Shown here: positions 1-64,000 of the stretch, one piece after another
Layout: each line of letters begins with the position of its first letter
How positions within the stretch are numbered: position 1 is the stretch's first letter
NCBI RefSeq assembly: GCF_030644385.1
Contig: NZ_CP130060.1
Location: 2,046,001 to 2,110,000 of the forward strand
Length of the DNA: 64,000 nucleotides
Direction: 5' to 3'
Source: Stomatobaculum sp. F0698
GTDB lineage: Bacteria > Bacillota > Clostridia > Lachnospirales > Lachnospiraceae
Notes under the pieces: generated by a model
What the model was told of the DNA's origin: nothing
Seen by the model: the letters and a program-made list of their open reading frames with translations, nothing else
Databases searched by the model: none
Made by a program: the position numbers and the translations under genes

Positions 1-651
1 CGCGAGATAGCCGAGCTGATAAAGTCTCTGCTGCAACGTCACGATGTCCGTTCCGCTGTCGCCCTCCTGCGCCGTGTAGTAGTGCGCATTCTCATCCATA
101 ATGGCCTTGAGGGTCGACTCGCCCACAATGCCGTCCTGCGGCAGCTTGTTCTGCCGCTGATAAACCTTGACCGCCGCCGCGGTCACCTCGCCGTAATAAT
201 CCGTCGGCTCATCGTTGTCCATAAATCCGAGTTCCATGAGACGCGCCTGCAAGTCTTTGACAATCCAGTTCCGCGTACCGATGCGGATAATTTCGGGTGC
301 GGGCTCCGTGGTCGGCACGACCAAATCCATATCCGGGAACTGTGCGCCGGAGGGAGATACCGCCATGATATCACCCGGATTTACGGGGAGCGCTGCCTCG
401 GCACTGCTCTCCGAACTTCCCTCCGCACTCTGATCCGCACCGCTCTCGCTGCTCTCCGCAACACTGATCTCGGAGCTGCCCTCCGCTGTTCCCTCTGAAC
501 TTGCCGCACTCTCCGCGCTGCTCCGTTCCGTGCTCGCGGCGCTCTCCTTTGCCGCATCGCTCTGTGCCGTCTTTCCCTGCGAGCAGGCCGTTAGCATCGC
601 CGCTGTCACAAACAGCGCGAGCGCCTGCTTCTTCAAAATTCTCCGTCTCAT
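1..651 (-). CDS. Lipoprotein with peptidoglycan-binding repeats (3' end cut by window)
   Basis: The gene starts at ATG 651, eight bases after a GAGGA ribosome site, and runs off the left edge, so 217 codons are visible. Residues 1-23 form a lipoprotein signal: basic MRRRILKK, a hydrophobic stretch and the lipobox LTAC with Cys23. A Ser/Ala/Glu-rich linker follows to about residue 105. Then comes a peptidoglycan_binding_1-type repeat (VKDLQARLMELGF ... GEVTAAAVKVYQRQNKL ... DGIVGESTLKAI) and the start of a second one (DIVTLQQRLYQLGYLA). The protein is probably lipid-anchored outside the membrane and binds cell wall. What follows the second repeat, for example a catalytic domain, cannot be seen. 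It lies downstream of rsmA on the same strand. Confidence 0.85.
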   Translation of the reverse strand, partial: MRRRILKKQALALFVTAAMLTACSQGKTAQSDAAKESAASTERSSAESAASSEGTAEGSSEISVAESSESGADQSAEGSSESSAEAALPVNPGDIMAVSPSGAQFPDMDLVVPTTEPAPEIIRIGTRNWIVKDLQARLMELGFMDNDEPTDYYGEVTAAAVKVYQRQNKLPQDGIVGESTLKAIMDENAHYYTAQEGDSGTDIVTLQQRLYQLGYLA

Positions 652-719
652 TTTAATGTCCTCGATTTATGAAAACGCGGAATCCCCCGCGGAATAAATA
701 TCAAATGTTTCTCAAATGC

Positions 720-1571
720 TTATGCCCGCAATAACTCTGCCAAGGCCGCAAACTGTGCAAGCGAGAGCACCTCGCCGCGCACCGTCTCCGGGAGTCCGAG
801 CGACAAAAGCGCCTCGTTTACCTTCTCCCGCGAGAAGCCCGCGTTCTTGAGTCCGTTCACCAAAGTTTTTCTTCTCTGATTGAACGAGGCCCGGATGATG
901 CGAAACAGAAAGGCCTCATCTTCGGTCTGCACCGGTTTCTCCGCATAGGTCCTGAGGCAGATGACCGCAGAACCGACCTTGGGTCTCGGGAGAAAACAGT
1001 GGGGCGGCACATTCGCCACAATCTCGGCCGCAGCATAATACTGCACCGCGAGCGAGAGCGAGCCGTAGTCCTTTCCGCCCGGCGAAGCCTGCATGCGCTC
1101 CGCCACTTCCTTTTGCACCATAACGGTGATGTTCTCAATCGGGAGTCCGCTCTCCAGGAGCTTCATCAATATCGGCGTTGTGATGTAGTAAGGGAGATTT
1201 GCAACCACCTTGATTCGCTTCCCGCCGAGTCTTTTTGACAAATCGTTCAGGTCCTGTTCCAGGATATCGCCCTGAATCACTTCCACATTGTCGTACTCCG
1301 CGAGACTCTCCGCGAGAATCGGAATCAAACCGCGGTCTATCTCCACCGCAAGCACCTTTCCCGCCCGCTCCGCGAGCCTCTGGGTCAGGGTCCCGATGCC
1401 GGGGCCTATCTCCAGCACAGCGTCCGCCTCGGAAATCTGCGCCGCATCGGCAATTCGCTCCAAGACATGGCTGTCGATCAAAAAATTCTGCCCGAACTTC
1501 TTTTGAAAGCGAAATTCCTCGTGGCGCTTTAAGAGCGCTATGGTGTTTTCCGCTCTGCCGAGATCTGCCAT
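720..1571 (-). CDS. rsmA: 16S rRNA (adenine1518/1519-N6) dimethyltransferase
   Basis: RsmA/KsgA dimethylates two adjacent adenines in helix 45 near the 3' end of 16S rRNA, late in small-subunit assembly. The start at 1571 gives 283 residues beginning MADLGRAENT. It is preferred over an upstream in-frame ATG at 1607 because GGGAGGTG lies five bases before it and it overlaps the tatD stop as TGATG. Visible motifs are the SAM-binding VLEIGPGIGTLT near residue 57 and the catalytic NLPYY near residue 127; QKKFGQNFL is a family signature. It is the last gene of metG-tatD-rsmA, joined by one-base overlaps, which suggests translational coupling. Confidence 0.96.
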   Translation of the reverse strand: MADLGRAENTIALLKRHEEFRFQKKFGQNFLIDSHVLERIADAAQISEADAVLEIGPGIGTLTQRLAERAGKVLAVEIDRGLIPILAESLAEYDNVEVIQGDILEQDLNDLSKRLGGKRIKVVANLPYYITTPILMKLLESGLPIENITVMVQKEVAERMQASPGGKDYGSLSLAVQYYAAAEIVANVPPHCFLPRPKVGSAVICLRTYAEKPVQTEDEAFLFRIIRASFNQRRKTLVNGLKNAGFSREKVNEALLSLGLPETVRGEVLSLAQFAALAELLRA

Positions 1572-2356
1572 CAGCACACCTCCCTGTCTGCGAGTTTCGG
1601 GAAACAACGCAACGCATTTTCCTCTGTGACGCGCCGCACTTCCTCCTCCGGAATCCTTTTGATGCGCGCTATTTCCTGCGCGATATAAGGCAAATTCCGC
1701 GAGTCGTTTCGCTTGCCGCGCCTCGGCTCCGGCGAGAGATAGGGACTGTCTGTCTCGAGCAATATGCTTGAGAGCGGAACCGCCTCCGCCACCTCTTTCA
1801 TCTTCTTGCCGTTCTTAAAGGTTACGACGCCGCCAATCCCGATGTAGAAGCCGAGATCTGTGTAGCGGCGCGCAAGCTCCGCACCGGAAGAAAAGCAGTG
1901 AATTACCCCGCCGACGCCGCGCGCCGCTGCGCGCTGCATCTCATCGAATGTGTCCTGCGCTGCCTCTCTGGAGTGAATGATGACCGGAAGCCCGGTCTCC
2001 GCCGCCAAATCCAACTGGCGGCGAAACCAAATTTTCTGTACGTCCCGCGCCGGTTCCTCGTAGTGGTACTCCAGTCCGATTTCACCGATTGCAACCACCT
2101 TCGGATGTTTCGCGAGCGCCTCAAACTCACTTAAGACACGATCGCTCAGTTCTTCGACATGGTTCGGATGTGCACCGAGCGCCGCGTACATCCATGGATA
2201 ACACTCTGCGAGCCTAAGCCCCGTATAACTCGATTCCACCGAAGCGCCCGCGTTGATGACCTTCCCTATGCCGTGCTCTTTCAGACTGTCGAGCAACTCG
2301 TCCCGGTCGGCATCAAACGCCTCGTCATCGTAGTGCGCATGGGTATCCAGGAGCAT
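1571..2356 (-). CDS. tatD: TatD family metal-dependent hydrolase/DNase
   Basis: This is a full-length TatD/YcfH protein of 261 residues. The N-terminal LDTHAHYDD supplies the two metal-binding His residues. IGEIGLEYHYE, VIIHSREA, VIHCFSSG and LLETDSPYLSP carry the other expected metal ligands in family order. Family members are Mg-dependent 3'-5' exonucleases or related hydrolases; the physiological substrate here is unknown. The start at 2356 overlaps the metG stop by one base and the stop overlaps the rsmA start by one base, so the three genes form one tight operon, a common arrangement in Firmicutes. Confidence 0.94.
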   Translation of the reverse strand: MLLDTHAHYDDEAFDADRDELLDSLKEHGIGKVINAGASVESSYTGLRLAECYPWMYAALGAHPNHVEELSDRVLSEFEALAKHPKVVAIGEIGLEYHYEEPARDVQKIWFRRQLDLAAETGLPVIIHSREAAQDTFDEMQRAAARGVGGVIHCFSSGAELARRYTDLGFYIGIGGVVTFKNGKKMKEVAEAVPLSSILLETDSPYLSPEPRRGKRNDSRNLPYIAQEIARIKRIPEEEVRRVTEENALRCFPKLADREVC

Positions 2357-4356
2357 CAGCCGATCTCCGCGCCGGACGGCATATCCTCGGACATCGTCGT
2401 CATGAGACTCAGATTTCCGTTCTCATCCGCCGCCGAGAGCAACATGCCCTGGGACTCCATGCCCGCAAGACGCGCGGGCTTTAAGTTCACAATTGCCATA
2501 ACGCGCTTTCCGACCAGCTTCTCCGGCTCCGGATACCACTTCTTAATGCCGGAGAGAATCTGAATCTCCTTACCGCCGCAATCCAGTCGGAAGCAAAGGA
2601 GCTTCTTCGACTTCGGAACTTCCTCGCACTTTAAGACCTTGCAAACGCGGAATTCGCATTGTGCAAAGGCATCGTATTCCACTTCCGGCTTGGACGGAAT
2701 TTGAATATCGGACTTCGGCGCTTCCGCCTTTTCTTCTTCCGCTGCCGCCTCTTCGGCCGCTGCGTTCTCCGCATTCAGCTTTGCCTCGACCTCCTTCGGA
2801 TCCAGGCGGCGGAACAGCATCTCTGCCTCAGCTGCGACCTGCGTACCCGAGGGATAGAGGCCGAAGGCATCCATTGCCTCCAGCTCTCTCTTCTCCGTGC
2901 CGAGCTCCTTCAAAATCTTCTCGGAGGTCTCCGGCATGAAGCTGAAGAGCAGGGAGGAAGCTATGGTCAGAGCCTCGGTCAAGTGATAGAGCACTGCCTT
3001 CAGTCTGTCCTGCTTGCTCTCATCCTTTGCGAGCGCCCAGGGCAAAGTCTCGTCGATATACTTGTTGCAGCGCTTAAAGATATTCCAGAGCTCGGTCATC
3101 GCGTCCGCAACGCGGAGCACGTCCATCTTCTCCCGAATCTTCTTGACGCCGTCGAGCACGGTCTTCTCAAGATCCGCATCGAGCGCGACATCTTCCGGAG
3201 AAAAGTTCGCGTCCGGTCTCTCCACCACGCCGCCGAAATACTTGTTGGTCATGGCGATGGTGCGGCTCACGAGGTTGCCGAGCACGTTTGCGAGATCCGC
3301 ATTGTATCTCTCCACCATGAGATCCCAGCTGATGCTGCCGTCGTTCTCAAAGGGCATCTCGTGCAGGCAGAAATAGCGCACCGGGTCCACGCCGAAGAAG
3401 GAGACCAGTTCGTCCGCGTAGAGCACATTGCCCTTGGACTTCGACATCTTGCCGCCGGCCTGTAAAAGCCAGGGGTGACCGAAGACCTGCTTCGGCAGCG
3501 GCTCGCCGAGCGCCATCAGGAAGATGGGCCAGTAAATCGTGTGGAAGCGGACAATGTCCTTACCGATTAAGTGCAGATCTGCCGGCCAGTACTTTTGATA
3601 GAGCTCTCCGTTGTTGCCGTCCGCGTCGTAGCCTATGCCCGTCGTATAGTTGGTCAGAGCATCGAGCCACACATAGACCACATGGCCCGGCGCAAAATCG
3701 ACCGGAATGCCCCATTCAAAGCTGGTGCGCGACACACAGAGATCCTGCAGACCCGGCTTCAGGAAGTTATTCATCATCTCATTCTTTCTGGAGACGGGCT
3801 GAATGAATTCCGGATGCTCTTCGATGTACTGAATCAGGCGGTCCGCATACTTGCTCATGCGAAAAAAGTATGCCTCCTCCGAAGCCTGCTTCACTTCTCT
3901 GCCGCAGGTCGGGCACTTGCCGTCGACAAGCTGCGACTCGGTCCAGAAGCTCTCGCAGGGTGTGCAGTAAAGGCCCTCGTAGGAACTCTTATAGATATCG
4001 CCCTGCTCGTAGAGCTTTTTGAAAATCTTCTGCACCTGCTTCTCATGATAGGGCTCTGTGGTCCGCATAAAGCGGTCGTAGGACGTGTTCATCAGGTCCC
4101 AGATGCGCTTAATCTCCGCGGAGACCTGGTCCACATAGGCCTGCGGCGTCATGCCGGCATCCTTTGCCTTGCCCTCAATCTTCTGACCGTGCTCATCGGT
4201 TCCGGTCTGGAAGTAGACATCAAAGTTCTCTTCTCGTTTAAAGCGGGCAATCGCATCCGCTAAGATGATCTCATAGGTGTTTCCGATGTGCGGCTTGCCG
4301 GAAGCATAGGCAATTGCCGTCGTGATATAGTAAGGTTTTCTGATTTTTTCTCCCAT
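2356..4356 (-). CDS. metG: Methionyl-tRNA synthetase
   Basis: MetG charges tRNA-Met and initiator tRNA with methionine. The 666-residue protein carries the class I signatures: PHIGN (HIGH-type) near residue 18 and KMSKS near residue 305. A four-Cys zinc knuckle lies between (CTPCESF ... CPTCGRE). The C-terminal 110 residues, after an Ala/Glu-rich linker, form the EMAP/Trbp111-like tRNA-binding dimerization domain (FRVCKVLKCE ... MAIVNLKPARLAGMESQGMLL). GGAGG lies nine bases before ATG 4356. I see no T-box in the short space before it. It heads the metG-tatD-rsmA operon. Confidence 0.97.
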   Translation of the reverse strand: MGEKIRKPYYITTAIAYASGKPHIGNTYEIILADAIARFKREENFDVYFQTGTDEHGQKIEGKAKDAGMTPQAYVDQVSAEIKRIWDLMNTSYDRFMRTTEPYHEKQVQKIFKKLYEQGDIYKSSYEGLYCTPCESFWTESQLVDGKCPTCGREVKQASEEAYFFRMSKYADRLIQYIEEHPEFIQPVSRKNEMMNNFLKPGLQDLCVSRTSFEWGIPVDFAPGHVVYVWLDALTNYTTGIGYDADGNNGELYQKYWPADLHLIGKDIVRFHTIYWPIFLMALGEPLPKQVFGHPWLLQAGGKMSKSKGNVLYADELVSFFGVDPVRYFCLHEMPFENDGSISWDLMVERYNADLANVLGNLVSRTIAMTNKYFGGVVERPDANFSPEDVALDADLEKTVLDGVKKIREKMDVLRVADAMTELWNIFKRCNKYIDETLPWALAKDESKQDRLKAVLYHLTEALTIASSLLFSFMPETSEKILKELGTEKRELEAMDAFGLYPSGTQVAAEAEMLFRRLDPKEVEAKLNAENAAAEEAAAEEEKAEAPKSDIQIPSKPEVEYDAFAQCEFRVCKVLKCEEVPKSKKLLCFRLDCGGKEIQILSGIKKWYPEPEKLVGKRVMAIVNLKPARLAGMESQGMLLSAADENGNLSLMTTMSEDMPSGAEIG

Positions 4357-4402
4357 ATCCTCAGCCCTCCGAATATTCTTCGATTCTTATTAGTGTAACA
4401 TA

Positions 4403-5260
4403 TCAGAGCAACATGTGATAGAGTTCTCTGCGGCTGATTCCGCGGTCTTTTGCGGCTTTTTTCATAGCCTCCTTGCGGTCAAAGCCCTGCGACTCATACC
4501 AAGCCACATGTTCGGCCGGCGTGAAATCCGAAAAAACGGAGATTTCTTCCGCGCGCAGTTCTTCCTCGCTCTTTCCGGATATGACCAGAACATATTCGCC
4601 GCGAATTTCCGCGCGACCGGCTTCCTCCGCATAGCGCTCCAAAAAATAGGAAAAATTGCCGCGCTGCACTTCTTCATGCCGCTTTGTGAGCTCACGCACC
4701 AAACTGAGTTCTCTCTCCCCGCCGAGCACTTCGGCGAGTTCCGCTAAGGTCTTCGTAAGCCTGTGCGGCGCTTCGTAGAGAACGATGGTCCTTGTCTCGT
4801 CTCTGAGTCCCTCTAGCCTTGCCCTTCTCTCTTTTTTCTCCTGCGGCAGAAACGCCTCGAACACAAAACGACCGGTAGGCTGCCCGCTGATTGCAAGCGC
4901 GCTCACCGCCGCACAGGGTCCCGGGACTATCGTGACTTCGATGCCCGCATCCAAGGCCATGCGCACCAGCACCTCACCGGGATCGGATATCGCCGGCATG
5001 CCCGCATCGCTCACAACCGCGATGATCTCCCCCTGTTCCGCGCGCCGCACGAGTTCGTAGGCTTTTTCGGTCCGGTTGTACTCGTGGTAGCTGGTCATAT
5101 GTGTCTTAATCTCAAAGTGATTTAAGAGCTTAATGGTATTTCTGGTGTCCTCCGCCGCAATGAGATCTGCCGCCCGCAGGGTCTCAATCGCGCGCGGGCT
5201 CATGTCCCCCAGATTTCCGATCGGCGTTGCAACCAGGTAGATTTTTCCGCTTTGTTCCAC
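4403..5260 (-). CDS. rsmI: 16S rRNA (cytidine1402-2'-O)-methyltransferase
   Basis: RsmI methylates the 2'-O of C1402 in 16S rRNA at the P site. The chosen start is GTG at 5260, with AAGGAG six bases upstream directly after the stop of the preceding methylase. A longer reading from 5344 would run deep into that gene and adds no family sequence. The resulting 285-residue protein begins VEQSGKIYLVATPIGNLGD and contains the tetrapyrrole-methylase-fold signatures AAEDTRNT, VSDAGMPAISDPG and VPGPCA. Spacing to the upstream gene is about 10 bp, so they are probably co-transcribed. Confidence 0.94.
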   Translation of the reverse strand: MEQSGKIYLVATPIGNLGDMSPRAIETLRAADLIAAEDTRNTIKLLNHFEIKTHMTSYHEYNRTEKAYELVRRAEQGEIIAVVSDAGMPAISDPGEVLVRMALDAGIEVTIVPGPCAAVSALAISGQPTGRFVFEAFLPQEKKERRARLEGLRDETRTIVLYEAPHRLTKTLAELAEVLGGERELSLVRELTKRHEEVQRGNFSYFLERYAEEAGRAEIRGEYVLVISGKSEEELRAEEISVFSDFTPAEHVAWYESQGFDRKEAMKKAAKDRGISRRELYHMLL

Positions 5261-5270
5261 TGCTCTCTCC

Positions 5271-6002
5271 TTAGTATCCGTAAATATCCCGGATTTCGTC
5301 GCTGTACACACCGGGAGAACGAAAAACAATGATGGGGGCCTCAACTCGCAAAAACGAGCCGCCGCCCTTTACGGCCTCCACCAACACCAAGTTTGCCTCG
5401 CGCCCCGAATAGGGGTGGGCAAACTTCATGCGCTTCGGTGTGAGGCGCGCAGCATTGCAGGCCGCAAAGAGTTCGTCGAGACGATGAGGTCTGTAGACAA
5501 AATAGGCGCGTCCGCCGTTTTTCAGGAGACGCGCTGTCTCATTGACTGCTTCTTCCAGCGTGCAGCAAAGTTCCTGCCGTGCAATCGCGCGGCTTGTCGC
5601 CTGACTCTGCTCTCCGCGCCGAAGTGCCATGTAGGGCGGATTACAGCTCACCACATCGACGCTCCCGCTCGCCCCGGCAATGCCCTCTCGAAGATCTCCG
5701 TTCAGAATCCGTATCCTCTCCTCGAGACCGTTCATGGCCACGCTGCGCCGCGCCATATCGGCAATCTCCGCCTGAATCTCCACGCCCGTAATTTCCTTGG
5801 CGCGGGTCTTCGCCGAGAGTAAGAGGGGGATGATGCCGTTTCCGGTACAGAGATCCACCACCCGCTCTTTCCCGCCCGCGCGCACAAAACCGCTGAGCAG
5901 CACCGCATCCGTCCCGAAACAGAAATGGGTCGGGTTTTGAATGATACCGAGTTGACTGCGCTGTAAGTCGTCAATGCGCTCGCCCGGCTTTAGGACATTC
6001 AC
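5271..6002 (-). CDS. tRNA1(Val)-type adenine-N6 SAM methyltransferase (TrmN6/YabB-like)
   Basis: This 243-residue Rossmann methyltransferase belongs to the TrmN6 (YfiC/YabB) group, which modifies adenine 37 of tRNA-Val in E. coli; the target here is inferred. Motif I is VDLCTGNGIIPLLL near residue 48 and the catalytic N6-adenine motif NPPY is near residue 123. The N-terminal FCFGTDAVLLSGF is typical of the group. It starts with GTG at 6002, overlapping the ricT stop as GTGA, with AGGAG just upstream inside ricT. The ricT-methylase-rsmI order is common near holB in Firmicutes. Confidence 0.88.
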   Translation of the reverse strand: MNVLKPGERIDDLQRSQLGIIQNPTHFCFGTDAVLLSGFVRAGGKERVVDLCTGNGIIPLLLSAKTRAKEITGVEIQAEIADMARRSVAMNGLEERIRILNGDLREGIAGASGSVDVVSCNPPYMALRRGEQSQATSRAIARQELCCTLEEAVNETARLLKNGGRAYFVYRPHRLDELFAACNAARLTPKRMKFAHPYSGREANLVLVEAVKGGGSFLRVEAPIIVFRSPGVYSDEIRDIYGY

Positions 6003-6985
6003 TTCTTCTTCTCCTGCGCTCTGTCTCTCTGCTGGCCGCCGCCGCGCTTTCCGCCTCTTGCTCGGCCCTCTCTCGCGCCGGGCATTGCTTCTCCGTCCTT
6101 TTTCTCTTTTTCGCGCGCTTCCCGCTGCGCATCCGCGGCGCGCTTCTGAGCCGGCGGCATACCCTTCTTCTTGCGCTCCACAATCACCGTATCCGCAACC
6201 GCGACATCCCGCAGTTCCTTCTCGCCGTTCACATAGCAGGCGACACGCAGAGCCTGCTTCAAGACACTGACCTCCACCACGTCGCCGCGCACACCGTCCG
6301 TAAGCTGCACGCTGTCACCCTTACGCGGAAGGGTCTTGTTGAGTTCCGCATAGGTATCGGTCTCATGCTTCAGGCAGCACATGAGACGGCCGCAGGCCCC
6401 GCTGATTTTTTGCGGATTGAGCGCAAGTCCCTGCTCTTTTGCCATCTTAATCGACACCGGCATAAACTCCGAGAGATAGGAATGGCAGCAGAGCGGACGG
6501 CCGCAATTTCCCATGCCGCCGAGCAATTTGGTCTCGTCTCTCGCGCCGACTTGGCGAAGTTCGATGCGTCTCTGATACTGTGCGCCGAGTTCCTTGACGA
6601 GCACGCGAAAATCCACGCGCGCTTCCGCGCTGAAAAAGAACAGCACCTTGTCATCCCGAAGTGAAAAGACCGCCGAGATAATTTTCATGTTGAGCCCGAG
6701 TTCTTCCGCCTTTTTCCGGCAGAACAAAAGGGCCTCCCGCTCTTTGCTCTTATAGGCTGCGGCACGCGCCGCATCCTCCTCTGTGGCCCGCGCCAATATG
6801 CTCTGCGGGGGGTTCTCTGCCTTACATCCGCAGAGCGTGTAGTTTCCCAGAATCACAGTTCCGTATTCCACACCGCACTGCGTCTCGCAAAGCACGTGGT
6901 CACCGCGCCGAAACTGTTCTCCCGTAACACTGTAAGTTTCTATGGTACCGACTTCGCGAAAGCGAACGCCTATCACCTCCGTCAT
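5999..6985 (-). CDS. ricT: PSP1-domain protein, RicT-like (YaaT)
   Basis: This is a homologue of B. subtilis RicT (YaaT), which with RicA and RicF forms an Fe-S-containing complex that steers RNase Y and mRNA maturation. The 328-residue protein starts MTEVIGVRFREVGTIETY at ATG 6985. The cysteine-rich core GNCGRPLCCHSYLSEF followed by SGACGRLMCCLKHE near residues 160-205 matches the conserved PSP1 motif. The last 60 residues are a Lys/Arg/Glu-rich, probably disordered tail. It lies between holB and a SAM methylase, the usual Firmicutes context. RicA and RicF are not in this window. Confidence 0.9.
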   Translation of the reverse strand: MTEVIGVRFREVGTIETYSVTGEQFRRGDHVLCETQCGVEYGTVILGNYTLCGCKAENPPQSILARATEEDAARAAAYKSKEREALLFCRKKAEELGLNMKIISAVFSLRDDKVLFFFSAEARVDFRVLVKELGAQYQRRIELRQVGARDETKLLGGMGNCGRPLCCHSYLSEFMPVSIKMAKEQGLALNPQKISGACGRLMCCLKHETDTYAELNKTLPRKGDSVQLTDGVRGDVVEVSVLKQALRVACYVNGEKELRDVAVADTVIVERKKKGMPPAQKRAADAQREAREKEKKDGEAMPGAREGRARGGKRGGGQQRDRAQEKKK

Positions 6986-6991
6986 TTCCGA

Positions 6992-7975
6992 TCACTCCCT
7001 CCGTATCGCAAGAAGCAGGAGTTCCGCTGAAAGTTCCTTATTCACATTGAGTCGGAACCGCTCCTCGGCTGCCTCTGTCTCTTTTAAAATCACACCTGCC
7101 TGTTCGTAACTCAGGTCCTTTGCCTCCCGTATCAGTGCCTCTTCTTCCTGCGGGAAGATGAGCGCCGCACTGCTCCCGCCGCTCTTTACGCAGAGTACAT
7201 CGCGGTAGTACAAGCGGAGAAAGCTCAAAAAATCACGCGGCTCCGGGTAGAGCTCCGTGATTTCTGTCTGCGCCCTGTGAAATACCGTTTCGCCGCATTT
7301 CGGCAAAGCTCTGAGTAAATCAAGCGTCCTGCGATAGCGCGCATAGGCCTCTTCCGAGAGCGCCAGTTCCTCGGCCCTCCGGTAAATGCCGCGAGAAAAA
7401 CGCGCTGCCTCCTTGGCGCGTTTTCCATCCGCCCCCTTCCCGAGCAGACGTTCTAAAATTTCGCTCTCGGGAACCGGACGAAAGGAAAGTCGCAAAACAC
7501 GACTCCGTATCGTCGGAAGTAAGGCTTCCTCCTGCTCTGCGAGCAGAATGATAATCGCATATGTCGGCGGCTCCTCTATGGTCTTTAGAATCGCATTTTG
7601 AGCCTGCTGGGTCATTTTCTCCGCTTCCGGAATAATGAAAATGCGCCTCTCACCCGAAAACGGCCGTATCCGTATTTCCTGTGAGAGCTGCTCTCTCACC
7701 CGATCCACACCCAAGGTCGTTTTATCCCGACTGATTGTGATGACGTCCGGATGCGTATCTGCCGCGAGCTGAATACAGCTGTGGCAGTGACCGCAGGGGC
7801 GCGTTCCCTCCCCGGTACAGAGTAAACGCTTTGCAAACGCGCGCGCCATGACCTGCTTTCCCATTCCCTTCTCACCGAGAAACAAGTAGCTGTGGGAGAG
7901 CTGATCGCGCCTTATGCTCTGTTCTAGTCTCTGTTTGATATGTTCCTGGCCGAGTATGTCACGAAAATCACACAT
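6992..7975 (-). CDS. holB: DNA polymerase III delta' subunit
   Basis: Delta' is part of the clamp loader that places the beta clamp (dnaN, also in this window) on DNA. I start it at ATG 7975 (MCDFRDILGQEHIKQRL), 327 residues, rather than at the far upstream in-frame ATG, which lies inside the previous gene. The AAA+ fold is visible: a P-loop-like GEKGMGKQ, a four-Cys zinc module (CTGEGTRPCGHCHSC), and IIPEAEKMTQQAQNAILKTIEEP. The P-loop ends in Gln instead of Ser/Thr, in keeping with delta' subunits that do not hydrolyse ATP. It overlaps the kinase gene before it by 8 bp. Confidence 0.92.
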   Translation of the reverse strand: MCDFRDILGQEHIKQRLEQSIRRDQLSHSYLFLGEKGMGKQVMARAFAKRLLCTGEGTRPCGHCHSCIQLAADTHPDVITISRDKTTLGVDRVREQLSQEIRIRPFSGERRIFIIPEAEKMTQQAQNAILKTIEEPPTYAIIILLAEQEEALLPTIRSRVLRLSFRPVPESEILERLLGKGADGKRAKEAARFSRGIYRRAEELALSEEAYARYRRTLDLLRALPKCGETVFHRAQTEITELYPEPRDFLSFLRLYYRDVLCVKSGGSSAALIFPQEEEALIREAKDLSYEQAGVILKETEAAEERFRLNVNKELSAELLLLAIRRE

Positions 7976-8543
7976 ATTGTAACATATCCTCATACAACTC
8001 GCCAAGGCAAGCGCCCAGTTCCGCATTCCGATATCGCTTTTTGATTCCCGCCGCAAGCAGTTTATCTTCGGCATAGTCTGCCTCGTCCGCCTGAAAACGG
8101 CGCACCAACTCGGCATAACAGGGCACGGCTTCCTTTTGTTCCCGCGCAAAGCTCCTCTTTAACCGCTCTCCGGCATCGACCTCCAAGTAGAGCGGAATTA
8201 CGCGCTCGCTGCCAAAATAAGCGCAAAACCTCCGATAGCTCTCAAGTGTGCCGATGCCGAGCCACAGCGTATCTTCTCCGCCGCCCTCATCGACACTTCC
8301 GTAGCGCCAGAGACCCTTCTCGGTCTGATACGCTCTCTCCTCTATCATGCGACCGCTGTCACGCAGTTCGAGAAAACGCGCTTCGCTCACAAAGTGATAT
8401 TCCCGCCCTTCCGCTTCCCCGGCCCGTTGCGGCCTGGTCGTATAGGGAATCAGCGGGCGCAACATAGGAAAACGCTCCGACAGTTTTCGATAAATCGTGT
8501 CCTTTCCGGCCGCGCTCTTGCCCATCAAATAAAAAATCCGCAT
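7968..8543 (-). CDS. Guanylate kinase-like nucleotide kinase
   Basis: This 191-residue P-loop kinase begins MRIFYLMGKSAAGKDTIYRKL at ATG 8543, with GAGGAG eight bases upstream. The Walker A is GKSAAGKD, with Asp where Ser/Thr is usual. YTTRPQRAGEAEGREYHFVS corresponds to the guanylate-kinase GMP-binding loop. It is slightly short and divergent for a housekeeping GMP kinase, so a paralogue is possible; a second gmk elsewhere would settle that. It sits between the sigma-like membrane protein gene and holB. An upstream extension of the frame to 8771 lies inside the neighbour and is discarded. Confidence 0.75.
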   Translation of the reverse strand: MRIFYLMGKSAAGKDTIYRKLSERFPMLRPLIPYTTRPQRAGEAEGREYHFVSEARFLELRDSGRMIEERAYQTEKGLWRYGSVDEGGGEDTLWLGIGTLESYRRFCAYFGSERVIPLYLEVDAGERLKRSFAREQKEAVPCYAELVRRFQADEADYAEDKLLAAGIKKRYRNAELGACLGELYEDMLQYV

Positions 8544-8545
8544 CT

Positions 8546-10567
8546 TTACTCCTCGGTCGGTCCTTCGAGTATACCGAAATCCCGGCTTCCGTCCAGCGGT
8601 TCGGTCCAATCCGTTGTCTCTTCTCCGATAAATTTCTCCGCGCGCGGCAGGGATTCCACCTGACGAAAACGCTCCGCGGTCGATTCCACCGCTTCCGGGG
8701 TCTCCTCCGGCGTAGTCTCCGGTATTCCGCCCTTTCCCGTCGAAAGTAAGGGCTTCTCGCTCTTTTTCCATTCGCCGAGGCGCTTTTTCTTTTTGAGCGG
8801 AACCTGAACCGCCTGACGATCCAATACCTTAACTTCTCCGTTAATACCGGAACTCGGCTCACAGTTTTCCCAATAGGCGAGAACCCTGTCATCCATGGCC
8901 CAAATCGGAAGCAATCTATCGTTCCCCGTTCCGAACTCACCGCTTCGAAACGCACTGTCGTCTAAAAGATAGGTCTCGTCTCCGCGAACCATGGCAAGCT
9001 TTCCGTAGACCGAGCCCAGAGAACCCGGTCTGTATTCCATGTAGATGGTATCTGTCTCAGGATAGGGCAACATGCGCACAACACGACCCGGGAAGAGACC
9101 GCTCACCGCTTCTGCTTTGCCGGTCTTTACATTCAGCTTCCATATCTGACTTGTCGGTGCGCTGCCCTCCGTCGAAAGCATCACACTGTAATAGATCGAG
9201 GAATCAAAAACCGTCAAGGCATCGATTGCCACGCCGTGGCGCAAATACTCCTTTCCCTCGCCGGTCAAAATAGAGGGACTCACGCCTAAATTTGCGGCAT
9301 AGAAGCGCTGTTCGCCTATGGCCGTACTCTCGGATATCACATTCTCTATCACCGCATCCGAGAGCGTATAGCGACGCCCGTTGATGCTCTGCAGTTCCTC
9401 CGTAACCCGCTTTCCGAAGCGGTCTCTCAGAATATAATGCTTCTCCTCCTGCTCCACATAGAAGCCCGCACCGATGGCTGCCCCGGCGGCATCCTTCTCA
9501 AAGCGCTCAATCTTGTTTTCACGCGCATACCAGACTGCTTTTTGTTGTACCGTGTAGCCGCTCACCTTATCCGCTATGACTTGGGTATTGCTGCTGTCTC
9601 TGCGCACCCGAAGGAGACTCGGCAGAGAGGCATGCTCATCCTCCATATAGAGGTAGTAAATCCACTCCCCGTCTATGGTAAGGGAATTTGCAATGATACC
9701 GGAAGCCGCTTCGGCTCTGCCCTCTTCCTTCATCTTTTCGGAGAGCACTGTCTTTCCGGTTTCGCGGTTCAAGGCGCAGGTGATGTTCTCGAGCGCACCG
9801 TTCTTTCCGAAATGAAAGGTTTCGCGCTCCATATTGTGGTCACCAGTCAGCACATAGCCTTCCTCGTTGAAGTAATAGAGCGTATCCTCATCTTCAAACC
9901 AGCAGCTCTCCATCCATTGACCGTTTGCCGTAAGATAGCTTCTTCCCCGCGCACTCTCGTTCCAACCGGCATAGGCAAGTGCACCTCCGCTTTCCGCGGA
10001 AGCGTGTTCCGTAGTTTCCACCGCACTGCTGACTGCCGCCTTGGCGCGATGTATCGCCCCGGATTCCCGGTTCAAATATCCGAAGAGCAGCGAGACCGCG
10101 GCAAAGGTCGCGCCTATGCTGCCCAGCGTCAGGAGCCATTGCATGCGTGTCTTGAGACGGCTCTTTTTCGCCTTCTTCTTCCCGGTGCCGAGCATACCGA
10201 TGCGCTCTTCGAGAGAAATCAACACCGTTGTCGCTCGCTCGGTGAGCTCCTTATCGGTGCTGTTATCCGCAGAAAATTCAACCACCGCCGGCAGTTCCCC
10301 GCCGTACTGCTTCACACATTCCCGCAACAAAACGCGAAGCCAGGAACGGAAAATACCGGACTCCGGGATACTCTCTCGCTTATTCCAAACTTCTTCATAG
10401 AGCGCTGATAAAATTTCCCAGCACGCCTCTCCCGAAAATCCGAGAGCCGCAATATCCCGATATGTCTTCTGATAGCTGAGAAGGTACAAATCTTCGAACC
10501 CTGCGCTCTCACCGGCCCTCGTGCGCAAAATTGCACTCGAGAGCAGATTTCCCGCCTGTGTACTCAA
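8546..10567 (-). CDS. Large membrane protein with sigma-70 region-2-like N-terminus and wall-binding/propeller-like outside domain
   Basis: This is a 673-residue protein. Residues about 20-90 (FEDLYLLSYQKTYRDIAAL ... EILSALYEEVW ... FRSWLRVLLREC) have the helical pattern of sigma-factor region 2. No region-4 helix-turn-helix follows. A basic stretch (GKKKAKKSRLKTR) precedes one membrane segment at about 143-165. Outside lie one or two aromatic wall-binding-type repeats (NGQWMESCWFEDEDTLYYF) and a long beta-rich part resembling DUF5050-type propeller repeats. The tail is Glu/Pro-rich. I recognise no named family. The inferred topology is sigma-like part in the cytoplasm, sensor or binding part outside. 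It has its own terminator-bounded upstream gap and overlaps no neighbour. Confidence 0.7.
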   Translation of the reverse strand: MSTQAGNLLSSAILRTRAGESAGFEDLYLLSYQKTYRDIAALGFSGEACWEILSALYEEVWNKRESIPESGIFRSWLRVLLRECVKQYGGELPAVVEFSADNSTDKELTERATTVLISLEERIGMLGTGKKKAKKSRLKTRMQWLLTLGSIGATFAAVSLLFGYLNRESGAIHRAKAAVSSAVETTEHASAESGGALAYAGWNESARGRSYLTANGQWMESCWFEDEDTLYYFNEEGYVLTGDHNMERETFHFGKNGALENITCALNRETGKTVLSEKMKEEGRAEAASGIIANSLTIDGEWIYYLYMEDEHASLPSLLRVRRDSSNTQVIADKVSGYTVQQKAVWYARENKIERFEKDAAGAAIGAGFYVEQEEKHYILRDRFGKRVTEELQSINGRRYTLSDAVIENVISESTAIGEQRFYAANLGVSPSILTGEGKEYLRHGVAIDALTVFDSSIYYSVMLSTEGSAPTSQIWKLNVKTGKAEAVSGLFPGRVVRMLPYPETDTIYMEYRPGSLGSVYGKLAMVRGDETYLLDDSAFRSGEFGTGNDRLLPIWAMDDRVLAYWENCEPSSGINGEVKVLDRQAVQVPLKKKKRLGEWKKSEKPLLSTGKGGIPETTPEETPEAVESTAERFRQVESLPRAEKFIGEETTDWTEPLDGSRDFGILEGPTEE

Positions 10568-10651
10568 TACCGTTCCTCCTTCTTCGTCAATGTATCATTT
10601 TACCACAGAACCCGAATGACTGACAGGAAAAGGACTTCTAAGAAAAACAAA

Positions 10652-10677
10652 AACAGCTCGGATTTCTCCGAGCTGTT
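10652..10677 (-). terminator. Rho-independent terminator after the small wall-binding gene
   Basis: A perfect 10-bp stem (arms 10652-10661 and 10668-10677) with a 6-base loop is followed on the minus strand by a T-rich run. It ends the 10689-11051 transcript 11 bp after its stop. It also separates that gene from the sigma-like membrane protein gene. Confidence 0.9.
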
Positions 10678-10688
10678 CTCAGTCTCAA

Positions 10689-11051
10689 TTATCTTCTTGC
10701 ACCCGGTGCGTAGTAGTGCGCCGAACGAGTCTGCACGACACCGTTCACGACCCACTGGCCCTTCTCGTTGACATAGTAGCCGTCCGGCGTTCTCTGGTTT
10801 GCCTTCATCCAGCCGTCGTCACCGAAGCAGTAGCACTCCTCAAGACCGTCGTGGTTGCTGTCAATCCAAGCCCACTTGACCTTGCCGGTCTCGCCGCGGT
10901 ACCAGTCACCGAAATTGTCCTGCGTCGAGTACCACCATCTCTCCGGTGTAAATCTCGTATCTCTGACCCATCCGATGTATGCAAACGAGCTCGACGCCAT
11001 CATCACCGAAATCATTGCCGCAGCTGCAAACATGCTTAATGCCTTCTTCAT
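10689..11051 (-). CDS. Small secreted protein with wall-binding-type aromatic repeats
   Basis: A 120-residue exported protein. MKKALSMFAAAAMISVMMASSSFA is a clear signal peptide with a predicted cut after SFA. The mature part holds two or three aromatic/Gly repeats of the cell-wall (choline)-binding type, such as ERWWYSTQDNFGDWY and DGYYVNEKGQWVVNG. GGAGGAGG precedes the ATG. It has its own promoter and a strong terminator, so it is probably well expressed by itself. There is no catalytic domain. It may decorate the wall or serve as a partner of the membrane protein encoded just downstream, whose outside part has similar repeats; that link is inference. Confidence 0.8.
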   Translation of the reverse strand: MKKALSMFAAAAMISVMMASSSFAYIGWVRDTRFTPERWWYSTQDNFGDWYRGETGKVKWAWIDSNHDGLEECYCFGDDGWMKANQRTPDGYYVNEKGQWVVNGVVQTRSAHYYAPGARR

Positions 11052-11114
11052 TTTACTTTTCCTCCTCCTGTATATTCCGGGAGTACATGCTCCCTTTCGT
11101 TTGAAACCTTCTCT

Positions 11115-11143
11115 ATTTTAGCCTGTATATCCACCGTATTCAA
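11115..11143 (-). promoter_or_regulatory. Sigma-A promoter of the small wall-binding gene
   Basis: Read on the minus strand, TTGAAT (11143-11138) and TAAAAT (11120-11115) are 17 bp apart. The predicted start of transcription is about 55 bases before ATG 11051. An AAGAAC/GTTCTT inverted repeat lies just upstream at about 11146-11165. Confidence 0.65.
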
Positions 11144-11186
11144 GACAAGAACTACCCTTGTTCTTAACAGTTTGCTTACATAAAAC

Positions 11187-11717
11187 TTAATATTTCCGCT
11201 CTCCCTCCCACTGCAATCGATGCAGTGCCCCTTTCTTTTCCAAGGCGGCAAAATCCTGTTGGCGAAGCGCCTCATACAAGATAACGGCAACGGCATTCGA
11301 GAGATTCAAAGAGCGAATATCTCCCCACATGGGAATTCGGATGCAGGCATCTTTGTTCGGAGCAAGTATTTCCTCGGGGATACCGGCTGACTCTTTTCCG
11401 AACATGATGTAATCGTCCGGCCCGAACTTGACATCCGCATAGGTCTGCTCTGCCTTCGTGGTCGCAAACCAGAGCCTGGGCTTCTTGCCTCCCGGGGATA
11501 ATAAATCACCCCGGCGGCTTAGAAAAGCATCATAACTCTCATACTCCGTTAGAGAGAGCTTACTCCAATAATCCATACCCGCGCGTTTCAAGTACTTATC
11601 AGTCAGTTCGAATCCATACGGCTTTATGAGATGAAGGGCCGTGTCGGTAGCGACACAGGTTCTTCCGATTGCCCCCGTGTTAAACGGAATTTCAGGTTCA
11701 TGTAGGACTATATTCAT
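11187..11717 (-). CDS. trmL: tRNA (cytidine/uridine34-2'-O)-methyltransferase TrmL
   Basis: TrmL is a small SPOUT methyltransferase that methylates the wobble ribose of certain tRNA-Leu species. The 176-residue protein begins MNIVLHEPEIPFNTGAIGRTC. It contains the deep-knot signatures MFGKESAGIPEEIL and IPMWGDIRSLNLSNAVAVILYEALRQ near the C terminus. Its length matches the single-domain family. The gene lies between the pyrimidine-rich repeat and the small wall-binding gene, and no close operon partner is seen. Confidence 0.93.
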   Translation of the reverse strand: MNIVLHEPEIPFNTGAIGRTCVATDTALHLIKPYGFELTDKYLKRAGMDYWSKLSLTEYESYDAFLSRRGDLLSPGGKKPRLWFATTKAEQTYADVKFGPDDYIMFGKESAGIPEEILAPNKDACIRIPMWGDIRSLNLSNAVAVILYEALRQQDFAALEKKGALHRLQWEGERKY

Positions 11718-12151
11718 TGATTCTCCTCTCGAAGCACAAAATTCTCTCCCCGCCTCCGATATCGTAACGCAGCGTTTCTCCCGTTATCGCAGACTCCTCG
11801 TCTGTTTTCCGGACACTTCAAACAAACCTCCTTCTGCTGATGTTTGTCTGTTTCTGTCTGTCTGTTCTATGCTTCTCTGTTCTGCTTGTCTGTTCTATAC
11901 TGTCTGTTCTATGCTTCTCTGTTTCTGCCTGTCTGCTCTATGCCTCTCTGTTTCTGCCTGTCTGTTCTATGCTTCTCTGTCCTCTGCTTCTTTGTTTCTG
12001 CTTGTCTGTTACTTGCTTCTCTGTACTCTGCCTATCTGTCCTCTGCTTCTTTTTTTCTGCTTATCGGTTCTCTGCTTCTCTGTTCTCTGTTTCTGTACTT
12101 TTCTTCTTTGTTTGACCCTAATTTCCTTGCGGACATCGTCCGTGCAAAACA
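11718..12151. other. Gene-free spacer between nth and trmL
   Basis: This spacer of about 430 bp has no convincing gene. Its middle is the imperfect pyrimidine-rich tandem repeat listed separately. The remaining ends (11718-11844 and 12116-12151) show no clear promoter or terminator to me. Open frames across the repeat on the plus strand are Cys/Leu/Ser-only products of the low-complexity sequence. Confidence 0.6.
11845..12115. repeat. Imperfect 29-30-bp pyrimidine-rich tandem repeat
   Basis: About eight degenerate copies of a 29-30-bp unit run through this stretch. The core CTGTTCTATGCTTCTCTG recurs, for example near 11862, 11913 and 11966. The plus strand is almost pure C/T with G only in CTG and GT steps, and the minus strand is purine-rich. 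It lies between two minus-strand genes, so a nth read-through transcript would be A/G-rich and unstructured. Confidence 0.85.
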
Positions 12152-12799
12152 CTACACTTCCTTTACATCCACCTTCGGACAGAGATCCGTCAGATAACAA
12201 GCCTCACAATTCGTGCCTCTTGCCATACAGTAGGTCCTTCCGAGCGCCATGAGTCTGGTGTTCCAGAGTATCCAGTAGGACTCCGGCAACACTTGTTTCA
12301 ACTCGCTCTCCACTTTGGTCGGATCCGTTGAGACAACCAGGCCGAGACGTTTTGAGACACGCTTCACATGTGTATCCACAACGATCGAAGGCTTTCCGTA
12401 GATTTCACCCAAAATCAGACTTGCCGTCTTTCTTCCGACCCCGGGAAGGGTCAGTAAGGCTTCCATCTCATCCGGTACCTCTCCGCCGAAGTTAGTGAGC
12501 AAAGCCCGCGCACAGGCCTGCAAATTTCTCGCTTTGTTGTGATAAAAGCCGGTCGTATAAATTTCCCGCTCCAATTCATCGATGCTCGCGGATGCAATGG
12601 CCGCGACACTCGGGTACTTCCGGTAGAGCTCCTTCGTCACCTGATTGACGCGCGCATCCGTACATTGGGCACTCAGTATGGTAGCAAACAAAAGTTTCCA
12701 GGGCTCACGCTCCGTCAGAAACTCCATGGGTTTGTCCTCAAAATGCGCATTTAAGCGGCGCATAATTTCATGCACTCTCTCTTCTTCGCTCGAATTCAC
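12152..12799 (-). CDS. nth: Endonuclease III
   Basis: Nth is the base-excision repair glycosylase/AP lyase for oxidised pyrimidines. I choose GTG 12799, giving 215 residues beginning VNSSEEERVHEIMRRL, because AGGGAG lies seven bases upstream; the ATGs at 12823 and 12844 lack a ribosome site. The helix-hairpin-helix LPGVGRKTASLILG contains the catalytic Lys and VDTHVKRVSKRLG the catalytic Asp. The C-terminal 4Fe-4S cluster motif is CMARGTNCEACYLTDLC (C-x6-C-x2-C-x5-C). It lies just beyond the terminator of the tRNA cluster and is transcribed in the same direction. Confidence 0.94.
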   Translation of the reverse strand: MNSSEEERVHEIMRRLNAHFEDKPMEFLTEREPWKLLFATILSAQCTDARVNQVTKELYRKYPSVAAIASASIDELEREIYTTGFYHNKARNLQACARALLTNFGGEVPDEMEALLTLPGVGRKTASLILGEIYGKPSIVVDTHVKRVSKRLGLVVSTDPTKVESELKQVLPESYWILWNTRLMALGRTYCMARGTNCEACYLTDLCPKVDVKEV

Positions 12800-12842
12800 A
12801 GTCTTCTCCCTATAGTTTCCCATATCGAATCGATTTTGTATC

Positions 12843-12872
12843 AAAAAAAGCCATCGCAGCGACTGCGATGAC
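12843..12872 (-). terminator. Terminator of the rRNA/tRNA unit
   Basis: On the minus strand a 7-bp stem (CATCGCA/TGCGATG, 12852-12858 with 12864-12870) is followed by GC and seven Ts. It lies 16 bp past the last tRNA (Lys) and before nth. Confidence 0.85.
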
Positions 12873-12887
12873 TCATCTTCTCATAAC

Positions 12888-12960
12888 TGAGATACGCGGG
12901 ACTCGAACCCGCGACAACTTGATTAAAAGTCAAGTGCTCTACCACCTGAGCTAGTATCCC
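12888..12960 (-). tRNA. tRNA-Lys(UUU)
   Basis: The cloverleaf is complete, with anticodon loop CTTTTAA. The acceptor stem GGGATAC/GTATCTC has one G-T pair. The terminal CCA is not encoded. It is the last member of the tRNA cluster. Confidence 0.95.
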
Positions 12961-13011
12961 ATCTTTCTTTCTCTAAAAGACGAGCAAAGCTCTTTTTAGA
13001 TAAAAGAAAAA

Positions 13012-13084
13012 TGCCTTGGACCGGAATCGAACCAGTGACATAAGGATTTTCAGTCCTCCGCTCTACCAACTGAGCTACCAAGGC
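13012..13084 (-). tRNA. tRNA-Phe(GAA)
   Basis: The cloverleaf is complete, with acceptor GCCTTGG/CCAAGGC and anticodon loop CTGAAAA. CCA is not encoded. A hairpin made of AAAAGAGC and GCTCGTCTTTT lies between it and tRNA-Lys and may serve in processing. Confidence 0.95.
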
Positions 13085-13089
13085 ATGGA

Positions 13090-13163
13090 TTGCGGGGACA
13101 GGATTTGAACCTGCGACCTCCGGGTTATGAGCCCGACGAGCTTCCGGACTGCTCTACCCCGCG
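13090..13163 (-). tRNA. Initiator tRNA-fMet(CAU)
   Basis: The anticodon is CAT. Initiator identity is shown by the unpaired C1-A72 at the top of the acceptor (CGCGGGG against CCCCGCA) and by the three G-C pairs (GGG/CCC) of the anticodon stem. CCA is not encoded. Confidence 0.96.
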
Positions 13164-13219
13164 ACAGTATGTGATGTGTCTCCACACCAATTTGTAAGTT
13201 CACAGTCGAAACTGTGGAG

Positions 13220-13301
13220 TGGGGGAAAGTGGATTCGAACCACTGAAGGCAGTGCCAGCAGATTTACAGTCTGTCCCCTTTGGCCACTCGGGAATTCCCC
13301 C
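13220..13301 (-). tRNA. tRNA-Tyr(GUA)
   Basis: A class II tRNA with a long variable arm. The anticodon loop contains GTA and the acceptor is GGGGGAA/TTCCCCC. Length is 82 nt without CCA. Confidence 0.94.
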
Positions 13302-13323
13302 ATATTGTTTGGTCTGATACCAA

Positions 13324-13395
13324 AGCCGATGATCGGACTCGAACCGATAACCTGCTGATTACAAATCAGCTGCTCTGCCATTGAGCCACATCGGC
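13324..13395 (-). tRNA. tRNA-Thr(UGU)
   Basis: The acceptor is GCCGATG/CATCGGC and the anticodon loop TTTGTAA. Discriminator is U. CCA is not encoded. Confidence 0.94.
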
Positions 13396-13418
13396 ACGAC
13401 ATACATTGGTTTGGTAAA

Positions 13419-13491
13419 TGGGACCTACAGGGCTCGAACCTGTGACCCTCTGCTTGTAAGGCAGATGCTCTCCCAGCTGAGCTAAGATCCC
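13419..13491 (-). tRNA. tRNA-Val(UAC)
   Basis: The cloverleaf is complete, with anticodon TAC within CTTACAA. CCA is not encoded. Confidence 0.94.
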
Positions 13492-13513
13492 AAACTGTTT
13501 GTATCAAACCTAG

Positions 13514-13587
13514 CGACCCGAAACGGACTTGAACCGTCGACCTCCGCCGTGACAGGGCGGCGCTCTAACCAACTGAGCCATCGGGCC
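13514..13587 (-). tRNA. tRNA-Asp(GUC)
   Basis: The acceptor is GGCCCGA/TCGGGTC, the anticodon is GTC and the discriminator is G, as expected for Asp. It is the first tRNA after 23S rRNA, about 65 bp downstream, so it is probably co-transcribed. Confidence 0.95.
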
Positions 13588-13652
13588 ATCTTTACACCCT
13601 GAAAACCGCACACAGAATTTTTATCTATTCATCTCTTTTCCCAAACCCTTTG

Positions 13653-16542
<2,890 letters not shown>

Positions 16543-16729
16543 TCTTACATGTTCTCTAGCGTAAGAACATGCGGGTTGGTCAACTCTGCTCTCACAGAGT
16601 TACGTATTATTTACATTATAGACGCGACTCTCGTCACATCTATCGGATACGACTTTCGTCGTATCACCTCGGATGTCTAGATATTCTTAATTGAATATTC
16701 ATTCTGTATGCGATTTTCAAGGTGCAAAA

Positions 16730-16802
16730 TGGAGATGGAGAGATTCGAACTCTTGACCCCCTGCTTGCAAGGCAGGTGCTCTCCCAACTGAGCTACACCC
16801 CC
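16730..16802 (-). tRNA. tRNA-Ala(UGC) in the rRNA spacer
   Basis: The anticodon is TGC and the acceptor is GGGGGTG/CATCTCC with G-T pairs. It lies between 5S and 23S. CCA is not encoded. Confidence 0.95.
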
Positions 16803-16810
16803 ATAATAAT

Positions 16811-16925
16811 CCGGCGCCCGCCTATTCTCCCATGCCGTTACCAGCATAGTACCTTCGGCCGTCTTCCTCTTAACCGTCGTGTTCGGGATGGGAACGGGTG
16901 TTTCAAGAAGACGCATCGACACCGG
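16811..16925 (-). rRNA. 5S ribosomal RNA, located between 16S and 23S
   Basis: About 115 nt. The terminal helix CCGGTGTC/GGCGCCGG closes the molecule. The conserved loop ACCCGTTCCCATCCCGAACACG is present, given here as the short core CCCATCCCGAACACG. The gene sits about 60 bp after 16S and 9 bp before tRNA-Ala. No further 5S copy occurs after 23S in this window. Confidence 0.95.
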
Positions 16926-16981
16926 AAATCCGGTTGAACCTTTGATCAAAAACCAGACAGCACAAACAACCCTTACTTCTT

Positions 16982-18518
<1,537 letters not shown>

Positions 18519-18742
18519 AAGTTTGTTCGTTCCGGTCAAAATAACGTTGGTCTTTCTCAGTTATTTTACCCGTTATTACTTGGTTTGGTTCTTTTTTGAA
18601 ATTCTTTTGGAAGCTCACGAACACATTTGAAAAATGTCCGCAAGCCCTCTGTTTTCACAGAGATTTCAGGGTTGTTTGTACTGTCTGATCTTTGATTTTC
18701 AAGGTTCTGTAGGTTGTCGGCCTTTTCAGGCGCAACTCCCTT

Positions 18743-18771
18743 ACTTTATCACTTTGAATTTCCTCTGTCAA
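18743..18771 (-). promoter_or_regulatory. rRNA operon promoter
   Basis: On the minus strand TTGACA (18771-18766) and TAAAGT (18748-18743) are separated by exactly 17 bp, with a T/A-rich stretch just upstream. It lies about 225 bp before 16S, leaving a leader of over 200 bases. tRNA-Ser lies immediately upstream, so read-through from its promoter may add transcription. Confidence 0.8.
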
Positions 18772-18807
18772 CACTTTTTTAAAAGCATTTTCATTCGGAA
18801 ATTCGAG

Positions 18808-18897
18808 CGGAGAAAGAGGGATTTGAACCCTCGCGCCGGTATTACCCGACCTACCCCCTTAGCAGGGGGGCCTCTTCGGCCTCTTGAGTATTTCTCC
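18808..18897 (-). tRNA. tRNA-Ser(GCU)
   Basis: A class II tRNA of 90 nt. The acceptor is GGAGAAA/TTTCTCC, the anticodon is GCT, the discriminator is G and the variable arm is long. It lies upstream of the 16S promoter on the same strand. Confidence 0.94.
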
Positions 18898-18916
18898 AGA
18901 AACGAATTGCTACGCC

Positions 18917-18946
18917 ATTATAACGGATGTTTTTACCATCTGTCAA
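18917..18946 (-). promoter_or_regulatory. Promoter of tRNA-Ser
   Basis: On the minus strand TTGACA (18946-18941) and TATAAT (18922-18917), both perfect hexamers, are 18 bp apart. They lie about 20 bp before the tRNA-Ser 5' end. Confidence 0.85.
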
Positions 18947-18951
18947 CGGAT

Positions 18952-18984
18952 AAAAGCCATTTTTTCGAATCTTTTTCAGGCTTT
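18952..18984 (-). terminator. Possible gyrA terminator
   Basis: On the minus strand AAAGCC (18984-18979) and GGCTTT (18958-18953) can pair across an A/T-rich loop and end in TTTT, about 50 bp past gyrA. The stem is short and the loop long, so this is tentative. Confidence 0.4.
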
Positions 18985-19033
18985 ATTTCCCGGGCGCAGC
19001 AATTTGTTTTGTTCTTCAATATCTTGTTGTTTC

Positions 19034-21553
19034 TTATTTGTTGCTTTCTATATCTTCACTGTCCTCGCCGGATTCCGCGTCGCCCTCATTCTCCTGTACG
19101 GCACTCATGCTCTCTTTTACCATTGCGATTCCGGCGATTCTGATTTCTTCTTCACCGTCCCGCTCAATGTTCATGAGTTTCACACCGGACGCAAGACGTC
19201 CGTACTTGGAAATATCACCGACCGAAATCCGTATCATGACACCGGTATTCGTAATCAGCAGCATCTCCTGATCTTCCCGAACCAGCTTCGCACCGATCAG
19301 GAGTCCCGTCTTATCCGTCAGTTTATGGCAGAGGTTACCGTAGCCGCCGCGGTTCTGGGCGTGGAACTCCGTGAGTTCCGTCCGCTTACCCATACCGTAG
19401 GCCGTGACTGTCAAAAGTTCTTCGCCCTGCGCCGTAAACTGCATTGCGACGACCGCATCGCCCTCGCGGAGTGCAATGCCCTTGACACCGTAGGAATTTC
19501 TTCCTGTGACACGGACTGTCTCCTCGGAGAAGAGTATACTCTGTCCGTTTTGTGTCACCAGGAGTACATCTTCCGTACCGCGGCTCGCCTTGACACCGAT
19601 GAGTTCATCCTCCTCGCGGAGCGCGATTGCCGCAAGTCCGTTACTCCGAACATTCATATAGGCGCTGAGCTCGGTTTTCTTGACCATGCCCTGTTTGGTC
19701 GCCATAAAGAGGTACTTGGTCTCGCTCTTCTTCCGATAGGAAATCATAGCCGTGACTTTTTCATCCGGCTGCAACTGCAGGAGATTTACGATTGCCGTAC
19801 CGCGCGCCGTTCGGCTCGCATCCGGAATCTGATACACCTTGAGTCGATACAATCTTCCCTTGTTGGTGAAGAAATCAATCGGACGGTGCGTCGTGGTCAT
19901 CAGAAGATCGATGATGAAATCGTCTTCTATGGTCTGCATTCCGCGTATTCCCTTGCCGCCGCGCGCCTGATTTCGGAAGAAATCCGGATTCATGCGTTTG
20001 ATGTAGCCGCGGTTTGTCATTGCGACAACAACAACTTCATCCGGGATCAAGTCCTCTGCCTCCATCTCATCGCTGATGCCGAAGCCGGTTCTTCTGTCGT
20101 CCCCGTACTTTTCCGCGACCAGATCCATCTCTTCTTTGATGACGGCGAGCAACTTCTTTTCATCCTCGAGTATGCTCTTAAAGTAAGCTATTTTCCGCTC
20201 AAGTTCCTGATACTCGGCCTCGAGCTTTTCTCTCTCCAAACCGGTCAGAGCGCGAAGACGCATGTCCACAATGGCCTGGGCCTGAACATCGGTGAGTGCA
20301 AAACGCTCCATTAAGCTCTGTTTTGCAAGTGCCACGCTGCGGCTCTCACGTATGATACGTATCACTTCGTCGATGTGATCGAGTGCTATCAGGAGACCCT
20401 TTAAGATGTGCGCTCTCTCTTCCGCGCGGTTTAAGTCATACTTGGTTCTCCGCGTCACCACATCCTTCTGGTGCTCAAGGTAGTGCTCCAGCATTTGCAA
20501 GAGATTCAGAACTCTGGGCTCGTTGTTGACCAGCGCGAGCATAATGACACCGAAGGTATCCTCAAGCTGGGTGTGCTTTAAGAGCCGGTTCAACACAATC
20601 TGCGGATTGACGTCTTTTCTGAGCTCAATGACAATGCGCATGCCCTCTCGGTTTGACTCATCCCGAAGATCCGTAATTCCGTCCACACGCTTATCGCGCA
20701 CCAAATCCGCAATCTTCTCTATGAGTCTCGCCTTATTGACCAGATAGGGGAGCTCCGTCACCACGATGCGATGCTTTCCGTTCTGCATCGGCTCAATATT
20801 GGTCACGGCGCGAACACGAATTTTTCCTCTTCCGGTCCGATAGGCCTCCAGTACACCGCTCTTTCCGAGTATGGTGGCTCCGGTCGGAAAGTCCGGTCCC
20901 TTGACGAGAGAGATGACTTCATCCAGTGTTGTCTCCCGGTCCGCAATCTTATTCTCGATAAGACAATCGACCGCAGACACCACTTCCCGCAAATTGTGCG
21001 GCGGAATATTGGTCGCCATACCGACCGCAATGCCCTGGGCACCGTTGATTAGTAAATTCGGATAGCGGCTCGGCAAGACCACAGGTTCCTGTTCGGTCTC
21101 ATCAAAGTTCGGAACAAAATCCACCGTGTCCTTATTGATGTCCGCAATCATCTCCATCGCAATCTTGGAGAGGCGCGCCTCCGTGTAACGCATCGCCGCA
21201 GCGCCGTCGCCGTCTATGGAACCGAAGTTTCCGTGTCCGTCGACCAGGCAATTTCGCATGGCCCATTCCTGGGCCATATTGACGAGTGCCCCGTAAATCG
21301 ACGAGTCACCGTGCGGGTGATACTTACCCATGGTGTCACCGACAATACGCGCGCATTTTCTGTGGGCTTTGTCCGGTCCATTGTTCAATTCAAACATGGA
21401 GAACAGGATGCGACGCTGCACCGGCTTTAAGCCGTCTCGCACATCCGGCAACGCGCGCGCCGCAATGACGGACATCGCATAGTCGATATACGACTTCTCC
21501 ATTGTTTTTTTCAGATCAACTTCTTTGATCTGATCAAATACATTCGGTTCCAT
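19034..21553 (-). CDS. gyrA: DNA gyrase subunit A
   Basis: GyrA is the breakage-reunion subunit of gyrase and works with GyrB from the adjacent gene. The start ATG 21553 (MEPNVFDQIKEVDLKKTM) gives 839 residues; an in-frame TTG at 21574 overlaps the gyrB stop and is less likely. AAMRYTEARLSKIA carries the catalytic Tyr. The quinolone-resistance region (HPHGDSSIYGALVNMAQEW) retains Ser and a nearby acidic context typical of sensitive forms, except that position reading is approximate. The GyrA-box QARGGKG near residue 525 marks it as gyrase, not topoisomerase IV. The C-terminal propeller repeats are present and the tail is acidic. Confidence 0.97.
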   Translation of the reverse strand: MEPNVFDQIKEVDLKKTMEKSYIDYAMSVIAARALPDVRDGLKPVQRRILFSMFELNNGPDKAHRKCARIVGDTMGKYHPHGDSSIYGALVNMAQEWAMRNCLVDGHGNFGSIDGDGAAAMRYTEARLSKIAMEMIADINKDTVDFVPNFDETEQEPVVLPSRYPNLLINGAQGIAVGMATNIPPHNLREVVSAVDCLIENKIADRETTLDEVISLVKGPDFPTGATILGKSGVLEAYRTGRGKIRVRAVTNIEPMQNGKHRIVVTELPYLVNKARLIEKIADLVRDKRVDGITDLRDESNREGMRIVIELRKDVNPQIVLNRLLKHTQLEDTFGVIMLALVNNEPRVLNLLQMLEHYLEHQKDVVTRRTKYDLNRAEERAHILKGLLIALDHIDEVIRIIRESRSVALAKQSLMERFALTDVQAQAIVDMRLRALTGLEREKLEAEYQELERKIAYFKSILEDEKKLLAVIKEEMDLVAEKYGDDRRTGFGISDEMEAEDLIPDEVVVVAMTNRGYIKRMNPDFFRNQARGGKGIRGMQTIEDDFIIDLLMTTTHRPIDFFTNKGRLYRLKVYQIPDASRTARGTAIVNLLQLQPDEKVTAMISYRKKSETKYLFMATKQGMVKKTELSAYMNVRSNGLAAIALREEDELIGVKASRGTEDVLLVTQNGQSILFSEETVRVTGRNSYGVKGIALREGDAVVAMQFTAQGEELLTVTAYGMGKRTELTEFHAQNRGGYGNLCHKLTDKTGLLIGAKLVREDQEMLLITNTGVMIRISVGDISKYGRLASGVKLMNIERDGEEEIRIAGIAMVKESMSAVQENEGDAESGEDSEDIESNK

Positions 21554-21570
21554 CCATAGCCCCCGTTTCG

Positions 21571-24570
<3,000 letters not shown>

Positions 24571-24596
<26 letters not shown>

Positions 24597-24783
24597 GCCC
24601 GTCAAAGGAGAAGCAATCTCCCGGATGCAACTTACGGCCGCGGCGTTCTTCGACTTCTCCGTTTACGGAGACCTCTCCGCCCTGAATTGCATACTTCGCA
24701 TCGGAACCCAGATCGCAGGCCCCCGAGAGTTTCAGTGCCTGATCCAGTTTAATAAAAGCGTCTTTGATTTTTACTTCCTTCAC
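24571..24783 (-). CDS. S4-domain RNA-binding protein (YaaA/RlbA type)
   Basis: A 70-residue S4 protein between dnaN and recF, the position of B. subtilis yaaA. I start it at GTG 24783 (KEVKIKDAFIKLDQALKL follows) because AAGGAAGA lies just upstream and the length then matches the family. A TTG at 24813 overlapping the dnaN end would add ten charged residues. The S4 core is LDQALKLSGACDLGSDAKY, with GEVSVNGEVEERRGRKLHPGD. It probably binds rRNA; function in this position is not well established. Confidence 0.88.
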
Positions 24784-24802
24784 GTCTTCTTCCTTCTTCG
24801 CC

Positions 24803-25912
24803 TTAGGCGACAAAATTGACCGGCAAAATCAAATAGACAAAGCTGTCATGCTCATCCCTGAGGAAACAGGGAGATTTTGCGTTGGTGAAGTAGAGGGTCA
24901 CGGTCTCGTCATCGATGGCGCGGAGCGCGTCCATCAGAAATTTCGGATTGAAGGCAATCAGCAGATCGTTTCCGCTCTTTTCACAGGGCACTTCACCGTC
25001 CATCGATCCGTAGGAGGACTTCACCTTCAGCTGAAGCTTCCCATCCCGGATATCCAGAACGATAGGCTTATGATCGCTCTCCTTGATCAGGATGGTTGCG
25101 CGATCAATGTTGCCGAGGAACTTCACACGATTGATTTCGACTCTGGTCACATAGTCTTTCGAGAGCATATGCTCAATCTTGAAGTACTCGCCGTCAATCA
25201 AACGCGAAAGCACCAGGGTCCCGTCAAAGGAAAAGAGCACATGGTTCTTCGAAAAGAAGAGCTCTACCTCTTTTTCGTTGTCATCCTCCATGATTTTGCT
25301 GATTTCATTCATGGTCTTACCGGGGATGATTGCGTGAAAATCTTCCTCGCCCTCACGGAGGGTCATATTTCTCACCGCGACACGGTGGCCGTCGAGCGCC
25401 ACAAAAGTTGCGACTCGTCCCTTGATATTGACAAACTCACCGCCCATCATCTTATTGCTGTCGTTCAAGGCCGCGGCAAAGATGGTTTTACGAATGACTT
25501 CCTTGAGTGTGAACTGACTGAGGCGCAGGCTATGTTCCCGCTCTATCTGCGGGAGATAAGAAAACTCTTCGCCGTCTCTGCCCGGAATTGTAAAGAGGAC
25601 ATCGCTGCAAGAAATCTTCGTCGTGAAATTCGCTTCCGTCTCAATGTTTACGAGTTCATCTCCGCCTTCCAGTTTACGAATGATATCACCGACCAGTCTG
25701 GCATCGAGCGCTACCTTTCCCTTTTCCCGGATGATGCCCTCTACTTCGGTCGAAATTCCGAATTCGGAGTCATTGGCAATCAGGGTCACCTTGTCTTCCG
25801 ACGCGTCAAATAAGATGCAACTTAAAATGGGGTTTGTCGTTCGGGTCGGAATTGCTCTGGAAACAATTCCCAAAGCGGCTGTGAGTTTTTCTTTGTTGAA
25901 CGCGAGCTTCAT
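24803..25912 (-). CDS. dnaN: DNA polymerase III beta sliding clamp
   Basis: DnaN forms the dimeric ring that tethers polymerase to DNA. The 369-residue protein begins MKLAFNKEKLTAALGIVSRAIP and ends HDSFVYLILPVNFVA, close to the family C-terminal pattern M-P-x-R/x-L that closes the ring, though here the last residues read LPVNFVA. AGAGGA lies nine bases before ATG 25912. It follows dnaA by about 150 bp, and an A/T-rich TATTAT/TATGAT stretch just before it may hold a separate promoter. Confidence 0.96.
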   Translation of the reverse strand: MKLAFNKEKLTAALGIVSRAIPTRTTNPILSCILFDASEDKVTLIANDSEFGISTEVEGIIREKGKVALDARLVGDIIRKLEGGDELVNIETEANFTTKISCSDVLFTIPGRDGEEFSYLPQIEREHSLRLSQFTLKEVIRKTIFAAALNDSNKMMGGEFVNIKGRVATFVALDGHRVAVRNMTLREGEEDFHAIIPGKTMNEISKIMEDDNEKEVELFFSKNHVLFSFDGTLVLSRLIDGEYFKIEHMLSKDYVTRVEINRVKFLGNIDRATILIKESDHKPIVLDIRDGKLQLKVKSSYGSMDGEVPCEKSGNDLLIAFNPKFLMDALRAIDDETVTLYFTNAKSPCFLRDEHDSFVYLILPVNFVA

Positions 25913-26061
25913 AGAGCCGTCCTCTCTTTCATTTTATCCCGTAATCATAATAATAGGGGCTGTGAGTATGTGAGCATCCACCGTAAAGCCGCTTCCCGTA
26001 AGCTTTTTCCGCTTGAACAAGAGGGTGGATAGCCCGCTTTTCGGGTACATTCCGCTGTGAA

Positions 26062-27462
26062 TTACTGTGCAGAAATCTTCTTCTTCAGGACGTCCACGGT
26101 ACCGGCGAGATCCTTATTGTCCGTGATATCTGAGGATATCTTTCGAATTGCATAGAGCACCGTGGTGTGATCCTTACCGCCGAAGCTTGCACCGATTTGC
26201 TGCAGAGCCGCATCGGTCATCTCGCGGCAGAGATACATGCCGATCTGTCTTGCGGTCGCAAGTTCTCGGGTTCGCTTGTTTCCGATGAGATCCGCTTCGG
26301 AAAATCCGTAGTGTTCCGCGACAATCTGAATAATGAACTGCGGCGTGATTTCTTGATGAACATTGGGATCTATGATATCCCGGAGTACCTTTTGTGCGAG
26401 CTCCAAATTGACTTCCATGTGGTTCAGCTTGCCGAAGGCGACAATCTTTGTCAGAGATCCTTCGAGCTCTCGGATATTGCTGCGCACATTCGAGGCAATG
26501 TATTGGATGACGTCGTTGTCGACGTTGATGTGGTCCAGTTCCTCGCGCTTTCTCAAAATCGCCATGCGCGTCTCATAGTCCGGCGGCTGGATGTCCACGG
26601 TCAAGCCCCACTCGAAGCGGGAGCGCAGACGATCTTCCAAGGTCACGAGTTCTCTCGGCGGTTTATCTGAAGATATAATGATATGCTTTTTAGCGCCGTG
26701 CAGGGCATTGAAGGTGTGGAAGAACTCCTCCTGAGTTCTGTCCTTTCCTATTATAAATTGAATATCGTCAATCAAGAGAACATCGATGTGGCGGTACTTT
26801 TCACGGAATTCGGTCGTCGTGTAGTTATTTTTGCTCCGGATGGCCTCAATGAGTTCGTTGGTAAAGGATTCACTGGTCACATACTGTACCTTGGCACTCG
26901 GATTATGCTGTAGTACAAAATGTGCGATGGACTGCATCAAATGCGTTTTTCCGAGTCCCACGCCGCCGTAGATAAAGAGAGGGTTATAGATGCCTCCGGG
27001 ATTTTCGGCAACCGCAAGGGAAGCGGCATGCGCGAGATTATTGTTTTTACCGACGACAAAGGTATCGAAGGTATAGCGCGGATCCAGTTTTACCGTGGAA
27101 AACGGAGTCAGACCTACAGGCGATATATGCGGCTGATTCGAAACGGGCGTTTCGCTTTCTCCGCCGTAAAACATAAGTGTGCAGGGAATTCCGGTAATTT
27201 GATCGATGGCGGTCTCGATGACTTGTGTGTAATGCGTCGACATGAAGGCCTGGAAGCCGGAATTCGGGGCACTGTTTTCTTTTCCCGTGACTTCAACGTA
27301 AAAGAGAGCCCTTCCGTCTTCGTCAAGCGTCAGATGGTGGGGCTTCAACGGAGCAATCCACATCTCATAGGATAACTCTGTCGTAACTTTTTTGTTTTTT
27401 ACGTAATCCTGTATTTCCGTCCAATGATCCGCGATGGTTTGGAACGCTGCGTTTTGCTCCAT
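26062..27462 (-). CDS. dnaA: Chromosomal replication initiator DnaA
   Basis: DnaA binds DnaA boxes and melts the origin. The 466-residue protein has domain I at 1-90, a short linker, the AAA+ domain with Walker A GGVGLGKTH near 166-174 and Walker B LLIDDIQF near 231, and the C-terminal DNA-binding domain with GGKDHTTVLYAIRKI near 435. AAAGGAG precedes ATG 27462. The upstream region holds its promoter and several DnaA boxes, so autoregulation is likely. Confidence 0.98.
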   Translation of the reverse strand: MEQNAAFQTIADHWTEIQDYVKNKKVTTELSYEMWIAPLKPHHLTLDEDGRALFYVEVTGKENSAPNSGFQAFMSTHYTQVIETAIDQITGIPCTLMFYGGESETPVSNQPHISPVGLTPFSTVKLDPRYTFDTFVVGKNNNLAHAASLAVAENPGGIYNPLFIYGGVGLGKTHLMQSIAHFVLQHNPSAKVQYVTSESFTNELIEAIRSKNNYTTTEFREKYRHIDVLLIDDIQFIIGKDRTQEEFFHTFNALHGAKKHIIISSDKPPRELVTLEDRLRSRFEWGLTVDIQPPDYETRMAILRKREELDHINVDNDVIQYIASNVRSNIRELEGSLTKIVAFGKLNHMEVNLELAQKVLRDIIDPNVHQEITPQFIIQIVAEHYGFSEADLIGNKRTRELATARQIGMYLCREMTDAALQQIGASFGGKDHTTVLYAIRKISSDITDNKDLAGTVDVLKKKISAQ

Positions 27463-27504
27463 AATGAAAGACTCCTTTGCCGCGTTTTGGGATAAGTCGA
27501 TCTC

Positions 27505-27533
27505 AGTATAGCAAAAAGAGAGGACAATCTCAA
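27505..27533 (-). promoter_or_regulatory. dnaA promoter
   Basis: On the minus strand TTGAGA (27533-27528) and TATACT (27510-27505) are 17 bp apart, about 42 bp before ATG 27462. The DnaA box at 27552-27560 lies just upstream. Confidence 0.75.
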
Positions 27534-27982
27534 TGAAATCAAAAACGGCCTTGTGGATAAGTCTGTGGGAACAGCGTGGGAAGCTTGTGATTGTGTGCGG
27601 ATAACGGTGTAAATTCGGGTTAACCGTAATTGTGAAGTCACAGCTGTGGATGAGATTTGCCTGTTGTTATTCGCATTTCCACAGCTTAAAACACGGCATA
27701 AAGAGCCGAAGGGAGGAAAAAGCGGTGTGAAAAGAAGAAGTTATCAACGAGTTACTCACAAAATGTGAATAACATTATGTAAAGTTGAAAAACCATGCTT
27801 GGTTTTTGTATACAATGAGTTATCCACAAAAAGTTGTTGAAAATCTGGATAAGTATGAGAGGGGTTAAAATTTATCCACAGAATGACGGTACAAATTGTT
27901 GAAATCCAAATTCAATATTTTGTAAGCTACAGAAGCGCTTATTTTATCTGCGAATATGCTTAAAATGCGAGCTTGAAAGTTC

Positions 27983-28011
27983 TTGACGAAAAAGGCACAG
28001 TTCCGTATAAT
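27983..28011 (+). promoter_or_regulatory. rpmH promoter
   Basis: TTGACG (27983-27988) and TATAAT (28006-28011) are separated by 17 bp. A leader of about 105 bases leads to rpmH, with a possible hairpin around the CTCCGGAAGC/GCTTCCTATAGGAG stretch. Confidence 0.85.
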
Positions 28012-28122
28012 AAGCAGGAATATTCCCATGTTTGCGTGATATCTCCGGAAGCTGCTTCCTATAGGAGCTGTGAGATCAAAGTCAGTTGGGAAAATGCTAG
28101 GAAGTGAGGAGGTGTTCTGACA

Positions 28123-28266
28123 ATGAGAAAGGGTACAATGACATTCCAGCCTCATAATGCGCAGAAGTTTCGTGTACACGGTTTCCGTGCGCGCATGGCG
28201 ACGAAGGGCGGAAGAAAAGTTCTGGCTGCCAGAAGAGCAAAGGGCAGAGCGAGACTGACAGTTTAA
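28123..28266 (+). CDS. rpmH: 50S ribosomal protein L34
   Basis: A 47-residue, very basic protein of the large subunit. [20 protein letters not shown] followed by [19 protein letters not shown] matches L34. The listed ATG lies ten bases after GAGGAGG; an internal ATG six codons later (MTFQ) would give the more usual length of about 42 and cannot be excluded. It is followed by a hairpin and then rnpA, the conserved pairing next to oriC. Confidence 0.95.
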
Positions 28267-28297
28267 AATTTGATCGGCATTCGCGTCGAAGAACAAT

Positions 28298-28328
28298 GGG
28301 GTTGTCTGACGACGACCCCTTTCTTTTT
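28298..28328 (+). terminator. Terminator or attenuator between rpmH and rnpA
   Basis: A 9-bp stem (GGGGTTGTC at 28298-28306 with GACGACCCC at 28311-28319, one G-T pair) with loop TGAC is followed by TTTCTTTTT. It probably makes L34 mRNA more abundant than the rnpA part of the transcript. Confidence 0.8.
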
Positions 28329-28378
28329 CGCTTTGTCCGAAGGCCGGGAAACATACGAATGCAAAGGATTGAGAAAGA

Positions 28379-28723
28379 ATGAGACGCTTTCCGTCGATCA
28401 AGGATAACTGTGAGTTTCGGAAAATTTATGAGGAAGGCAGAACCAGAGCGGACCGTAATCTGGTTCTCTATGTTCGTCCGCGTACCGCAGGAGAACCGCG
28501 TATCGGTATCAGCGCGTCAAAAAAAATCGGAAACAGTGTCGTTCGACATCGTGTGACAAGGCTGCTGCGAGAGGCTTTTCGTCTGCATCGCAGTGCACTT
28601 TCCGTATCCTGTGATTTGGTTTTTGTTGTGCGAAAGGATGGCGCAATGCAGGGATACCATGCCATTGAAGCTTCTTTTTTGAAGCTTTGTCGGGCGCAGG
28701 GTATATTAGAGGAGCAAAAATGA
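28379..28723 (+). CDS. rnpA: Ribonuclease P protein component
   Basis: RnpA is the protein cofactor that helps the RNase P RNA cut tRNA 5' leaders. The 114-residue protein contains the RNR signature region [21 protein letters not shown] near residues 48-70, of which [16 protein letters not shown] is the core, and the aromatic N-terminal part [12 protein letters not shown]. The stop overlaps the yidD start as ATGA. The RNase P RNA gene is not seen in this window. Confidence 0.95.
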
Positions 28724-28935
28724 TAAAACAAATTATGCTCTGCTTGATTCGATTTTATCGAAGAGCACTCTCTCCCTATAAGTGGCGCTGTCATTGCAGG
28801 TTTTATCCGACCTGCTCGCAGTATGCGCTGGAGGCAATTGAAAAGTACGGTGCATGGAAGGGCGGAAAAATGGCACTCTTCCGTATTTTGCGTTGTAATC
28901 CCTTTTCAAAGGGCGGATATGACCCGGTTCCGTAA
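28720..28935 (+). CDS. yidD: Membrane protein insertion efficiency factor YidD
   Basis: A 71-residue protein starting [21 protein letters not shown] at ATG 28720, eight bases after AGAGGAG, overlapping the rnpA stop. The family signature [19 protein letters not shown] and the end [10 protein letters not shown] are present. YidD is thought to aid YidC-dependent insertion at the membrane, consistent with the rnpA-yidD-yidC order. Confidence 0.95.
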
Positions 28936-28959
28936 AATTGAAGTAATAGGAGGCAAGCC

Positions 28960-30285
28960 TTGGAGCTTATTTTTTTGACAAAGTCATCCGCGCCGATTAT
29001 CGGTCAGGTCGCTTACGTCCTTGGAATGATCATGGACGCACTGTTCCGCTTCACGAGTCAGTTCGGCATTACGAACATAGGACTCAGCATTATTCTCTTT
29101 ACCGTCATCACGAACCTTTTAATGTGGCCTCTTACGGTTTCACAGCAGAAGTCCTCGAAGTTGATGAGTGTTATGCAGCCGGAACTGCAGGCAGTTCAGA
29201 AAAAGTATAAGGGAAAGACAGATCAGGTTTCGATGGCGCGCATGCAGGCAGAGACGCGCGCAGTCTATCAAAAGTACGGAACGAGCATGAGCGGCAGCTG
29301 CCTCTTCCTACTGATTCAGATGCCGATACTCTTCGGTCTCTACCAGGTTATCTATAAGATTCCGGGCTATGTCCCTTCCGTTTACCGGGTATTTGAGAGC
29401 ATTGCAACGCCGGTCATGCAGCAGGGAAATTTTGTGAGCACGTTGAGCGAAATCGCACCGAAGGTAAAACCGGTGCTGACGGATACCTCTGCGGTACAGA
29501 ATGTCATCGATTTCCTCTATAAGTTTACTCCTGCGCAGTGGAATAGCCTTGAGCAGGCTTATCCGGCACTGGCATCGGTTATTTCCGCAGGTTCCGCAGA
29601 GATTGCGAAGATGAACTACTTCCTCGGCGTCAATCTTGCGACACCGCCGTTCCAGGGCATTAACAGTCCGAATCTCGCATGGATTATTCCCTTCCTTTCT
29701 GCGGGTATACAGTGGTACTCCGCAAAACTCATGACCGCCGGCACGAAGAACAATAAGGCCAAGGTCGATGAAGACAATATGATGGCGCAGCAGATGCAGA
29801 GTATGAACACGATGATGCCCGTCATGTCGCTCTTCTTCTGCTTCACCCTTCCGGCAGGTATCGGTATTTACTGGGTTGCCAGCGGACTTTGCCGTATGCT
29901 TCAGCAGCTCGTGATCAACGCGCAGCTCAGCAAGATGGATGTCGATGAGATTGTAAGAAAGAATACGGAAAAGGCAAACGAGAAGGCGATACGCGAGGGA
30001 AAGAATCCGGCTCTCGTAAAGAGCAACTCGGATCGTCTGCTTCGCGAAGTTAAGCGCCAAGAGGAAGCGGAGAAGAACGAAGAAGAGCGTCAGCGTCAGC
30101 GCACCGAGAGAACGATAAAGCAAGTCGAAGATTCGACGGCATACTATCAGAAGAATGCCAAGCCGGGGTCGCTTGCTTCCAAGGCAAATATGGTTGCGAT
30201 GTACGATGAGCGCGTTGCAAACAAACGCAAAAACAAAGGTAAAAACGTCGATCTTGCAGGCGGAGAGAAGGACAATGAAGACTGA
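28960..30285 (+). CDS. yidC: Membrane protein insertase YidC/OxaA
   Basis: YidC inserts proteins into the membrane with or without Sec. It starts with TTG at 28960, six bases after AGGAGG. The 441-residue protein shows five hydrophobic segments in the OxaA order: GITNIGLSIILFTVITNLLM, of which GLSIILFTVITNLL is the core, then CLFLLIQMPILFGLY, the region around 220-240, and MPVMSLFFCFTLPAGIGIYW near the C terminus. The 1-2 hairpin is Gln/Lys-rich as usual. The tail is long and charged. No lipoprotein signal is seen. The end overlaps khpB by 11 bp. Confidence 0.95.
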   Translation: MELIFLTKSSAPIIGQVAYVLGMIMDALFRFTSQFGITNIGLSIILFTVITNLLMWPLTVSQQKSSKLMSVMQPELQAVQKKYKGKTDQVSMARMQAETRAVYQKYGTSMSGSCLFLLIQMPILFGLYQVIYKIPGYVPSVYRVFESIATPVMQQGNFVSTLSEIAPKVKPVLTDTSAVQNVIDFLYKFTPAQWNSLEQAYPALASVISAGSAEIAKMNYFLGVNLATPPFQGINSPNLAWIIPFLSAGIQWYSAKLMTAGTKNNKAKVDEDNMMAQQMQSMNTMMPVMSLFFCFTLPAGIGIYWVASGLCRMLQQLVINAQLSKMDVDEIVRKNTEKANEKAIREGKNPALVKSNSDRLLREVKRQEEAEKNEEERQRQRTERTIKQVEDSTAYYQKNAKPGSLASKANMVAMYDERVANKRKNKGKNVDLAGGEKDNED

Positions 30286-31165
30286 AGTCACTGTGACAGG
30301 AAAGACCTATGATGAGGCACTCACCAAGGCTCTTCTGGAGCTCGAGACGACAAGCGATCGCTTAGAAGTCTCTGTTGTGGAACAGGGAAGCAGCGGTTTG
30401 CTCGGTTTTATCGGAAGTAAGCCCTGGAAACTTCACGCAGTCATTAAGACAGCCGAGCAGCAGGAAGAAAAGCTGCCGGATCAGGCGGAAAATTGCGCGG
30501 AAGTCTGTGAAGAGGCAGCTCCCGCTGAGCCGGTCATTGTAACACCGGTTCCCGAAATTGAGCCTGCAAAGCCGCAGGAAAGCGAAGAAAAGCCGCTGCA
30601 GACGACAAACAAAACGCTTGCGGCAGCAAGGCCGGAAAAGAAAGTGCAGGATGCGACCATCCCAACATCCTTGGAAAACGGAAAAAAGGCCGGCATCGCC
30701 TTCCTGCAAGAACTCTTTGAAACGCTAAAGCTTGAGGCGGAAATCGATACGCAGATCAGAGCGCAGGAAAAAACCGTTATTTTTCACGTGAAGGGTGAGA
30801 ACCTGGGAGCTTTGATCGGAAAGCGCGGTCAGACTCTGGATGCGTTGCAGTATCTGGTGAGTCATGTTGTCAACAAAAAACAGGAGCCGTTTCTCCGCAT
30901 TAAGCTGGACATCGGTTCCTATCGGGAAAAGCAGGAAAATAAGTTGAGGGCTTTTGCCAGAAATGCAGCGCGCCGTGTCAAGCAGAGCGGTAAGCCCTAC
31001 GCGCTGGATCCGATGACGCCGAATGAGAGACGTATCATTCATGCCGCCTTGCAGCGTGATCGCTATGTGACCACACATTCCGAGGGCGAGGGTGAACAGC
31101 GCCATGTTGTCATCACGCTTCAGAAGGATGGAGACAGGCAGAAAAAAGAGGGGTCAATCAAATAA
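30275..31165 (+). CDS. khpB: RNA-binding protein KhpB (Jag/EloR)
   Basis: KhpB is an RNA-binding regulator linked to cell elongation. I start it at ATG 30275 (MKTEVTVTGKTYDEALTKAL), 296 residues, and not at the long upstream frame that runs inside yidC. The Jag_N domain is at 1-50. A Pro/Glu/Ala-rich linker spans about 65-130. The type II KH domain (FHVKGENLGALIGKRGQTLDAL) lies near 170-205, here cited as GALIGKRGQTLDAL, and the R3H domain (MTPNERRIIHAALQ) near 245. It is usually encoded right after yidC. Confidence 0.94.
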   Translation: MKTEVTVTGKTYDEALTKALLELETTSDRLEVSVVEQGSSGLLGFIGSKPWKLHAVIKTAEQQEEKLPDQAENCAEVCEEAAPAEPVIVTPVPEIEPAKPQESEEKPLQTTNKTLAAARPEKKVQDATIPTSLENGKKAGIAFLQELFETLKLEAEIDTQIRAQEKTVIFHVKGENLGALIGKRGQTLDALQYLVSHVVNKKQEPFLRIKLDIGSYREKQENKLRAFARNAARRVKQSGKPYALDPMTPNERRIIHAALQRDRYVTTHSEGEGEQRHVVITLQKDGDRQKKEGSIK

Positions 31166-31170
31166 GTGCG

Positions 31171-31206
31171 AAAAGCTGCCGGCAAACCATATGCTGGCAG
31201 CTTTTT
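31171..31206 (+). terminator. Terminator after khpB
   Basis: A 14-bp stem with one G-T pair (arms 31171-31184 and 31192-31205), a 7-base loop and a T-run end the rpmH/rnpA-khpB unit. mnmE starts 29 bp further on and so needs its own promoter or read-through. Confidence 0.88.
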
Positions 31207-31234
31207 GATTTGTCTTATCTTGGAAGGGAAAGGG

Positions 31235-32611
31235 ATGGTTTTGAGAGAGGAACGAGAAACCGTTGCGGCCATTGCCACTGCTCTCGGCGAAGGAGGAATC
31301 GGTATTATTCGCATCAGCGGTGAAAAAGCGTTTGAAATTGCGGATGCGGTGTTGGATCGCCCGATTTCGGGAGCGCCGGGGTACAGCATGCATTATCGTC
31401 ATGTGCGGGATAACGGAGAAGTGTTGGATGAAGTATTGGCGAGCGTATTTCGCGCACCGCACAGTTTTACGGGAGAGGACAGCGTGGAAATCAATTGCCA
31501 CGGAGGTCTTTTTCTCTTACAACGGGTCTTGGATGCTGTCCTCCGTGCAGGTGCCCGTCCGTCGGAGCCGGGAGAATTTTCAAAGCGCGCTTTTTTAAAC
31601 GGGAGAATCGATCTCGCGCAGGCAGAGGCTGTCATGGATTTAATCGGCGCAAAAAATGAATATGCTCTGCAGGCAGCGATGAACCAGCTGGACGGAAGAC
31701 TCTCCGATAAAATGCGGGCACTGCGCTCGGATATTCTGGATGAAATCGCTTGGATTGAGGCGGCTCTGGATGATCCGGAAAACTACGATTTGGAAGGATA
31801 CCCGGAGCTGCTTTCCGCACGCATTGCGACGATGCTCGCTTCTTTGGAAGAGTTGCTTCAGAGCGCGGATGACGGGCGCCTTTTTCGAGAGGGAATTCCG
31901 ACTGTCATACTCGGCTTGCCGAATGCCGGAAAATCGTCGCTCATGAACCTGCTCACGCAGAACGATGCGGCCATCGTGACGGATATTGCAGGTACCACGC
32001 GGGATATTCTGACAGAACAGGTAAGACTCGGGAAACTCTTACTCACGCTCTCCGATACGGCGGGAATTCGTGAGAGCGAAGACCAAATCGAGAGAATCGG
32101 CGTGGAACGTGCCAGAAAAGCTGCCGAAGCGGCAGAACTGCTGTTGCTTGTTTTGGACGGCTCCAAACCGCTCAGCGAGGAAGAAAAGGAACTCCTCTCC
32201 TATGCGGGCAAACGGCGAAGCATTCTGCTTCTCAACAAGGCCGACCTGGGACAGCGTATCGACGAGAGAGAGTTGCTTAGCGTATACGGTCCCGGAAAGA
32301 TACTGCGTTTTTCGACAAAAACCGGGGAGGGACTTGCCTCCTTGGAAGAGACAGTCACGGAACTCTTCTTTGAAGGTGTTTTTGACAATAGGAACGAGGT
32401 ACTTTCCGTCAATGCGCGTCACAAAGAGGTGCTCAGAGAGGCCATCGAGAGTCTTCGCAATGTGCAGGCATCCGTCGCTGCGGGTATGCCGGAAGATTTC
32501 TTCTCGATTGATTTGAGCGCGGCCTACCGCGCGCTCGGAACCATTACCGGAGACAGCGTTGAGGACGATGTCATCAACCGCATTTTTGAAAAGTTTTGCA
32601 CGGGAAAGTAA
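31235..32611 (+). CDS. mnmE: tRNA modification GTPase MnmE
   Basis: MnmE with MnmG installs carboxymethylaminomethyl groups at wobble uridine 34. The start ATG 31235 ([20 protein letters not shown]) follows GGAAGGGAAAGGG and avoids the terminator just upstream. It has 458 residues. The GTPase motifs [23 protein letters not shown] and NKAD lie at about 225-345. The protein ends FCTGK, the conserved C-x-GK box. mnmG follows 8 bp later, so the two are coupled. Confidence 0.96.
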
Positions 32612-32618
32612 GTGTGTG

Positions 32619-34529
32619 ATGATAGAAGAGAGATATGATGTAATTGTGGTCGGAGCCGGTCATGCGGGCTGCGAGGCGGCATTGGCGGCAGCGCGTTTGG
32701 GGATGAAGACAATTATCTTTACCGTCAGCGTTGACTCCATTGCCCTGATGCCCTGTAATCCGAACATCGGAGGTACTTCCAAGGGGCATTTGGTCCGGGA
32801 ACTCGATGCGCTGGGCGGTGAGATGGGACATGTGATTGATAAGACCTTTATCCAGTCGCGCATGCTCAACGAGTCAAAAGGACCTGCGGTTCATTCGCTG
32901 CGCGCGCAGGCGGATAAACAGGCTTATATCGCGGAAATGCGCCGTGTACTGGAGAGAAACCCACAGATTACGATACGGCAGGCAGAGATATCCACAATTT
33001 TAACCGAAGATGCTGTGGATAAACTGGGGAAAAGACGCTGCATCGGTGTAAAAACCGTCTCGGGAAGCCACTACTATGCCGGGGCTGTCGTATTGGCAAC
33101 CGGTGTTTATCTCAACGCGCGCTGTGTTTTCGGCGAAGTCAGCGAAGAAACAGGACCGAACGGGCTCAAGGCAGCCACAAAATTAACGGCTTCTCTTCTC
33201 TCACTCGGCATTGAGATGCGCCGCTTTAAGACCGGAACGCCGGCGCGGGTCGACGGGAAAACGCTTGATTACTCCAAGATGCAGGAACAAAAGGGAGATG
33301 TCCCTGTGGTCCCCTTTTCCTTTGATACCGATCCGGACACGGTACAGCGGGAACAGGTGAGCTGCTGGCTCACGCATACGGGCAGTGAAGTCAAGCGACT
33401 GATTGAGGAGAACATCGATCGTTCGCCGCTTTACAACGGCAGTATTCAAGGAACCGGCCCCCGTTACTGCCCCTCGATTGAAGATAAGGTGATGAAATTT
33501 CCGGACAAAGAGGGACATCAAATTTTTGTTGAGCCGGAGGGCCTCTATACCGATGAAATGTATCTCGGCGGTATGTCCTCTTCTCTTCCCGAGGATGTTC
33601 AGTATGCGGTAATACACGCGACGCCCGGTCTTGAAAACGCGGTCATCGTACGCAATGCCTATGCCATTGAATACGATTGCATCGATGCGAGACAGTTGAC
33701 GGCGAGTCTTGCGTTCAAGGAAATTCCGGCTCTTTTTGCAGCCGGACAAATCAACGGAAGCTCGGGCTACGAAGAGGCTGCGGCCCAGGGTTTGGTTGCC
33801 GGAATCAATGCCGCACGTCTGATTCAAAAGAAGGAACCCTTTGTTTTGGACCGCTCGGAGGCCTACATCGGTGTTCTGATCGACGACCTTGTGACCAAGG
33901 AGAGCCATGAACCCTATCGCATGATGACCTCCCGCTCGGAGTACCGCCTGCTGCTCCGCCAAGACAATGCGGATCTTCGCCTCTCGGAACGCGGGTACGA
34001 GCTGGGATTGGTCGGTGAAGAAAAGATACAGAGACTTAGGCTTAAGCGAAGCGGAATCGAAGCTGAGCGAAAACGTCTTATGGCAACACATATCGGTGCG
34101 AGTGCCGCGAACAATGAGCTGCTTCAAAAATTAAATTCCACACCGCTGAAGACCGGAATTTCTCTCGCGGAGCTTATTAAGCGGCCGGAACTGAATTATG
34201 AGTTGATTGCCCCCTTGGACACGGAACGCCCGGAATTACCGCACTCTGTGTGCGAGCAGGTGAACATAGAATTGAAATACGAGGGTTATATTCGTCGCCA
34301 GGAACAGCAGGTGAAACAATTCAAACGCTTGGAACATAAACTGCTGCCGGAAGATTTGGACTATGAGTCCGTAGGAAGTCTGCGCCTCGAAGCGGTGCAA
34401 AAGCTAAAGGCGCTGAAACCGAGATCCATAGGACAGGCTTCCCGCATTTCCGGTGTCTCACCTGCGGATATCTCGGTTTTGCTGGTCTGGTTGGAGGCCA
34501 ATAAACATAGAACAGGAGGAGGCATATGA
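32619..34529 (+). CDS. mnmG: tRNA uridine-5-carboxymethylaminomethyl modification enzyme MnmG
   Basis: MnmG is the FAD- and tRNA-binding partner of MnmE. I start it at ATG 32619 ([21 protein letters not shown]), 636 residues; an upstream in-frame start lies inside mnmE. The dinucleotide-binding [12 protein letters not shown], the family signatures [19 protein letters not shown] and FKTGTPAR, and [20 protein letters not shown] are all present. The C-terminal helical tRNA-binding part is complete. The stop overlaps the rsmG start as ATGA. Confidence 0.96.
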
Positions 34530-35290
34530 CGCTTGAAGCGTTGAACGAGTTTGTCCGTGATATGCGAACAGCTCTGGAGAACCTTCCCGAGTCGGGAAAA
34601 CTGTCTTTGTCAGACGGACAGTTTGCACAGTTCGCACAGTTTTACGAGGATATGCTGGAGAAGAATCAGGTGATGAATCTGACCGGCATTACAGAGCGGC
34701 GGGAAGTTATCGTGAAACACTATATTGACAGCCTGCTCCCTGCCTGCCTGCTCCCCGATTTTCCGAGAACCGGAACAAGACTTCTGGATTTGGGCAGCGG
34801 CGCAGGATTTCCGGGAATTCCGCTTGCAATTGTCTTTCCGAACTTGCACCTCACTTTAATGGACAGTCTTAATAAAAGGATTGTTTATTTGACAGATGAA
34901 ATCGCAAAATTAGGCCTGCAGGATCACACGGTGGCACTTCATGCGCGCGCGGAGGAACTGGCACGACAGACAGGACAGCGGGAAGCTTATGACTACTGCA
35001 GCTCGCGTGCGGTTGCCCGCCTGGCCGTGCTCTCCGAGTATTGTCTCCCCTTTGTCAAAGTCGGGGGACAGATGCTCGCCTACAAAGCAGGAGAAATCGA
35101 GGAGGAGCTTGCCGAAGCGCAGTTTGCAATCAAGAAATTAGGCGGTATAACGGAGCAAGTGGTTTCCTTCTCACTGCCAGACGATGCGGGCAAGCGAAGC
35201 TTGGTTGTCATTCGAAAAGTTAAGGAGACAGCGCGAATCTATCCGAGAAAAGCAGGTATGCCGACAAAGGCACCGCTGGTACTGAAATAA
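34526..35290 (+). CDS. rsmG: 16S rRNA (guanine527-N7)-methyltransferase
   Basis: RsmG methylates G527 in the 530 loop. The 254-residue protein has SAM motif [18 protein letters not shown] near residue 90 and [14 protein letters not shown] near 155. AGGAGG lies before ATG 34526, which overlaps the mnmG stop. It is the last gene of the mnmE-mnmG-rsmG block and is closed by a terminator, beyond which the parS region starts. Confidence 0.95.
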
Positions 35291-35353
35291 AATGAACCGG
35301 TTGATATCGAAATAATCCGAGTCGGAATTTACTCGGAACGGGAACAGAGAAGA

Positions 35354-35395
35354 AGCCGAGGCTGTGTAGAAATCACGGCCTAGGCTCTTTTTTTT
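35354..35395 (+). terminator. Terminator after rsmG
   Basis: The arms AGCCGAGGC (35354-35362) and GCCTAGGCT (35378-35386), with one mismatch, are followed by eight Ts. The first parS starts four bases past the T-run. Confidence 0.8.
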
Positions 35396-35398
35396 ATA

Positions 35399-35414
35399 TG
35401 TTTCACGTGAAACA
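35399..35414 (+). promoter_or_regulatory. parS site, perfect
   Basis: TGTTTCACGTGAAACA, identical to the palindromic ParB-binding consensus. It is the first site after the rsmG terminator. Confidence 0.95.
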
Positions 35415-35430
35415 CCATGTGTCGATTGTA

Positions 35431-35446
35431 TGTTTCACATGAAAAA
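35431..35446 (+). promoter_or_regulatory. parS-like site, two mismatches
   Basis: TGTTTCACATGAAAAA differs from the consensus at two positions, one of them central. It lies 32 bp from the preceding perfect site. Confidence 0.55.
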
Positions 35447-35592
35447 ACGGTGTAAGAAAAGCCGAGCAAATGGTCGAGAGCTTCCGTTCATCGGAAAAAG
35501 CCGGATTCGACAGGTTGGAGATATTTGTCCTTCGAAAATGAAAGCAGGTTAAACCCTTGTCTGTATTAGCGGATGGGGTCATTCCGATATAG

Positions 35593-35608
35593 TGTTTCAC
35601 GTGAAACG
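35593..35608 (+). promoter_or_regulatory. parS site, one mismatch
   Basis: TGTTTCACGTGAAACG differs only at the last base. Confidence 0.88.
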
Positions 35609-35668
35609 TAGAGGGGAATCGCTATCGTATATCTGCGCAGATGTATTCGATCATCGGCCTCCTAACTA

Positions 35669-35684
35669 TGTTTCACGTGAAATC
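35669..35684 (+). promoter_or_regulatory. parS-like site, two mismatches
   Basis: TGTTTCACGTGAAATC keeps the central CACGTG and the left half; the last two bases differ. Confidence 0.7.
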
Positions 35685-36359
35685 AAATATAGCAAACACT
35701 ACTGTGTGACGGAGATGAAGAAAAATAAAATTATCGGCTCTTCTATTCTCCGATTGTCACAGGATGAGGCATTGTGCAGATAACAAATCCGAAAGCAAAT
35801 CTGAAAAAGCTGCAGAGCAGACTGAAGCGCAGGCTCCCGTTTAGCCCATAAAGCGGAAATCAGATCGGATCCAAAGTGTAATTCAAATGCACATCATATC
35901 ATCATGAATGAAAATCAAACTACAATCTGCGATATAACTTATGGCATTGAAACAACGAAATTGCAACGACTGATAGCTCATACGAGCAGACCAAGTGGTA
36001 AAGAGAAAATTGACCCATAAAGCCGATATCAATACCATGCCGTAAGTGTAGAAATGCTGCCCGATTAGAAGTCGTAAGACAGAAACTGAATTATCTTATA
36101 GACTGTATTATCTTATAGATAAGAACGATTGATTATTGAATTGATGCTGTCAGCGTATGCCGCCGGATGCAGAAATTGATTCCTTTCGTTTTCGACTTGA
36201 GACCTCCCCGGGTTCTCATGCTTTGGCATAGACGCTAAATGCTAAGATCTGATTTCAATATAACAATGTGTATAAGGCTGATATAACACAATCAAAAATA
36301 GCCTGTTTCTGATATTGCAGTTTCGAGTTATACCCATGTAATTGAATCGATACGATGGA

Positions 36360-36375
36360 TGTTTCACGTGAAACA
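36360..36375 (+). promoter_or_regulatory. parS site, perfect
   Basis: TGTTTCACGTGAAACA. The upstream flank ATTGAATCGATACG resembles the tail of the 181-bp repeat. Confidence 0.95.
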
Positions 36376-36657
36376 GTAAAGACAGGCTAAGAGGAGAATC
36401 TGAGGGGACGAATACATACGGACGCGGTGCTTGATAACTGTCAAACTGCGCTTATAGCTCGTAAGCCCACTCAAAGCAACGGTGCGGATAGGATACGATC
36501 ATGTATGAGTTATGACCTTTCGAAACAATCTTCTCATACTGTGAGGGAATGTAACGATACCGGATATATGCTTGTATGCTTCAATTTTACGGCCAAGCGA
36601 TGGTACCCGGTTATGTCAGCCGGACCGGAGCTTTGAGATTGAATCTACGATCAATGA

Positions 36658-36673
36658 TGTTTCACGTGAAACA
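36658..36673 (+). promoter_or_regulatory. parS site, perfect
   Basis: TGTTTCACGTGAAACA at the head of a degenerate 182-bp unit. GAGATTGAATC lies about 20 bp upstream. Confidence 0.95.
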
Positions 36674-36839
36674 GTGAGGGCGGATGAGACCGTTTCTTCA
36701 AGCTGACGAGATGACATAAACGGGAGCTTCTAAGACCGGGATATATCAATATTCCAAGACCGGTTCGATGCAACAGATAGCCGAGTATTCATGGTATTGT
36801 CGATGTCATCGAGCACTTGGAAATCGAATCGCACCGTAG

Positions 36840-36855
36840 TGTTTCACGTGAAACA
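36840..36855 (+). promoter_or_regulatory. parS site, perfect (repeat unit)
   Basis: TGTTTCACGTGAAACA at the head of a full 182-bp unit. Confidence 0.95.
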
Positions 36856-37021
36856 GAAAAGGAGAAAAATGTTATTGCGCCGAGGGGATGAGATCAATTC
36901 GTTGCGATACCTGGCAACAGTAGCTGATTTGATTTCTGTAAGACAGCTCAATGCGTTCGGAAGCCAATCGTAATTGGGATCCTCGTGTCATCTAGAACTA
37001 GAAAATTAAATCGCACTGTAA

Positions 37022-37037
37022 TGTTTCACGTGAAACT
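37022..37037 (+). promoter_or_regulatory. parS site, one mismatch (repeat unit)
   Basis: TGTTTCACGTGAAACT differs only at the last base. Confidence 0.88.
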
Positions 37038-37201
37038 GAAAGATAGAAGGCTGTTATTGCTTCGATGGGATGAGATCAATTCGTTGCGATACCTGGCAAC
37101 AGTAGCTGATTTGATTTCCGTAAGGAAGCTCAATGCGTATGGTAGCAATCGTAGTCGGGATCGTCGTGTCACCGAGCACATGGAAATTGAATCGCACCTA
37201 A

Positions 37202-37217
37202 TGTTTCACGTGACAGA
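37202..37217 (+). promoter_or_regulatory. Decayed parS site (repeat unit)
   Basis: TGTTTCACGTGACAGA looks like the consensus after loss of two As from the right arm, which matches this unit being 180 bp after the last. The left half and CACGTG are intact. Confidence 0.6.
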
Positions 37218-37382
37218 GAAAAGTCGAAGGCTGTTATTGTGCCGAGGGTACGAAATTAATCCGTTGTGATGCTTGGCAGCGGTAACTGATTTGATTTCCG
37301 TAAGGAAGCTCAATGCGTCCGGAAGCCAATCGTAATTGGGATCCTCGTGTCATCTAGCACTAGAAAATTAATCGCACTGTAA

Positions 37383-37398
37383 TGTCTCACGTGAAACA
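37383..37398 (+). promoter_or_regulatory. parS site, one mismatch (repeat unit)
   Basis: TGTCTCACGTGAAACA differs at one base of the left arm. Confidence 0.85.
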
Positions 37399-37563
37399 GA
37401 AAAGTCGAAGGCTGTTATTGTGCCGAGGGTACGAAATTAATCCGTTGTGATGCTTGGCAGCGGTAACTGATTTGATTTCCGTAAGGAAGCTCAATGCGTT
37501 TGGTAGCAATCGTAGTCGGGATTGTCGTGCCATCGAGCACGTGGAAATTGAATCGCTGCGTAT

Positions 37564-37579
37564 TGTTTCACGTGAAACA
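37564..37579 (+). promoter_or_regulatory. parS site, perfect (repeat unit)
   Basis: TGTTTCACGTGAAACA at the head of the last full unit. Confidence 0.95.
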
Positions 37580-37744
37580 GTGAAGTCGAAGGCTGTTATT
37601 GCGCCGAGGGGATGAGATTAATCCGTTGCGATACTTGGAAGCGGTAGCTGATTTGATTTCCGTAAGGAAGCTCAATGCGTTTGGTAGCAATCGTAGTCGG
37701 GATTGTTGTGTCACCGAGCACCGATAAACAGAATTGCACAGTCA

Positions 37745-37760
37745 TGTATCACGTGGAACA
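37745..37760 (+). promoter_or_regulatory. parS-like site, two mismatches
   Basis: TGTATCACGTGGAACA, exactly one unit length after the previous site, where the repeat ends. Confidence 0.65.
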
Positions 37761-37961
37761 GTTGAGAAAATGCAGTCGGAACTACTTTAAACCGATACTC
37801 CCTGGCTCCGGAATTTACGAAAGTTAAGCTGTATCGAAAGGAGTTATTTTCCGGATATATGCCGCATGATTCGCTGCTAGTTCTGTTTCAGCAAGATAGA
37901 TTTACTGTCATTGAACGATCAATGCAAACGAATACCGGGAAAAGAAATCGACAACGAAGGA

Positions 37962-37977
37962 TGTTTCACATGGAACA
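37962..37977 (+). promoter_or_regulatory. parS-like site, two mismatches
   Basis: TGTTTCACATGGAACA, with one central mismatch. It shares downstream TGCAGTCG with the site at 37745. Confidence 0.5.
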
Positions 37978-38378
37978 TGTGAGAAAGATGCAGTCGCTCA
38001 CGCTTCATAACCATATCCTCTGGCGCGACAATCATGAAAGTGATACTTCAATGACGAGAGCTTCTTCCGCATAGTCAGTGTCCGTTTCGTATCGAATACT
38101 GCACTGTCATTTCTAAGCGTAAATTTCGCGAACCGGCTATGCCATGTGAAGCAATATAGTTTCAAGACAGATTGTCACGCAGAGCAATAGTTCTGTGTGT
38201 CGAAGTGACCTTATCATGCTTTCATACGCAGGCGGTAATGTTTAGCGGCAATTTGCGATAACCGCTACATATAACAAGGAAATCGGCTAGTCTTCTGAGA
38301 GTCATTATAGCCGCTATGTAACGGGATTGCGGAATTTACGGACAGGCAGTTGAACAATTGATCTTTCTTCCGGCGTCA

Positions 38379-38394
38379 TGTTTCACGTGAATTA
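38379..38394 (+). promoter_or_regulatory. parS-like site, two mismatches
   Basis: TGTTTCACGTGAATTA keeps the left arm and CACGTG. Confidence 0.65.
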
Positions 38395-38818
38395 GAACTG
38401 TAAATGATTGCAACTGCTGCGTTTGCAGATATGGCTCTATCGGATCTTTGCAGAGAAGCCGTTTATGTTGTCGCGCTTTGACTCCATGCGGAATAAATGA
38501 TTCGATGCGTTGTTGCCATTCGGTTTAAAGAAGCTGCGGTAATATTCGGTTCTATAGTGCGGGGCAACTGCCCGTATGAAAGCAAACAGAGGCATTTCCG
38601 GTATGGCTACAATACGGTTTTCCATATACCGATTTTGCCTGCTATGCGTGTTCTTTGATATTTATCGGACGCTTCAGTTTGATACATCGCTTCTTCGCAT
38701 TGCAATCGACTTGCTTACAGTAAAGTCTTCTCTTTCGTTTGGTGCTCACTGTGAAGCTGCTTTTTTTTCACGGAGACAGCTATCATTGTACGAACCGGTT
38801 TTCGCTTGTCCGCAGTTT

Positions 38819-38834
38819 TGTTTCACGTGAAACA
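38819..38834 (+). promoter_or_regulatory. parS site, perfect
   Basis: TGTTTCACGTGAAACA, the site nearest to parA, about 370 bp before its start codon. Confidence 0.95.
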
Positions 38835-39143
38835 AAGGATGGGTCGTCACATGGACTCAGGAAATCATAGGAAATCTTGATCGGAACTTTTCTCATGAAT
38901 CCATTGTTTTATCACGTTCGTATATCAGTTCGAAGGATAGACAAGGCTGTATTTCGCTTGTATCGGAATCGAATTGAAAGACAAAGATAAAATGATTTTT
39001 CTGTCAGAAAGCAGGCGGCACGAAGACCGGAATTGCGCCGCCTGAGGCAGTAGGTACGAAGCGGGAAAATAGAGTTATTGCTTCAAAAATTCAGAGAAAC
39101 TACCGCTAGGGGGACGGTTATTATTTCTTGGAGTCTTAATTTG

Positions 39144-39152
39144 TGTTATGAT
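39144..39152 (+). promoter_or_regulatory. Extended -10 promoter of parA
   Basis: TGTTATGAT forms an extended -10 (TG-n-TATGAT). No good -35 lies upstream. It would start transcription about 45 bases before parA. Confidence 0.45.
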
Positions 39153-39202
39153 ATAGAACAAAGCGAAAATTTTCGAATAGAGAGGCGCACGGTGAAGCAA
39201 TC

Positions 39203-39970
39203 ATGAAAAAAATCATTGCATTGTCAAATCAAAAGGGCGGAGTTGGAAAAACGACAACTGTCGTTAATCTGGCGGCGGCATTTGCGGAAGCCGGTATGCG
39301 TGTATTGGCGGTTGACTTTGACCCGCAGGGGAATTTATCGAGCGGTCTCGGAATTGAAAAGAAAAAGGACGATAACACAATATACGAGCTGTTGATGGAT
39401 GCATGCACATTTGAGGAGGCTGTACACAAGAGCTATTCCGAGAATTTAGATGTGCTGACATCCAATGTAAATCTCTCCGGACTGGAACTCGAACTTCTGG
39501 AAAAGAAGAACCGAGAGTATGTTCTGAAGCACTATTTGGAGGCTGTGGTCGATCGTTACGACTATATCTTTATAGACTGCCCTCCTTCCTTGAGTCTTCT
39601 GACCATCAATGCATTGACCGCAGCGACGGATGTCATTATCCCCATTCAGTGTGAGTACTACGCGATGGAGGGTCTCAACCAAATGCTGCGGAGCATCAAG
39701 CTCTTGCAGATGAAGTTGAATCCCGCGCTGCGCATCAACGGCATTGTGTTTACGATGTATGATGCGAGAAATAATTTGTCGCAACAAGTCGTGGACAGTG
39801 TGAAAGATGTTCTGAAGGAATATATCTACGATACAGTCATTGCGAGAAATGTGCGTGTCGCGGAATCTCCCAGTTACGGAATGCCGGTAACCGAGTATGA
39901 CCCGCGTTCCACCGGTGCGGAGAATTACCGCAAGCTTGCGGCTGAGATTTTAATGAGAGAGGCAGAGTAA
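39203..39970 (+). CDS. parA: Chromosome partitioning ATPase ParA (Soj)
   Basis: ParA/Soj is a deviant Walker ATPase that binds DNA and, with ParB and parS, segregates origins and can regulate DnaA. The 255-residue protein begins MKKIIALSNQKGGVGKTTTV, with the deviant Walker A KGGVGKTT at 10-18. Other motifs are VDFDPQGNLSSGLG and IFIDCPPSLSLLTINAL, here cited as FIDCPPSLSLLT. There is no N-terminal DNA-binding extension, so it is the chromosomal (short) type. parB follows 5 bp later. Confidence 0.96.
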   Translation: MKKIIALSNQKGGVGKTTTVVNLAAAFAEAGMRVLAVDFDPQGNLSSGLGIEKKKDDNTIYELLMDACTFEEAVHKSYSENLDVLTSNVNLSGLELELLEKKNREYVLKHYLEAVVDRYDYIFIDCPPSLSLLTINALTAATDVIIPIQCEYYAMEGLNQMLRSIKLLQMKLNPALRINGIVFTMYDARNNLSQQVVDSVKDVLKEYIYDTVIARNVRVAESPSYGMPVTEYDPRSTGAENYRKLAAEILMREAE

Positions 39971-39975
39971 TATCT

Positions 39976-40923
39976 ATGTGTGCGGTGAGTAAAAAGCGTA
40001 GACTCGGTAAGGGGCTCAGCGATTTGTTGGGCGGCATGGACCATCTCGAAGAAAAAAAGGAAGAGGCGGCAGTAGCGGGCAGCGCAGCCGCTGTCGAGCA
40101 GACAGTTGCTCCGGTTAAGGATAAAGAGATGTTGCTTCGCATCGAAGAGGTGCACGGAAATCCGGATCAGCCGCGCAAGCATTTTGATCCGGAGGCTTTG
40201 CAGGAACTCTCGGATTCCATTCGTCATTTCGGTGTATTGCAGCCTCTGCTGGTACAACGGGATGAGAAGGGCGGTTATCGGATTATTGCCGGTGAGCGAC
40301 GTTACCGTGCGGCCCGGGCAGCCGGACTCAAGGAAATACCGGTGTTGGTCAGAGATTACAGTTCGCAGCAGGTGGCGGAAATTTCCATCATTGAGAATGT
40401 GCAGCGCGCCGATTTGAATCCGATTGAAGAGGCAATGGCGTATCAGATGCTGATACGCGACTATCATCTCACGCAGGAGGAAGTCGCGGACAAGGTGAGC
40501 AAAAGTCGCACGACTGTTACCAATGCACTTCGCCTTTTGAAGCTTGCGGAGGGCGCGCGCGATCTTTTGGTCGAGGGAAAAATTTCTTCCGGTCATGCAA
40601 GAGCTCTGCTCGCATTGGAGGATGAAGGCGAGCAGGAAATGCTCGCGGAGAAGATTGTCGCAGAAATGCTCAGCGTTCGGGAAGTGGAAAAACTGGTCAA
40701 ACAGGCAAAGAAGAAACGCAAGGAGAAAAAAGAAAAGAAGGTCGAGACCGAGGATCTCAGTTTGTTCTATCAGAGCTACGAGGAGAAGATGCGGGGCATA
40801 CTTGGCACCAAGGTCCACATCAACCGACGAGATAACAACAAAGGGCGAGTGGAAATTGACTACTATTCAATGGCTGAGTTGGAGCGCATCATGGATCTCT
40901 TGCGCTCCGTAGAGAACAAGTGA
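39976..40923 (+). CDS. parB: Chromosome partitioning protein ParB (Spo0J)
   Basis: ParB binds parS and spreads along DNA as a CTP-dependent clamp. The 315-residue protein starts MCAVSKKRRLGKGLSDLLGG, the usual ParA-interacting N-terminus. The CTP-binding region is GERRYRAARAAGLKEIPVLV near residues 97-116, with IENVQRADLNPIEEA next. The helix-turn-helix (LTQEEVADKVSKSRTTVTNALRLL, core EVADKVSKSRTTVTNALRL) lies near 160-185. A Lys-rich linker precedes the C-terminal dimer domain. Its 15 candidate sites lie just upstream of parA. Confidence 0.96.
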   Translation: MCAVSKKRRLGKGLSDLLGGMDHLEEKKEEAAVAGSAAAVEQTVAPVKDKEMLLRIEEVHGNPDQPRKHFDPEALQELSDSIRHFGVLQPLLVQRDEKGGYRIIAGERRYRAARAAGLKEIPVLVRDYSSQQVAEISIIENVQRADLNPIEEAMAYQMLIRDYHLTQEEVADKVSKSRTTVTNALRLLKLAEGARDLLVEGKISSGHARALLALEDEGEQEMLAEKIVAEMLSVREVEKLVKQAKKKRKEKKEKKVETEDLSLFYQSYEEKMRGILGTKVHINRRDNNKGRVEIDYYSMAELERIMDLLRSVENK

Positions 40924-40936
40924 GGGGGCACTGTGT

Positions 40937-41413
40937 ATGCAAACAGTGATATTTGGGGTTTTAGCCGCATTTGATGCGATTCTTTTGATTCTTGTGATCT
41001 ATCTCTTGAGCAGGTACGGGAAAATCAAACGTTCTTATGACTATTTCATGCGGGGCAGAGATGCGGAGAGCATGGAGGACACGATACTCGGTTTGGAGGA
41101 AGCGCTTCGAGACCTGAGATCGGAGGACAGAGCAAATAAAGAAGCCATTCGTGTTCTGAATAAGAATCAGAGAGCTTCCTACCAGAAATTCGGCATTGTG
41201 CGCTACAATGCCTTTAAGGACATGGGCGGGAAAATGAGTTTTGCGATTGCTCTGCTCGACTACACCAATACCGGTTTTATTATGAATACCGTGCACTCGC
41301 GCGAAGGATGCTATCTCTACATTAAGACGGTAGATTGCGGACAGACCGAAGTATTGCTCGGAAGCGAGGAAAAAGATGCTCTGGAGCAGGCACTGGGTTA
41401 CAAAGAGAGTTAA
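40937..41413 (+). CDS. DUF4446 family membrane-anchored protein
   Basis: A 158-residue protein with an N-terminal membrane segment (VIFGVLAAFDAILLILVIYL, residues 4-23) and a short coiled region (LGLEEALRDLRSEDRANKEA). The conserved globular part follows: YQKFGIVRYNAFKDMGGKMSF and LLDYTNTGFIMNTVHSREGC. These match DUF4446, often encoded right after parB in clostridia. The function is unknown; the position suggests a link with segregation or envelope, but that is inference. GAGGGGG lies before ATG 40937. Confidence 0.88.
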   Translation: MQTVIFGVLAAFDAILLILVIYLLSRYGKIKRSYDYFMRGRDAESMEDTILGLEEALRDLRSEDRANKEAIRVLNKNQRASYQKFGIVRYNAFKDMGGKMSFAIALLDYTNTGFIMNTVHSREGCYLYIKTVDCGQTEVLLGSEEKDALEQALGYKES

Positions 41414-41505
41414 CTTAATAAAATCGAAAGAAATCTTTGCTAACTTTTAGAGAGCAAATAAGCAGAACTATGGTAGTATTATACCAAGTTCTGCTGTACA
41501 TGCTG

Positions 41506-41539
41506 AACGGCGGAATTGGAAAAATTCCGCCGTTTTTTT
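41506..41539 (+). terminator. Terminator after the parA-parB-DUF4446 operon
   Basis: A perfect 12-bp stem (arms 41506-41517 and 41523-41534) with a 5-base loop ends in seven Ts. It also excludes a longer N-terminus for the next gene, whose frame is open back to 41516. Confidence 0.93.
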
Positions 41540-41635
41540 GTAAAAAAAATCGAACCTTTTACTGCAAAAACCCGTCCTTATATAGGTGGAGTGACTTACG
41601 CTGAGGTGGCAACATACTTGGGGAGGGAACGTGAC

Positions 41636-44083
41636 ATGACGACAGCAAAGGCAGATGCAAGCAGACGGTCTTCTCACATTGTAGTTCTGATTATAATGCT
41701 ATGGCAGTGCATGCTTTGCTGCGGCACGGTGTTGGCGGTCGATACCGTGTCAAACTTTAGCGTGGAACACATTCAAGCGGCTGGCGTATCGGATCGGGCG
41801 TTTGCGGAAGCGATTTTTGAGAGTATTTCGGCTCATATCGAGGACGGCAGCTATACGGTAGCACCCGAAGAGAGCACGGAGAAAATTTTGCTGGAATACG
41901 GAACGACCACGGAGAATGCCGAAATTCGAGCAAACGGGAGGAATATTCGAGAGATTGCAGGGATTCATCTGCTTCGGAATGCGACCTATATCGATCTTTC
42001 GGATAATCTGATTTCGGACTTGAGCCCTCTGGCAGCGGATCCGGGAATCGTAGAACATTTAACGTATTTCGGGGCACGCGAATTGGACCTGCGCGGTAAT
42101 CCCATCGCGCGTGTGCCGGAGAAACTGCGCGGATTTGAAAACGGTCACTATCGTCTGGACAGCACCTTGATTCTCCCGCTTCCGTTTTACGACAGAAACG
42201 GAACAGTTGAGAGACGAATCGTTCTGCACAGCACAGAGCAAGGGGAAAAGGCGGTCGTCGTTCGAACTTGCGGCGAGGCCGAGATTCTGCAAAGTGTGGA
42301 AAATGCATTTCAGCAGTCTTTGACTGCGGTGACAAGTTATCGGAGCAGTGCGACGGAGGAAGAGTCAATCGGTCTTCGCTGGTCGCTTCCGTTTGACTGT
42401 CGGCATGTGAGAGCGTTTCGGGATGAGTTAAGGCTTGAGACTGTGGGAGATGTGGAATTAATCGCGGTGACAACGGAGGGTGAACCGCTCTCCGGTATAT
42501 GCTATCGTCTGATCTCTGAAAGCGGCAATTCGAATATGCGGATGCCGGAGCATACGGAGTTCTGTACCGATGCGGATGGCAAGTTGCTGATTTCAAACCT
42601 GCCGAGCGGAAGCTACCGGCTTGAGCAGCAGAATTTCCCGCCGGACTGTCACAGCTTACAGGATACGCTCCGTTTTATGGTAGCGGATGCCTCCGTATCG
42701 GCGCTTTCACTGAGCGGCCGCGATACGACATCGGATCGTTTCGATGAGATCGGGCACAGCGAAGAAGTATGGCAGCTATATTTCTCGGCAAGCGGTCCCT
42801 TCCTCGGAATAGAATCGGAAGCCGTAAATTCCCATATGCGGAATGCGAATTTAGGTATTGCGCATGGATTCATAGCGGACGGCGATGAACTCGAGCAGTT
42901 AAAAGGGGAGATTTTGGAGCACGAAGGCTATGTCCTGCTGCCGGAGAGCCGTGTACTGCTTTACGAAGATGAACGCTTATTGGCTGTCTACAGCAGTCCC
43001 GTTGAGGCGAGGCAGGCGCTCAATCGACGTCTGCGGGAAGGAAATCCGCAAGACGGCAGCCGGCGTATTCTTGTGACGGAGGAACTCTCTTGTCGGGAAC
43101 GGACACAGCGCTTACGCGCGGTTTTTGTAAAACAGACGGGGAGGAGCATAGAGCGCATCGTCGTAAAAAAGAGTTGGGGGGCGGACAGAACAGAGGAAGA
43201 AGCTTATTTTCGTCCGCTGCTCTTGCGTGACGGAGAAGTGCTTGCGGTGCTCGGAGAAATCAAGGCAGTGAATACAAGCAACCATTGGGAGGCTGTCTGG
43301 GATTTTGAGGCAAGTTCTTCCGATGCGAGGAGAAGCCGAAGCGGCCGGGCAAGCGCAAGCAACGCCGAAGAGGCGGAGCTGTTTCGAGAAGATGCTCTCC
43401 TATTCTCCGGTGTCTTGCCGTATGGCTGCGTAATCGGCGTTGAGGAAATGAATATTCCGTTCGGTTGGATTCCGCAATATGAAGCGGTCCGCTACCAAGG
43501 AAGCGAGGCAGTGTTTCTGGTCTGCAATCAACCGGAGCTTCCGTGGAAGGCCGAAACTGTCATGCTGACGCGGAGCATCACTCCGCCGATCGTCGGGAGG
43601 GAAATGAGGAAAGCCCGAAGGCGGCAGCCCGAGAGGCGCGAAAAAATACGGGAGAACGCAGCGGAGCGATTCCATATCGAAGCGGCGCGGCATGAGCCGG
43701 AAACGCGGGAAATGCATGTCGGAACGGATGGGACAAGAAGCGATGTAAGCTATGAGATAGAGGAAAACAGCGAGAAGCGGATGCTGCGCGAAAGGAAAAG
43801 GACAAAGCAGCAAGCGAGGACACCGCTTCCGCGGGCTAGGTTAGAGCATTGTAAAGTACACAGAGGACGCCCGGTGCATTCGTACCTTCGCGGAAAGAGG
43901 CTGCAAAGCGGGAAAGGTGCGAAAACAAAGCGCGTCGGGCAGAAGTTACCGCAAACGGGGGAAAGACGACAGGGCATTTGCCCGGATGAAACACTGCTTT
44001 TGGGTCTGTTGATGTCGCTGTTGCTATTGCAGTCGGTTTTGAAGCAGTGTTTGCATACAAACAGGGGGACTGACAGATGCTGA
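41636..44083 (+). CDS. LPQTG-anchored surface protein with LRR-like and Cna-B/SpaA-like domains
   Basis: I start it at ATG 41636, eight bases after GGGAGGG; the earlier frame start lies in the terminator. It has 815 residues. A signal peptide is at about 12-40 (HIVVLIIMLWQCMLCCGTVLA). Two leucine-rich-repeat-like segments follow (LLRNATYIDLSDNLISDLSPL; LDLRGNPIARVPEKL). A prealbumin-like Cna-B/SpaA domain is suggested near residues 275-345 by GICYRLISESGN and DADGKLLISNLPSGSYRLEQ. A very basic 150-residue wall-spanning stretch leads to the sorting signal: LPQTG at 771-775, a hydrophobic run and a short tail. A sortase should link it to peptidoglycan; none is encoded here. Its end overlaps the sigma gene by 7 bp. 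Confidence 0.85.
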   Translation: MTTAKADASRRSSHIVVLIIMLWQCMLCCGTVLAVDTVSNFSVEHIQAAGVSDRAFAEAIFESISAHIEDGSYTVAPEESTEKILLEYGTTTENAEIRANGRNIREIAGIHLLRNATYIDLSDNLISDLSPLAADPGIVEHLTYFGARELDLRGNPIARVPEKLRGFENGHYRLDSTLILPLPFYDRNGTVERRIVLHSTEQGEKAVVVRTCGEAEILQSVENAFQQSLTAVTSYRSSATEEESIGLRWSLPFDCRHVRAFRDELRLETVGDVELIAVTTEGEPLSGICYRLISESGNSNMRMPEHTEFCTDADGKLLISNLPSGSYRLEQQNFPPDCHSLQDTLRFMVADASVSALSLSGRDTTSDRFDEIGHSEEVWQLYFSASGPFLGIESEAVNSHMRNANLGIAHGFIADGDELEQLKGEILEHEGYVLLPESRVLLYEDERLLAVYSSPVEARQALNRRLREGNPQDGSRRILVTEELSCRERTQRLRAVFVKQTGRSIERIVVKKSWGADRTEEEAYFRPLLLRDGEVLAVLGEIKAVNTSNHWEAVWDFEASSSDARRSRSGRASASNAEEAELFREDALLFSGVLPYGCVIGVEEMNIPFGWIPQYEAVRYQGSEAVFLVCNQPELPWKAETVMLTRSITPPIVGREMRKARRRQPERREKIRENAAERFHIEAARHEPETREMHVGTDGTRSDVSYEIEENSEKRMLRERKRTKQQARTPLPRARLEHCKVHRGRPVHSYLRGKRLQSGKGAKTKRVGQKLPQTGERRQGICPDETLLLGLLMSLLLLQSVLKQCLHTNRGTDRC

Positions 44084-45354
44084 GTTTACGGGAACAAAGG
44101 GTTGTGGAATTGGTCAGAGAATACCAGAAAGGCGATGTAAAGGCCTTTGACGGAATTTATTCCCTCTGCTATCAGCCGATTTATTATCTGATTTACAAGA
44201 TGGTACGTGACAAGCATGAGGCAGAGGATCTCACACAGGAAGTGTTTTTACAAATATTCCATCGCATCGAAGATTTAACGGATCCGAAGAGTTTTAAGTG
44301 TTGGTCCAATCGGATTGCCTATCACAGCACTCTGGACTATATCACTTCCGTTCGTTATACAAGCACCAAGGGAGTTCCGCTGGAGGAAATGCTGGAATCG
44401 GAGCTGAGGGCGGATGTAATGTCGGACGGAGGGCTGTCCATTGAGCAGTTGGAACAGCGACATACCATTATGACGGCGGCGGATCAGTTATCCTGGCCTT
44501 TGCGAGCCACGCTCTTGCTCAAGTTCTTTTCGGAACTTAGGGAAAGAGATATCGCGGAAATTATGGATGTACCGATCGGAACGGTGAAAAGTCGGCTCTC
44601 CGAAGCAAAGAAAAAGATGAAGAAGTTGATCGGAAATAAACTCTTTTGCTTCAGTCCCTTCAGCTTTTATACCTTCTTTCTTCATTTGGAGTATCTGCAA
44701 ACGGGCGGTCGGGCTGCCATGGCCTCTTCCGCTGTTTTCGGCAAAGCCGCGGCGGCAGTTCTCCTGTCTACGGGACTGGTCGGCAGCGTTGCGCTGCGTG
44801 GTGTCCGTATTTCTGCGGTGCAATATCGGGATCCCGGCTGCTATGTCAATGAACAGCTGCTGCGCTTTCAAGTGACAAGCGGAGCACCGATTAAAAAGAT
44901 AAGCCTGTCCGGAGAGAAAGAAATTCCCTTGCTCCGGAACGGAAAAGCGTATGAAGCAATCGTCGAAAAAAACGGAGTTTATACGATAGAGGCAATCGAT
45001 ATCGCAAATCATAGAGCCAAAAAGACCATTCGAATTTCAAACATAGATAGCGAAGCGCCGGTATACCTCGGATATCAAGAGCAGGGGGATTGGATGCACT
45101 TGCGCTTTTCCGATGAGGCGGCACAAATAGACTGGGATACATTGTGTTGTGAACACGAGGAACAGACGGTAGAGAGTTTTTCGATTGACAGAGAAAACGG
45201 TGTTTTGCGGATACCGCAGGAACTGTTTCCGCTTCGGATTAAGATTCGAGACAGAGCGGGAAATCAGGCGGTCTATCTGTTTCGGAAGGGGGAGACGGCG
45301 AAACTTGAGCCGGAGACGACGGAGACGGAAGAAATCGCAGGCGAGACATACTGA
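44077..45354 (+). CDS. ECF-type sigma-70 factor fused to a membrane segment and an outside Ig-like domain
   Basis: A 425-residue fusion. Region 2 is at about 24-90 (FDGIYSLCYQPIYYLIYKMV, DLTQEVFLQIFHRI, FKCWSNRIAYHSTLDYI). Region 4 is at about 135-185 (LRATLLLKFFSELRERDIAE, PIGTVKSRLSEAKKKM). A hydrophobic stretch (CFSPFSFYTFFLHL, 191-204) and a clear membrane segment (SAVFGKAAAAVLLSTGLVGS, 218-237) follow. The last 185 residues are beta-rich with Ig-like features (GVYTIEAIDIANHRAKKTI; IKIRDRAGNQAVYLF). The inferred topology is sigma inside, sensor outside. It overlaps the LPQTG gene, and the next gene follows 29 bp later. No separate anti-sigma factor is seen; release by proteolysis is a possibility only. 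Confidence 0.85.
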   Translation: MLSLREQRVVELVREYQKGDVKAFDGIYSLCYQPIYYLIYKMVRDKHEAEDLTQEVFLQIFHRIEDLTDPKSFKCWSNRIAYHSTLDYITSVRYTSTKGVPLEEMLESELRADVMSDGGLSIEQLEQRHTIMTAADQLSWPLRATLLLKFFSELRERDIAEIMDVPIGTVKSRLSEAKKKMKKLIGNKLFCFSPFSFYTFFLHLEYLQTGGRAAMASSAVFGKAAAAVLLSTGLVGSVALRGVRISAVQYRDPGCYVNEQLLRFQVTSGAPIKKISLSGEKEIPLLRNGKAYEAIVEKNGVYTIEAIDIANHRAKKTIRISNIDSEAPVYLGYQEQGDWMHLRFSDEAAQIDWDTLCCEHEEQTVESFSIDRENGVLRIPQELFPLRIKIRDRAGNQAVYLFRKGETAKLEPETTETEEIAGETY

Positions 45355-45383
45355 GCAAAGGATATTCATCTGAGGAGGACAAC

Positions 45384-46229
45384 ATGCGTCGACTTGCGGA
45401 TAGAAGCTTGCATCTTGGAATCAGACTTTGTGTGTTCCTTGCACTCATCTTGTTCGGGGTTATGCTTTCCCTGCGAGAGGCAGAGGCGGGAACAGAACTG
45501 CGGATTTCTCCGGAGTTTTTTGTGGATGAGACATCCGGTATTTTATTCCTCTGCGAACTGGAAAATGAGAGTGAACAGGAAATTCCGGAAGTACATCTTT
45601 CTCTTCGCTTGCCGGAGGGAAGTGCGGGTCAGGTATACCGCTTCTCGAATGCGGAATTCCTGCGAGAAGGAACGGAGGCCGTACCGTATGATGCCCTTTC
45701 TCATGGGGAGTCGCTGCAAATTTTTGTCCCTTCGCTAAAACCGGGAGAACAGTGTCTGTTGCAGGCAGAGGGAACGGTGGCATCCGCGGAAATGAGCGAT
45801 GGCAGGCGAACGGAACTCGAAGTGGATGTGAGCCTGCGGCGTGGGGAGGAAGAACATAGGACAAGGAAGCGCTACGATCTTTCCGGACAAACGAAAGCGC
45901 TGTCGGCAGTCGGTGTCAGCTTGCACGGAGAACGAGTCGGGACCGCAAGGATGCGGGATGTAAATCGACAGGCGGAATTGAAGAGACCGGAACTACCGGC
46001 AGGGCAGCTCGAACTTGATATTGCAAAGGAAGCTCCGCCGGCAAAGAGGCGAGGCCCGGCGAGCGGCCTTCCGGTCGCGGAGATTCTGGTCTGCAGTATG
46101 GCCCTCTGGATGCTGAGCATACTGCTAAAGCAGCTGGCCGTCTATTTTGAAGAGGGAAAGCGAAAGTTCGATCCGAAGCGGAAGCGCTCTCCGCGGAAGG
46201 ACGCAGATGAGGATGAGAAAAGAGACTAA
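45384..46229 (+). CDS. Exported membrane-anchored protein of the surface/sigma module
   Basis: A 281-residue protein of no family that I recognise. GAGGAGG lies before ATG 45384. A signal peptide (residues 1-35, ending EAEA) leads to a beta-rich outside domain resembling DUF11/CARDB-type folds (ILFLCELENESEQEIPEVHL, LSLRLPEGSAG). A spacer with Pro/Ala/Lys follows, then a C-terminal membrane segment (VAEILVCSMALWMLSILLKQ, about 230-250) and a Lys/Arg/Asp-rich cytoplasmic tail. It is the last gene of the module and may work with the sigma fusion or the LPQTG protein; this is inferred from position only. Confidence 0.75.
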   Translation: MRRLADRSLHLGIRLCVFLALILFGVMLSLREAEAGTELRISPEFFVDETSGILFLCELENESEQEIPEVHLSLRLPEGSAGQVYRFSNAEFLREGTEAVPYDALSHGESLQIFVPSLKPGEQCLLQAEGTVASAEMSDGRRTELEVDVSLRRGEEEHRTRKRYDLSGQTKALSAVGVSLHGERVGTARMRDVNRQAELKRPELPAGQLELDIAKEAPPAKRRGPASGLPVAEILVCSMALWMLSILLKQLAVYFEEGKRKFDPKRKRSPRKDADEDEKRD

Positions 46230-46260
46230 AGTGTTTTCGGTATAGGTAAATCATGGAATC

Positions 46261-46296
46261 AAAAAGGCAGCAAGCCCAAGGGATTGCTGCCTTTTT
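46261..46296. terminator. Bidirectional terminator between convergent genes
   Basis: A perfect 13-bp stem (46261-46273 with 46284-46296) with A5 and T5 at its outer ends can end both the surface/sigma operon on the plus strand and the YhaN-like gene on the minus strand. Confidence 0.9.
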
Positions 46297-46317
46297 AGTG
46301 CACAGAAGCGATGCGCC

Positions 46318-48168
46318 TCAAAGTTCCACGAGATGGAACGGGAGCATGGAGGCCGTGAGGAGCTGTGCCTCGCGAAGATGCGGAGTAAAGAGTAAAATCT
46401 GGCGGGGCGTATAACTCTCCGACAGCCAGTGAAGAACGGTGCGAAGCCGCTGTTCGTCATAGTTGGCAAAGCTGTCGTCCAGTAGGAGCGGCAGTGAGCT
46501 GTTGCCGAATTGCAACAAATCCGCGGCGGCGAGGCGCAGTGCAAAATACACCTGGTCCACGGTGCCGGCACCTGCCTGCTCAATCGGAATCAGCTTTCGC
46601 GAGGTGTTCAAAAAGATATTCAGATTCTGATCGACCGAAAGGGAATCATAGACATTTCCGGTGATACCGGAGATGAGCTGTGAAGCGGACTGATTCAGGT
46701 AGCGGCCGAAGGAATCATGAATGGTCTCCGAGAGTCTGGCCAGCGTTTCCGTTGCGATGTTGATGGCCTCTATCTCGGTATTCAGGCGGTCGTTTTCGGC
46801 AACCACATTTTTCAAGGCGGCAGTCTCGTCTTTCAGAGCGGAGAGTTGCTGTAACTGCTGTTCCAGCAACCACTGACTCTTCTGCTGGTTTGCCAGGGAT
46901 TGTTCGGTTTCCGCCTGCTGTGTCTTTAAGAGGCGCAGTTTCTCTTCAATATCGTAGACGGCGGACTCACAGCGCAAAATTTCATCCTGCAGAACCAGCA
47001 GTTCGGCCGTCTTGTCCTTGGCGCTCTCGGCGAGCGCATGCGGACGTTTTCTGAGTTCACTCTCCAGCAGAAGTTCGGGGAAATGTGCCCGAACAAGTTG
47101 TTGGATGTTGCGGGTCGATTTTCGCCTTCTCCGTCCCGCGAGCAAGACCGAGAAGATTAAACAGATTCCCAAGGCAACACAGCAGACAGCCGTGACGCAG
47201 AGCAGAGCCTGGAGTTTATTGGCACTGTCCGGAACCACACGCAACATCGTAAAATAGAGTAAGAGTGCCAGCGGAAACAAAAGAAAGGCGGCAATGCTCC
47301 GGGCCCGCAGTTGTGCCCGAGAGCGCAAGGCTTTGCGTTCGTTCTGCTGCTCGGAAAGTTGAGTCTGAAAGCGAAGCAGGGACTGTCGGTTTTGAAAACC
47401 GCGCTCTTCCATGGTCTGGCGCTTGGCGGCCAAGCTTTTTACAAGCTTTTCCTTTTCGCTCTGCAGGGTTTCCTGAACACTCTGACTGTCCTGCTTGGAA
47501 GCGCTCAGACTTTGCATGGTATTCCGGTAGCCGGGAACGGAAATCTGCTCCTCCAGTCTGCGAATTTCAGAGATATTTGCCGCATAGTGCTTGGCGGCAT
47601 CCGGCACAATGCGCTGTTCAAAGGCTTTGCGCTGATCGCGAAGATAGGCGGTCGCACGGTCAATGTTCAGCGTATGTTCGCCGGTCGCATTCATGTTGGC
47701 AATGTAGTTCTTCAATTCCTGCGTCATGCCGGAATCGGTCGCGCTCCTCAGCTGCCGTATGCTGACCGTGTTCATATAGGCGGTTTGACTCAGGCCGCAG
47801 AGACAGCCGCGAAGAAAGGTCTCCGGATCTTCGATCGCAAGCCCGGCACTCTCATCGATGATGGTGAGGTCCAGCGGATTCTTTCGAAAATCACGTTCGA
47901 TGCGGTACAACTTCCCATCCTCTTCGAAGCGCAGGCTTCCGCCGTAGGCGCCCTCCCCGAACCAGGGTTCATAGAGTGCATAGGCGTCCGTTTTCGAGGC
48001 ACGGCCGCGCGCGCGCTCCAAACCGTAGAACATGGCGCGGAGAAAAAGGTGGAGCGTTGACTTTCCGGCCTCGTTTGCACCGTAGAGGATATTCAGGCGG
48101 TCGCCGAAAACAAAGCGTCGATTCTGCAGGGCACCGAATCCGCGGATATTGAGCTCACGGATAATCAT
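46318..48168 (-). CDS. YhaN-like AAA ATPase with SbcC-type head and membrane segments
   Basis: A 616-residue ATPase whose ends form an ABC-type head: MIIRELNIRGFGALQNRRF and Walker A YGANEAGKSTLHLFLRAMFYG at the N terminus, here core GANEAGKST, and Walker B LPLLLDDSFANYDEQRL near the C terminus. The middle is coiled-coil, interrupted by two hydrophobic helices near 285-345 (AFLLFPLALLLYFTML; VTAVCCVALGICLIFSVLLA). This is the pattern of YhaN, not SbcC. It starts one base inside the nuclease gene before it. The pair may process DNA ends near the membrane; that role is inferred from the family. Confidence 0.85.
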   Translation of the reverse strand: MIIRELNIRGFGALQNRRFVFGDRLNILYGANEAGKSTLHLFLRAMFYGLERARGRASKTDAYALYEPWFGEGAYGGSLRFEEDGKLYRIERDFRKNPLDLTIIDESAGLAIEDPETFLRGCLCGLSQTAYMNTVSIRQLRSATDSGMTQELKNYIANMNATGEHTLNIDRATAYLRDQRKAFEQRIVPDAAKHYAANISEIRRLEEQISVPGYRNTMQSLSASKQDSQSVQETLQSEKEKLVKSLAAKRQTMEERGFQNRQSLLRFQTQLSEQQNERKALRSRAQLRARSIAAFLLFPLALLLYFTMLRVVPDSANKLQALLCVTAVCCVALGICLIFSVLLAGRRRRKSTRNIQQLVRAHFPELLLESELRKRPHALAESAKDKTAELLVLQDEILRCESAVYDIEEKLRLLKTQQAETEQSLANQQKSQWLLEQQLQQLSALKDETAALKNVVAENDRLNTEIEAINIATETLARLSETIHDSFGRYLNQSASQLISGITGNVYDSLSVDQNLNIFLNTSRKLIPIEQAGAGTVDQVYFALRLAAADLLQFGNSSLPLLLDDSFANYDEQRLRTVLHWLSESYTPRQILLFTPHLREAQLLTASMLPFHLVEL

Positions 48169-49244
48169 TACTTTTGCCCCCTTTCCTCTGTCGTGTGGAG
48201 CAGCGCGCTCACACCGTAATAGAGTGCTTTTTTATCGAGCGGGCTCAGATTCGGCTTATCCAGTTCCCGGATGAAGAAACCTATCATATCGGAGGAATGC
48301 TCCGCAAACAGACGCGAAAAATCATACTTGGGTTCGGAATAGTCAAAGAGCTCTGCGATGCGGAAGCGCTGACGTAGGGCATCCAAATCAAAGACCACAT
48401 CCGGATCCCGGAGTCCTTTGATTTGCAGGCGATAAATATTTTGATTGCCGCGTCTTGCGAGCTCATCGCTCAGGGTCATCAGCAACTCCGCATTGGTAGA
48501 GTCCGGTGTGACGTGGACGATGAGGGAGGTGTACTGTGTTTTTGCAAGTCGCACAAAATCAAGTGAGGTGACCTGGCGGGTAATATCATTGATTTCGCCG
48601 AGGAAGTAGCCGTGCGGTCCTGTCTCCGTTAGGTCGAGCGGTTCGGGGGAACCGCACCAGGCGACTTTGCCGGGAACCGCAATCTCGGGTTTATGGATGT
48701 GTCCGAGCGCGCAATAGGAAAAGCCGGATTCCGAGAGCTCTTTGACATCGAGCGGCAGGTGTTTGGCATCTCCGCCGTGGCAGAGCAGAATGCGAATGCG
48801 CCCGTTTTCCGGGGCTTCCACACCCTCGAGGAGATTGTCTCGAATTTCCCGTGTGTGGTAGGAAAAGCCGTAGACTTCCGTGTTCAGGCGGCGGAGGTAG
48901 ACCGAGCTCAAGGCCGACTCGGTGAAATAGTAGACATTTTTCGGCCAGGGAAACGAGAGCACCGCGGAGTTATCGCGAATGCGATCGTGATTGCCGGCGA
49001 TGACGGCGACCGCCACATCCGGAATCGAGGCGAACAAGTAGCTGATTTCTTTGAGATCGCGCACAAGCGGCTGATGATGGAAGAGATCTCCCGCAATCAG
49101 GAGGAGATCCGCTTTTTCATCGCGCGCAGCCCGAACAATCGAAGCAAGCGCATCTTTGACAGCCTGCGCTCGCTCCGTGCTCCAAGGTTTTCCGATGTCC
49201 GGCTTCATGCCGTAATGGAGATCGCCTGTGTGGATAAACTTCAT
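48168..49244 (-). CDS. YhaO/SbcD-like metallophosphoesterase nuclease
   Basis: A 358-residue calcineurin-like phosphoesterase. The motifs are in order: FIHTGDLHYGM (metal site), LLIAGDLFHHQ, IAGNHDR, LLCHGGD and CALGHIHKPE. This is the SbcD/Mre11/YhaO pattern with a C-terminal cap domain. It overlaps the YhaN-like ATPase gene by one base, giving a nuclease-ATPase pair. The start at ATG 49244 lies 32 bp after the asnS stop. Confidence 0.88.
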   Translation of the reverse strand: MKFIHTGDLHYGMKPDIGKPWSTERAQAVKDALASIVRAARDEKADLLLIAGDLFHHQPLVRDLKEISYLFASIPDVAVAVIAGNHDRIRDNSAVLSFPWPKNVYYFTESALSSVYLRRLNTEVYGFSYHTREIRDNLLEGVEAPENGRIRILLCHGGDAKHLPLDVKELSESGFSYCALGHIHKPEIAVPGKVAWCGSPEPLDLTETGPHGYFLGEINDITRQVTSLDFVRLAKTQYTSLIVHVTPDSTNAELLMTLSDELARRGNQNIYRLQIKGLRDPDVVFDLDALRQRFRIAELFDYSEPKYDFSRLFAEHSSDMIGFFIRELDKPNLSPLDKKALYYGVSALLHTTEERGQK

Positions 49245-49275
49245 GACCTAGCTCCTTGTTGAAAAAAGCCTATGC

Positions 49276-50667
49276 TTACAGCTCGCAGTTTCCGACGGTG
49301 CGCGGGAAGGGCAGCACGTCACGGATGTTCTGAATGCCGGTCAGATACATGACGCAGCGCTCAAAGCCGAGACCGTAGCCCGCATGGCGGCTGCTGCCGT
49401 ACTTGCGGAGGTCCAGATAGAAGCGGTAAGCTTCCTCATCCATGTTGAGTTCTTTCATGCGCGTGAGCAACTTCTCGTAGTCGTCCTCACGCTGGCTGCC
49501 GCCGATAATTTCGCCGATGCCCGGGACGAGGCAGTCCATCGCTGCGACTGTCTTGCCGTCGGGATTTAACTTCATATAGAAGGCTTTGATGTCCTTCGGG
49601 TAATCGGTGACGAAGAGCGGGCGCTTGAAAACCTGCTCGGTCAGGAAACGCTCGTGCTCGGTCTGAAGATCCGTACCCCAGGACACCTTGTAGTCAAAGT
49701 TGTCGTTGTTCTTCATCAGAATCTCGACCGCCTCCGTGTAGCTGATGTGACCGAATTCGGAATTCAGCACGTGGTTCAGGCGCTCAAGAAGGCCGGTGTC
49801 GACAAAGCGGTTCAAGAATGCCATCTCTTCCGGTGCATGCTCCAAGACATAGCGGATGATGTACTTCAGCATATCCTCTGCGAGTGCCATTGCATCGTTC
49901 AAATCCGCAAAGGAAATTTCCGGCTCTATCATCCAGAACTCGGCCGCGTGGCGGGTGGTGTTGGAGTTCTCGGCGCGGAAGGTCGGCCCGAAGGTATAAA
50001 TATCACGGAAGGCCTGGGCAAAGGCTTCCCCGTTCAGCTGGCCGCTGACCGTGAGATTGGTCTCCTTGCCGAAGAAATCCTCGCGGTAGTCGACCAGGCC
50101 ATCCGGGGTGCGCGGAATCTCATTCGGGTCCAGCGTGGTCACGCGGAACATTTCGCCCGCGCCTTCCGCATCACTCGAAGTGATGAGCGGCGTGTGGACA
50201 TAGACAAAGTTTCTCTCCTGGAAGAAACTGTGGATGGCAAAAGCGATGACCGAGCGCACGCGGAACGCCGCCTGGAACAGATTCGTGCGGGGGCGCAGGT
50301 GCAAAATGGTGCGCAAAAATTCCGGCGAGTGGCGCTTCTTCTGAAGCGGATAATCCGGTGCGGAGTCGCCTTCCACCGAGATTTCCGTCGCCTGAATTTC
50401 GAAGGGCTGCTTTGCGTCCGGCGTCGCGACAAGGGTGCCGCGGATGATGAGCGCCGCACCGACATTGATTTTTCGAATCACCTGAAAGTTGGAGAGACTG
50501 TCGTGATAGACAATCTGCAGGGGCTCAAAAAAGCTGCCGTCGCTGACGGTCAAAAAGCCGAAGGACTTTGAGTCGCGATTCGAACGCACCCAGCCGCCCA
50601 AATCGATTTCCCGATTCAAATACGCCTCTCGATTTTCCCATATTTGTTTGACTGTTGTGAGCTTCAT
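49276..50667 (-). CDS. asnS: Asparaginyl-tRNA synthetase
   Basis: AsnS charges tRNA-Asn. I start it at ATG 50667 ([20 protein letters not shown]), with GAGAGGAG eight bases upstream, giving 463 residues; an upstream start has no ribosome site. The N-terminal OB-fold anticodon domain includes [18 protein letters not shown]. Class II motif 2 is [21 protein letters not shown], core [15 protein letters not shown], and motif 3 [15 protein letters not shown]. No T-box leader is visible in the gap upstream. Confidence 0.96.
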
Positions 50668-51084
50668 TCGCTTACTCCTCTCAAAGATAATAACGAGGCA
50701 AACGGCTACCGCCAATACGCCTAGTTTATAACTACTCTATTCTAACGCACTTTGTCGGAAAATAAAAGGCGGAGGCGGGGGAAATCCGCTAGGCTCGGGA
50801 AAAGGAGGCCGACGAAAGCCGGGGAAAAGCGCTGCGGTGCGGGGGCTTACAGGAGAGGACGAAGCCGAGCGAGAAGCTTTGCTTTCGTAAAAGAGGGCGT
50901 GCGGAAACGGCCGGGCGGGCCAAGCGGCGCCCCGCGCTTTTGTAAGACCTAACAAACAGTAAGGGTCGGGGAAATATGCCGAAGGATGGCAGAGACGGTC
51001 GGAAGCGGAAAGGCTCATTTCTGGATAGAATCCTTAAAATTCTGATGAATTTTGGCTTGCTTTTGTACACGTTTTCGGAAATTA

Positions 51085-51093
51085 TGATATACT
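51085..51093 (+). promoter_or_regulatory. Possible extended -10 promoter of glgC
   Basis: TGATATACT is an extended -10. A TTGTAC lies 19 bp upstream as a poor -35. It would produce a leader of about 150 bases. Confidence 0.45.
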
Positions 51094-51116
51094 GAAACTG
51101 GCAGCAGACTATCTAT

Positions 51117-51168
51117 GGTGGCATAGCTGTCTGAAAACAGGGCTGTGCCTGCCCGCAGAGGCAAGCGG
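51117..51168 (+). promoter_or_regulatory. Structured leader upstream of glgC
   Basis: GGCATAGC (51120-51127) can pair with GCTGTGCC (51142-51149). Alternatively TGCCT (51146-51150) can pair with AGGCA (51159-51163), and CCGC (51153-51156) with GCGG (51165-51168). The two folds share bases, so they exclude each other. I recognise no known riboswitch. Confidence 0.4.
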
Positions 51169-51249
51169 ACCGGTTTCAAAATTACATCATTGCCGTTTAC
51201 ATAATATAGGTTCATAAAGTAGAAATACACTTGACTGCGAGGTGAGAGC

Positions 51250-52524
51250 GTGATTAAAAAAGAAATGGTTGCCATGTTGCTGGCGGGTGGTCAGGGTAGC
51301 CGCTTAGGCGTCCTGACCCAGATGGTTGCAAAACCTGCGGTTTCATTCGGCGGAAAATATCGCATCATTGATTTCCCGCTGAGCAATTGTATCAATTCCG
51401 GTGTGGATACGGTGGGCGTATTGACCCAGTACCAACCTCTCCGTCTCAATGCACATATCGGAATCGGTATCCCGTGGGATCTGGATCGCGCGGTCGGCGG
51501 CGTGACGCTGCTCGCGCCCTATGAGAGTGCAAAGGGCAGTGACTGGTATTCCGGCACGGCCAATGCAATCTACCAGAACATCGAGTACATCGACTCGTAT
51601 CATCCGGATTACGTCCTGATTCTCTCCGGAGACCACATCTACAAGATGGATTACGAGGTGATGCTCGATTTTCACAAGGCGAACCGCTCGGATTTAACGG
51701 TGGCGGTTATGCCCGTGCCAATCGAAGAAGCCAGCCGCTTTGGCGTCATGATCACGGACGAAACAAATCGGATTATTGATTTTGAGGAAAAGCCGAAGGA
51801 GCCCAAGAGCAATTTGGCGTCTATGGGCATCTATATTTTCTCCTGGCCGGTTTTGAAGGAAGCTCTGCTGCGACTTCGAGAGGTACCGGAGTTGGATTTT
51901 GGCAAGCACGTGATACCCTATTGCAGAGATAAGGGCAAGCGCATGTTTGCGTACGAATTTCACGGCTACTGGAAGGATGTGGGGACTCTCTCCTCTTACT
52001 GGGAAGCCAACATGGAGCTGGTGGATATTGTTCCGGAGTTCAACCTCTATGAGGAGTACTGGAGAATATTCACGAAGAGCGACTTTATTCCGCCGCAATA
52101 CCTCGGTGAGCATGCGAAGATCGAGGCGAGTCTCATTGGCGAGGGCTGCGAGATTTACGGTGAAGTGCAACACTCCGTAATCGGCGCCGGTGTCGTGATT
52201 GAAGAAGGCGCAGTGGTCCGTGACTCTATCATCATGCGCGAATCGGTGATTGGCGCAGGGGCAAAGATAACAAAGTCGATTTTGGCGGAACAAGTTGTTG
52301 TCGGCAAGAATAGCGAATTGGGGGTGGGAGAATACCGGGAGAGCTGTTATGACCGGCGTGTCTACAACTCCGATCTCGTGACGGTCGGCGAGAAAACGGT
52401 GATCCCGAGTGACGTGAAAATCGGTAAGAACACGGCAATTTGGGGAGAGACCGTTGCGGCAGACTATCCGAACGGAATGCTGGAGAGCGGCGGCGCAATC
52501 ATAAAGGCAGGTGGCTTAAAATGA
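51250..52524 (+). CDS. glgC: Glucose-1-phosphate adenylyltransferase, catalytic subunit
   Basis: GlgC makes ADP-glucose for glycogen. It starts with GTG at 51250 after GAGGTGAG and has 424 residues. [15 protein letters not shown] is the nucleotide-binding loop. [20 protein letters not shown] (core [14 protein letters not shown]), IIDFEEKP and the sugar-phosphate region are conserved. The C-terminal part is a left-handed beta-helix of hexapeptides ([14 protein letters not shown]). glgD overlaps its stop, so the two subunits are made together. No glycogen synthase gene is seen nearby. Confidence 0.95.
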
Positions 52525-53642
52525 GAGCAATAGGAATCGTATTAGCGGGCGGAAATTCGAAGCGCATGAGGGAGTTGTCCAACAAAAGAGCCATCGCAGC
52601 GATGCCGATTGCAGGAAGCTACCGGAGTATTGATTTTGTATTGAGTAATATGTCGAATTCTCACATTCAGCGCGTAGCTGTCTTCACGCAGTACAACTCG
52701 CGCTCGCTGAATGAGCACCTCAGCTCCTCGAAATGGTGGGATTTCGGACGTAAGCAGGGCGGAATGTTTGTGTTCACGCCGACCATCACCGCGACTTCCA
52801 ATGACTGGTATCGCGGCACGGCGGATGCCCTGTATCAGAACCTGCAGTTCCTGAAGAATTGCCACGAACCCTATGTGGTGATTGCCTCGGGCGACTGCGT
52901 GTACAAGTTGGATTACAACAAGGTGCTTGAGTATCACATCGAGAAGAAGGCAGACATCACTGTGGTCTGCAAAGAGGCATCGGCGCTGGAGGACATCACG
53001 AGATTCGGCGTTGTGGAGACGAACGGAGACAATCGGATTACGCAATTTGATGAAAAGCCCATGGTTGCGGATTCCAGACTGATTTCCTGCGGTATTTACA
53101 TTATCCGCAGAAGACAGTTGATTGAGTTCATCGAGAGATGCGCGGCCGAGGATCGCTACGACTTTGTGCGTGACATCCTGGTTCGATATAAGAATTTGAA
53201 GCGCATCTATGCCTACAAAATGGATTCCTATTGGAGTAATATCGCGAGCGTGGAGTCCTATTACAAGACAAATATGGACTTCCTGCGGCGGGATATCCGG
53301 GAGTACTTCTTCAGAAGCTATCCGGAGGTTTACACCAAAGTTGACGATTTGCCGCCCGCAAAGTACAATCCGGGTGCGGAAGTTAAAAACTCGCTCGTTT
53401 CAAGCGGTTGCATCATCAACGGGCGCGTTGAGAATTCCGTATTGTTCCGGAAAGTGTTTGTCGGCCAGAATTGCGTGATTCGAAATTGCGTGATTTTGAA
53501 CGACGTCTACATTGGAAATGACACAGTGATTGAAAATTGCATCGTAGAGAGTCGGGATACGCTCCGGGCAAATACGAGCCATATCGGAACACCGGAGGAG
53601 GTAAAAATCGTTATCGAAAAGAATGAGCGGTATGTGATCTGA
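52521..53642 (+). CDS. glgD: Glucose-1-phosphate adenylyltransferase regulatory subunit GlgD
   Basis: GlgD pairs with GlgC in Firmicutes and raises its activity. I start it at ATG 52521 ([19 protein letters not shown]), overlapping the glgC stop, giving 373 residues. The nucleotide loop is LAGGNSKRM in place of GGQGSRL, typical of the less active subunit. [20 protein letters not shown] (core [13 protein letters not shown]) is the paralogous motif. The C-terminal beta-helix is present and the protein ends without the last conserved GlgC segment. Confidence 0.93.
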
Positions 53643-53714
53643 GTTCAGTGTCAGGGGAGCCCGGGTTGATCACCCTATCGCCATCCATATCCATGCTGTA
53701 TCGGAGGAGGCGCT

Positions 53715-54014
53715 ATGCAGATTACAGATGTTCGTATCAGAAAGATTCAGAAAGCCGGATCTATGAAGGCAGTGGCATCCATCACACTAGACAACGAGTT
53801 TGTGATTCACGACATCAAGGTGATACAGGGAGATCGGGGCCTATTCATTGCAATGCCGAGCCGTCTTTCGCGGGACGGCGGATACAGGGACATTGCGCAT
53901 CCCATCAATTCGACAACGCGTGACAGAATGCAGAGAAAAATTCTGGAGCAGTACGAGACGCTTCCGGAAGACATGGTGGAGAGCGTTGAGATAATGGGCA
54001 GCGGAGAGTTTTAA
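53715..54014 (+). CDS. spoVG: SpoVG family RNA/DNA-binding regulator
   Basis: A 99-residue SpoVG protein beginning [30 protein letters not shown] and the FRDIAHPI-type segment ([14 protein letters not shown]) are the signatures. GGAGGAGG lies before ATG 53715. SpoVG binds nucleic acid and affects septation, envelope and other traits; it is also common in non-sporulating Firmicutes, so it does not show that this organism sporulates. The exonuclease gene follows 3 bp later. Confidence 0.95.
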
Positions 54015-54017
54015 TTC

Positions 54018-55013
54018 ATGGCAACAAGCTACATCGTTTTTGACTTGGAATGGAATCAAAGTTATAGAGGGAAGGTCGGGAAGCTGCCTGACCTTCCCTT
54101 TGAGATTATAGAAGTGGGCGCAGTGAAGCTGAATGAGAACCTGGAGCCGGTCTCCGAGTTCTCTCGCTTCGTGCGCCCATTCGTCTATAAAACACTGGAT
54201 TATCGCGTGCGTGCACTCACAAAGATTCAAGCGAAACAGCTTCGAAGCGAAGGGCAGGACTTTGCGACTGTCATGCGGGAGTTTTTCCGCTGGTGCGGCA
54301 TGGAGAAAGAGGGGGAGGAGGTCGTGTTTTGCAGTTGGGGAGACACGGACCTTATGGAATTGCAGCGCAACCTGCAATTTTTCCGCGTGCGGAATCCGTT
54401 CCCCTATCCGCTCTTCTACTATGATGTGCAAAAGCTATACGGCAGGTGTTTTCCGGATGCGGAGAAGCGCGTCACGGCGCTTTCGAACGCGGTCGAAGCC
54501 CTGGGGCTCAAAGAACAGGGGGCCTTTCACCGGGCCATTGAGGATGCCCGCTATACGGCCGCGGTTCTGGCGGCGTTGCCTTTTGACAGCCTGAAGGTAT
54601 ACCGATCTCTCGACTACTACCGTTTGCCGGCAAATGAGGCGGAGGAGCTGTATCTTTGTTTTCCGGATTATGCGAAGTATGTCTCCCGGGTATTTCCGGA
54701 CCGCGAGACTGCCATTCAGGATAAAACAGTCACGGATATGCTCTGCTATCGCTGTAACCGCATGCTGAAAAAAAAGCTGCGCTGGTTTTCCGCAAACCAG
54801 CGCAACTATTATTGCCTTGCTCTTTGTCCGGAACACGGCTTTCTGCGCGGAAAGCTGCGTTTTCGAAAGACCGAAGGCACCAAGGTATATTGTATTAAGA
54901 CAACCAAAATCGTAAATGCCGAGGCGACGGAGCGCCTCGGCAAGATGAAGCAGGTTCTCAGTGAAAAGCAGAGTCTGCAGAGACATCGGCAGCAGCTCCG
55001 CAAAAAAAGTTAA
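54018..55013 (+). CDS. DEDD-family 3'-5' exonuclease
   Basis: A 331-residue protein with a DnaQ-like exonuclease domain at 1-190. Exo I is YIVFDLEWNQ (Asp and Glu), Exo II includes CSWGDTDLMEL, and Exo III is HRAIEDARYTAAVL with His and Asp, so the metal ligands are complete. The C-terminal 130 residues contain a Cys pair (MLCYRCNRML) and a second one (LCPEHGF), perhaps a zinc ribbon. KapD-type proteins are similar, but the C-terminal part is not familiar to me. The stop overlaps the convergent carboxypeptidase gene by 4 bp. Confidence 0.85.
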   Translation: MATSYIVFDLEWNQSYRGKVGKLPDLPFEIIEVGAVKLNENLEPVSEFSRFVRPFVYKTLDYRVRALTKIQAKQLRSEGQDFATVMREFFRWCGMEKEGEEVVFCSWGDTDLMELQRNLQFFRVRNPFPYPLFYYDVQKLYGRCFPDAEKRVTALSNAVEALGLKEQGAFHRAIEDARYTAAVLAALPFDSLKVYRSLDYYRLPANEAEELYLCFPDYAKYVSRVFPDRETAIQDKTVTDMLCYRCNRMLKKKLRWFSANQRNYYCLALCPEHGFLRGKLRFRKTEGTKVYCIKTTKIVNAEATERLGKMKQVLSEKQSLQRHRQQLRKKS

Positions 55014-56488
55014 CGCCGTCTCGAGAAGAAACGTGAGAAGAAGCCCTTTCTTCGACCGCGCCGCGAGAGGGAACTGTCTCCCAAATAGCGCTCCACCGAG
55101 GAGGGGCCGTTCGAAAGTTCCTTCGGCGCGTTGAAGGCCTCGCGCTCGGCGACACGATTCATGCTGCGCGAAAAGGCGAGTTCCGCCGCTCTCTGCCGCT
55201 TTCTGCGCCGATGCAGGAAGAACAGAAGAAGCAGGAAGATAAGGACGCCCGCGGCGATTGCCGCAATCAGTCTGCGCGGCAGGCTTGTGATGCGGTAGCG
55301 CAGTCTGCGCAGCGCCTTCGCATTGGAAGAGGTCGAAACCTGGTTGTTTGATTCCGGTGCCGCGGCACAGAGCCAAACCGAACCCACGGTGCGATCGCCG
55401 TAGAGATAGCGGATTTGGGCGACGGCATCTGCGGGGGCATCCGCCGGGAGCTCATAACTCAGGGTACTTGTGGTGTCCGAGAGCTGGGCCGTTCGCGGCA
55501 AGACGATGGTTTTGCCACCCGAGAGCGAAAGCAAGGTGTTGTGCCGTCCGACAAGGTCCAAATCCGTCTGCGGCTTTTCATAGCGATTGTCACTTCCCTC
55601 CGGGCTTACGGCTTTGAAATTGGAGAAGCCGAAGTCCAGGAGTTTTTTTGTGTCGCTGTAATGGGTCAGGTGACCGTTTAAGACAACGGTGATGAGGCGC
55701 AAATTGTCGCGCTCCGCACAGGTGACCAAGGTATTGCCGGCGGTCATGGTATAACCTGTCTTGCCGCCGATGATACCGGGATAATAGAGCCCCGAACTCT
55801 TCTTTAACATCTTGTGTCCGGCATAGATGGTAAAAGGCTCTGCGTTTGCGCTGTTCGGCGGAAGCTCATAGTAGGTGGTCGAGTCGAATTCCAAGAAAGT
55901 CGGATTCTTAAATGCTGCCATCGCAATCAGAGAATAATCATAGGCGGTGGTGTAGTGATTTTCGTCGTTCAGGCCCGAAGGATTGGTGAAGTGGGATTCC
56001 TTACAGCCGAGGGAAGCCGCTTTTTCGTTCATGAGTGCGGCAAAGGCCTCTCTGCTCCCCGCGCAGTGTTCTGCGAGCGCATTGGCGACTTCGTTTGCGG
56101 AGCGAAGCAGGAGGGCGTAGAGGGCTTCGCGGACCGTAATCCGGTCGCCGACACCGTAGCCCGCACTTGTGGAACCGTTCTCGACATTGTGGACGGCATC
56201 ATACGAAAAGGTGATGGTGTCGTCTAAATTGCAGCGCTCGATGACAATGAGCGCGGTCAGAATTTTGGTGATACTCGCGGGGTAATAGCGCTCGTGAATG
56301 TTTTTCCCATAGAGCACACAGCCGGAAGAGGCATCCACCAAGATACCGCCTTCCGCATCAATCAAAACATCCTGCGGCCAGGCCGGTGCGGCAAAACTCT
56401 CAAGCGTCGGGAGGGTGGAATAGAAAACGCAAAGTGCAAGAAGCAGCGCGACTGCGGTTTGTTTCGCGCGAACAAATAATCGATTCAA
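55010..56488 (-). CDS. D-alanyl-D-alanine carboxypeptidase (low-molecular-weight PBP)
   Basis: A 492-residue S11 peptidase that trims D-Ala from wall peptides. It starts with TTG 56488, five bases after AGGAGG. A signal peptide covers about 1-33. The catalytic SITK is near residue 76 within YYPASITKILTAL, SAN within LRSANEVANAL near 133, and KTG within GGKTGYTMTAGNT near 243. The C-terminal beta domain is followed by a membrane segment (LIAAIAAGVLIFLLLLFFL) at about 408-427 and a basic cytoplasmic tail of 65 residues, longer than the amphipathic anchor of DacA. Confidence 0.93.
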   Translation of the reverse strand: MNRLFVRAKQTAVALLLALCVFYSTLPTLESFAAPAWPQDVLIDAEGGILVDASSGCVLYGKNIHERYYPASITKILTALIVIERCNLDDTITFSYDAVHNVENGSTSAGYGVGDRITVREALYALLLRSANEVANALAEHCAGSREAFAALMNEKAASLGCKESHFTNPSGLNDENHYTTAYDYSLIAMAAFKNPTFLEFDSTTYYELPPNSANAEPFTIYAGHKMLKKSSGLYYPGIIGGKTGYTMTAGNTLVTCAERDNLRLITVVLNGHLTHYSDTKKLLDFGFSNFKAVSPEGSDNRYEKPQTDLDLVGRHNTLLSLSGGKTIVLPRTAQLSDTTSTLSYELPADAPADAVAQIRYLYGDRTVGSVWLCAAAPESNNQVSTSSNAKALRRLRYRITSLPRRLIAAIAAGVLIFLLLLFFLHRRRKRQRAAELAFSRSMNRVAEREAFNAPKELSNGPSSVERYLGDSSLSRRGRRKGFFSRFFSRRR

Positions 56489-56524
56489 TCAGACCTCCTC
56501 TCTGTTCGAAACAGGATGGTGGCA

Positions 56525-56568
56525 AAAAAGGAAAATGCCATCTCAGCGTTTGCGCGGGATGGCATTTT
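56525..56568 (-). terminator. Terminator of the SH3 membrane protein gene
   Basis: On the minus strand an 11-bp stem (arms 56558-56568 and 56532-56542) is followed by TTTTCCTTTTTT, just past the stop of the SH3 gene and before the carboxypeptidase gene. Confidence 0.85.
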
Positions 56569-56585
56569 GAACATGCAAACTTGGC

Positions 56586-57575
56586 TCAGCGGGTGCTGCT
56601 CGTACTGCTTTTTGCGGAGCTGCTCTGCGCCTTTTGCGCGCTGGTTTCGTCTGCCGCGGTGGTTCCGGAGGCAGTGCTGCCGAGCGCGGGCTCGGTCTCT
56701 GCGGCATCGGTCTGCGAACTGCTTCTCGTCGCGGAGGCATTGCCGCGCTCAGCCGGATTCACTTCGGAAGCGGTCACGTACTGGGTTGCGACGTATGCCT
56801 GCGTGCCGTTATAGTTGATGATGGTCCACTGGTCGTTATAGGATCCGACATAATCGAGTACGGTTCCCGCGGGCAGCGTAGTGAGCAGCTTACCGCTCGT
56901 GGACGGGGTCTCACGTACGTTCAGGGAAGAACTTGTGGTGTACACCGTAATCGCGGAAGGAGCGACCGCACTGGTCTCCGCCTCTGTCGTGAGCGCCGCT
57001 TCCGCACTGCTCTCGCTGCTCTCGACACTTGCGTTGACGGTTTGATCTGCCGCTTTGCGGTGGGAAGCAAAGCTGCGAACAAGGAAGATGAGGAGCAAGA
57101 TGACGACGAGCGGAACTCCGATTTTTACATAGGGCGGCAGATTGTCCAGAGAGATACCGCCGGTGGCTCTTCTTCTGACCGGTCGCCTGGCGGCGGATCT
57201 GCGCCGCGCCGAGGACTGGTTTTCCAGCATCTGTCGATAGGCGTAGACGGCCTGACTCAACAGATCGTAGGATTCGCTCGCCAAGGCGGGATCGTTTTGT
57301 CCCTCGGACAGCGCGCGTTCACCGAGCATGGAAATCTTCAGAAAGCCCGCAAAGACTTCTTTGGAAATAACGCCTTCGCGGTAGAGATTATCGAGCATAT
57401 CGGTGAGATCCCCGTCCGGGAGATTATTCCGTCTGCACAGACTCCGAACCAAAGTGTCGAGGGTCTTGCGTGAACATATCATTGCCTCCGCATAGTTGGC
57501 GTGAGAAAGCAGGCTCTCGGTGGTGCTGCGACCTTCCTCTATGAGTTCTTGAATCGTTTTTCTCTCTGCTGCCAT
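56586..57575 (-). CDS. Membrane protein with C-terminal bacterial SH3 domain
   Basis: A 329-residue protein. Residues 1-125 form a helical domain resembling DUF4145-type N-termini (LLSHANYAEAMICSRKTLD). An Arg/Ala-rich stretch (RRRSAARRPVRRRATGG) precedes a membrane segment (YVKIGVPLVVILLLIFLVRS, about 154-173). Outside are a Ser/Ala/Glu-rich linker and an SH3b domain at about 213-272 (SLNVRETPSTSGKLLTTL, WTIINYNGTQAYVATQYV), followed by a Ser/Thr/Ala-rich tail. AAAGGAGG precedes ATG 57575. It may bind wall, and the helical part may signal inside; no function is known to me. Confidence 0.85.
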   Translation of the reverse strand: MAAERKTIQELIEEGRSTTESLLSHANYAEAMICSRKTLDTLVRSLCRRNNLPDGDLTDMLDNLYREGVISKEVFAGFLKISMLGERALSEGQNDPALASESYDLLSQAVYAYRQMLENQSSARRRSAARRPVRRRATGGISLDNLPPYVKIGVPLVVILLLIFLVRSFASHRKAADQTVNASVESSESSAEAALTTEAETSAVAPSAITVYTTSSSLNVRETPSTSGKLLTTLPAGTVLDYVGSYNDQWTIINYNGTQAYVATQYVTASEVNPAERGNASATRSSSQTDAAETEPALGSTASGTTAADETSAQKAQSSSAKSSTSSTR

Positions 57576-57710
57576 GACGGCCTCCTTTTATAGACTCTTT
57601 TATATTATACAGGAAAAACAAGAGCTTTGCACCCTATTTGCGCGAGAGATGGTATGATAGAGAGCGAACAGGCTTTGTAAAAGCGTTTGCGAAAACAGAG
57701 GAGAATGAAG

Positions 57711-59018
57711 ATGAAGCGTGAAATCGAAGCGTTGTTGCAACTGATTCAGGAGAGCCCCACCGCATTTCAGGCGGTTGCGGTCCTTAAGAAGCGTCTCAAA
57801 GAGGCGGGGTATACGGAGCTGAGAGAGGCGGAGAGCTGGAAACTCAGTGCGGGCGGAAAGTACTTTACGACGAGAAACGACTCGGCCCTGATGGCCTTTC
57901 GTCTGCCGAAGGGGAAGACAGACAGCTTCCAGATTATTGCGAGCCACAGCGACTCCCCTTCCTTTAAAATCAAGGAAAATCCGGACATGGAGGTTGAGGG
58001 ACACTATGTCAAGCTGAACGTGGAGCGCTACGGAGGTATGCTCTGCGCGCCCTGGTTTGACCGTCCGCTCTCGGTTGCGGGACGTATCGCGGTGCGGCGC
58101 GGCGCGGAAATTCGGACCGAGCTCGTCTGCATCGACCGCGATCTTTTGATGATTCCGAATCTCGCGATTCACATGAACCGGGAGGCAAACAAGGGCTATG
58201 AGTACAATGCGCAGCGCGATATGTTGCCGCTCTGGAGAGACGGAAATTCCGACAAGAAGTTCATGAGCTGCGTTGCCGAGGCGGCGGGCGTCCGGACGGA
58301 AGATATCGTCGGATCGGATCTCTTCCTCTACAACCGCATGCCGGGCACGGTCTGGGGTGAGGGAGACTGCTACTTCTCCGCGCCGCGTCTTGACGATTTG
58401 GAGTGCGCCGCGGCCTCGCTGGAAGGCTTCCTTCAGGCGAAGGAGAGCAAGGGAACGCCGGTGTTTGCGCTCTTCGACAATGAGGAAGTGGGAAGCAGCA
58501 CGAAGCAGGGAGCGGCATCTACCTTCCTCGCGGATGTGTTACAGCGCATCTTCCTCGAGCGGGGGGAGGATCGCGCGGCCTATCTCCGCGCAATTGCAAA
58601 CAGTTTCATGATTTCCGCGGACAATGCGCATGCGGTACATCCGAACTATGCGGATAAGAGCGATCCGAGCAATCGCGTCTACATGAACGGCGGGATTGTC
58701 GTGAAGCACAGCGCAAACCAGCTTTACACGACGGATGCGCTCAGCGATGCGGTGTTCCGCTATCTCGCGTCCGAGGCCGGCGTGAAGTTGCAGCACTTCC
58801 ACAACCGCTCGGATGTCACCGGCGGTTCCACGCTCGGAAATCTCTCGGGCAACCAGGTAGCTCTGTCCACGGTCGACATCGGCCTCGCGCAACTTGCGAT
58901 GCACTCGCCCTATGAGACGGCGGGCTGCTCGGACTATCTGGATTTCATCCGGCTCGCAACGCGCTTCTACGGCTTGCGCACCGAGGCGAGAGACGGAGGC
59001 TTTGCCTTCTCAGACTAA
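57711..59018 (+). CDS. M18 family metalloaminopeptidase
   Basis: A 435-residue M18 aminopeptidase. The start ATG 57711 (MKREIEALLQLIQESPT) stands seven bases after GAGGAG; another ATG at 57705 is too close to it. The metal-binding residues appear in SHSDSPSFKIKENP, RLDDLECAAASLEGFL, FDNEEVGSSTKQGA and, near the C terminus, HNRSDVTGGSTLG. It removes N-terminal residues from peptides in the cytoplasm. trmB follows 20 bp after its stop on the same strand. Confidence 0.93.
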   Translation: MKREIEALLQLIQESPTAFQAVAVLKKRLKEAGYTELREAESWKLSAGGKYFTTRNDSALMAFRLPKGKTDSFQIIASHSDSPSFKIKENPDMEVEGHYVKLNVERYGGMLCAPWFDRPLSVAGRIAVRRGAEIRTELVCIDRDLLMIPNLAIHMNREANKGYEYNAQRDMLPLWRDGNSDKKFMSCVAEAAGVRTEDIVGSDLFLYNRMPGTVWGEGDCYFSAPRLDDLECAAASLEGFLQAKESKGTPVFALFDNEEVGSSTKQGAASTFLADVLQRIFLERGEDRAAYLRAIANSFMISADNAHAVHPNYADKSDPSNRVYMNGGIVVKHSANQLYTTDALSDAVFRYLASEAGVKLQHFHNRSDVTGGSTLGNLSGNQVALSTVDIGLAQLAMHSPYETAGCSDYLDFIRLATRFYGLRTEARDGGFAFSD

Positions 59019-59038
59019 ATAGATTGGAGATAGAATCA

Positions 59039-59704
59039 ATGCGGCTTAGACATATACCGGGCAGCGAGGATTTTGTGCGCCGGGCAAGCGCAACGGTCAA
59101 CGAACCGGAGCGTTACCGCGGCAAGTGGAGCGCGTTCTTTCAAGAGGACGCGCCGCTTGCGCTGGAAATCGGCATGGGCAAGGGACGCTTTTTGCGTGAA
59201 CTCTCGGCGCGGGAGCCCGGGTGGAATTTTCTCGGTTTGGAGCGCTATGCCTCGGTCCTGCAAAAGGCCATCGAGCGGAAAGAGCGAGAGGAGCGGGAAC
59301 AGGGAAAGAAGGAAAGAGAAAATCTCTTTTTTCTCTGGGAGGATGCCAAGCGCCTCACCGAAATTTTTGCACCCGGAGAAGTGGCACGCATCTACCTAAA
59401 TTTCTCGGATCCCTGGCCGAAGGCGGGACACGCAATGCGCCGTCTGACCTCCCGGGAGTTCCTGAAGCTCTACGATGCGGTCTTGGCACCCAAGGGCGAG
59501 ATTTGGTTTAAGACAGACAACGACGGGCTCTTTGCGTGGTCGCTTGAGGAGATACCGGCGGCAGGCTGGACCCTGGAGGCCGTCACCCGGGATTTACACG
59601 GGGAAGTGGGGCCCGAGGACAATGTGATGACCGAGTATGAGCAGAAGTTTTCTTCGCGCGGACAGAAGATTTCCCGTCTGATTGCAACGCGAAAAAAATT
59701 ATAA
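59039..59704 (+). CDS. trmB: tRNA (guanine46-N7)-methyltransferase
   Basis: TrmB methylates G46 in the variable loop. I start at ATG 59039 (MRLRHIPGSEDFVRRASATV), 221 residues, with GGAG ten bases upstream; a TTG five codons earlier overlaps that GGAG. SAM motif LALEIGMGKGRFLREL is near residue 42, and the family motif NFSDPWPKAGHAMRRLTSREF (core FSDPWPKAGHAMRRLT) near 120. Close spacing suggests co-transcription with the aminopeptidase gene. Confidence 0.95.
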   Translation: MRLRHIPGSEDFVRRASATVNEPERYRGKWSAFFQEDAPLALEIGMGKGRFLRELSAREPGWNFLGLERYASVLQKAIERKEREEREQGKKERENLFFLWEDAKRLTEIFAPGEVARIYLNFSDPWPKAGHAMRRLTSREFLKLYDAVLAPKGEIWFKTDNDGLFAWSLEEIPAAGWTLEAVTRDLHGEVGPEDNVMTEYEQKFSSRGQKISRLIATRKKL

Positions 59705-59711
59705 TTTTTTG

Positions 59712-59740
59712 TTGACAGGAATCATAAGAACGGGTAGAAT
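59712..59740 (+). promoter_or_regulatory. Promoter of tRNA-Lys(CUU)
   Basis: TTGACA (59712-59717) and TAGAAT (59735-59740) are 17 bp apart and 35 bp before the tRNA. Confidence 0.85.
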
Positions 59741-59774
59741 ACTGTTTGTGTCACGGAGACGAGACACAAACAAA

Positions 59775-59847
59775 GCGCCTTTAGCTCAGTTGGTAGAGCA
59801 GTAGACTCTTAATCTATTTGTCCAGGGTTCGAGTCCCTGAAGGCGCA
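59775..59847 (+). tRNA. tRNA-Lys(CUU)
   Basis: The acceptor is GCGCCTT/AAGGCGC and the anticodon loop CTCTTAA. CCA is not encoded. A second Lys tRNA with UUU lies in the cluster at 12.9 kb, so both Lys codons have their own tRNA. Confidence 0.95.
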
Positions 59848-59963
59848 CTTGAAGTCCTGACTTGGCAGACTGCGAGCTGCTGGGATGGGGCTTTTTTGTT
59901 TGCGTTTTTTCAGAGAGTGACTTACGCTTTGGGTGACAGTCGCGGTTTTACTACGAGAACAAT

Positions 59964-59998
59964 AGAGAGGCGAGGTGCTTGGAGCACTTCGCCTCTCT
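59964..59998. terminator. Long hairpin between convergent tRNA-Lys and DUF4259-like gene
   Basis: A 15-bp stem (59964-59978 with 59984-59998, one G-T pair) and loop TTGGA. No good T-run follows on either side, so it could be a terminator helped by its strong stem, or a processing signal. It lies about 115 bp after the tRNA and 32 bp after the minus-strand gene. Confidence 0.6.
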
Positions 59999-60030
59999 TC
60001 TATGATTCTCTCTCTTTGCCGCCCTGCCGC

Positions 60031-60516
60031 TCATGCCTCTGCCGCGGAACAGGCAGCCTTCTCTTTTGCGATGGCTTCGACCGTGCGATCCACATAGCTG
60101 ATCCAGTCGTAGTAGTCTGCTGCCTCAAGCCAAAATGCCGCATAACTGCGCTCGCAGCTGTCGATGTCATCCTGAATTTCCTGCAGGCGTCTGTAAAGAT
60201 AGCCGAGGCTCTCCGGATCGCCCTTGATCTCCTCGAGCTCTTCCAGCCCGCGCAGCGCGTGGCGGCTGTTCTTCAGTGCGAGCGGATTTTTTTCGCCCTG
60301 CATTCTGTTGTAAAACTCCGAGAGCGCGAGCACCGCGAGGTCATAGTCTTCGGTATTCGTCGCAGCTTCCGACTCAAGCAGTTTTTCGCTGCGGAGCAGC
60401 GACACGATATCCGCGAGCTTAAGACTCTTCTTTCCCGCGGCGAGTTTTTCGCCGATGCAATCCAAGAGCAGCAGTCCTTCATCCGACTCCAATGCGTGAA
60501 ATCCCCAACAAGCCAT
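60031..60516 (-). CDS. DUF4259-like protein
   Basis: A 161-residue cytoplasmic protein starting MACWGFHALESDEGLLLLDC at ATG 60516, five bases after GAGGAAG; an upstream start at 60558 has none. The N-terminal pattern x-x-WG-x-x-x-x-x-(N/S)D-x-x-L-D resembles DUF4259. The rest is helical and acidic (LEELEEIKGDPESLGYLY). Proteins with this start often occur alone or near toxin-immunity genes, but nothing of that kind is here. Function unknown. Confidence 0.7.
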   Translation of the reverse strand: MACWGFHALESDEGLLLLDCIGEKLAAGKKSLKLADIVSLLRSEKLLESEAATNTEDYDLAVLALSEFYNRMQGEKNPLALKNSRHALRGLEELEEIKGDPESLGYLYRRLQEIQDDIDSCERSYAAFWLEAADYYDWISYVDRTVEAIAKEKAACSAAEA

Positions 60517-60657
60517 GTTTCTTCCTCTTTCTTCCTTTTTTCGTACTGTGCACGGCACAGCAAAGTTTACACGTTCTCTCCACTATTATACACGGCCCCG
60601 CGCTCTTTCCAAGGAAAAGTTTCGGCGGTATACTGGCAAAGTTAAAGGAGGATCGCA

Positions 60658-61959
60658 ATGGACGAATTGATCTCGAATTTACTGATGTACGGTAAGACCG
60701 CGGAACACAGCGTGCTCGCAACCCTTGCCGAACTGGAAGACGCGCGGAAGCGCGGAATGCCGCTGCGCGCGGCAGAGCGGAAACGCGCCTATCGCGCGGT
60801 GCGGGAACTCTTGGAGCTCGCGACCGAGTACGGCTTCAATGATAACCTGTGGCAGAATTATCTGAGCTTTCTGCTCATGATGGACGAAAATCCCTTTACG
60901 CTGACGGCGGAGAAGGTCGGGGCCGGAGAAGGCAGCGTGAACCGCTTTGTGGAGCGGGATTTTCATATTTTTCGCGCCCTCTTCCGCTATGATTTCGGCG
61001 CGCTGGAAAGGGCGCTCGGCACGGATTGCTTCTCGGTGTTGACCGATTACCGGGCCTTGCCGAAACCCGCGGTGCGCTGCTACCGCGCGGTCAGCGAAAA
61101 GGTGAGGGCGCTGAGCCTTTCGCTTGCGTCTGCCGAGAGTGACGAGGCCTTTTTCCGTACCATGAGCGAGTTTTATAGGGCTTACGGCGTGGGTAAGTTC
61201 GGACTGAATGCAGCCTTCCGTCTGGAGGACGATGAGAAGAAGGGCGTGCTCTTAAAGCCCATACGCAATATGGATGCGGTCAAGTTCTCGGATCTCATCG
61301 GCTATGAGAGCCAGAAGGAGGAGCTCCGGAAGAATACAGAGGCCTTTCTCCGCGGGCAGAGGGCCAACAATGTGTTGCTCTACGGTGACAGCGGAACCGG
61401 AAAGTCCACGAGCATTAAGGCCGTGGTGAATGAGTACTACAAAGACGGACTTCGCATGATAGAAATCTACAAGTACCAGTTCCGACGGCTCTCCGAAGTA
61501 CTCGCGGAAATCAAGAACCGAAACTACCGCTTCATCATCTATATGGACGATCTTTCCTTTGAGGAAAACGAGTCCGAGTACAAATTCCTGAAGGCAGTGA
61601 TTGAGGGCGGTGTCGAGACGCGTCCCGAAAATGTCCTGATCTACGCGACTTCGAACCGGCGTCATTTGATACGGGAGATCTGGAGAGATCGGAACGATGC
61701 GGAGCAGGATGCGGACATCCACCATTCCGACACCATGGAGGAGAAACTCTCGCTCGCGAATCGCTTCGGTCTGTCCATCGGCTACTATAAGCCGGCGCGG
61801 CAGGCCTACCACGAGATTGTGACAGCGCTTGCCGAGCGCCACGGCATCACCCTGGAACGCGAAGAACTGCTGCGCCGTGCGGATCGCTTCGAACTGCGCC
61901 ACGGCGGCGTTTCGGGGCGAACCGCCCAGCAGTTTATCAATGCGGAACTTGGGAGCTGA
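60658..61959 (+). CDS. DUF815 family AAA+ ATPase
   Basis: A 433-residue ATPase. AAAGGAGG lies seven bases before ATG 60658. The first 190 residues are helical. Walker A is LYGDSGTGKSTSIKAVV near 241-257, Walker B FIIYMDDLSFEENESEYKFL (core IIYMDDLSFE) near 300, sensor 1 LIYATSNRRHLI near 328, and SLANRFGLSIGYY follows. This is DUF815, a group of unknown cellular role. thiW follows about 46 bp after, so they may share a transcript. Confidence 0.9.
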   Translation: MDELISNLLMYGKTAEHSVLATLAELEDARKRGMPLRAAERKRAYRAVRELLELATEYGFNDNLWQNYLSFLLMMDENPFTLTAEKVGAGEGSVNRFVERDFHIFRALFRYDFGALERALGTDCFSVLTDYRALPKPAVRCYRAVSEKVRALSLSLASAESDEAFFRTMSEFYRAYGVGKFGLNAAFRLEDDEKKGVLLKPIRNMDAVKFSDLIGYESQKEELRKNTEAFLRGQRANNVLLYGDSGTGKSTSIKAVVNEYYKDGLRMIEIYKYQFRRLSEVLAEIKNRNYRFIIYMDDLSFEENESEYKFLKAVIEGGVETRPENVLIYATSNRRHLIREIWRDRNDAEQDADIHHSDTMEEKLSLANRFGLSIGYYKPARQAYHEIVTALAERHGITLEREELLRRADRFELRHGGVSGRTAQQFINAELGS

Positions 61960-62005
61960 GGAAGCGAAAGACAGGTTTTTACTTAAAATCCGGGAGGACA
62001 GTGAA

Positions 62006-62545
62006 ATGCAACAGCAGCAGAAAACTTTGCTTCGCCTGATTTTTATGGGAATTATGATTGCGCTCGGCGTGGTGATCTCGCCCTTACTTCGCGTGGAGGG
62101 CATGTGCCCCATGGCACATCTCATCAACATTTGCTGTGCGGTGCTCCTCGGGCCCGCGGATGCCCTGCTCTGCGCCTTTCTGATCGGCGTCATACGCATG
62201 GTGCTGATGGGTATACCGCCGCTCGCGCTGACAGGTGCGGTTTTTGGCGCCTTTCTTTCGGGGCTTTTATACCGGGCTTCGGGTGGAAAACTCGTTGCAG
62301 CCTTTCTCGGTGAAGTGTTCGGAACCGGTGTCATCGGCGCGCTGGTCTCCTATCCGGTGATGACCTATCTCTGGGGACGGGGCGGACTTACCCTCTTTTT
62401 CTATCTTCCTTCTTTCTTTATGGGAACCATCATCGGCGGCAGTCTTGCGATGCTCTTACTTGTCAGCTTACAGCGCGCCAATGTGCTTTGGAAGATGCAG
62501 GAGGCGCTCGGTACACGGCGTCCCCTGCGTGAGGCAAAGCTTTGA
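62006..62545 (+). CDS. thiW: ECF transporter S component, ThiW type
   Basis: A 179-residue integral membrane protein starting MQQQQKTLLRLIFMGIMIAL at ATG 62006, eight bases after GGGAGGA. There are five or six hydrophobic segments. The pattern PMAHLINICCAVLLGPADALL and the end with a short basic tail match ThiW, the substrate-binding unit that brings in hydroxyethylthiazole with an energy-coupling module encoded elsewhere. It is directly coupled to thiM, which supports this. No TPP riboswitch is seen in the short gap upstream. Confidence 0.88.
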   Translation: MQQQQKTLLRLIFMGIMIALGVVISPLLRVEGMCPMAHLINICCAVLLGPADALLCAFLIGVIRMVLMGIPPLALTGAVFGAFLSGLLYRASGGKLVAAFLGEVFGTGVIGALVSYPVMTYLWGRGGLTLFFYLPSFFMGTIIGGSLAMLLLVSLQRANVLWKMQEALGTRRPLREAKL

Positions 62546-63405
62546 ACGGCGCGGAAGCGCTGCTTCGGGAAGCGTTGCCGCGGCTCGATGCCCTGCGGGA
62601 AACGGCACCTCTGGTTCACTGCATGACAGGCGCGGTCTCGGTCAACTTCTGTGCGAACACGGTGCTTGCCCTCGGTGCGCGTCCGATTTGTGCCGAGCAC
62701 CCGGCAGAAAGCGCAGAGATTGCGGCGCAGGCGGCAGCCCTTTCTTTAAGTCTCGCGAACATCACGGAGGTAAGGGATTGCGCCATGCGCCTTGCGGCCG
62801 GCGCCGCAAAAGCGGCGGATATTCCGATGGCCTTCGATGCGGTCGGTGTCGGGGCGAGTATGTACCGGCGGGAACTGGTGAAATGCTATCTCGCGGAAAA
62901 GCCATGGCTCATCAAGGGCAATGCGAGTGAAATCAGGGCCCTGCTCCTTGAGACCGGGCGCAGCGGCGCCGGGGTGGATGTCGGCGCGGAGGACCGCGCG
63001 GAACGCGGCGAGGAAGAAAAGATTCTGGCGCTTGCTTGCGATGCGGCCGCTCTCGCAAGGCGGGAGGATACGGTGGTGCTTCTCAGCGGTGCGGTGGACC
63101 TTTTGACCGACGGCGAGCGCTGCTTTGCCCTGCAAAACGGCGTCCCCCTGCTCGGAAAAATTTGCGGGAGCGGTTGCGCGCTCAATTGTCTGGCTGCGAG
63201 CTTCCTTGCGCTTAAGGCGGGCAGAGACAAAAAAAGAGAAGCGCTCCTAAGTGCGCTTCTCGCAGTGACGGTATGGAATGTTTCGGCAGAGACAGCGGAA
63301 GCAAGAGGTCCCGGCAGTCTTGCGGTCGAACTTTTGGATCGACTCGGCCGAATCGGCGGCGCGGAACTCAGCCTGCGTTTCTCAGGCGAGGAAGTCCGGA
63401 TCTAA
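62542..63405 (+). CDS. thiM: Hydroxyethylthiazole kinase
   Basis: ThiM phosphorylates 4-methyl-5-hydroxyethylthiazole in thiamine salvage. It starts with TTG at 62542 overlapping the thiW stop as TTGA, with GAGG eight bases upstream, and has 287 residues. Signatures are PLVHCMTGAVSVNFCANTVLALGA (core CMTGAVSVNFCANTVLALG), IKGNASEIRAL near residue 128 and the catalytic loop LLGKICGSGCALNCLAASFLA near 205, here core KICGSGCALN with Cys as the usual catalytic residue. It is about 20 residues longer than the shortest homologues. Its end overlaps the convergent regulator gene by 24 bp. Confidence 0.93.
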   Translation: MNGAEALLREALPRLDALRETAPLVHCMTGAVSVNFCANTVLALGARPICAEHPAESAEIAAQAAALSLSLANITEVRDCAMRLAAGAAKAADIPMAFDAVGVGASMYRRELVKCYLAEKPWLIKGNASEIRALLLETGRSGAGVDVGAEDRAERGEEEKILALACDAAALARREDTVVLLSGAVDLLTDGERCFALQNGVPLLGKICGSGCALNCLAASFLALKAGRDKKREALLSALLAVTVWNVSAETAEARGPGSLAVELLDRLGRIGGAELSLRFSGEEVRI

Positions 63406-64000
63406 GATTACAATTTCCTTGCCTTCCATGGAAATAATACCCTCTTCCTGCATGCGGGACAGCTCCCTCGAGAGTGCACTCCGGTCTGCGTAGAGGAAGG
63501 AGGCAAGTTCGGTCTTTGAGAGCGGGAGTTTTCGAACCCCGCTCTTTTGTTTTGGCAGCGTGTTGAAGTAGAGCTTTAATTTGTCCCGCAGCTTTTTTTG
63601 TCCCAGGATGCGTATCTTTTGGGTGAGCAAAAGGGAGCGCTTCGCAAAGTAGCCGAGCAAGTTGGCGGCGAGACGGGTCTCGGCGTGACTTTGGCGCTCT
63701 GTGTTTTGCAAGAGGCGCGAAAAGTCCAAAAAAAGCAGCGTGCAGTCCGAAATGGCGCGAAGATGCATGGCGCTGTCCGTCACATTGGCGCAGAGCATCA
63801 TGGCGCCGAAAACATTGCCGCTCTCGATTCGAGTCACGCTGACCGGGGATGCATTTTCGTCGTAGAAGGCGACCTCCAAGGTACCGGAGAGCACCAGACC
63901 GGCGCGCTTTCCCGGGTCTCCGATTTGGATGACGGTGTCATGTTTCGGAAAATAGTCTTCTTTTGCCGAGAGTGCCGAGAGCAGCGTCTCATAGTCGCTT
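63382..64000 (-). CDS. Crp/Fnr family transcription regulator (5' end cut by window)
   Basis: The visible 206 codons run off the right edge. The first part is a cyclic-nucleotide-binding-type beta barrel (LVLSGTLEVAFYDENASPVS, IESGNVFGAMMLCAN). A long helix (KRSLLLTQKIRILGQKKLRD) leads to a winged helix-turn-helix: LSKTELASFLYADRSALSRELSRM (core ELASFLYADRSALSREL). The missing N-terminal residues and any Fe-S or ligand site cannot be judged. Similar regulators in clostridia control anaerobic or stress genes. Regulation of thiM next door is possible but unsupported. Confidence 0.88.
   Translation of the reverse strand, partial: SDYETLLSALSAKEDYFPKHDTVIQIGDPGKRAGLVLSGTLEVAFYDENASPVSVTRIESGNVFGAMMLCANVTDSAMHLRAISDCTLLFLDFSRLLQNTERQSHAETRLAANLLGYFAKRSLLLTQKIRILGQKKLRDKLKLYFNTLPKQKSGVRKLPLSKTELASFLYADRSALSRELSRMQEEGIISMEGKEIVILDPDFLA

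Follow-up and report, generated by a model that had tools for sequence, protein, structure and literature searches.

A parS array in the gap between rsmG and parA

The window analyzed here, a stretch of 64,000 nucleotides from Stomatobaculum sp. F0698, contains a gap between rsmG and parA in which 15 parS-like 16-mers are packed into 3.4 kb (Table 1). An earlier note on this DNA had listed these sites, and all of its coordinates and mismatch classes were confirmed: six sites are exact, three have one mismatch, and six have two. On their sequence, the two-mismatch sites can only be called candidates. Relaxing the search of the 64-kb window to three mismatches still returned 15 sites, while dinucleotide shuffles of the window gave an expectation of 0.19 matches at this threshold, and none of 100 shuffles reached 15. 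The mismatched bases are asymmetrically placed, with 13 of 15 in the parA-proximal half-site (binomial p 0.007). The array ends 368 bp upstream of the parA start, and its farthest site is 3.8 kb from parA.

The gap appears to be free of genes, as the note had also claimed. It holds 8 ORFs of at least 60 amino acids, the longest 94, none of which matched Pfam at E ≤0.1, and an Rfam search of the gap gave no match at gathering thresholds. With both searches empty, a hidden gene or RNA was rejected. Terminator-like patterns occur in the region at about chance frequency (4 on both strands versus 3.3 expected), one of them between rsmG and the first parS.

Table 1. Features of the rsmG-parA region and the probable origin, in window positions.
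Feature	Position	Strand	Remarks
dnaA	26062-27462	-	Named from translation and gene order, no family search
Probable oriC	27552..27880	.	7 DnaA-box-like nonamers, 3 exact, between dnaA and rnpA
rnpA	28379-28723	+	Named from translation and gene order, no family search
rsmG	34526..35290	+	Left border of gap; TIGR00138, 146.4 bits (cut-off 99.5)
rsmG-parA gap	35291..39202		3,912 bp, rsmG stop to parA start; holds all 15 genome sites with ≤2 mismatches
Terminator-like hairpin	35359..35381	+	3' of rsmG, 17 bases ahead of first parS; pattern match
parS, exact	35399..35414	.	
parS-like candidate, 2 mismatches	35431..35446	.	
parS, 1 mismatch	35593..35608	.	
parS-like candidate, 2 mismatches	35669..35684	.	
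parS, exact	36360..36375	.	
parS, exact	36658..36673	.	Opens the row of seven sites at 180-182 bp spacing; outside TRF-called repeat
181-bp tandem repeat	36799..37761	.	5.3 copies, 83% matches, score 1224, six parS; TRF
parS, exact	36840..36855	.	
parS, 1 mismatch	37022..37037	.	
parS-like candidate, 2 mismatches	37202..37217	.	
parS, 1 mismatch	37383..37398	.	
parS, exact	37564..37579	.	
parS-like candidate, 2 mismatches	37745..37760	.	Last of seven evenly spaced sites
parS-like candidate, 2 mismatches	37962..37977	.	
parS-like candidate, 2 mismatches	38379..38394	.	
parS, exact	38819..38834	.	
Pre-parA 84 bp	39119..39202	+	With first 60 bp of parA (39119-39262), 84% to G005
parA, Soj-type, 255 aa	39203..39970	+	ORF; relatives 48-58% identity by tblastn
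parB, 315 aa	39976..40923	+	TIGR00180, 187.8 bits (cut-off 58.45); solved ParB/Spo0J relatives

A 181-bp tandem repeat forms the core of the array

Seven sites, from 36658 to 37745, follow one another at 180 to 182 bp, and six of them lie within a 181-bp repeat, so that the core of the array is of tandem origin. The surroundings of site 36658 resemble the other units only in short flanks near parS. When unit flanks were compared, 37022 and 37383 agreed at 96% in their left flanks, 37202 and 37383 had identical right flanks, and every other pair was 51-89% alike. Such mosaic units suggest unequal exchange or conversion between units within the array. Mean spacer identity falls steadily with unit distance (0.81, 0.79, 0.75, 0.72, 0.64), which speaks for mosaic units only and no clear higher-order repeat, and multi-unit order was rejected for the window. 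Helical phasing was rejected as well, since periods of 37-216 bp divided by 10.5 leave scattered fractions and hence no fixed phase. An assembly artefact is unlikely, the genome being a single contig and the units only about 83% alike. A search for the 181-bp repeat in 6 congeners gave no match.

Genomic setting of the array

The window belongs to a complete genome, G000, consisting of one contig of 2,151,431 bp (100% complete). Scanning it with up to two mismatches returned exactly 15 places, all in the rsmG-parA gap; the reversed pattern, used as a control, gave 3 matches. The earlier note's description of a dense intergenic array adjoining its own parA-parB pair is thus borne out, and an equal density elsewhere on the chromosome, one of two outcomes that it had named as speaking against this reading, is excluded. 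Every clear parS copy of this bacterium appears to lie in one short gene-free array beside the segregation genes.

The ParA protein is 70-93% identical in five congeners, and its NCBIfam matches, among the 25 listed, are to ParA/MinD superfamily models, all under their cut-offs. ParB is the sole match to PF02195 (ParB_N) in the genome, and SMC is represented by one match above cut-off, at 899592-903122. In the helix-turn-helix of ParB, R at residue 178 and G at 206 correspond, when mapped by eye, to Caulobacter R173 and G201, and R and G at these two positions are described as absolutely conserved in parS-binding ParB (PMC7383237). In place of the conserved G170 this ParB has S, and at position 184, a site said to vary among ParBs, it has K. 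By this eye mapping, ParB carries the R and G that confer specificity for parS and not for the Noc site, and the second ParB paralogue with Noc-type residues expected of a Noc/NBS system was not found, the one PF02195 match carrying R and G.

The array starts about 7.5 kb from the probable oriC, and the GC skew changes sign near 26 kb of the window. The locus has the parA-parB tandem next to the sites, and the 16-mer above chance and close to the probable origin, that mark a chromosomal ParABS system.

Comparison with congeners

At up to two mismatches, the seven genomes of the genus contain 15 (G000), 12 (G005), 3, 3, 2, 2, and 0 sites, the last in a genome that is 82% complete. All 12 sites of G005 lie within its 4,071-bp rsmG-parA gap, and the main two sites of the four other site-bearing congeners are in this gap too; G003 and G006 each have one two-mismatch site on another contig. 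Of the six congeners, the kind of relatives whose syntenic gap the earlier note had proposed to compare, G005 has a second dense array and the other five have 0-3 sites each. By eye, on blastn alignments, the G005 sites are without the mismatch bias toward the parA side.

With alignment gaps ignored, mnmG, rsmG, parA, and parB of the window and of G005 share 75-81% DNA identity. At E ≤0.05, and apart from the rsmG end, blastn aligned parS sites together with a few adjoining bases and, as the sole part of the gap outside parS, a single block at 39119-39262 that runs on into parA. When parS was masked and the final 145 bp were dropped, the two gaps gave no blastn match at E ≤0.01. Global alignment of the whole gaps with parS unmasked scored 136, versus 34-72 for 10 shuffles, which indicates some shared signal. 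Intergenic DNA is often unalignable at such divergence anyway.

parS is conserved above its spacers

Within the window array, 4 of 96 parS letters and 156 of 990 spacer letters depart from the unit consensus (Fisher p 0.0006); p values of this kind are too small because the sites were picked by similarity and the copies share ancestry, and choosing sites at up to two mismatches biases the tests toward parS. The same test was applied to the 10 of 19 TRF loci with regular spacing, limited to intervals that differ from the period by at most 15%, and omitting L057, L131, L202, L205, L208, L212, L213, L214, and L216. Deviation was lower in parS than in spacer at 10 of 10 loci, and pooled over these loci, from 9 genomes, it came to 28/1168 letters (2.4%) for parS and 632/4533 (13.9%) for spacer. 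When only the five units of the window that resemble each other most are taken, parS is no outlier, with 24 of 183 sliding windows as conserved as it is; among all seven units 2 of 183 are.

Arrays in the family and phylum

We surveyed 397 Lachnospiraceae genomes for parS at up to one mismatch, and 324 had a site. A reading count of the table gave about 247 genomes with 2 or 3 sites, 20 with one, 38 with 4 or 5, and 19 with at least six, among them G000 with 9. The sites are often grouped just ahead of parA, in many loci, and congeners may differ in number (4 versus 10 in genus g96, 3 versus 7 in g57).

TRF was run on 19 loci from 18 genomes, namely 17 high-count genomes and L057, a Lachnospiraceae MAG; L211 (G359), L218 (G033), and the second contigs L204 (G404) and L217 (G398) were omitted. 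Repeats in step with the parS spacing, or with a low multiple of that spacing, were found at 13 loci in 12 high-count genomes of 12 genera, two of these arrays being small (4 sites at L202 of G398, 3 at L216 of G291). The high-count genomes G005, G158, G365, G069, and G131 had no in-step TRF repeat. Site spacings across the family are about 37, 39, 52, 54, 57, 61, 63-73, 75/150, 122, 181, and 216 bp; a spacing of about 180 bp shared by the window, G005, and L057 was considered as a constraint and dropped, as other genomes are spaced differently. When masked spacers were compared among arrays at E ≤1e-3, the only match was within one genome, G159, whose array ends lie on two contigs, as draft assemblies break inside arrays. 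This lack of spacer similarity across genomes means that the arrays are independent or have wholly turned over. Multi-unit order was looked for at 11 loci, and two of them show alternating dimers, with spacers two apart 76% alike versus 53% for neighbours in G327 (shuffled 55%) and 85% versus 68% in G198 (shuffled 61%).

In a phylum sample of 398 genomes with completeness of at least 95%, 13, including G000, had six or more sites at up to one mismatch. For the 12 besides G000 the places of the sites were listed, TRF being applied to family loci only. One family has pairs or triplets spaced by 35-37 bp (G501, G686, G813), and in the remaining genomes the sites are mainly spread over kilobases or contigs (G654 listed in part). 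A scan of viral contigs for three closely spaced parS cores matched 10 contigs.

Function and origin of the array

We consider it probable that the rsmG-parA gap is the sole ParB-loading centromere of this chromosome, grown by tandem duplication, with its 16-mers held by selection, and working like the array of plasmid F. Growth would have proceeded by tandem duplication of parS-bearing DNA, most recently of the 181-bp unit, with selection retaining the 16-mers while the spacers drifted and were replaced. Within 3.4 kb, as many as 15 sites would be open to the single ParB for loading as CTP clamps, and the clamps would slide into neighbouring DNA, as ParB clamps are reported to do after loading at parS (PMC8494293, PMC7053999, PMC9242446). 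One ParB-rich complex would form, to be moved by ParA, and the tight cluster would load SMC at effectively one place; a scattered arrangement of parS has been described as seemingly counterproductive where SMC collisions are to be avoided (PMC8357415). For this organism, the binding of ParB, the loading of clamps and of SMC, and an advantage of many sites over few are predictions. In vitro, condensation was observed with 7, 13, and 26 parS and not with 1, 2, or 4, its force climbing with parS number and its threshold falling between 5 and 7 sites (PMC8299390). By analogy, the natural 15-site array would be within the condensing range if the weak sites bind. The retention of 12 sites in G005, although the masked gap is unalignable and flanking genes are 75-81% identical, supports selection on the sites.

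The array might instead be an ordinary origin-proximal parS cluster in which one or two sites work and the others, produced by tandem duplication in a place that tolerates added parS, are neutral. A single parS is frequently enough (PMC7333895) and most relatives have 2-3 sites, so that the additional copies may be redundant. Of the 15 sites 6 are weak, five of the six congeners manage with 0-3, parS does not stand out among the five closest window units, and two species tolerated added parS only in a region of about 600 kb surrounding the native locus or origin (PMC7333895). On the other side, spacers have drifted more than parS at all 10 loci tested, G005 has kept 12 sites with its spacers now unalignable, and arrays recur across 12 genera of the family sample. 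We regard this explanation as rather unlikely, though the most serious of the alternatives.

Expression control, with ParB spreading from the array to silence or autoregulate parAB, we hold to be improbable as its main role. The position of the array close upstream of parA would suit it, as would the main sites of five congeners between rsmG and parA, and plasmid ParB is reported to silence genes near its own parS (PMC7333895); yet a single promoter-near site would suffice for this, and sites in the window extend to 3.8 kb from parA. That the array was left behind by a partition locus of a plasmid or phage that had inserted next to parA is very improbable. Tandem centromere arrays are known from plasmids such as F (PMC6238139), but a search at E ≤1e-5 of 72,556 records of plasmids and 50,697 of phages gave no similarity, the motif is the chromosomal 16-mer, G000 encodes one ParB_N protein, and five congeners carry their sites in the same gap.

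On a broader reading, chromosomes in this family may repeatedly evolve satellite centromeres, in which species-private tandem parS arrays arise, homogenise by unit exchange, diverge, and are replaced, with only the 16-mer under selection and in parallel to eukaryotic satellites; we put the chances of this at about even. One partly tandem array here and arrays of unrelated sequence in related genera suggest that bacterial centromeres may turn over repeat-wise, growing and being replaced somewhat like the repeat-built centromeres of plants and animals. Should parS satellites prove widespread in the family, the turnover of centromeres through amplified repeats would not be limited to eukaryotes. 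Why parS number varies when one site is often enough, and what drives parS clustering in evolution, are posed as questions in a review (PMC7333895). Congeners with 2, 3, 12, and 15 sites, and the different unit lengths of other genera, form a natural experiment on both.

Comparison with known systems

The locus shares with chromosomal ParABS (Soj/Spo0J) systems the 16-mer, the parA-parB pair, a position near the probable oriC, a single ParB_N protein, and SMC. It differs in that the sites are all in 3.4 kb, multiplied, and partly in a tandem repeat, with 9 at up to one mismatch versus 2-3 in most family genomes. The earlier note had contrasted the array with known chromosomes, which usually have between a few and about ten sites spread across hundreds of kilobases. 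This contrast is not supported, since relatives mostly have 2-3 sites, often together near parA, and most bacteria are reported to cluster parS within 5-40 kb, with scattering restricted to few lineages (PMC8357415). What is exceptional is the local amplification of parS, not its clustering. In a Hi-C study of gut bacteria, parS defined by the same 16-mer with 2 mismatches were clustered near ori at 1-10 sites per genome, in some species with several in one 5-kb window (PMC10197239); tandem repeats are not described in the passages concerned.

The likeness to a point centromere drawn in the earlier note is a poor one, and a tandem array as on plasmid F, or a small repeat-built centromere, is closer. 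The F-plasmid parS, sopC, consists of twelve 43-bp tandem repeats with 16-bp inverted ParB motifs (PMC6238139). Six of the 15 window sites are likewise in tandem units with one ParB motif each, here beside the par genes; the window array differs in being chromosomal, in its chromosomal parS motif, in its diverged units, and in having 5.3 copies of a 181-bp unit by TRF rather than twelve of 43 bp. By analogy it may work like the sopC centromere, without being a member of that type.

Eukaryotic satellite centromeres consist of tandem units with a short protein-binding box and a species-private sequence. As an analogy, they share with the arrays described here tandem units with such a box, a species-private repeat (the 181-bp unit), and, in two relatives, multi-unit repeats. 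The parS arrays differ in spanning a few kilobases with few units and without histones, and are not homologous to satellites; the window array is, in addition, mosaic without clear multi-unit order.

Titles and abstract starts of the open-access literature yielded no paper on tandem chromosomal parS arrays, although the Livny 2007 parS survey, which the reviews cite, may already mention them. Tandem centromeres on plasmid F and clustered parS in gut bacteria are already known; unusual here is the amplification of parS on a chromosome, partly in tandem.

Mismatches within the window array

In the rsmG-parA gap, 13 of the 15 mismatched bases in the sites of the parS array lie in the parA-proximal half of the site (p 0.007), an excess that may be due to chance because the site copies have common ancestry. 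The window also carries a separate short-period tandem repeat, about 0.8 kb beyond a minus-strand tRNA cluster.

Stretches described
Feature	Position or source	Details
parS array	window 35399-38834	15 sites
Tandem repeat	window 11847-12113	15-, 29- or 44-bp period; maximum score 222
L233-L238	G654	
L239-L241	G788	
L218	G033, contig C82	
L217	G398, contig C19	

parS sites in other genomes

Two genomes of a single genus, found elsewhere in the phylum than the Lachnospiraceae, hold 72 (G654) and 31 (G788) parS sites with up to 1 mismatch, dispersed across many contigs. In G654, repeat blocks adjoining parS are common to L233-L238 among the matches listed; the comparison covered five single stretches (L233-L237), all five with shared blocks, plus L238. 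Among these listed matches the blocks reach 469 bp, most of them are 75-88% alike, and three of the stretches contain paired parS 115-117 bp apart. An interspersed repeat seems to have been the vehicle of parS spread. Read by eye, many parS of L239 (G788) apparently lie inside longer palindromes whose arms are A/T-rich, for example TTTTGAAA.

Within the Lachnospiraceae, the recurring parS of L218 and L217 are mostly of the one-mismatch class; L218 shows two recurrences at a distance of about 2.5 kb, and L217 has irregular intervals. Neither parS-bearing stretch gave a tblastn match to the ParA or ParB of the window, and both are possibly mobile elements that would exploit the host ParB. In each of ten viral contigs (L247-L256), a stretch of 82-135 bp contains three exact matches to the 14-base parS core; these contigs are perhaps phage-plasmids, or else chromosome pieces wrongly assigned as viral.
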